DNA of 32,552 bases, from contig JAOZPE010000005.1 of assembly GCA_029932915.1 (NCBI GenBank), positions 73,815-106,366 of the forward strand. The letters are read 5' to 3'. The notes beneath the pieces are model-generated. The model had not been told where the DNA came from, made no database searches, and saw nothing but the letters and a program-made list of their open reading frames with translations. Position 1 is the stretch's first letter. Every line of letters starts with the position of its first letter. Origin of the DNA: Candidatus Krumholzibacteriia bacterium. Lineage in GTDB: Bacteria; Krumholzibacteriota; Krumholzibacteriia; JAJRXK01. The translations under genes and the position numbers were made by a program. This document shows, in pieces, positions 1-32,552 of this stretch.

Positions 1-302
1 TGGGACGGGTCGGAGTGGCGGCGCAGAGGCCGCATGCGCTCACCCGGGTGCCGCGCGGAGCGACGGTCGATGTGGTCCTGCGCGAACAACACGAGAGCGT
101 GTACTTCCGGATGCCTTCACTGGTGGGCCGCAGCCTGGTCCAGGTGAAGAAGGAAGTGGCCCAGGCCGGCTTCGAACTGCGGCGCATCAGCTATGAGAAG
201 GACACCGAGGTCTTTCCCGGAACCATCTTGAGACAATGGCCCCGGGCGGGGTCGCGCATCGTCCAGGGAGGCGGTATTGAGCTGGTGGCGTCGAGCCGAT
301 AA
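1..302 (+). CDS. PASTA-domain protein, C-terminal fragment
   Basis: The reading frame is open from the left edge (first full codon at base 3) to the TAA at 300-302, so the N-terminus lies outside the window. The visible part shows the end of one PASTA repeat (VPRGATVDVVLREQ) and one complete PASTA repeat from about MPSLVGRSL to the C-terminal GGIELVAS, with the typical G-x-V-x-x-Q-x-P-x-A-G motif near its end (GTILRQWPRAGS). PASTA repeats bind muropeptides or beta-lactams in Ser/Thr kinases and PBPs, but short non-kinase PASTA proteins also occur beside rpe. With only this tail visible I cannot tell which kind it is. The frame overlaps the TTG start of rpe by 26 nt, so the two are probably translated in a coupled way. 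Confidence 0.8.
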   Translation, partial: GRVGVAAQRPHALTRVPRGATVDVVLREQHESVYFRMPSLVGRSLVQVKKEVAQAGFELRRISYEKDTEVFPGTILRQWPRAGSRIVQGGGIELVASSR

Positions 303-975
303 TCCCCGGCCGGTGGCGGTGGCCCCATCGCTGCTGTCAGCGGATATCCTCCATCTGCAAGAGGAGATCGAGGCCGTCGATGCGGCTGGCGCCGATCTGC
401 TGCACCTGGACATCATGGACGGCCACTTCGTGGACAACCTCAGCTATGGTCCGCACGTGGCCGCGGCCGTCAGCGCCGCGAGCTCCCTGCCGGTGGACTG
501 TCACCTGATGGTCGACGATCCGGCCACCTATGCTCCTCGCTTCGTCCAGGCCGGAGCCCGCTGCGTGAGTTTCCACCTCGAGGTGGAGGTGGATCACCGC
601 GCCCTGCTCGAGGAGATCCGCCGCAGTGGGGCCCGAGCCGGGCTGGTGATCAACCCTTCCACCGCCCTGGACGAGAAGCTCCACCGGCCGCTCCTGAGCT
701 CCTGCGATCTCTTCCTGGTGATGTCGGTCCACCCCGGATACGGCGGCCAGCCCTTCGACGGCAGCGTACTGGGCAAGCTCGAACGCCTGCGCCAGTGGCG
801 GGAGCAGGACGGTCTGGACCTCGCCCTGGAGATCGACGGGGGCATCGACGAGCGGACCGCGCCGCGGGCGGTCGCCGCCGGGGCGGACATCCTCGTCAGC
901 GGTTCGGCCTTCTTCAGGCAGAAGGACTACGGGGAGATGGTGCGCCGTCTGCGGGGGGACTGGTCCGGAAGCTGA
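277..975 (+). CDS. rpe: Ribulose-phosphate 3-epimerase
   Basis: Interconverts ribulose-5-phosphate and xylulose-5-phosphate in the pentose phosphate and Calvin pathways; a cytosolic TIM barrel. The protein shows the family hallmarks: APSLLSADIL at the N-terminus, the metal/catalytic segment LHLDIMDGHFVDN (H-x-D), CHLMVDDP with the second His, MSVHPGYGGQPF, and EIDGGID with the catalytic Asp. Its 232 residues are close to the usual 220-230. The TTG at 277 is chosen because GGGAGG sits at 266-271, 5 nt upstream. GTG codons at 313 or 319 would give the more canonical N-terminus VAVAPSLLSAD and remain alternatives. The start lies inside the preceding PASTA gene, suggesting one operon. Confidence 0.95.
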   Translation: MSWWRRADNPRPVAVAPSLLSADILHLQEEIEAVDAAGADLLHLDIMDGHFVDNLSYGPHVAAAVSAASSLPVDCHLMVDDPATYAPRFVQAGARCVSFHLEVEVDHRALLEEIRRSGARAGLVINPSTALDEKLHRPLLSSCDLFLVMSVHPGYGGQPFDGSVLGKLERLRQWREQDGLDLALEIDGGIDERTAPRAVAAGADILVSGSAFFRQKDYGEMVRRLRGDWSGS

Positions 976-1108
976 CTGCTGAAGCGGCCCTTCGGGAAGC
1001 CTCGCCGGGAATGCCGGGGCCTTCGCCGAAAGGCCGGTGGGCAGACCGTGGACGGGAAGGAGGCCGCACAGCCGCCTTTTTCCCGGGGAATGCGGCCGGG
1101 GGCTCACC

Positions 1109-1137
1109 TTGCGCCGGGCCGGGCCAGCTGCTATCCT
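1109..1137 (+). promoter_or_regulatory. Candidate sigma70-type promoter of the ffh operon
   Basis: TTGCGC at 1109-1114 and TATCCT at 1132-1137 are separated by 17 nt, in the 224-nt gap between rpe and ffh. Transcription would start near 1144, leaving a ~56-nt leader that contains the hairpin at 1160-1186. Confidence 0.45.
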
Positions 1138-1159
1138 GCTACGCTGATTCGCTTTGCCC

Positions 1160-1186
1160 ACGCCGCTCGGCGGCGGGGCGTTTTTT
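1160..1186 (+). terminator. Terminator-like hairpin with T6 tract in the ffh leader
   Basis: The sequence 1160-1166 can pair with 1173-1181 (7 bp with a 2-nt bulge, loop 1167-1172) and is followed directly by six T (1181-1186). An alternative 5-bp GC stem, 61-65 with 71-75 of the same block, is also possible. It may end rpe transcription. Because a promoter candidate lies upstream and the ffh start only 14 nt downstream, it may instead attenuate the ffh operon. Confidence 0.5.
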
Positions 1187-1199
1187 CGGCGGGATGGCC

Positions 1200-2534
1200 A
1201 TGTTCCAGGACCTTCAGGAAAAACTCGAAGGCGTGTTCCGCGGGCTCTCCGGAAAGGGGAAGCTCAGCGAGGAGAACATGACCGAGGGTCTGCGGGAGAT
1301 CCGCCGTGCCCTGCTGTCCGCCGACGTGGAGGTCGGCGTGGCCAAGGCCTTCGTCGCCCGGGTGCGGGAGAAGGCCATGGGGGCCGAGGTCCTCAAGAGC
1401 CTGACCCCGGGCCAGCAGTTGGTGAAGATCGTCCACGAGGAGTTGGTCACCCTGCTCGGTGGACAGGCCGAAGCCCTGCGCCTGGAGGGAACGCCTCCGG
1501 CCGGGGTCCTGGTGATGGGCCTGCAGGGCAGCGGCAAGACCACCTTCAGCGCCAAGCTGGCCCTGCACCTGAAGTCGAAGGGCCGCCGCCCCCTGCTGGT
1601 CGCCTGCGATCTGCAGCGCCCGGCGGCCATCGAGCAACTCGAGGTGCTCGGCCGCGAGGTCGAGGTGCCGGTGTACGCGCGGCGGGACACCAAGGATCCG
1701 GTGGAGGTGGTCCAGGGGGCGAAGAGCCATGCCCGGGAGATCCTTTCCGATGTGCTCATCGTCGACACCGCGGGCCGCCTGCAGATCGACGAGGAGCTCA
1801 TGGCCGAGCTCGAAGCGGTGCGCGAGGCCCTCGATCCCAGCGAACGCCTGCTGGTGCTCGACGCGATGACCGGCCAGGAAGCCGTATCCATCGCGAAGAC
1901 CTTCAGCGAGCGCGGGGAGATCACCGGCTCGGTGTTGACCAAGCTCGACGGCGACGCGCGCGGGGGCGCGGCCCTGAGCCTGGTGGAGGTCACCGGCAAG
2001 CCCATCAAGTTCGCCGGAGTGGGCGAGGGTGTCGGCGATCTGGACGTCTTCCACCCCGACCGTATCGCCGGACGCATCCTGGGCATGGGGGACATGCTCA
2101 GCCTCATCGAGAAGGCCCAACAGGACATCGATGAGGAAAAGGCCCGCAAGATGGAGGAGAAGCTGCGCAAGCAGCAGTTCGACCTGGCCGATTTCCTCGA
2201 TCAGTTGCGGCAGGTGAAGAAGATGGGTCCGTTGAAGCAGATCCTTGGCCTGATGCCCGGCATGAACGCCAAGGCCCTGCGCAACGCCAAGATCGACGAG
2301 AAGCAGATGGCACGCACCGAGGCCATCATCTCCTCGATGACGCTGGAGGAGCGCCGCCGGCCGGAGATCATCAACGGCAGCCGGCGCAAGAGGATCGCCA
2401 GGGGCAGCGGCACGCAAGTCGCGGACGTGAACCGCCTGCTCAAGCAATTCCGCGACATGAGAAAGATGATGAAGGTCCTGGCCAAGCCGGGATCGATCGA
2501 CCGCCTCGGCAAGGGGATGTTTCCGGGAATGTAG
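1200..2534 (+). CDS. ffh: Signal recognition particle protein Ffh (SRP54)
   Basis: SRP GTPase that binds signal sequences and SRP RNA and docks with FtsY for co-translational membrane insertion. It has an N-terminal helical N domain (MFQDLQEKLEGVFRGL), a G domain with P-loop GLQGSGKTT (residues 107-115), the DTAGRLQID switch and TKLDGDARGGAALS, and a C-terminal M domain with the GPLKQILGLMPGM finger segment and the RNA-binding region around RRKRIARGSG. Length is 444 residues, normal for the family. The start is set at ATG 1200, which follows GGCGGGA at 1188-1194; ATG 1194 (MAMFQ) is an alternative. The frame is open far upstream, but that part does not resemble Ffh. First gene of a conserved translation/SRP operon. 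Confidence 0.96.
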   Translation: MFQDLQEKLEGVFRGLSGKGKLSEENMTEGLREIRRALLSADVEVGVAKAFVARVREKAMGAEVLKSLTPGQQLVKIVHEELVTLLGGQAEALRLEGTPPAGVLVMGLQGSGKTTFSAKLALHLKSKGRRPLLVACDLQRPAAIEQLEVLGREVEVPVYARRDTKDPVEVVQGAKSHAREILSDVLIVDTAGRLQIDEELMAELEAVREALDPSERLLVLDAMTGQEAVSIAKTFSERGEITGSVLTKLDGDARGGAALSLVEVTGKPIKFAGVGEGVGDLDVFHPDRIAGRILGMGDMLSLIEKAQQDIDEEKARKMEEKLRKQQFDLADFLDQLRQVKKMGPLKQILGLMPGMNAKALRNAKIDEKQMARTEAIISSMTLEERRRPEIINGSRRKRIARGSGTQVADVNRLLKQFRDMRKMMKVLAKPGSIDRLGKGMFPGM

Positions 2535-2584
2535 CCCGGACACAAGGAACCTCGCCGCTCGAACCCTTCGAAGGAGGAACCGGC

Positions 2585-3214
2585 ATGCCGGCAACCATTC
2601 GTCTGACCCGCATGGGTCGCAAGAAGCATCCGTTCTATCGTCTCGTCGTCCTCGATTCGCGTGCCCGGCGTGACGGCGCCTACATCGACAAGCTGGGTTA
2701 CTACAATCCCTTCGTCACCCCCTACGAGGTGCAGCTCGACCACGACAAGGCCATCGAGTGGTTGAGCAAGGGCGCCGGGATGAGCGACACCGCGCGCTCG
2801 CTGCTGCGCAACGAGGGTGTGCTCTACCGCTGGCATCTCATGAAGAGCGGTCTCGCCTTGGAGGAGATCGAGGCCAAGGTGGAGGAATACCGCGCCCGCC
2901 ACGGCGCGCGCCTCGAGGGGCGGCGCAAGAACCTGAGCGAGAAGGAAGCCGCTGCCCGCCAGAAGCAGTTGGAGGCCGAGAAGGCCCAGTTGAAGGCCAA
3001 GCAGGCCGCCTCCGAGGGCAAGGAAGGCGGTGGAGAGACCGAGGAGGCTTCTCCGGAGAGCGCGAGCGAAGAGGCCGCGGCGTCCGATGCGCCCACCGAG
3101 GAGAAGGCCGAGGAGAGCAAGGGCGGTGAGGCGGAGGCCGCACCGGAGGAGAAGGCCGAGGAGAAGAAGCCCGAGGCTTCCGAGGACAAGTCCGAGGGCG
3201 GTGACCCGTCGTGA
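2585..3214 (+). CDS. rpsP: 30S ribosomal protein bS16 with long acidic C-terminal tail
   Basis: bS16 is a small-subunit assembly protein. Residues 1-85 match the family: MPATIRLTRMGRKKHPFYR, then ARRDGAYIDKLGYYNP and a SDTARSLLRNEGV-type segment. The start is supported by AAGGAGG at 2571-2577, 7 nt upstream. Normal bS16 is about 80-100 residues; this one has 209. The extra ~120 residues begin with a charged, probably coiled-coil stretch (KVEEYRARHGARLEGRRKNL onward) and continue into a low-complexity Glu/Ala/Lys/Ser tail with repeated EEKAEE-like units. The extension is in frame without interruption. Shorter alanine/glutamate-rich bS16 tails occur in several phyla, and its function here is unknown. 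The TGA overlaps the GTG of khpA (GTGA, 3211-3214). Confidence 0.95.
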   Translation: MPATIRLTRMGRKKHPFYRLVVLDSRARRDGAYIDKLGYYNPFVTPYEVQLDHDKAIEWLSKGAGMSDTARSLLRNEGVLYRWHLMKSGLALEEIEAKVEEYRARHGARLEGRRKNLSEKEAAARQKQLEAEKAQLKAKQAASEGKEGGGETEEASPESASEEAAASDAPTEEKAEESKGGEAEAAPEEKAEEKKPEASEDKSEGGDPS

Positions 3215-3444
3215 AGGAACTCGTCGAGCTCGTGGTGAAGGGCCTGGTGTCCAAGCCCGAGACGGTCGAGGTCACCGAGCATCGCGAGGGAGACCACGTG
3301 CTGCGCTACGAGGTGGCGGTCGACCCCGACGACCGGGGCCATGTCATCGGGCGCCAGGGGGCGACGGTGACCGCCCTGCGTACCCTCGTGGGTGGCGTGG
3401 CGCGCCGCAAGGGCCTGCGGGTGGAGATCGATATCGTCGACTGA
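3211..3444 (+). CDS. khpA: KH-domain RNA-binding protein KhpA (YlqC family)
   Basis: A 77-residue single type II KH domain with the RNA-contacting GxxG loop visible as IGRQGATV. Family members bind RNA with KhpB and influence cell elongation and division in Gram-positives; in many bacteria the gene sits between rpsP and rimM, as here. The GTG start overlaps the rpsP stop as GTGA, which indicates translational coupling. Nothing is truncated. Confidence 0.9.
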   Translation: MKELVELVVKGLVSKPETVEVTEHREGDHVLRYEVAVDPDDRGHVIGRQGATVTALRTLVGGVARRKGLRVEIDIVD

Positions 3445-3454
3445 AGGTGCCGTG

Positions 3455-3988
3455 ATGTACGTGAGCATGGGAGAGCTGGTCAAGGCGGTCGGACTCTCCG
3501 GGGAAGTGAAGTTCCTTCCCGACGGCGACTTTCTCGAAGCGGTGTTCGAGAGTCCCTACCTGCGCCGCCGCCGGGCGGAGGAAGATCCCCGGCCGGTGCG
3601 GATCGAGAGCATGCGGACCAAGGGCGCGACCTGGATCCTCAAGCTCGAGGGCGTCGACGACCGCGACGCGGCCGAGGCGCTGGTGGGGGAGACCCTGGGC
3701 TTCGTGGCCGAGGACTACGACCGGCCCGATTTTCCCCGGCCGCCCCAGCCGCATCCCTTCGTCTATCACGGCCTGCGGGTGGAGACGGTCGAAGGTGAGC
3801 TGGTGGGAACCGTCGAGGGCGTGCTGGTCATGCCGGCGAACCTCGTGCTCGAGGTCCGTCACGGCGAGAGCGAGTATCTCATTCCGGTCATCCCGCCGGT
3901 GATCCGGCGGCTGGATCGAGAGCACGATCTCCTGGTCATCGAGCCGATGCCCGGTCTGCTCGACGACGGGGAGAGGAACGAAGGCTAG
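3455..3988 (+). CDS. rimM: 16S rRNA processing protein RimM
   Basis: Assembly factor for the 30S head that binds uS19. The 177 residues show an N-terminal RimM domain beginning MGELVKAVGLSGEVKF (the G-x-x-x-K-x-x-G-L-x-G-E-V pattern), the segment YDRPDFPRPPQPHPFVYHGLRV at the domain junction, and a C-terminal PRC-barrel with VGTVEGVLVMPANLVLEV and EYLIPVIPPVIRRLD. ATG 3455 follows GAAGGT at 3443-3448; GTG 3452 directly before it is possible. It lies 10 nt after khpA and 6 nt before trmD, in the standard operon order. Confidence 0.93.
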   Translation: MYVSMGELVKAVGLSGEVKFLPDGDFLEAVFESPYLRRRRAEEDPRPVRIESMRTKGATWILKLEGVDDRDAAEALVGETLGFVAEDYDRPDFPRPPQPHPFVYHGLRVETVEGELVGTVEGVLVMPANLVLEVRHGESEYLIPVIPPVIRRLDREHDLLVIEPMPGLLDDGERNEG

Positions 3989-3994
3989 AGCGCG

Positions 3995-4702
3995 GTGCGC
4001 ATCGACATCGTCAGCCTCTTTCCCGCCATGTGCGAGGCGGTCCTTTCCGCCGGGGTGGTGGGAAGGGCACGGGAGGCGGGCCTGGTCGAGGTGGTGTTGA
4101 CCGACCCGCGTCGTTTCAGCACCGACCGCCACGGCACGGTCGATTCCCCGCCCTACGGCGGCGGTGCGGGCATGATCCTGCAGGCGCCGCCCTTCGTGCG
4201 GGCGGTCGAGTCGGTGCGCCGCAGCGGCGCGCCGGTGATCCTGATGAGCCCCGCCGGGCGGCCTTTCACCCAGGCGGTGGCCCAGGAGTTGAGCGGGCAC
4301 GAGCAGATCGTGCTGGTCTGCGGCCGCTACAAGGGATTCGACGAGCGGATCCGCGAGCTGGTGGCCACCGATGAGATCTCCCTGGGGGACTTCGTGCTCT
4401 CCGGGGGGGAGATCGCCGCGCTGGCCGTGACCGACGCGGTGGTCCGCAGGATTCCCGGAACGCTGGGCGACCTCGACTCGGCCGACAGCGATTCCTTCAG
4501 CCATGGGCGTCGGGGACTTCTCGACGCCGCGTGGTACACTCGGCCGCCGGAATATCGCGGCCTCACGGTGCCGGAGGTGCTACTTTCCGGCGATCATGCC
4601 GCCATCGACCGGTGGCGCGAGCAGAGCAGCCTGGACCGCACACGGGCCAGGCGCCCCGATCTTCTGGACGAACCCGATGGGCCGTCCGGCAGCAGGAGGT
4701 AA
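3995..4702 (+). CDS. trmD: tRNA (guanine-N1-)-methyltransferase TrmD
   Basis: Makes m1G37 in tRNAs using S-adenosylmethionine, preventing +1 frameshifts. The SPOUT fold is shown by [10 protein letters not shown] near residue 50, the knot segment [28 protein letters not shown], the DSF catalytic segment ([13 protein letters not shown]), and [28 protein letters not shown]. Its 235 residues match the family. The GTG start at 3995 lies 6 nt after rimM. One feature stands out: the usual GRYEG is GRYKG here. I recall HYKG/RYKG variants in Bacteroidetes-type TrmD, so this is probably lineage-specific rather than damaging. The last 13 nt contain the Shine-Dalgarno site of rplS. Confidence 0.95.
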
Positions 4703-4707
4703 GAGCC

Positions 4708-5082
4708 TTGAGCATCATGGACGGAATCCGGAGGCAGGGCCTCAGGGACGAGACCCCGGTCTTCGGAGTGGGCGACACGCTGAAGGTCCACGTGCGCGTG
4801 CGCGAAGGCCAGAAGACCCGTACCCAGATCTTCCAGGGGACAGTCATCGCGCGCAGTGGAAGCGGTATCGAGGAGAGCTTCACCGTGCGCAAGGTCAGCT
4901 CGGGCATTCCCATCGAGCGTATCTTTCCGGTGCACGGTCCGAACGTGCAGCGCATCGAGGTGTTGAAGCGGGGCCGCGTCCGTCGCGCGAAGCTGAACTA
5001 CCTGAAGGAGCGCATCGGCAAGAAGGCCCGGATCGCCGAGAAGCGCCCGCACAAGAAGGACACGGAAAAGGCCAAGAGTTGA
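4708..5082 (+). CDS. rplS: 50S ribosomal protein bL19
   Basis: Large-subunit protein at the subunit interface. The sequence matches bL19: F[30 protein letters not shown], then the central segment with [18 protein letters not shown] and [26 protein letters not shown]. The start is taken as TTG 4708 because AGGAGGT (4694-4700) lies 7 nt upstream. ATG 4717 would leave a 16-nt spacer and is less likely. That gives 124 residues, normal for bL19. The TGA at 5080-5082 overlaps the TTG of rnhB. Confidence 0.94.
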
Positions 5083-5729
5083 TCTCCCGTCTGGCTCGCC
5101 TCGACCGGCGGATCGCCCGCCGCTGCGGCGCCGCCCGGCTGGCCGGGGTCGACGAGGTGGGGAGGGGGTGCCTGGCCGGTCCAGTGGTGGTGGCCGCGGT
5201 GGCCTTTCCCGCCGGTTTCGACCTGCCCGGCGTGGGCGATTCGAAGCGCCTGAGCCGGGGCGCGCGCGAGCGCTTGTTTCCGCGCATCCTCGAGTCCGCC
5301 GACTGGGCGGCCATCTGCGTCTCGGCCGAGGAGGTCGACCGGCGCAACGTCCTGGCCGCCTCGCTGTGGGGCATGGAACGGGCGGTCTCGCGCCTGCGCC
5401 ATCCTCCCGATCTGGTGCTGGTCGACGGCAACCGCCTTCCCCCGGGACTGGTTTCGCGCGGCATGGCCGTCGTCAAGGGCGACGGGCGCAGCCAGTCCAT
5501 CGCGGCTGCGAGCATCGTGGCGAAGGTGCTGCGCGACGGCATCATGCGCCGTTGGGATCGCCACTATCCCGGCTATGGCTTCGCGCGCAACGTGGGCTAT
5601 CCCACCCGCGAACATCAGGAGGCCCTGCGCCGGCTGGGTCCCTGCCCGCTGCACCGGCACAGCTTCGCCCCGGTGGCCGCGGTCCTCTCCCGGCTTCCCC
5701 TGCAGGAAGACTCCGCGGCGGCGCGCTAG
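5079..5729 (+). CDS. rnhB: Ribonuclease HII
   Basis: Cleaves RNA in RNA/DNA hybrids and starts ribonucleotide excision repair. The 216 residues contain the RNase HII signature [15 protein letters not shown] with the metal-binding D25-E26, DSKRLS, the LVDGN aspartate, and [14 protein letters not shown] with the final acidic residue. The C-terminus ends with the typical HR-x-SF-x-P-V segment ([12 protein letters not shown]). The start is placed at TTG 5079, overlapping the rplS stop (TTGA). The frame is open further upstream across trmD and rplS, but that part shows no RNase HII similarity. Same operon as rplS. Confidence 0.93.
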
Positions 5730-5775
5730 AACTTGCGCCTGTGACCTTTTCGATTTCCCGCCTCCTTCCCGCATC

Positions 5776-6153
5776 ATGGACACCCGACAGTCGAAGGCCG
5801 CCCGAAGAGGTGCTCTGGCCCAGGAGATGGCCGCGTCGTATCTGCGGCTGCGAGGCCTCGAGATCCTCGATCACAACCGCCGCGCCCAGGGAGGGGAGAT
5901 CGATCTTCTCGCCCGCGAGGGCCGCTGCCTGGTCTTCGTGGAGGTGCGCCTTCGCGGGGAAAGAGCGTGGACCACTGCCTCTGCCTCGATCGATACGCGC
6001 AAACGCCAGCGATTGAGGAGCTGTGCCCGCGGCCTGCTGGCTGGCCGCGACGATCTGCGTTGGCCCGCCCGCGAGTTGCGTTTCGACGTGGTGGCGATCG
6101 ATCTGGAGGAGGGTGGATGCCGGCTCGAGCACCTTCGAGGCGTCGAGATCTGA
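5776..6153 (+). CDS. yraN: UPF0102 (YraN) family endonuclease-fold protein
   Basis: A 125-residue protein of the YraN/UPF0102 family, a small restriction-endonuclease-like fold often encoded after rnhB. Visible family features are the RRGALAQEMAASYLRLRGLEIL N-terminal helix (GxxAEexAxxyL-type), the NRRAQGGEIDLLAREGRCLVFVEVR core corresponding to the PD-(D/E)xK-like E..D..ExK pattern (with R in place of K), and the terminal LRFDVVAID strand. Biochemical function in the family is poorly defined. It lies 46 nt after rnhB and is probably the last gene of the ffh operon. The sequence downstream is AT-richer and belongs to a different module. Confidence 0.88.
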   Translation: MDTRQSKAARRGALAQEMAASYLRLRGLEILDHNRRAQGGEIDLLAREGRCLVFVEVRLRGERAWTTASASIDTRKRQRLRSCARGLLAGRDDLRWPARELRFDVVAIDLEEGGCRLEHLRGVEI

Positions 6154-6211
6154 TTGGCGCAGACCGGTCGAGCTGGCGATCGGCAAATAGAGGACGGCAC
6201 GCGCCGAAGAT

Positions 6212-6224
6212 GTATATATCATAC
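6212..6224. promoter_or_regulatory. Imperfect palindrome GTAT-N5-ATAC upstream of abiE promoter
   Basis: Bases 6212-6224 read GTATATATCATAC, with GTAT/ATAC half-sites, 9 nt before the -35 box of the abiE promoter. AbiEi antitoxins are known to repress their own operon by binding inverted repeats near the promoter, so this is a candidate operator. No second copy was recognised, and AT-rich DNA gives such matches by chance. Confidence 0.3.
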
Positions 6225-6233
6225 GGTAAACCT

Positions 6234-6262
6234 TTGACAGAGTCCAAGGAATGCAATAGATT
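6234..6262 (+). promoter_or_regulatory. Strong sigma70-type promoter of the abiE operon
   Basis: A perfect TTGACA at 6234-6239, 17-nt spacer and TAGATT at 6257-6262. Predicted transcription start is near 6269, giving a ~45-nt leader before the abiEi ATG. The surrounding 150 bp are clearly AT-richer than the host genes. Confidence 0.75.
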
Positions 6263-6313
6263 ATCGAACACGCCCGAGGTGCCTTCCGAGATGGGAACAC
6301 TGGGGTCCATCCA

Positions 6314-7153
6314 ATGAATGCCGAACAGAATCTCAAGAGGTCCCATGTGGGAGTCGAACTCGTTCGGCTTCTGGCGGCCGAAGGAAACCGGATCTTCTCG
6401 ACCGATCGTGCCCGGGAGTTGGCGCCCCAGGTCGGTCTCAAGGGCGACTATCTCTGGGAAGCCCTTCACCATCTCCGCAGGACCGGCTGGATCATTTCCC
6501 TTCGCCGGGGTCTGTACGCTCTCTCGCCCACGGTCCCCGGCGTCGCGCCGGTCCACGAGTTCGAGATCGCCATGGCCCTGATCGACCCGGCTGCCATCTC
6601 CCATTGGTCAGCCCTGCACTTTCACGGCCTGACGGAACAGCTTCCTCGGCAGGTCTTCGTTCTGACGACCAGCGGTACTTCGGTTCCTCGCAGGCGGGGT
6701 ACCAAGACACAGCGATCCCACAGCGGTTACCGGGTGGGGGACACGTCCTATCGCTTCATCCAGGTGAAACCGCAGCGCTATTTCGGGCTGGAGAAGGTAT
6801 GGATTGGCGAAGCCCGTGTGACGGTCACCGATCCCGAGAGAACCTTGCTCGATGCCCTGGCCATGCCCCAATACTGCGGCGATTTCGCGGAGGTTCTTCA
6901 CGCCTTCAATTTGAGGAGATCCTCCCTCGATCTCGAGCGGATCATCCGATACGCACTCAAACTCGACGCATCCACCGTCAAGCGTCTCGGCTGGGTGCTT
7001 GAGCATCAAGGAGTGCCGTCCTCACGCCTCGAAGACCTCGCCCAGGTTCCGATCAAGGGCTATCGGAAGCTCGATCCAACGGGTCCGGCCAAGGGTCCTT
7101 GTCATCGGAGGTGGATGATCCAGGAGAATCTCCCCGGCAGGATATCGTCATGA
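6314..7153 (+). CDS. abiEi: AbiEi-type antitoxin (type IV TA), transcriptional regulator
   Basis: A 279-residue protein of the AbiEi antitoxin family. The N-terminal ~75 residues form a winged-helix (STDRARELAPQVGLKGDYLWEALHHLRRTGWI then SLRRGLYALSP, the typical 'recognition helix plus G-x-Y wing'). The rest is the AbiEi C-terminal domain with ISHWSALHFHGLTEQLP and VTVTDPERTLLDALAMPQYCGDFAEV, both typical of the family. In characterised AbiE systems the antitoxin blocks the toxin without contacting it and represses its own promoter. The ATG 6314 has no clear purine-rich Shine-Dalgarno site. The stop TGA overlaps the toxin ATG (ATGA, 7150-7153). Codons are visibly less GC-rich than in neighbouring operons. 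Confidence 0.85.
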   Translation: MNAEQNLKRSHVGVELVRLLAAEGNRIFSTDRARELAPQVGLKGDYLWEALHHLRRTGWIISLRRGLYALSPTVPGVAPVHEFEIAMALIDPAAISHWSALHFHGLTEQLPRQVFVLTTSGTSVPRRRGTKTQRSHSGYRVGDTSYRFIQVKPQRYFGLEKVWIGEARVTVTDPERTLLDALAMPQYCGDFAEVLHAFNLRRSSLDLERIIRYALKLDASTVKRLGWVLEHQGVPSSRLEDLAQVPIKGYRKLDPTGPAKGPCHRRWMIQENLPGRISS

Positions 7154-8025
7154 GGCCTCTCCGTACCCGGCTTCTGGAGGCTCGCAAGCGGCTTGGCCTG
7201 CCGTGGGAAGTGCTCGAACAGGATTACCTCCTCTCATGGATCCTGGCCGCTTTCGGTGAAAGTGGTGCCTTGCGGGAAACGCTGGTCTTCAAAGGCGGGA
7301 CCGCGCTCAAGAAGTGCTACTTCGGCGAATACCGATTCTCGGAGGATCTGGATTTCTCCGCCGTGGGCGATGTTCCAACGGGTGAGGCGATGGAGGAGGC
7401 GGTGCGTGAGGCGTGCACTGCGGCCATGCGAATGCTCGACGACTATGCCCCTGTGGAGATCGGCTGGGAACGGTACACCGAGCGGCATCCGCATCCTGGC
7501 GGGCAGGAGGCGTTCACGATCAGGGCTCGCTTCCCCTGGCAACGGGGGCCTCAGACCCGAGTCATGGTGGAGACGGCGGTCGACGAGAAGGTTCTCAGGC
7601 CTCCACGCTTTCGGCGGATTCTGCACGAGTACGGTGAACCATTCGAGGTACAAGTGCAGGTGTACCCACTGGAGGAAATCATCGCGGAGAAGCTGCGAGC
7701 CATCCTCCAGCACATCGAGAAACTCCATTCGCGTGGATGGAGCCGTTCACGAGCTCGTGACTACTATGATATCTGGCGCGTGCTCGGAAGCTACCGGGAA
7801 CAGATGGATCTCTTGGATTTTCCGTCGTTGTTGCGGGAGAAGTGCGCGCTACGAAAGGTCGTTTTCGACAGTCCAGATGATTTCTTCGAGGAATCGATGC
7901 TCGCCTATGTGGAGAAGACCTGGGAACACTGGCTGGGATCCTTGGTTCCGGATCTGCCTTCCTTCGAGATCGTGATCGGTGAACTGCGTCCTCAGATCGA
8001 GTCACTTATTCTCGCCGGGGAGTAG
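7150..8025 (+). CDS. abiEii: AbiEii-type nucleotidyltransferase toxin
   Basis: A 291-residue AbiEii/AbiGii-family toxin with a DNA polymerase beta-type nucleotidyltransferase fold. Motif I is FKGGTAL (residues 47-53), motif II is SEDLDFS with metal-binding D66 and D68, and the family's later motifs appear as IIAEKLRAIL and RARDYYDIW (D204). Related toxins transfer nucleotides, for example to tRNA 3' ends, and give abortive phage infection. The ATG at 7150 overlaps the antitoxin stop as ATGA. A TTG at 7099 would add 17 residues without family similarity. All key residues are present, so the toxin looks intact. The ~130 bp after the stop show no obvious terminator. Confidence 0.87.
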   Translation: MRPLRTRLLEARKRLGLPWEVLEQDYLLSWILAAFGESGALRETLVFKGGTALKKCYFGEYRFSEDLDFSAVGDVPTGEAMEEAVREACTAAMRMLDDYAPVEIGWERYTERHPHPGGQEAFTIRARFPWQRGPQTRVMVETAVDEKVLRPPRFRRILHEYGEPFEVQVQVYPLEEIIAEKLRAILQHIEKLHSRGWSRSRARDYYDIWRVLGSYREQMDLLDFPSLLREKCALRKVVFDSPDDFFEESMLAYVEKTWEHWLGSLVPDLPSFEIVIGELRPQIESLILAGE

Positions 8026-8155
8026 GTCATCGGAAGGGAAACGCACGCAGAGGTCGATTCTGGTGCGATGAAGAGGCCTGAGAACGACACGCAGCAGCCA
8101 GGAATTCTATTGCCTTGGGAGCATTGCATCCGGCGATTGATCCTGCGGCCCCAGC

Positions 8156-9034
8156 CTAGCCTCCTCCACTGAGCGGATCGGGCCCGAGCGGGCGCTCTCC
8201 CTTTCCCTTCAGCTTGCGTTTGACCCGTCCCAACAGGCTCTGGCGTTCCTCGAGGAGTTCGCGGATGCGGGGAATGGCTTCCTGGGCGTTCCGGTATCCC
8301 GTCTCGATCAATTCCTCGGCGGCGGTGAAGTCGAATCCACCGAAGCGGGACAGATCGGGCTTGATCACCAGATCGGCCAGCCTTCCGGAGGCGCGCGCGT
8401 TGCGCGAGGCCACCAGGCTGGTGATGCGCAGCATCATCCCCAGGATGTTCTTCGGGGCCTGGCTGAAGTCGCGGTAGGCGCCCAGGTTCACCCCGACGTT
8501 CACCGCCGCGCCCGCGGTCAACAGGGTCTCCACCGGCATGTACTCGATGACGCCGCCGTCGGTGTACAGGCCACCGTCGATCTCCACCGGGGAGAAGATC
8601 TGCGGAATGCTGCACGAGGCCCGCACCACCGGCGCGATGCGCCCCTCCCGGAACACCGTCTTCGCCCCGGTCAGCAGGTTGGTGGTCACCACCAGCACCG
8701 GCGGGTCGAGATCCTCGAAGCGCAGATCGCCGACCAGGTCGGTGACGAACTCCTCGATGGGTTCGCTCGACAACAGTCCCAGCTTGGGCAGACGCAGTGA
8801 GGCCAGCTTGCGCCAGTTCATCGCCCGCGCCCGCTCGACCATCTCCTGGGGGGAGATGCCTGCCGCGTAGGAGACCGCGATGATGCTGCCTCCACTGGTG
8901 GCGGCGAGCACACGGGGGGCCAGGCCCTCTTCCTCCAGCGCCAGGAGCACGCCGATGTGCGCGATGACCTTGGCCGTGCCCCCGGACAGGGCCAGGCCCA
9001 GATCGGCGCGTTGGGTTGTGGTCTCGTTCGGCAT
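8156..9034 (-). CDS. Patatin-like phospholipase family protein
   Basis: A 292-residue patatin-like protein of the RssA/YchK type, presumably a cytosolic or membrane-peripheral lipid acyl hydrolase. It shows LGLALSGGTAKVIAHIGVLLALEEEG (oxyanion loop region), TSGGSIIAVSYAAG containing the nucleophile Ser, ASCSIPQIFSPVEIDGGLYTDGGV with the catalytic Asp-Gly dyad, and VNVGVNLG. Two motifs are off-consensus: the oxyanion loop reads SGGTAK instead of GGGxRG, and the nucleophile elbow reads A-T-S-G-G instead of G-x-S-x-G. Activity is therefore uncertain. Start: ATG at 9034 with GGAGG 7 nt upstream. Transcribed divergently from leuS. Confidence 0.88.
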   Translation of the reverse strand: MPNETTTQRADLGLALSGGTAKVIAHIGVLLALEEEGLAPRVLAATSGGSIIAVSYAAGISPQEMVERARAMNWRKLASLRLPKLGLLSSEPIEEFVTDLVGDLRFEDLDPPVLVVTTNLLTGAKTVFREGRIAPVVRASCSIPQIFSPVEIDGGLYTDGGVIEYMPVETLLTAGAAVNVGVNLGAYRDFSQAPKNILGMMLRITSLVASRNARASGRLADLVIKPDLSRFGGFDFTAAEELIETGYRNAQEAIPRIRELLEERQSLLGRVKRKLKGKGERPLGPDPLSGGG

Positions 9035-9068
9035 GGGCTTCCTCCAGGCGAGCTCTCGTGACCTGGCC

Positions 9069-9098
9069 AGCTTAGGGGGCAGCAGTGGTGGGGCTCAA
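9069..9098 (-). promoter_or_regulatory. Candidate promoter of the patatin-like gene
   Basis: On the minus strand TTGAGC (9098-9093) and TAAGCT (9074-9069) are separated by 18 nt, with the coding start 35 nt downstream of the -10 box. Confidence 0.4.
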
Positions 9099-9120
9099 GC
9101 CTGCAGATCCCCCTTTTCGT

Positions 9121-9150
9121 TTGGCCACCGCCCGGCGCTTGCGCTACATT
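9121..9150 (+). promoter_or_regulatory. Candidate promoter of leuS
   Basis: TTGGCC at 9121-9126, 18-nt spacer, TACATT at 9145-9150. A small GGGAG/CTCCC hairpin follows at 9163-9176 in the presumed leader. Confidence 0.45.
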
Positions 9151-9237
9151 CGATCCTTTCCAGGGAGAAGACTCCCGAATGAGGGCGGCGCGGGTATCGG
9201 GCCGCCCCGTGTCCAAGGGTCGAGGAGCGCCGCAGCC

Positions 9238-11805
<2,568 letters not shown>

Positions 11806-11861
11806 GCGCGCCCCCGCGTCCCCCTTCTCCCGCACGACATCCACTGCAGGGCTGTGGTTGC

Positions 11862-14800
11862 ATGAGTTACTGGTCCCTACTCGAGGAATCCCGCCGGCGC
11901 CTGACCGCGGGCGACTTTCTCGAGGCCGAACGCCTGTACCACCAAGCCCGCCTCGAACACGGCAAGTCGCGTCTGAAGGCGCCCCTCATGGAGAAGGGCG
12001 TCGAGCCGTTGATGCGCGGCATGCGCAAGCTGCTGCGCAAGCCGGCCGGAGAGGAGGGACCGGCCTTCCCTCGGGCGGCCGATCGCCTGCTCAAGGATCT
12101 CGAGGACGTCGCCGCCCTCCACGAGAACGACGCGCGCCGGCGGGCGGCCTTGCCGCCCGAGGAGATCGATCTGGACGCCACGACGCGTCTGGGCATGGCC
12201 CTTCGTCTCCAGCAGGGTTCGCGTCTGTTCCATCTCGATGCGGTCGAACACTGGCGGGTGGTGCGGGCCTATCTGCAGGGCTGTGTGCGCCACGGGGTCC
12301 AGGTGAAGGCCGAGGAACTCGATCCCGATCTGCACCTGCCCGAAGGGGAGACGGTGTGGCTGTGCCGTTTCCTCGGCGAACATCCCTCCGCGATCGACCG
12401 GAGCCTGGCTCCGGCCGCCCAGTGGCTTCTCGATCGGCTCTCCTCGCTGGCCGCGGTGGAAGGGGGCGAGTGGCAGGGTGAGGCCCTGGCCTTGCGCTGC
12501 CGCCTGTACCTGCGCCTGCCCGGCGGAGCACCGATGGCGCTGCGGGAGGGGGTCTTCGCCCTGCAGGCGGTCTATCCTCCTCACGAGGTGGCTTCGCTGT
12601 TGCGCCTGGTGGCCGGTCTGGCGAGCAACGAGCAGCGCCTGGCCACTCCGGCCGCCGACCTGCACACCCTGGACGAACTTGCTCCCCTCGCCCGGCGTTT
12701 CGGCCTTCGATGGCCTCCGGCCGGACTCGTCGAGTTGCTCGACGCCCGCCGCCCTTCTTCCGGATCGCAACTGGCCGCCCTGAGCTGGGAAGGCGATGCC
12801 GGCGAGAGGCTCGTGATGGTCCGCCTGGTGGAGGGACGCCCGTGCGACGTGCTGGCCCTGCGGGCGGTCGGCGAAGCCTTCGCCGGCGACGATCCCTTCT
12901 CGATGCCCATGACCGAGGCGCGCGCCATGCTCGAGCATTGGCTGCCTGCGGACACCCCCATCCTGTGCGGGCCCTCGCCTCCGGCTTGGTTGCGTTCGCT
13001 GCTGGGCGGGCGGGCGGTCCTGGCGGTGGAGCCTTTGAGCACCGCGCTTCCCCTCTCGGCCACGACCGCGGAGTTGCCGACCCCGACGGCGCCGCACCCG
13101 CTCTTCGAGCCGGAGGGAGACGCCGTCGCTGCGCCCTGGATCTCCCTGGTCGAGCAGGCAAGGGGTCTGGCTCCGCGGCTGGCCTCCCTGCGCGCTCAAC
13201 CCGCGGTGTCCTCGGCCTGGGGACTGCGCAACCTGCAGATCCTGGGCTCGGTCGGCCTGGAGATCCCGCGTTCGCTGGCGGTGGGTCTGCAGGCCCTGGG
13301 TCTGGTGGACGAGGGTGCGGTGAGCGCGGTGGAGGAAGTCGAGGGCGTGGTTCCCCTGAACTGGCCCGCCCTGGCCGATCGCGATTGGCCCGGACATCAA
13401 CAGCCCTTCATTCCCATCGATTCGTTCGAGGGTGACGTGCTCATCACCGGACGGCCCACCCCGGCCGAACTGGCCGGCTGTTCCCTGGCCGCCATGCCCT
13501 GTGATGTCTACCTGCGGGATGAGGAGGCGGCGCGGAACCTGGCCACCGGACTGGTGGGTCACGTGGCGGCGACCGAGGTGACGGTGGCTCCCCGGCACCT
13601 GGTGTGCCCCGAGGCGGTCTTCACCCTGCTGGACGACTGGATCGAGGAGAGCGTGGCCGATGAGGAGCGCTCGCTGGACGTGCTGTGGCTCTACCGTTTG
13701 CTGGCCAGCACTCCCGACGGTGATCTCCAGCGCTGGCTCGATGAGGGGGATCGCCCCGCGGCCCGCAAGGAACTCGCCGCCACCCTGGCCTCGGCTCCCG
13801 AGGCGGGCTCGTGTGGGGACTCGTGTCGACTGCATCGCGGCCCGGGTTGCTGGGACGAGCAGTTGCGGTCACGGCGCCGTGCGAGCCGGGTGTGGGTGGA
13901 ATGGGGCGACCATCTGGAACGACCCGGGCTGGAGGGCGCAGGTCCGCGCACCCTCGTCTGCGACGATCTGGTCGAACTGATCGCCGGTGTCGACGACGAC
14001 CGGGCCCTGGCGCGGATGGATGGACTGCTGGACCGGGCGGCCGCGGCGACGGCACTGGTGGCCTGGGTGAATGCGGCGCTCTTCTCCGAAGTGCTCCTGC
14101 GCGAGTGGAGCGAGCGGCTGCCCGAGGGTCGCGTGTGTTCGTCCCTGTCGGCGCAGGACCTCGCGCTTCCGGCCCTGCATCTGGCGCCGGCGGGTTACGC
14201 GCCGGGCTGCCGGCTGCTGGAGGAGGAATCGCGGGCCCTGATCCAGGCGCGGGCCCAGGCTTGGATCCGCCGCGAGCACCCGGCGCGGGCCTGGGTCGCT
14301 CCCGGTGCGGCGCAGGGCGTGTGGAAGGATCTGGTGGGACCTCATCCTCTCACCGGCGTGGGTGAAGGCGCGCACCGGGTGGTCGTGGCCGCGTTGCTGG
14401 GACGGCCTGGTCCCCTCGATCGGGTCCTGGCTCTGTTGCGTTTGGCCGCGGCGGCCAGTCACGCCACCGACGAGGTGGCCTGTGTCGATCCCCGTCTGGC
14501 CGAACTCTTCGGGGGAGCGTGGGCGGTGGCGCCGAGCGCATCCATTCTCACCGATCCGTCACCGGCGACCACCGGGGCGGAGATGCTCGATCGCCTGACC
14601 CAACGGGCTGCTCCCCAGTGGCGCCGTCCCTTCGCGCTGCCGCGTCTGGAGGAGGTGGCTCGGCGCCTGGGAGCGGGTCGGGCGCCGGGGCCCGATCGCA
14701 TCCGTGAACTCTCCGAGGCCCTCGAAGCCATCGAGCGTCACGGCCGCCGGGTGCTGGGCTCGATGTTGCGCGAGGATCGCCTGATCGTGGCCTGGACCCT

Positions 14801-17800
14801 CGCTCTGTTGGCCGAGGAGAGCCGTGACGGTGGACCGCTCGATGCGCGCTTCGTGGTCTGGGTGGGCGAGCCCGAGGCGGACCTGGTGGAAGGCGCGCCC
14901 TTCGGGGTGAAGGTCGCGGGCCGGGACGAGGGAGCCCAGGGCGCGGAACTGGCGGCGGCCCTGGAGGCGGGAGCGATCCGTCTGCTCGTCGTGCCGCCTT
15001 CGCTCCTGCGGCTGCGCGATTGGCGGCGATGGCTCGAGGGTCTGCGCCATTGCGCCTTCATCCTTCCCGAGGCCGACCGTCTCTTCCCCGAGCATCCAGC
15101 CTATCAAGGGCAATGGGCGCGGGCCATGGAGGAGACCCTGATCGGCAAGGACGAGGCGGTCACCGTCCTGGCGTGCTTCGACCAGGCCGAACTCTCGGCC
15201 CAAGGGGCGTTGACGCGCCTGGCGGAGAAGCTGGGCGCCACCGCCGGCGTGGTGGGCAAGCAGGCCGAGCTGGAAGGATGGCGCTGGCAGCGCATCCGTC
15301 TGGAGGATCCGGCGTGGTATTGCGCGCGTTGTCACAAGGAACAGACCCTTGTGCATCCCTGGGCGCTGTGTGCCCGCTGTGGTCAGGCGCTCCTGCAGGC
15401 GCCCGCGGAGTGGGCCGCGGCCGAACAGGCACTGCGGGCGAGCCGCGTGCGCTGGTTGTCGCGTCAGAGTCTCGAACGCGAGTGGCTGGCGGTGGCCGAG
15501 AACACCGCCGAGCGCGATGCACTCCTCTACGACCTGGGCATCGTCTCCCAGGCGGAGAAGGCCCCGTTGCTGGGGGATTCGTGGGCCCTGCACATCGTGG
15601 CGCTGGAGGAACTCTGGGACGGAGAGCCGCCTTCCGGCGAACTCGTCTTCACCTTCCTGCCCCGTGACCCGCGCCGTCTGCGGGCGGCGTTGGCTCGCCT
15701 GCGTTCACGGGGCCGCCTGCACGGTCTGCTGCACTTCATGGACCACCCTCTTGCGTGGACCCGCCCTCCCTCCCGGCAGGCCGAAGAACACGAGCCCAAG
15801 TTGCCTCCGCTGGAGAGCCTGCGCTGGAAGGCGAGCCGGGCCGAGGTGGAGTTCCGCTGCCAGCAGGCCCTGGGACGGGTGCAACGGGGCCTGCGTGCGC
15901 GCGGATCCTCCGACACCCGGCGCCGCCGTGGTCTCGGTCCGGTGGCCGATCCCCGGCAGGATCCCCAGGTGCGGGCGCTGGCCCGCGCCGTGGCGCTGTG
16001 GCGGGAGACCGCCCGCGAGGGATTCCCCGAGGAACAGGTCCAGCAGTGGGGACTGAAGAAGTGCGTGCGCATCTTCGACCGCCTCGCCCAGGCGGGACTC
16101 GATTTCGAGGGGAAGGGAGGAAGTCTGCAGCAAGGTCTTCCCGAACTCTTCTCCCAGGACTTCGAGAGGAAGGCCACGGAGGACGTCCTGCGCTGGCTGG
16201 TGGCCGAGGATCTGATGGAGAGTACCCGGCCCGGGGAGGAGGAAGAGCCCGAGGCCGTGCCGGCCCTGCCCGAGAGCGAGATCCTGCGGTGGCATGCGGC
16301 TGCACGCTCGGCGCCCAGCGGCGTCGCCACCGAACTGGCGCCGTGGCCGGCCCTTTCCTCCTCCGATGCCGCGCGCAAGGGCTCGGAGATCGAACTGCCG
16401 CCGGTCGACGGGAACTGGGTGCTGGGGGTGGCCGGCAGTGGACGCAGCTCGCGTCTGGAGGAGCTGGCGGTGGGCGACCCGGCGGATCCTCCTGCCCTGG
16501 TGATCGTCGCCGGCTCGATGGGGGTCCTGCGCTGGGAGGGAGCGGCGCGCAGTGGGACGGGCCTGGTCTGCGTCACCCTGGACGAACTGATCGTCGACTT
16601 CCTACACGATCACTACGAACTGGGTGGTTTCACGCGGCCACCGAGGATCCTGTCACTGACGGCCTCACCCGAGGGAGAAGATGTCCTGCGGCGCCTGCTG
16701 AAGGACGTCAGCCGGCGTTACGCGGTGGCGACCGGTGCCAGCCCTCCCGTCGATCTCATGGAGATGCGCAGGGTGCTCGAGGGGGGAGGTGGGGTGTCCA
16801 TGGCCGCGACGGCCGGAAGCGATGTGGATGCAGCCCTTCTGCAGCGCTGTGCCACCGAGGCGCGCCGGGCGGACAACTGGGTCCTGCCCGGCGAGCTGGG
16901 TTCGATGTGCCGCCGTTGGCTCATCGAGTACCCCTACGTGGGTGAGGCCTGGCGTGACCGCTACCCCCGGGTGCTGGTGGACGATGTCGACGCGATGCCC
17001 GCCCAGAAACGGGAGTTCCTGGATCGCCTCTTTCCCGAGAGCTACCGCACGAGCAGTGCCGAGCCGGGACTCTTGCCGCGCGGCCATCCCCGGCGGGGAG
17101 ATGGAGGGTCGAGGCAGAGCCGGCGCCTGCCCCGCGAACTGGCCCGGGCGGGAGAATATCTCCTGCGCGAGGAGATCCTCGGACGGGGTTCGATCAAGGC
17201 ACGCAGCCGGGAGAAGGGCAGGCTCCTGCGCCACCAGGTGTTGAGTCTGCAGGCCTGTGTGGCGCAGATCGAGAGCGCCTTGAGCGGCCAGCAGTGGCAA
17301 CGTCAGAGGGTGGGCGTCATCCTCAGCTACGGCGGTGATCTGCCCCGCCTGGCCCACCACCTGCGCGAGGCGGAGATCCAGGTGTGGCCGGCACGTCAGG
17401 TCCTGCCCGCGTGTGTGCCGGGACCGCGCGACTTCCTCCTGGCCCTGGCCCTGGCCGGCAAGGGAGCGCAGCTCGATGCCTCCGTGGCGGGTTCGTTGGC
17501 CCTGGCCCTGCTGCAGTTGGCCGGCATCGATCCCGGTCACCACGAGCGCGAGGATCTGGGGCAGTGGATCCAGAAGCTCCTCGAAGAAGACGAATCGTTG
17601 CGGCCACAGGATCCGGCCGAGGCCTTCCTCGAACCGCTCGGGCGTCTGTCGAAGCAGATGGAGCGCGTGGAGAGCCTGGTGGACGCGGCACAGGCGATCG
17701 AGAACACCCATCTGCTGCCACGGGTCGAGCACGACGAGGTGATGGCGGCCCGCCTCGCCCACTACGTGCACGAGAGAATGGATGAGCACTGGCGGGGTGT

Positions 17801-18023
17801 TCTCGTGGGATTGGATCCGTCGGCCCTGGTCGATCCGCTGGCCCCGGGCCCGCGCGTGTGGCTGCTCGAGGTGGAGGAGCTGGACGCGGTCGAGCTCGAT
17901 CGGGCCTTCTATCTTTGCACGGGACACGAGCCGGCCGAAGTGCACTACCGTGTCCTCGGCCGGGTCCGCGAGAGTCTGACCATCCTCTACTCCGAACGCG
18001 ATCCGCTCTCCCCGCGCGGCTGA
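11862..18023 (+). CDS. Giant 2053-aa protein with serial degenerate helicase-like modules (DinG-, RecQ-, UvrD-like)
   Basis: Not assignable to a named family by eye. Reading motifs in order: residues 1-280, helical with a TPR-like start; ~290-400, possibly DnaQ-exonuclease-like (LLDARR at 294 where LDxET is expected); ~520-760, DinG/XPD-like, with Walker A replaced by GRPTPAE (530-536), Fe-S-type cysteines C582, C651, C655 and C663, and the DEAH position reading DDLV (701-704); ~985-1120, RecQ-like, with RLLVVPPSLLRLRDW and PEADRLF (1069-1075) in place of the DEAH motif; a zinc ribbon with C1154, C1157, C1170 and C1173; ~1515-2050, UvrD-like, with GVAGSGRSS (1522-1530, Arg for Lys), VDDVDA (D1707-D1708) and a last-motif region LLEVEELDAVELD lacking the TxHxxKG residues. 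Probably an ATPase-inactive DNA-repair-type scaffold; this is inference. It starts 56 nt after leuS and its 3' end overlaps the DUF2062 gene by 37 nt. Confidence 0.7.
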   Translation: MSYWSLLEESRRRLTAGDFLEAERLYHQARLEHGKSRLKAPLMEKGVEPLMRGMRKLLRKPAGEEGPAFPRAADRLLKDLEDVAALHENDARRRAALPPEEIDLDATTRLGMALRLQQGSRLFHLDAVEHWRVVRAYLQGCVRHGVQVKAEELDPDLHLPEGETVWLCRFLGEHPSAIDRSLAPAAQWLLDRLSSLAAVEGGEWQGEALALRCRLYLRLPGGAPMALREGVFALQAVYPPHEVASLLRLVAGLASNEQRLATPAADLHTLDELAPLARRFGLRWPPAGLVELLDARRPSSGSQLAALSWEGDAGERLVMVRLVEGRPCDVLALRAVGEAFAGDDPFSMPMTEARAMLEHWLPADTPILCGPSPPAWLRSLLGGRAVLAVEPLSTALPLSATTAELPTPTAPHPLFEPEGDAVAAPWISLVEQARGLAPRLASLRAQPAVSSAWGLRNLQILGSVGLEIPRSLAVGLQALGLVDEGAVSAVEEVEGVVPLNWPALADRDWPGHQQPFIPIDSFEGDVLITGRPTPAELAGCSLAAMPCDVYLRDEEAARNLATGLVGHVAATEVTVAPRHLVCPEAVFTLLDDWIEESVADEERSLDVLWLYRLLASTPDGDLQRWLDEGDRPAARKELAATLASAPEAGSCGDSCRLHRGPGCWDEQLRSRRRASRVWVEWGDHLERPGLEGAGPRTLVCDDLVELIAGVDDDRALARMDGLLDRAAAATALVAWVNAALFSEVLLREWSERLPEGRVCSSLSAQDLALPALHLAPAGYAPGCRLLEEESRALIQARAQAWIRREHPARAWVAPGAAQGVWKDLVGPHPLTGVGEGAHRVVVAALLGRPGPLDRVLALLRLAAAASHATDEVACVDPRLAELFGGAWAVAPSASILTDPSPATTGAEMLDRLTQRAAPQWRRPFALPRLEEVARRLGAGRAPGPDRIRELSEALEAIERHGRRVLGSMLREDRLIVAWTLALLAEESRDGGPLDARFVVWVGEPEADLVEGAPFGVKVAGRDEGAQGAELAAALEAGAIRLLVVPPSLLRLRDWRRWLEGLRHCAFILPEADRLFPEHPAYQGQWARAMEETLIGKDEAVTVLACFDQAELSAQGALTRLAEKLGATAGVVGKQAELEGWRWQRIRLEDPAWYCARCHKEQTLVHPWALCARCGQALLQAPAEWAAAEQALRASRVRWLSRQSLEREWLAVAENTAERDALLYDLGIVSQAEKAPLLGDSWALHIVALEELWDGEPPSGELVFTFLPRDPRRLRAALARLRSRGRLHGLLHFMDHPLAWTRPPSRQAEEHEPKLPPLESLRWKASRAEVEFRCQQALGRVQRGLRARGSSDTRRRRGLGPVADPRQDPQVRALARAVALWRETAREGFPEEQVQQWGLKKCVRIFDRLAQAGLDFEGKGGSLQQGLPELFSQDFERKATEDVLRWLVAEDLMESTRPGEEEEPEAVPALPESEILRWHAAARSAPSGVATELAPWPALSSSDAARKGSEIELPPVDGNWVLGVAGSGRSSRLEELAVGDPADPPALVIVAGSMGVLRWEGAARSGTGLVCVTLDELIVDFLHDHYELGGFTRPPRILSLTASPEGEDVLRRLLKDVSRRYAVATGASPPVDLMEMRRVLEGGGGVSMAATAGSDVDAALLQRCATEARRADNWVLPGELGSMCRRWLIEYPYVGEAWRDRYPRVLVDDVDAMPAQKREFLDRLFPESYRTSSAEPGLLPRGHPRRGDGGSRQSRRLPRELARAGEYLLREEILGRGSIKARSREKGRLLRHQVLSLQACVAQIESALSGQQWQRQRVGVILSYGGDLPRLAHHLREAEIQVWPARQVLPACVPGPRDFLLALALAGKGAQLDASVAGSLALALLQLAGIDPGHHEREDLGQWIQKLLEEDESLRPQDPAEAFLEPLGRLSKQMERVESLVDAAQAIENTHLLPRVEHDEVMAARLAHYVHERMDEHWRGVLVGLDPSALVDPLAPGPRVWLLEVEELDAVELDRAFYLCTGHEPAEVHYRVLGRVRESLTILYSERDPLSPRG

Positions 18024-18574
18024 GATTCCCCTTCCATGGTGCGATGGTTCCCAGAGCCGGCGTCCTTCGCGTCGGAGGCGGCATCCTTCCCGCTGGGATC
18101 GGCATCCCTCCCGCCGGAAGCGGCATCCTGCGTCCGGGCACCTCGACCGTGGAGGCGGAGGATGGTGTAGATCACCACCGTGCTCAGCGCTCCCAGGGCC
18201 AGCGCCACTGGAATGGTTCCCACCCAGGCCGCCCCCAGGTAGGGCCCCAGCTTCTCCCAGCTCCAATTCGAGTCCAGGGGGGGCAGAGGGCGTCCCAGCA
18301 GCCAGCTTCCCACCCGGATCTCCAGCAGGGTCAGCGGAATGAAGGTCAGCGGATTGGAGACGTTGCTGCCCACCAGGGCGGCGGCCGGGGGCAGGCGCAG
18401 GGCACCGGCCACCAGCGCCGCGGCCCAGGTGTGGACTCCCAGAATGGGAGTGGCGCCGATCACTGCGCCCAGTCCCACGCTGAGGGCGGTCGCGCCCGGA
18501 CGGGAAGGATCGCGGAGCAATCGGGACAATGCGGAGCGATCCGGAAGCAAACGGAAGGCGCGAAGATTCGGCAT
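17987..18574 (-). CDS. DUF2062 membrane protein
   Basis: A 195-residue small membrane protein. The core matches DUF2062: SVGLGAVIGATPILGVHTWAAALVAGALRLPPAAALVGSNVSNPLTFIPLTLLEIRVGSWLLG, i.e. two hydrophobic hairpins with the typical P-x-x-G-x-H/Q-T and N-P-x-T motifs. It is followed by a third hydrophobic stretch, GAAWVGTIPVALALGALSTVVIYTIL. The family's function is unknown; some members are fused to glycosyltransferases. The C-terminal ~45 residues are a polar low-complexity tail made of a degenerate 7-residue repeat (DAASGGR, DADPSGK, DAASDAK). Start ATG at 18574. Its last 37 nt overlap the end of the convergent giant gene. Confidence 0.8.
   Translation of the reverse strand: MPNLRAFRLLPDRSALSRLLRDPSRPGATALSVGLGAVIGATPILGVHTWAAALVAGALRLPPAAALVGSNVSNPLTFIPLTLLEIRVGSWLLGRPLPPLDSNWSWEKLGPYLGAAWVGTIPVALALGALSTVVIYTILRLHGRGARTQDAASGGRDADPSGKDAASDAKDAGSGNHRTMEGESQPRGESGSRSE
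18058..18135. repeat. Imperfect 21-nt tandem repeat inside the DUF2062 gene
   Basis: About three units of the form CGGCATCC-(C/T)TCCCGC-... (21 nt each, clearest at 18079-18131) encode the heptad-like tail of the DUF2062 protein. The period is a multiple of three, so the repeat expands in frame. Confidence 0.6.
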
Positions 18575-18688
18575 GGCTTATGCGCAAGGACCGGTCATGG
18601 TCCTGCGGAATACCTCCCAGAGGGTTTCGCGGGGCAAAACGGGAGGTCCATCGCCCCATCGCTTGCAAGGCGCGAGAGAGGGCCCTGC

Positions 18689-18711
18689 CGTCCCCGTCGA
18701 GGATGGGGACG
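18689..18711. other. 7-bp perfect hairpin in the leader of the secreted-protein gene
   Basis: CGTCCCC (18689-18695) pairs with GGGGACG (18705-18711) across a 9-nt loop, 47 nt before the ATG at 18759. It could stabilise or regulate the mRNA. A T-rich tract does not follow directly. Confidence 0.35.
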
Positions 18712-18758
18712 GATGGAAAACGGACCCGGTTTCTTTCTTCTCCGAGGAGTTAGACATC

Positions 18759-19337
18759 ATGAAAAGCTTGCGCTTGTTTGGTCTGACGTTGTTGGTGCTG
18801 CTGATGGCCGTCCCGGCCATGGCCGCTGGCAACATCGGCATCTTCTTCGACACCGATGGCACCGTGGACAACATGTTCTTCGAGCGGGGCGTTCCTTTCA
18901 ACGTTCATATCGTCATGTACAACGTCGACGATGGCGTCGGAGCTGTCGAGTACAAGTTGAACCTGCCGGACGAGGTCGTCGTCCTCGATCAGCAGTATCT
19001 CGAGGGAGCCTATGTGTTCCCGTACATGCAGCAGAGCGAGGGAGCCACGGTCGGTGTGCAGATCGGCTTCGGTCGTTGCTTCTACATGGGCGACACCAGC
19101 CCCTACGTCCCCGACCTCGTGGTCGAGACCGTCGTGTGCTACAGCCTGGTGGACATCGACAATGCCACCATCAGTCTGGAAGGCTTCCCCGGCGACAGCG
19201 GTTACATCGTGCCCCGTTACGCGGATTGCACCCAGACCGCTGATCTGCACGAGTTGACGCCGACTCCGGCGACTTTCTCGGTTGCGGTGCCCTCGGAAAG
19301 CCCGAGCTGGGGTTCGGTGAAGGCGCTTTTCAACTAG
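18759..19337 (+). CDS. Secreted protein of unknown function
   Basis: Not recognised as a known family. A clear Sec signal peptide (MKSLRLFGLTLLVLLMAVPAMA, cleavage about residue 22) is followed by ~170 residues with alternating hydrophobic strands (VPFNVHIVMYNV, GAVEYKLNLPDEVVVL, TVGVQIGFG), suggesting a small beta-sandwich of the kind found in cohesin-like or adhesin-like proteins. Three cysteines (GRCFY, VVCYS, ADCTQ) could form disulfides after export. ATG 18759 follows GAGGAGT (18744-18750) with an 8-nt spacer, a strong ribosome site. A stable hairpin terminator follows, so the gene is probably monocistronic. Proteins of this style are common in uncultured FCB-type genomes (recollection). 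Confidence 0.8.
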   Translation: MKSLRLFGLTLLVLLMAVPAMAAGNIGIFFDTDGTVDNMFFERGVPFNVHIVMYNVDDGVGAVEYKLNLPDEVVVLDQQYLEGAYVFPYMQQSEGATVGVQIGFGRCFYMGDTSPYVPDLVVETVVCYSLVDIDNATISLEGFPGDSGYIVPRYADCTQTADLHELTPTPATFSVAVPSESPSWGSVKALFN

Positions 19338-19365
19338 CAACCTTCCCCCCCGATCGACGTAGGAT

Positions 19366-19395
19366 AAGGGTCCGAACCCCAGGTTCGGGCCCTTT
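19366..19395 (+). terminator. Stable hairpin terminator after the secreted-protein gene
   Basis: A 13-bp stem (19366-19378 with 19382-19394, one G-T pair) and a 3-nt loop, followed by a short TTTCCT tract. The stem is strong but the T-run is weak. The next gene starts 20 nt downstream. Confidence 0.7.
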
Positions 19396-19414
19396 CCTCG
19401 TTCAGGAGCCGGCG

Positions 19415-20038
19415 ATGCGAGCAGTTCTCGTTCCACAAGACTTTCCCCGCAGCGAGGAGATCGAGGCGGCGGCCGCGCGGGCCGCTCGGCGTCTGGGCCT
19501 CGACCGGCAGTTGACCGAACTGCATCTGGTGCTCGATGCGCCGGAGTTCGAGGAAGGGGGCTTCTGGCAGATCGAGCGCGAGGGAGATCGGGTGGAAGCC
19601 ACGCTCTATTCCTCGCCGCGGGATGTGCTCACGCCTCCGAACTGGCGCGAGGCGGCCAGTCTGGGTCTCGATGAGGACGAGCTGGCCGGACTCGATCCGG
19701 GAATGGTCGACCCGATCCGCCTGGATCGCTGGATCTACCGCAATCTCTTGCAGTTGGACGACATGCTCAGCCATCGGATCGATCCGGCCACCCTTCCCCG
19801 CTCGGCGGTGACGGCCTTCCAGATCTGCTGGGATGTGTGGACGGACGGGCGTCTGAAGCAGCGTTCCCTTCCGGGGATCTCCCTTGCCGAACGGCGCCGG
19901 GGGTTCTTCCGGCGCTTCGCCGCGGCCGGGGCGTTGCTCCCCCGTCATTGGGCGATCTTCCACGATCTGTGGGAAGGCCGCATCGAGGGCCAGCAGGCCC
20001 TGCTCGACGCGCTCGACCGCCTTCCACCCATCCGCTGA
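19415..20038 (+). CDS. Conserved-looking cytosolic protein of unknown function
   Basis: A 207-residue protein that I do not recognise. There is no signal peptide or membrane segment. It is rich in Glu/Asp/Arg and mostly helical in appearance, with several Trp residues (FWQIERE, NWREAASLGLDEDEL, RWIYRNLLQLDDMLSHRID, ICWDVWTDGRLKQRSLPG, HWAIFHDLWEG). The segment RWIYRNLLQLDDMLSHRID plus a later H and E could support a metal or substrate site, but no HExxH zinc-protease motif is present. AGGAG at 19404-19408 lies 6 nt before the ATG, a convincing ribosome site. It sits alone between a terminator and a small secreted-protein gene. Confidence 0.7.
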   Translation: MRAVLVPQDFPRSEEIEAAAARAARRLGLDRQLTELHLVLDAPEFEEGGFWQIEREGDRVEATLYSSPRDVLTPPNWREAASLGLDEDELAGLDPGMVDPIRLDRWIYRNLLQLDDMLSHRIDPATLPRSAVTAFQICWDVWTDGRLKQRSLPGISLAERRRGFFRRFAAAGALLPRHWAIFHDLWEGRIEGQQALLDALDRLPPIR

Positions 20039-20283
20039 ACCCGCATCCCCGTCGTCCTTCATCCCCCTGTACCTGTCCTTCGTTGTGGGGTACCGTAGCG
20101 GCGGATACCAAGCCGGGCGGCCGCGGTCTTCCGGACGGACCGGCCGGCGGTCCATCGGTCTCTGGTGGGAGGCGCACCGTGTACATGCCATTGCCTGGAC
20201 CGGGGTGGAGAAGAACACCCCTTCGATCCCATTTCACCTTCTCTGCTGTCGGGGGACGCCTGCGCGGGGTGCAGCGGACGCGG

Positions 20284-20760
20284 ATGCGGGCGATGGAGGT
20301 GCTGCTGATCCTCCTGGTCCTTCCGGTGGCCCTCGGAGCCGGGACCGCGCGGGTGGCCGGCGCTCAGGAATGGTCGGGGAAGGAGGGCCTGAGCCCCTGG
20401 ATCTGGGTGGTGGCCGGGGTTCCCCGGGGAGGAGTGGGCTCGTACCTGCTCAGTGGCTTCCATGCCGGCACGGCCGAGCTGAAGCTGGATTGGGCCTGGG
20501 TGGATGGGGAGGGTGAGACGGTCGCGGACGGGAATTTCACCCTGCGGGCGGGCCGAAGCGTCGATCTGGAGATTCCGGCGCCTCCGGCCCTGTCCCGGCC
20601 GGCCTCGTGCACCCTGCTGGTGAGTGGGCTCGATCTCGATCCCGAATGGATGGTTTTCCGCCTGTGGCGGCCTTCCGGCTCGGCCGGAGGGGTGAACTGG
20701 GTGGGCCGGTGGCTGCACAGCGATCCGGCCTGGGTGGCCCCTTCCCGAATTGAACCCTAG
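20284..20760 (+). CDS. Putative secreted protein of unknown function
   Basis: About 158 residues, with an N-terminal hydrophobic segment MEVLLILLVLPVALGAGTARVAGAQ that looks like a Sec signal peptide (cleavage after AGAQ or slightly earlier). A Trp-rich beta-type domain follows (LSPWIWVVAGVP, ELKLDWAWVDGEGETV, MVFRLWRPSGSAGGVNWVGRWLHS). No family is recognised. The start is uncertain: ATG 20284 is chosen because it gives a short basic n-region (MRAMEVLL). GTG 20269 and ATG 20293 are alternatives, and none has a clear Shine-Dalgarno site. The frame is open upstream to 19837, where it only shadows another gene. Confidence 0.6.
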   Translation: MRAMEVLLILLVLPVALGAGTARVAGAQEWSGKEGLSPWIWVVAGVPRGGVGSYLLSGFHAGTAELKLDWAWVDGEGETVADGNFTLRAGRSVDLEIPAPPALSRPASCTLLVSGLDLDPEWMVFRLWRPSGSAGGVNWVGRWLHSDPAWVAPSRIEP

Positions 20761-20767
20761 CTGAAAG

Positions 20768-20797
20768 TTGACAGCCCGGGGGGGTGGGACGTATCGT
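20768..20797 (+). promoter_or_regulatory. Promoter of the lipoprotein gene
   Basis: Perfect TTGACA at 20768-20773, 18-nt spacer, TATCGT at 20792-20797. Start of transcription is expected near 20804, leaving a ~90-nt leader. Confidence 0.7.
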
Positions 20798-20895
20798 ACC
20801 CGCGTTGTTCGCGCGGCCGCCCTGCCTGAGCCCGCCGAGCCCTTGCCCGGACTCCACCAAAACGGGCATTACCTTGCGCATACGGAGGACAGTCG

Positions 20896-21756
20896 ATGAG
20901 TTGGACGCGTCGCCCTGGTCTGCAAAGCCTGACCTTCTGGGCCCTTTTGTTGACCGTGGCCCCCTTGCTGATCATGACCAGTGGGTGTGGGAAGAAGAAG
21001 GAAGTCGACCCCTACGTCTACGGCAGTCTTCGGGACGTGACCCGCGGCAACGTAGAGAGCATCGGTTTTCTCTTCGAGATCGATTGCCCCGAGTTCGTCT
21101 ACATCGATGGCAACACGGGGATCGTCCGTGATCCCAAGGATCCCAACCTGCTCGAGTTCCTGGTGGCCACCGATCTGGAGAACCGTGCCCCCAGTTGGCA
21201 GGGAAAGCTCCTTGGAGTGCAGAAATTCTTCAGCCCCACCGTCTACCTGATGGTGCGGCGGGTGAAGGATGGAATGAACGTCACCGAGATCGACTCGTGC
21301 ACGAACTTCGTCATTCCCAACTTCACCGACCCCAAGCTCGAGGAGCTCTCGGGCTTCGATCTGAGCAAGATGCCGTACAACGCGCGTCGGAGTCAGCAGT
21401 CGGACATGGACGACCGCATCGGTATGGAGTTCCAGACCGCGGGCCGTGTCGAACTGTTGCCCGATCACGAGTGGAAGGCCCCGGAGGGCGAGGTTCCCGA
21501 AGGTGAGGAGGCTCCGACCGCTCCAGAGGTCTGGTACCTCGTCTCGGCCGACAATCCCAAGGCACTCTTCAAGATCACCAATGTCACCCCCAGCCTCGAG
21601 TTCGGTTTGAAGCTCCTGACGGCGCAGGGTCTGCCCTTCGTCGGAGGGGTCAAGATCGTCGATGTGTATCCCTACAAGGAGCGCAGGAGGGTGAAGGTGA
21701 CGGGCACGGTCGAGATCGAGTTCATCACCTACGCCAACCGCTACCTGGCTCCCTGA
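20896..21756 (+). CDS. Putative lipoprotein of unknown function
   Basis: A 286-residue protein with a signal sequence (hydrophobic FWALLLTVAPLLIM) and a lipobox-like TSGC around residue 31, followed by GKKKEVDPYVYG. The -3 residue of the lipobox is Thr rather than Leu, so lipidation is likely but not certain. The mature part has an N-terminal region of beta character, a central charged linker with an acidic run (EGEVPEGEEAP), and a C-terminal segment, VKIVDVYPYKERRRVKVTGTVEIEFITYANRYL, suggestive of a beta-barrel edge or OB-like fold. No known family recognised. GGAGG at 20884-20888 precedes ATG 20896 by 7 nt. It has its own promoter and a terminator, so it is monocistronic. Confidence 0.8.
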   Translation: MSWTRRPGLQSLTFWALLLTVAPLLIMTSGCGKKKEVDPYVYGSLRDVTRGNVESIGFLFEIDCPEFVYIDGNTGIVRDPKDPNLLEFLVATDLENRAPSWQGKLLGVQKFFSPTVYLMVRRVKDGMNVTEIDSCTNFVIPNFTDPKLEELSGFDLSKMPYNARRSQQSDMDDRIGMEFQTAGRVELLPDHEWKAPEGEVPEGEEAPTAPEVWYLVSADNPKALFKITNVTPSLEFGLKLLTAQGLPFVGGVKIVDVYPYKERRRVKVTGTVEIEFITYANRYLAP

Positions 21757-21776
21757 GCGGAGGGCTGTGATGATGG

Positions 21777-21815
21777 GGCCCACTCTGCGCGGCGCGTGGA
21801 GTGGGCCTTTTCATT
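21777..21815 (+). terminator. Rho-independent terminator after the lipoprotein gene
   Basis: A perfect 9-bp stem, GGCCCACTC (21777-21785) with GAGTGGGCC (21799-21807), a 13-nt loop and a TTTTCATTT tail. The ribosome site of the next gene starts only 4 nt beyond the T-rich tail. Confidence 0.85.
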
Positions 21816-21833
21816 TCCGGGGGGAGATGCACG

Positions 21834-22871
21834 GTGAGAATCGGAATCGTCGGAGAGATCCAGAGCGGCAAGTCGTCCCTGCTGGCCCTGCTCATGGCCG
21901 GTGAGGGAGCCCGGCGCGGCAAGCACGATTGGGAGACGGTCATCCCCATTCCCGACGAGCGGCTCCAGTGGCTCGCTCGCCTGCATCAGCCCAAGAAGGT
22001 CACTCCGGCCACCCTGGAGTTCGTCGACCTGTCCGGCGATCCCCAGCACGCCAGCAGCAGCCTCGATCAGCTCCTGGACCTTCCCGATCTGAGAACCTGC
22101 GACGGCATCGCCGTGGTCCTCGATTGCTTCACCCGGCCGGCCGATGCTGCCGCGCTGGAGAGCTTCGAGTTGGCCACCGCGGTGGCCGACCTCGACCGGG
22201 TCGAGCGCCGGCTCGAACGCCTTCAGGCGGATCGCAAGCGGGGGAACAAGGACGCCGAGAAGGAGATGGCGCTCATGGAGCGCCTGAAGGCCCATCTGGA
22301 GAGTGAGAAGCCCCTGCGGGTGCTGGAGATGAACGACACCGACCGCGCCGCCCTGCGGGGCTACCAGTTCCTCTCGCTCAAACCGGTCCTGGTGGTGGCC
22401 AACCGCCGGGAAGAAGAGGTGGCCGAGGCCGACCCGCCGGTGCTGGTGGAGGCGGCCGCGGCGGCCGGTCACGAGCTGTGCTCGCTCTCGCTGCCGCTGG
22501 AAGGGGAGCTGGCCGGCCTGGATCCGGCCGAACGGGAGGAGTTTCTGAAGGAACTGGGGATCGCCGAGCCGGCGGTCAGCCGCTTCCTGCGCTCGGCCTA
22601 TCGCAGTCTCGGGCTCATCTCCTTCCTCACCGCGGGCAAGGACGAGTGCCGGGCCTGGACGGTCCGCAAGGGGGCGACCGCGCCGGAGGCGGCGGGAAAG
22701 ATCCACAGCGATCTGCAACGCGGTTTCATCCGGGCCGAGGTGGTGGCCTTCGACGATCTGAAGGCCCACGGGGACGAGAAGGCGGCGAAGGCGGCCGGGG
22801 TGGTGCGGCTCGAAGGCAAGGACTACGTCGTCCAGGACGGCGACGTCATCGAGATCCGTTTCTCTGTTTGA
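21834..22871 (+). CDS. Divergent YchF/OLA1-like P-loop NTPase
   Basis: A 345-residue protein with the overall plan of YchF: P-loop IGIVGEIQSGKSSL (G1), PDERLQWLARLHQPKKVTPATLEFVDLSGD (YchF-type lead into the G3 DxxG), a helical coiled-coil insert (DLDRVERRLERLQADRKR), LKPVLVVANRREEE with an N-x-x-E motif where canonical GTPases have NKxD (YchF uses NxxE and prefers ATP), and a C-terminal TGS-like domain ISFLTAGKDECRAWTVRKGATAPEAAGKIHSDLQRGFIRAEV ending in DYVVQDGDVIEIRFSV. The P-loop lacks the usual GLPNVGKST sequence and the DxxG region lacks the VKGAS pattern, so it is a paralogue rather than standard YchF. GTG 21834 follows GGGGGGAG with a 7-nt spacer. Confidence 0.8.
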   Translation: MRIGIVGEIQSGKSSLLALLMAGEGARRGKHDWETVIPIPDERLQWLARLHQPKKVTPATLEFVDLSGDPQHASSSLDQLLDLPDLRTCDGIAVVLDCFTRPADAAALESFELATAVADLDRVERRLERLQADRKRGNKDAEKEMALMERLKAHLESEKPLRVLEMNDTDRAALRGYQFLSLKPVLVVANRREEEVAEADPPVLVEAAAAAGHELCSLSLPLEGELAGLDPAEREEFLKELGIAEPAVSRFLRSAYRSLGLISFLTAGKDECRAWTVRKGATAPEAAGKIHSDLQRGFIRAEVVAFDDLKAHGDEKAAKAAGVVRLEGKDYVVQDGDVIEIRFSV

Positions 22872-22880
22872 GGAGTTGGG

Positions 22881-22968
22881 GGGCCGCCCGCGGCTTGCCT
22901 CGTCACTTGTCCTCGCCGCCCTGGCGGGCGGCTGCGGAATCGTTCCTCGGCGAAGCCGCGGGCGGCCC
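22881..22968. repeat. 16-bp perfect inverted repeat flanking a REP-like unit
   Basis: GGGCCGCCCGCGGCTT (22881-22896) is the exact reverse complement of bases 22953-22968. The arms enclose repeat copy A, which itself contains a 7-bp hairpin. It lies between the convergent genes YchF-like (+) and pfkA (-) and may act as a bidirectional transcription end. Confidence 0.75.
22900..22965. repeat. REP-like repeat, copy A
   Basis: A 66-bp unit beginning TCGTCACTTGTCCTC and ending CGAAGCCGCGGGCGG, repeated almost identically at 22992-23058. It contains a perfect hairpin GCCGCCC-TGGC-GGGCGGC at 22915-22932. Non-coding and intergenic. Confidence 0.8.
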
Positions 22969-22991
22969 TCCACCTTCAGCGGCGATACGGT

Positions 22992-23058
22992 TCGTCACTT
23001 GTCCTCGCCGCCCTGGCGGGCGGTATGGGGAATCGTTCCTCGGCGAAGCCGCGGGCGG
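22992..23058. repeat. REP-like repeat, copy B
   Basis: A 67-bp near-identical copy of the unit at 22900-22965, differing mainly in a 4-5 nt block after the central hairpin (23007-23024). A third fragment of the unit start (TCGTCACT) appears at 23062-23069, overlapping the pfkA stop codon. Confidence 0.8.
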
Positions 23059-23067
23059 GCCTCGTCA

Positions 23068-24027
23068 CTACCGCGTACAGTGATGCAGCCCGAGCATGTA
23101 CTCGACGGCCTGACGGGCCTTGTTGCGGTCCTTCTTCAGGGGGGTCAAGGTCACCTCGTTGGCCTTCAGGCCGACCATCACGCCGCGGGCACCATCGAGA
23201 AGCCGCTCGACCGCCGCGTGACCCAGGCGGGTGGCCAGGATGCGGTCGAAGGCCGACGGATCGCCACCGCGCTGGATGTGTCCCAGCACCACCATGCGCA
23301 CTTCCTTGGTGGTGCGGGTGCGGATCTGCTCGGTGGCGGTGTGGGCCGAGGTGGCGCCTTCGGCCACGATGATGATGGCGTGCTGCTTGCCCCGGTTGTA
23401 GCCCTGCTCGATGTCCCGGACGATCTCGTCGTAGTCGAAGGGGGCCTCGGGCACCAGCACCTCCTCGGCTCCGCAGCAGAGTCCGGTGGCCACCGCCAGC
23501 ATGCCCGAATTGCGTCCCATCACCTCGACCACGAAGATGCGACCGTGACTGGTGGCCGTGTCGCGGATCTTGTCGACCGCGTCGACCGCGATGTTCAGGG
23601 CCGTGTCGTACCCGATGGAGTAGTCGGTGCCGGGGATGTCGTTGTCGATGGTGCCCGGCACACCGATGACCGGCACGTTCCACTCGGCGTCGATGCAGTG
23701 CCCCCCGCGGAAGCTGCCGTCGCCGCCGATGATGATGAGCCCGTCGAAGCCCGCTCGATGGAAGACCTCCGCCGCCGCGTCGCGCACCTCCCGGCGATCG
23801 AACTGCGGATGACGGAAGGTGCGCAGGATGGTTCCACCGCGCTGGAGGATCCCGCTGACCGAGTGCGCGGACATCTCCACGAAGTCGCCCTCGCACAGGC
23901 CCGCGAAACCCCGGCGGATCCCGAAGATCTCCACTCCGGCGTCGATGGCGCTGCGCACCACCGCCCGCAGCGCCGGGTTCATTCCCGCCGCGTCGCCGCC
24001 ACTGGTCATCACCGCGATGCGTTTCAC
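23068..24027 (-). CDS. pfkA: 6-phosphofructokinase (ATP-dependent type)
   Basis: Phosphorylates fructose-6-phosphate, the committed step of glycolysis. The 319 residues match the bacterial PfkA length. Motifs in order: MTSGGDAAGMNPALRAVVR (nucleotide loop), IIIGGDGSFRGG (GGDGS, indicating ATP rather than PPi use), PGTIDNDIPGTDYSIGYDTAL with the catalytic Asp, VVEVMGRNSGMLA, and VVLGHIQRGGDPSAFDR for substrate binding. The start codon is GTG at 24027, overlapping the rarA stop as GTGA, so the two are translationally coupled. The gene ends directly at the REP-like repeats. Confidence 0.95.
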   Translation of the reverse strand: MKRIAVMTSGGDAAGMNPALRAVVRSAIDAGVEIFGIRRGFAGLCEGDFVEMSAHSVSGILQRGGTILRTFRHPQFDRREVRDAAAEVFHRAGFDGLIIIGGDGSFRGGHCIDAEWNVPVIGVPGTIDNDIPGTDYSIGYDTALNIAVDAVDKIRDTATSHGRIFVVEVMGRNSGMLAVATGLCCGAEEVLVPEAPFDYDEIVRDIEQGYNRGKQHAIIIVAEGATSAHTATEQIRTRTTKEVRMVVLGHIQRGGDPSAFDRILATRLGHAAVERLLDGARGVMVGLKANEVTLTPLKKDRNKARQAVEYMLGLHHCTR

Positions 24028-25454
24028 TGTCCCTCTTCCTCCTCGGCACCGCTCCGTTCAGCCGGAAAGCGGTCGGTCTTCACTGGATCGTTCGTGGCCT
24101 CGTCTCCGGCGGAAGCCGCCGCCTTCGGGGGATGGGCGAGCCGCCACGCCGCTCGCAGGCGCTGGGCGGCCTCGGCTTCGAAACCCCGGTCGCCGGGACG
24201 GTAGAATACGCTTCCCTGCAGGCTCTCGGGAAGACAATCCATGGCCGCCACACCCTCGCTCTCGTCGTGGGCGTAACGGTAGCCCTTGCCGTAGCCCACT
24301 TCCTTCATCAGACGGGTCGGCGCGTTGCGCAGGTGAAGGGGGACCGGATCGCGCTTTCCCTGCTCGATCGCCCGTTGCGCCGCCTGGTAGGCCCGGTACA
24401 GGGCGTTGCTCTTGGGCGCCTGGGCCAGGTAGACCACGGCCTGGGTCAGGGCGAGCGCCCCTTCGGGCATGCCGATGGAATGCATGGCGTCGAAAGCGGC
24501 GGTGGCCTGGACCAGGGCCTGAGGGTCGGCCAGGCCGATGTCCTCGCTGGCGAAACGGACCAGACGCCGGGCCACGTACAGCGGATCCTCGCCGGATTCG
24601 AGCATGCGAACCAGCCAGTACACGCCCGCCTGCACGTCGGAGTTGCGCAGCGACTTGTGCAGGGCACTGATGAGATTGAAGTGTTCCTCGCCCTGCTTGT
24701 CGTAGACCAGGTGGGCCTCGGCCAGCACCTTCTCCGCCAGGTCGACTGCGATGAGATGGTCGTCACGGTGCAGGGCAGCCGTCGCCGCCAGCTCCAGGCT
24801 GCCCAGGGCGAAACGGGCATCGCCGCCGCTGCGCTCGGCGATGAGCCGGAGCGCCTCGTCCGGGGCTTCCACACCGCTCGCCCCGAGACCGCGTTCGCTG
24901 TCGTGGAGAGCCCGCTCGAGCAGTCGGACGAGTGCGTCGGGAGAGAGGGGATCGAGCACCACCACCCGGCAGCGCGAGAGCAGGGCGGCGTTGACCTCGA
25001 AGGAGGGATTCTCCGTCGTCGCGCCGACCAGGATCACGTCCCCGCTCTCGACATAGGGCAGCAGGGCGTCCTGCTGGCCCTTGTTGAAGCGGTGGATCTC
25101 GTCGAGGAAGAGCAGGGGGGCCCGGCCCCCGGCGCGGCGCAGCTTGCGCGCGTCGGACATGACCGCCTTGAGTTCCTTCACCCCCACCGAGACCGCCGAG
25201 TAGGGGAGGAAGGTGGCGCCGACGGCGTGGGCGAGACAGCGGGCGATGGAGGTCTTGCCGCAGCCCGGAGGGCCCCACAGCACGAGGCTGGGCAGTTCCC
25301 GTCGCTCGATGGCGGTGCGCAGGACCGTCCCCTCGCCGAGGGCGCGTTCCTGCCCGACGATCTCGTCCATGTTCCGCGGGCGCATACGATCGGCCAGGGG
25401 TGTGCCCGAAGTGGATCCCTGGCTTGGGTCGAGGCTTGAGAGGAGATCGTCCAT
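24024..25454 (-). CDS. rarA: Replication-associated recombination protein A (MgsA/RarA AAA+ ATPase)
   Basis: AAA+ ATPase of the clamp-loader-related RarA/Mgs1/WRNIP1 family, acting at stalled replication forks. Residues show PLADRMRPRNMDEIVGQ, Walker A LWGPPGCGKTSIA, Walker B LLFLDEIHRFNKGQQDALLPYVESG, sensor 1 ATTENPSFEVNAALLSRC, and the C-terminal tetramerisation domain with YDKQGEEHFNLISALHKSLRNSDVQAGVYWLVRMLESGEDPLYVARRLVRFASEDIGLADP, which is diagnostic. At 476 residues it is slightly longer than usual (430-450), owing to an acidic Ala/Glu-rich tail. Start ATG at 25454. Co-directional with pfkA. Confidence 0.95.
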   Translation of the reverse strand: MDDLLSSLDPSQGSTSGTPLADRMRPRNMDEIVGQERALGEGTVLRTAIERRELPSLVLWGPPGCGKTSIARCLAHAVGATFLPYSAVSVGVKELKAVMSDARKLRRAGGRAPLLFLDEIHRFNKGQQDALLPYVESGDVILVGATTENPSFEVNAALLSRCRVVVLDPLSPDALVRLLERALHDSERGLGASGVEAPDEALRLIAERSGGDARFALGSLELAATAALHRDDHLIAVDLAEKVLAEAHLVYDKQGEEHFNLISALHKSLRNSDVQAGVYWLVRMLESGEDPLYVARRLVRFASEDIGLADPQALVQATAAFDAMHSIGMPEGALALTQAVVYLAQAPKSNALYRAYQAAQRAIEQGKRDPVPLHLRNAPTRLMKEVGYGKGYRYAHDESEGVAAMDCLPESLQGSVFYRPGDRGFEAEAAQRLRAAWRLAHPPKAAASAGDEATNDPVKTDRFPAERSGAEEEEGQ

Positions 25455-25566
25455 GTCAGCAGTGTGCCACGTTTACCTCGTTTCTGCCACCGGTCCGGTC
25501 TCGGCGAAGCCGGAAGCGACAGGGCCGCCGCGTGCGCGACCGCCGCTGGGCTTCCTCCCGGTTGCA

Positions 25567-25595
25567 TTGACAGTCTCGAGGGCAGGGGCTACCGT
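25567..25595 (+). promoter_or_regulatory. Promoter of the cdd-deoC-deoA operon
   Basis: Perfect TTGACA at 25567-25572, 17-nt spacer, TACCGT at 25590-25595. The transcript would start near 25602, ~18 nt before the cdd ATG. No repressor palindrome is evident around it. Confidence 0.7.
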
Positions 25596-25619
25596 TCAGG
25601 CTCTATCGGGGAGGAAAGC

Positions 25620-26045
25620 ATGTCCGATCAGCGGCCATTTGACGACGAACGGGCCAAGGAACTGGAGAACGCGGCCCTGGAGGCCATGAAGAATTCCTAT
25701 GCTCCCTATTCGACCTTCCCGGTGGGAGCGGCGCTCCTGGACGCCCAGGGGCGGGTGCATCTCGGATGCAACGTGGAGAATGCGTCGTTGGGACTGTCGG
25801 TCTGTGCCGAGCGGGTGGCCGTGTTCCGCGCGGTCGCCGACGGTGCACGCGAGTTCACCGCCGTCGCCATCGCCACCACCTCCGACACCCTCACGCCTCC
25901 GTGCGGTGCGTGCCGGCAGGTGCTCTACGAGTTCGCGCCCGAACTCGTCATCCTTCTCATCAATTCGAAGGGCGAGAGGGCGCGCTACCGGCTCAAGGAA
26001 CTGATGCCCCTGGCCTTCACCGACTATCGTGCCGGAGACGAATGA
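25620..26045 (+). CDS. cdd: Cytidine deaminase
   Basis: Deaminates cytidine and deoxycytidine to uridine and deoxyuridine, feeding the phosphorylase encoded downstream. A 141-residue, tetrameric-type enzyme: [14 protein letters not shown] at the N-terminus, [15 protein letters not shown] with the Zn-binding Cys and catalytic Glu, and [14 protein letters not shown] with the second and third Zn cysteines. ATG 25620 follows GGGGAGG (25608-25614) with a 5-nt spacer. The TGA overlaps the deoC ATG (ATGA at 26042-26045). Confidence 0.95.
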
Positions 26046-26914
26046 TGGACGAGAGAAGCCGCAGCACCCTCGTGGATCGCATCACCGATCGGGTCCTGGC
26101 GCGTCTGCGCGCCGAGGGCTTGACGGCTTCCGGCGATCTCGCGGCGCCGGAGACGCCGGTGCTCGCGCCCACCGACGCCCATCTGCGCGCGATGGTGGCG
26201 CAGGGGGCCTGCCGTTTCTCCTGTGAGGTCAAGGCCCGCAGCCTTCCCCCCGACCTGGCCTCGACCATCGACCACACCCTGCTCAAACCCGACGCCACTG
26301 AAGCGGAGATCCGGAAGATCTGCGTGGAGGCCCGCGAGTACCACTTCGCCTCGGTCTGCGTCAATCCCCATTGGGTCGACGTCTGTGCGGCCGAGTTGCG
26401 TGGGAGCTCGGTAGCGGTCTGTACCGTCGTCGGTTTCCCCCTGGGTGCCACCACCACCGCCACGAAGGCCTTCGAGGCGGCCGAGGCGGTGCGGCGCGGT
26501 GCCACCGAGGTGGACATGGTCATCAACATCGGCGCACTCAAGAGCGGAGATCTGGACACCGTCCATGACGATATCGAAGGCGTCGTCCGAGCGGTCGCCG
26601 GGCAGGCCTGCGTCAAGGTGATCCTCGAGACCGCCCTGTTGAACGACGACGAGAAGGTGACGGCCTGCGCCCTGGCCAAGGAAGCGGGCGCGCACTACGT
26701 GAAGACCTCGACTGGATTCGCCGGGGGAGGGGCGACAGTGGAGGACGTGAGGCTGATGCGAAGGGTCGTGGGCTCGGATCTCGGGGTGAAGGCCAGCGGG
26801 GGTATCCGCGACCGCGAGACGGCCGAGGCGATGATCGAGGCCGGAGCGAACCGCATCGGAGCCAGCGCCGGGGTCAAGATCGTTGCCAGCGAATGCGGGA
26901 GCGCGTCCTCTTGA
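26042..26914 (+). CDS. deoC: Deoxyribose-phosphate aldolase with N-terminal extension
   Basis: Cleaves 2-deoxyribose-5-phosphate into acetaldehyde and glyceraldehyde-3-phosphate. The core (from about residue 74) shows [66 protein letters not shown], the Schiff-base motif [13 protein letters not shown] (K221) and VKASGGIRD, all typical of DeoC. At 290 residues it is ~70 longer than standard DeoC. The extension begins with an amphipathic helix ([16 protein letters not shown], residues 9-24), then a Pro/Ala-rich linker and a conserved-looking [15 protein letters not shown] segment. The helix resembles microcompartment encapsulation peptides. ATG 26042 (or the adjacent ATG 26045) overlaps the cdd stop. 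Confidence 0.94.
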
Positions 26915-28215
26915 TCACCCCCTACGAACTGATCAACCGCAAGAAGCTGGGGAAGGAGCATTCCCCCGAGGAGATCGCCGCGCTCGTCGACGGGGTGACC
27001 GATGGAAGCATCCCCAACTACCAGGTATCGGCCTGGCTGATGGCGGTCTGGTTCCAGGGGATGACGGTCGAGGAGACCTACCAGCTCACCGACCGCATGC
27101 GGGCCAGCGGGGTGAGCCTCGATCTGTCCTCACTGGACGGCCCCACCGCGGACAAGCATTCCACCGGGGGCGTGGGCGACAAGGTCTCCCTGCTGCTGGC
27201 GCCTCTGGCGGCGGAGATCGGGCTCTACGTTCCCATGCTCTCCGGCCGGGGCCTGGGTCATACCGGCGGAACCCTGGACAAGCTGCAGGCGATCCCGGGC
27301 TACCGCATCGACCTGCAACCCGACGAGTTCCTGTCGACGGTGCGAGAGGTGGGATGCTCCATCACCGGACAGACCGAGGAGATCGCCCCTGCCGACCGCA
27401 AGCTCTACCGTCTGCGCGACGTGACCGCGACGGTCGACTGCATTCCCCTCATCGTCTCATCGATCCTCTCGAAGAAACTGGCGGCGGGGCCCGAGCATCT
27501 CGTCATCGATCTCAAGTGCGGCAGCGGCGCGTTCATGCGTGACGTCGAGTCGGCTCGCCGTCTGGCCGACGCGCTCATCTCCACCGGCACGCGGGCCGGA
27601 CGCAAGATCCGCGCAGTGATCACCGACATGGACCAGCCCCTGGGTGAGGCCGTCGGTCACGCCCTGGAAGTGGCCGAGTCGATCGACGGTCTGCGGGGGG
27701 GAGGGCCGGCCGAGTTGCGTGAACTCACCGTCGAGCTGACCGCCGAGATGGGGTCCCTGGCGAATCTGGGATCGCTCGAAGAGCTCAGGGATCGCTGCGA
27801 GCGCGCGCTGGACGATGGGAGCGCCTGGCGGCGTTTCGTCGCGATGGTCCATGCCCAGGGCGGTCGCATGGACGAGGACGATCCCCACGCGAGCCTCGAG
27901 ATCGCCCCCCGACAGGCTCCGTTCATCGCTGAGCGGGCCGGCCGGGTGAAGTCGATGGACACCGAGCAGATCGGTCTCTCCCTCATCGACATGGGCGGAG
28001 GCCGCCGCAAACAGGACGACGAGCTGGATCTCGGGGTGGGGTTGCGGGTGAAGGTGAGGATCGGCGACGAGGTGGAGGCGGGTCAGCCGCTGATGGAGAT
28101 CTTCGCCCGCGACGAGTCCTCGGCCGCGGTGGTGCGGGAACGGCTGCGACGGGCAGTGGAGATCAGCGATGAAGACGTGCAGCCGCGGCCCCTCATCCTC
28201 GACCGGATCGGCTGA
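26911..28215 (+). CDS. deoA: Pyrimidine-nucleoside / thymidine phosphorylase
   Basis: Phosphorolyses pyrimidine (deoxy)nucleosides to free base and (deoxy)ribose-1-phosphate. It shows [35 protein letters not shown] (phosphate binding), [20 protein letters not shown] (the family signature), LKCGSGAFM and the C-terminal ADESSAA-like phosphorylase domain with [20 protein letters not shown] cannot separate thymidine-specific (DeoA) from broad pyrimidine (Pdp) enzymes. TTG 26911 is preferred because it overlaps the deoC stop (TTGA), has GGGAG 9 nt upstream, and yields the family's usual distance to the RKKLGKE motif. ATG 26893 is an alternative that adds six residues. A phosphopentomutase, needed to link it to DeoC, is not in the window. 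Confidence 0.93.
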
Positions 28216-28265
28216 GACCACTCGGTTCTCTTGTCGTGCAGGTGTCTGCCGGGGCTGCCTGGGCC

Positions 28266-30452
28266 TCAGTGCAGCCCGCCTCCCCCGAACTCATCGCTGT
28301 GCTGGGACTGACGGTCGAGGGCCTCGAAGTCGTTGGTCCGGTCGTGCACGGTGTCGGCGCCCGGCTGGTGCAGCTCGCAGCGACGGGTGGGCGCCATCCC
28401 TTCCACGAAGATCTCCTCGTGCACCTGGGGGCAGGCTGCGGTCGCCAACTGCCCGCTCTGGGCGCACACCAGCCGTTGGACGATCCCTTCGGGCCGGACG
28501 AAATGCGATTCGGGGGCGTCAGCCCAGTATTCGGTCATGGTCCTGGCCCAGATGGGCAGGGCCATCACCGCACCGGTCTTGCGGCGCCCCATGCTGATCT
28601 TGTCGTCGAATCCCACCCATACTCCGCACACCATGTCCGGGGTGTAGCCGATGAACCAGGCGTCGGTGTTGCGGTCGGTGGTTCCCGTCTTGCCCGCACT
28701 GTCACGATCCCAGCCGTAGGCCTTGGCCGAACGGCCCGTCCCTTCCTTCAGGGCGGTGCGCATCATGTCCACCATGAGGTAGTTGATGCGCTCGTCGAGC
28801 ACCTCTTCCTGGTAGGGATGGCTCTCCTCGAGGATCTCCCCGCGGTTGTTCGTGATGCGTTCGATGAAGATGGGACGGGTGCGGATGCCCCGGTCGGCGA
28901 AGGTGGAATAGGCGGTGACCAGCTCGATCAGACTGGCCTCTCCCGCTCCCAGGGCGATGGAGTAGACGTCGGGAAGTTTGCTCGTGATGCCCATGCGGTG
29001 GGCCACTTCCAGCACCGGCTCGGTCCCGATCTTCAGGATCAGGCGCACGGCGGGGATGTTGATGGAGTTGGCCAGGGCGAAGCGCACCGTCACCGATCCG
29101 CGGAAGGTCTCGTCGAAGTTCACCGGTCTCCACAGCTCATCGCTGCCGGTGTCCACCTCGACTGGACTGTCCAGGAGGATGTCGGCCGGGGTCCAGCCTC
29201 TCTCGATGGCCGCCGTATACAGGAAGGGCTTGAAGATCGACCCCGGCTGCCGCTTGGCCTGCGTCGCCCGGTTCCAGTGGCTGGCGTCGAAGTCGCGTCC
29301 GCCGATCATCGCCCGGATCTCCCCGGTGCGCGCGTCCATCGCCAGCAGTGCGCCCTGCAGATACGTGGTTCGGGGCTTCTCCTCGCTGTCGGCGTAGAGA
29401 CTGTCGTAGCGTGCCCGGGTCATCTCGTAGTTGCCCTGTTCTTCTCGTTTCAACAGGTGCGCCTCGAAGTTGGCCTCGGCGATCCGCTGCAGGCGGGGGT
29501 CCAAGGTGGTGTAGACCCGCAGGCCCTCCTCGTAGAGCTGCTCGACCCCGTAGTTCTTCTCCAGGTACTGGCGCACGGTCTCCATGAAGTACGGAGCGAT
29601 GCGCTGGCGCTCCGCCTCCGGTGTGATGCGGATCTCGATGTGCCCGATGCTGTCGGCCTCGGCCGCCGTGAGATCACCCTCGTGCACCATGCTGCGCAGC
29701 ACCACCGCGCGCCGTTGATAGGCGCGGTCGAGGTGGTGGATGGGCGAGTAGTAGCCGGGGTTGGCCAGGATGCCCGCCAGCATGGTGTATTCCTCGGGCT
29801 TGAGTTCGGCCACCCCGCGCCCGAAGAAGGTTCTCGCCCCCGATTCCACTCCGTAGGCACCTCCATGCCCGAAGTAGATGGTGTTCAGGTACATCTCGAG
29901 GATCTCGTCCTTGGTGTAGGTGCGCTCGATCTGCAGCGCGAGCAGCACCTCACGGATCTTGCGCGCCCAGCTCTTGTCCGGGGTCAGGAAGAGGCTGCGG
30001 GCGAGCTGTTGGGTCAGGGTGGACGCGCCCTGGGCCGTGCGACCCTGTTTCACGTTCACGAAGACCGCGCGCAGGATGCCTCCCAGGTCGACTCCGTAGT
30101 GCTGGTAGAAACGCCGGTCCTCGGTGTCGATGACCGCACGGATGAGCCCCTCGGGTATCTGCTCGAGCGGGACGATCACCCGGTTCTGCGTGTAGAACTC
30201 GTGGAGGGTGTCGCCGTTGGCGGCGAAGATGAGGGTCTTGCTCGGGGGGCGGATGGTCTGCAGGCGTGCCGGCGAGGGCAGATCGCGTGAAAGCGCCCGA
30301 AGGGCCACCCATCCCGCACCGGCAGCCAGCCCGATTGCGATCACCAGTGCCAGGAAGAAGCCCCGGACCACCCGCGGCGGGATCCGACGGGACAGGAGCC
30401 TCTTCACCAGGCCGGTGGAGTTCGATCGGGTGGGTTGCTGGTTCTCGTGCAT
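28266..30452 (-). CDS. Penicillin-binding protein 1A (class A, bifunctional)
   Basis: Polymerises and cross-links peptidoglycan in the periplasm. Cytosolic N-terminus, one membrane segment ([24 protein letters not shown]), then a GT51 transglycosylase domain with [29 protein letters not shown] and [37 protein letters not shown]-type motifs. The transpeptidase domain has S405-I-F-K (QPGSIFKPF), S-I-N (NSINIP) and K588-T-G (AGKTGTT). 728 residues from ATG 30452, which has GAAGGA close upstream; GTG 30473 would lie at the -10 box of the predicted promoter and is rejected. The C-terminus has a Cys pair (CAQSG...CPQVH) and a short polar tail. Convergent with deoA, divergent from tyrS. Confidence 0.95.
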   Translation of the reverse strand: [728 protein letters not shown]

Positions 30453-30471
30453 GGTTCCTTCACCTGGCCGC

Positions 30472-30500
30472 ACCCTACGATCAAAGACGGTTCACGGCAA
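30472..30500 (-). promoter_or_regulatory. Promoter of the PBP1A gene
   Basis: On the minus strand TTGCCG (30500-30495), a 17-nt spacer and TAGGGT (30477-30472). Transcription would start near 30465, ~13 nt before ATG 30452, supporting that start codon. Confidence 0.5.
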
Positions 30501-30513
30501 GGGCGGCCGCGCC

Positions 30514-30543
30514 TTGACAGCGCCCCGGCGCCGTTGCTAGCGT
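30514..30543 (+). promoter_or_regulatory. Promoter of tyrS
   Basis: Perfect TTGACA at 30514-30519, 18-nt spacer, TAGCGT at 30538-30543. It is back-to-back with the PBP1A promoter, the -35 boxes only 13 nt apart. No T-box leader is seen before tyrS. Confidence 0.6.
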
Positions 30544-30606
30544 GGCCCCTCCATGGGGCGGCCGGCCGGCTGCCTCCCACCCAGGTCTTCGGCGAATGGC
30601 CCCGGA

Positions 30607-31833
30607 ATGAGCGACATGCCCACAGTGAGCGAGCAGATGCGTCTTCTCAGCCGGGGTGTCAGCGAGATCCTTCCCGAGGGTGAACTCGAGAAGAAGCTGG
30701 AGAAGAGTCTGCAGGATGGCCGCCCCCTGCGGGTGAAGGAAGGCTTCGACGCGTCCGCTCCGGACCTGCATCTGGGTCACACCGTCACCCTTCGCAAGCT
30801 GCGTCAATTCCAGGATCTGGGTCACACCGTCATCTTCCTCATCGGCGACTTCACCGGGATGATCGGGGATCCCACCGGCAAGAACGAGACCCGCCCCATG
30901 CTCACTCCCGAGGAGGTCCAGGCCAACGCCGAGACCTACCGGCGGCAGGTCTTCAAGATCCTCGACGAGGAGAAGACCGAGATCCGCTTCAACAGCGAGT
31001 GGTGCGCGTCGATGAGCAGCGCCGACGTCCTGCGTCTGGCCAGCCGTTACACCGTCGCACGGATGATCGAGCGCGACGACTTCCAGAAACGTTACCGGGC
31101 TGGTACACCCATCAGCATCCAGGAGTTCCTCTATCCGCTCTTCCAGGGCTACGACTCGGTGGCATTGAAGAGCGATGTGGAGGTGGGCGGAACCGACCAG
31201 AAGTTCAATCTCCTGGTGGGGCGCGACCTGCAGTCGCAGTACGGCCTGCGGCCCCAGACGGTGTTGACGATGCCGCTTCTTCCGGGAACCGACGGGGTCG
31301 AGAAGATGTCCAAGAGTCTGGGCAACGCCATCGGCATCCTCGAGGCGCCCGAAGAGATCTTCGGCAAGGTCATGTCCATTCCCGACGAGCTCATGCTCAC
31401 CTGGTACGAACTGGTGAGTGATCTGGACGCCGACGCGATGGACGAGGTTCGCCGCCGCTTGGGTGATCCCGGGGAGAATCCCGCGCGCTTGAAACGTGAC
31501 CTGGCCCGCAACATCATCGCCCAGTACCACGGGGAGAAGGCAGCCCATGACGCCGAGGCGGCCTTCGACCGCATCTTCGTTGAGAAGGGCGAACCCGACG
31601 AGGTGGAGGTGCGCACCGTGGACGCGGCCGAGGCCGTCTGGATCGTCAAGTTGTTGAACGATCTGGGGCTGGCGGCCAGTCGGGGCGAGGCCCGGCGGCT
31701 CATCCAGCAGGGTGGGGTCTCGGTGGACGGAGAGAAGGTGGAGAGCGCCGATCTGGAGCTGCCGGCGCCGGCCGGCCGGCGCTATCGTCTGAAGGTGGGC
31801 AAACGGCGTTTCCTGGACGTCCTTTTCGAGTGA
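30607..31833 (+). CDS. tyrS: Tyrosyl-tRNA synthetase
   Basis: Charges tRNA-Tyr. The 408 residues show a class I core with the HIGH motif in [67 protein letters not shown] (tyrosine/adenylate pocket) and KMSKS in [17 protein letters not shown]-terminal S4-like RNA-binding domain follows ([21 protein letters not shown] ending in [10 protein letters not shown]). This is the TyrZ-like subgroup judged by the DLHLGH/KMSKS spacing. ATG 30607 is chosen; ATG 30616 is close and possible, and the ribosome site is weak for both. A terminator follows 40 nt after the stop. Confidence 0.94.
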
Positions 31834-31872
31834 TAATCCGTTGAAAACACGAGACTTGTATGGGGCCTGGAG

Positions 31873-31898
31873 AAAAGCGCCGCCGTCCCCGCTTTTTT
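31873..31898 (+). terminator. Rho-independent terminator after tyrS
   Basis: AAAAGCG (31873-31879) pairs perfectly with CGCTTTT (31890-31896) across a 10-nt loop, giving a six-T run to 31898. It separates tyrS from the rRNA promoters that begin 13 nt further. Confidence 0.85.
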
Positions 31899-31910
31899 GC
31901 CCGAATGCTC

Positions 31911-31939
31911 TTGACGCTCACCGGGCTCGTCACTATATT
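31911..31939 (+). promoter_or_regulatory. rRNA operon promoter P1
   Basis: TTGACG at 31911-31916, 17-nt spacer, TATATT at 31934-31939. Close to the sigma70 consensus in an otherwise GC-rich region. Confidence 0.75.
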
Positions 31940-32015
31940 GCGCCACCGCTGCAGGAGGGGCGCTTCAGGCCTCTCCAGGAGAGATCCGACCGGCCCGCTG
32001 GGCAAGGACTTTTGC

Positions 32016-32044
32016 TTGACGGTGGCGGCGGGGGTATCTAGTAT
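32016..32044 (+). promoter_or_regulatory. rRNA operon promoter P2
   Basis: TTGACG at 32016-32021, 17-nt spacer, TAGTAT at 32039-32044, 105 nt downstream of P1. Both share the same -35 box and spacing, a typical tandem rRNA promoter layout. Confidence 0.75.
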
Positions 32045-32235
32045 ATGCAGCCCTGCCTGAAAAGGCAGTGATGCCGCGTTGCGGCGCGGGCCATGACCGA
32101 GGTCCGGCTCTTTGACAATCGAATAGCGCGCGAGACCCGTCAGATTTTGGAGAGTGGGTGTGAGGGCTTCGGCCCGATCACCAACTTACGATGATTGATC
32201 GAAGCACATTTGCGTGTGTTTCGACTCCGTTTTTG
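32045..32235 (+). promoter_or_regulatory. 16S rRNA leader with boxA-like antitermination site and processing hairpins
   Basis: The 402 nt between tyrS and the 16S contain no gene. Beyond the two promoters, the transcribed leader has a CTGCC/GGCAG hairpin (32053-32068), a boxA-like GGCTCTTTGACAATCGAATAG (centred on 32107-32127), a GGGC-TTCG-GCCC tetraloop hairpin (32164-32175) and a 10-bp hairpin at 32199-32224 with loop TTTGCG. The last could help position RNase III processing near the 16S 5' end. The trailer half is outside the window. Confidence 0.6.
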
Positions 32236-32552
32236 ACAACGGAGAGTTTGATCCTGGCTCAGAACGAACGTTGGCGGCGTGGATTAGGCATGCAAGTCGA
32301 ACGAGAAAACTTCCTTCGGGAAGCGAGTAGAGTGGCGAACGGGTGAGTAACGCGTGGGAAACCTGCCCTCGAGTGGGGGATAACATCCCTAACGGGGTGC
32401 TAATACCGCATGACTCGGTGAGTCGCATGGCTCGCCGGCAAAGGTGGCCTCTCCATGGAAGCTGCCGCTTGAGGATGGTCCCGCGTCCCATTAGCTTGTT
32501 GGTGAGGTAACGGCTCACCAAGGCGACGATGGGTAGCCGGCCTGAGAGGGTG
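32236..32552 (+). rRNA. rrs: 16S ribosomal RNA, 5' end (truncated by window edge)
   Basis: AGAGTTTGATCCTGGCTCAG starts at 32243, which is E. coli position 8, so the mature 5' end is placed at about 32236. It continues with GGCGTGGATTAGGCATGCAA, GTGGCGAACGGGTGAGTAAC and ends in the GATGGGTAGCCGGCCTGAGAG region. About 317 nt are visible. The GGATTAGGCATGCAAGTCG segment is not the common TAACACATGCAAGTCG; I associate it with Planctomycetes and several candidate phyla. Confidence 0.97.

Follow-up and report, generated by a model that had tools for sequence, protein, structure and literature searches.

A 2053-residue chain of degenerate helicase-like modules in Krumholzibacteriota, probably an ATP-independent scaffold

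The window, by which we mean the whole stretch of 32,552 nucleotides analysed here, comes from a 2.9-Mb genome of a Candidatus Krumholzibacteriia bacterium. On its forward strand, positions 11862-18023 form a single stop-free frame encoding 2053 amino acids, with the coordinates and length given in an earlier note on this DNA. That note read the protein as a chain of DnaQ-like (with a question mark), DinG-like, RecQ-like and UvrD-like modules with almost all ATPase motifs lost. The features of the gene are as follows.

11862..18023, +: whole gene (2053 aa; homologues; purifying selection)
11862..12752, +: N-terminal all-helical, TPR-like region, aa 1-297 (AlphaFold2, pLDDT mostly >90)
12753..13313, +: degenerate DnaQ-like (3'-5' exonuclease fold) region, aa 298-484 (strand/helix order; DnaQ-DinG fold match)
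13314..14576, +: DinG-like pseudo-helicase, aa 485-905 (fold match; hhalign P 3.8e-4; 0/60 shuffles)
13449..13469, +: GRPTPAE at the DinG Walker A position, aa 530-536 (model and motif table)
13605..13607, +: Cys582, first Fe-S-type cysteine (aligned with NYLC of DinG)
13812..13850, +: Cys651, Cys655 and Cys663, the other Fe-S-type cysteines (family and DinG alignments)
13962..13973, +: DDLV at the DinG DEAH position, aa 701-704 (profile alignment)
14679..15731, +: RecQ-like pseudo-helicase, aa 940-1290 (hhalign P 0.003; 0/60 shuffles)
15066..15077, +: PEAD at the RecQ DEAH position, aa 1069-1072 (profile alignment)
15321..15383, +: zinc-ribbon cysteines 1154, 1157, 1170 and 1173 (family conservation; weak zinc-ribbon matches)
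15732..16376, +: linker or winged-helix-like middle region, aa 1291-1505 (sister-family profile match)
16377..18020, +: UvrD-like pseudo-helicase, aa 1506-2053 (hhalign P 4.2e-8; 0/60 shuffles; fold of a homologue)
16434..16451, +: GSGRSS, Walker A with Lys replaced by Arg, aa 1525-1530 (motif table)
16980..16994, +: DDVDA replacing DEFQD of motif II, aa 1707-1711 (profile alignment)
17868..17897, +: EVEELDAVEL replacing motif V (T.H.AKG.E), aa 2003-2012 (profile alignments)
17943..17978, +: HYRVLGRVRESL, motif VI position with the arginine retained, aa 2028-2039 (alignments and motif table)

Elsewhere in the window, an AbiEi/AbiEii toxin-antitoxin pair lies at 6314-8025 (+) between an RNase HII gene and a patatin-like gene, and a YchF-type C-terminal (DUF933/TGS) protein, whose Pfam match is confined to its last third, is encoded at 21801-22868 (+).

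The protein belongs to an unannotated family whose members are about 2000 residues long, found in 39 of the 80 genomes and in two Krumholzibacteriota families only. Relatives of the same length were present in all four genomes of the window's own family (f1) and in 35 of the 38 genomes of a sister family (f5). Homologues were absent from six other families of the same class, and about 258 genomes from other phyla yielded no true member and one marginal zinc-ribbon match. Sequence identity is 30-34% among the f1 relatives and approximately 18-20% between f1 and f5. In nine close f5 pairs, dN/dS ranged from 0.05 to 0.17, and the protein is therefore maintained rather than being debris; it is kept under purifying selection. 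Gene neighbours differ between the two families and no conserved neighbour indicates a partner. The f5 copies are flanked by a subtilase and a tryptophanase-like gene. A LeuRS gene upstream was considered as a functional clue and dropped, as it occurs there in the window and in one f1 relative only.

No helicase was detected when the window protein and the family profiles were searched against Pfam, PADLOC and PDB, or when the neighbours were searched with NCBIfam; the sole hint among PDB sequences was HelD at the P-loop (E 2.1). The assignments below come from predicted structures and from profile-to-profile comparisons.

An AlphaFold2 model of residues 1-955, built from 30 rows, has a mean pLDDT of 84 and a pTM of 0.73. 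Its first 297 residues are all-helical, a strand-rich domain follows at about 300-395, and then come two more alpha/beta domains. In Foldseek, the top PDB match of this model is S. aureus DinG (9ii8; E 3.9e-6, prob 1.00, 929 columns), and E. coli DinG is also among the matches (prob 0.99). S. aureus DinG carries an exonuclease domain ahead of its XPD-type helicase. The window's family shares with it the fold and order of the N-terminal half and four cysteines, whereas the Walker A and DEAH motifs are lost in the window protein. The TM-scores of this half and of the C-terminal half are low because domain placement differs; in both cases the PDB matches of the models are domain-level fold matches, not whole-chain superpositions.

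The helical N-terminus is, we infer, TPR-like, and one member has a weak TPR_14 match. For residues 298-484, the predicted strand and helix order and the whole-chain DinG match weakly suggest a DnaQ identity on fold grounds; HH-suite comparison with real DnaQ gave no profile support, and the DEDD residues of the 3'-5' exonuclease are not kept, D-x-E not being conserved in the family alignments. The next module takes up a DinG fold in the model and stands directly after this putative exonuclease-type domain. Its combined f1 and f5 profile matches DinG with the P value listed above. GRPTPAE occupies a predicted P-loop-like strand-loop-helix (strand 525-529, loop, helix 534-543), but neither GTGKT of the DinG Walker A nor DEAH occurs in the window protein or in any relative. 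CGDSC...C of the window protein aligns with the DinG Fe-S cysteines; the four cysteines (582, 651, 655 and 663) are present in 4/4 f1 members and in 0/26 of f5. In the organisms' own DinG proteins (L093-L100), the N-terminal domain of about 200 aa lacks exonuclease motifs.

A RecQ identity of residues 940-1290 is moderately supported by the profiles, the match to RecQ (P 0.003 for f1, and 0.01 for f5 against the RecQ segment of active fusions) being weaker than those to DinG and UvrD. In this register, LLVVPPSLL...LPEAD faces LYISPESL...VDEAH of RecQ, and the motif table lacks both PTGGGKS and DEAHC for the window protein. The zinc-ribbon cysteines in this part are invariant in f1 and retained in deep-branching f5 genera. 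Two of the four f1 genomes (G000, G002) have no RecQ above the family cut-off. The middle region matches the middle of active RecQ-UvrD fusions in f5 (P 0.0045), while the f1 value is not significant (P 0.56).

The C-terminal half was modelled on an f5 member, because a joint alignment of the two families misaligns this half. The model (pLDDT 81, pTM 0.79) adopts a UvrD fold: its first 19 PDB matches are all UvrD, PcrA or Rep, headed by UvrD (E 1.4e-10, 621 columns). Against the UvrD of active fusions, the segment gives P 4.2e-8 for f1 and 0.0065 for f5. VDDVDA of the window protein faces VDEFQD of UvrD, VLVDDVDAMPAQ stands opposite VLVDEFQDTNPLQ, and HYRVLGRVRESL stands opposite FYVALTRAERRL of UvrD. 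The Walker A lysine, DE.QD and T.H.AKG of UvrD are none of them retained in the window protein.

When segments of f1 and f5 were compared in HH-suite with those of real helicase families, the matches between corresponding segments formed a diagonal, and most other cells have P values of 0.1-0.9. Off the diagonal, P falls below 0.05 for three P-loop cross-matches (0.0042, 0.012 and 0.016) and for one helical-region match (0.032). For every diagonal value, all 60 column shuffles and the reversed profile scored worse. No member of the family has, in the motif table, a GK[TS] Walker A at even one of the three ATPase sites. The UvrD-like Walker A reads GSGR or similar in most members, and the DinG-like and RecQ-like sites are unrecognisable. 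The catalytic residues have thus been lost from each ATPase core. The earlier note had named GRPTPAE, DDLV, PEAD and GSGRSS as replacements at these sites, and all four strings are present; the profile alignments bear out DDLV and PEAD as the DEAH sites of DinG and RecQ, and the missing TxHxxKG at the end of UvrD corresponds to EVEELDAVEL. Its module order holds for DinG and UvrD by fold and profile and for RecQ, less strongly, by profile; the DnaQ it had queried has a fold basis and no sequence support.

The note had also suggested looking in neighbouring phyla for relatives with intact active sites. There are none inside the family. Elsewhere, however, a search of other phyla for giant RecQ frames recovered a 1648-aa DnaQ-RecQ-UvrD protein (L129) with all motifs intact. 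Active fusions of this kind are widespread, occurring on plasmids of Bacteroides, Aliarcobacter, Rhizobium, cyanobacteria and Deinococcus, and are annotated as 'RecQ family ATP-dependent DNA helicase' with lengths of about 1600-1750 aa (for example, Bacteroides finegoldii [GenBank:WP_022275194.1], Aliarcobacter cibarius [GenBank:WP_151029446.1] and Rhizobium [GenBank:WSH69782.1]). Like the window protein, they hold RecQ-like, middle and UvrD-like parts in one chain with an N-terminal DnaQ-type domain (putative in the window protein) and a cysteine cluster, and they match the RecQ and UvrD segments of the window's family by profile. Unlike it, they retain Walker A, DEAH, DEFQD and motif V/VI in intact form, lack a recognised DinG module and N-terminal helical repeats, and occur in many phyla. 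These fusions combine an active RecQ core with an active UvrD core in a single chain, which the window protein does not.

A second system, in two genomes of another family (f58; L131 and L192), spreads DnaQ, a DinG-like stretch, RecQ and UvrD over two genes that overlap, the four modules being ordered as proposed for the window protein. In contrast to the window protein, it is split between two genes and its DnaQ, RecQ and UvrD motifs are intact (with DEAD, Helicase_C and UvrD Pfam matches). By eye, the stretch between DnaQ and RecQ appears DinG-like and degenerate; its profile P is not significant. In both genomes (L131:1727-8589, L192:874-7747) the split falls inside the RecQ domain and the open frames overlap; the pair may encode two separate subunits or be joined by programmed frameshifting. 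Of the listed DinG matches, none lies in an ORF longer than about 1400 aa, and no four-module chain with every activity intact came to light. A DinG tree was set aside as a source for the history of the gene, with too few sequences to build on. The assembly is not an isolated invention, because the intact DnaQ-RecQ-UvrD fusions and this gene pair exist elsewhere. It appears that the window protein descends from an assembly of the DnaQ / DinG-like / RecQ / UvrD type, with each of the motors lost afterwards.

Several inactive helicases that act singly are known to have a function, among them RecC, AddB, Deinococcus PriA and Utp25. In RecC and AddB, helicase folds are kept without ATPase function and are used in DNA recognition or partner binding (PMC4824097, PMC1185551). 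Deinococcus PriA is a pseudohelicase that binds DNA and DnaB and does not hydrolyse ATP (PMC4504706). The window protein is predicted to resemble them in having helicase folds without ATPase function, but each of them has one helicase-like module in a known complex, whereas here three to four families are chained. By analogy with RecC, AddB and Deinococcus PriA, an ATP-independent scaffold seems the most likely role, and we think it probable that the protein, confined to this lineage, descends from a multi-helicase repair protein, has been inactivated completely and acts in this way. From N- to C-terminus it would comprise helical repeats and DnaQ-like, DinG-like, RecQ-like and UvrD-like modules, with no catalytic residues in any ATPase core. 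Judging from the lost motifs, neither ATP hydrolysis nor unwinding is expected. The chain would act as a rigid scaffold, its helicase-shaped surfaces holding DNA and/or partner repair or replication proteins, and the N-terminal helical repeats would serve for docking. The genome encodes its own intact DinG (AGTGIGKT, DEAH) and UvrD-type helicases; therefore, the activity lost here is not a function lost from the cell.

Composition bears on whether such a scaffold would touch DNA at all. The pI is about 5-5.9 in nearly all family members as compared with 5.8-7.3 in active RecQ-UvrD fusions, and the family is poor in Lys and Arg by the same comparison. This argues against tight DNA binding, mostly in f5, and DNA binding may have been lost. 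It is conceivable, if unlikely, that the protein is a repurposed hub that binds no nucleic acid and whose folds serve solely as protein-protein architecture. Besides the low pI and the scarcity of basic residues, such a hub would suit the Trp content, which at about 3% is roughly twice that of the active fusions. In much of f5 the Fe-S cysteines are missing and the zinc ribbon is largely gone, and the helical N-terminus and the C-terminal tail are among the best-conserved parts, as such a hub would have it. However, f1 keeps its Fe-S-type and zinc-ribbon cysteines without exception, which fits continued nucleic-acid contact, and a rather acidic composition is found in the organism's own DinG as well.

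More doubtful is a nucleotide-binding switch, with ATP bound by one of the modules and turned over slowly or not at all; the UvrD-like module and its GSGR would be the likeliest candidate. A Walker A that is still recognisable apart from the replacement of Lys by Arg is common in f5, the motif VI arginine is retained in most members, and f5 keeps EVQ in motif II. On the other hand, the f1 P-loop is variable (GSGR, RTGR, GGEGE), the acidic pair of motif II is altered and motif V is gone. That the resemblance to helicases is superficial, the modules being other P-loop or Rossmann folds, is improbable: the empty Pfam, NCBIfam (neighbours) and PDB sequence and profile searches and the weaker RecQ and DnaQ assignments would suit it, but Foldseek and six independent profile comparisons agree in register and order. 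Finally, a decaying pseudogene or a spurious GC-rich frame, for which long antisense frames over the same DNA might speak, is refuted by uninterrupted frames of about 2000 codons in homologues from 39/80 genomes and by the dN/dS values, and conservation likewise rules out a chance or antisense ORF.

If the scaffold reading is right, as seems rather likely, no earlier case is known of three or four helicases from different families (DnaQ-DinG-RecQ-UvrD) chained together with every motor lost and kept as an ATP-independent scaffold of about 2000 residues throughout two bacterial families. The open-access literature that we searched holds no DnaQ-DinG-RecQ-UvrD protein, and no description of a whole multi-helicase assembly that was made motor-less and then conserved. 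In a sense, evolution would have retained the shape of a repair machine and discarded its motors, and the family would serve as a natural experiment on the roles of helicase folds beyond unwinding. It also names a target in an uncultured phylum that all annotation libraries miss, and draws attention to the active DnaQ-RecQ-UvrD fusions, which are widespread and seem not to have been studied.

In other Krumholzibacteriota, very long frames with UvrD or RecQ were considered as intact versions of the gene and rejected. First, the G008 frame is AddA with a read-through frame. Second, that of G035 covers a RecB/AddA-like region. Third, the G106 frame is a topoisomerase-RecQ frame. L128:1256-6424 holds a 1723-aa open frame that joins a topoisomerase I-like part and a RecQ helicase by a repetitive linker.
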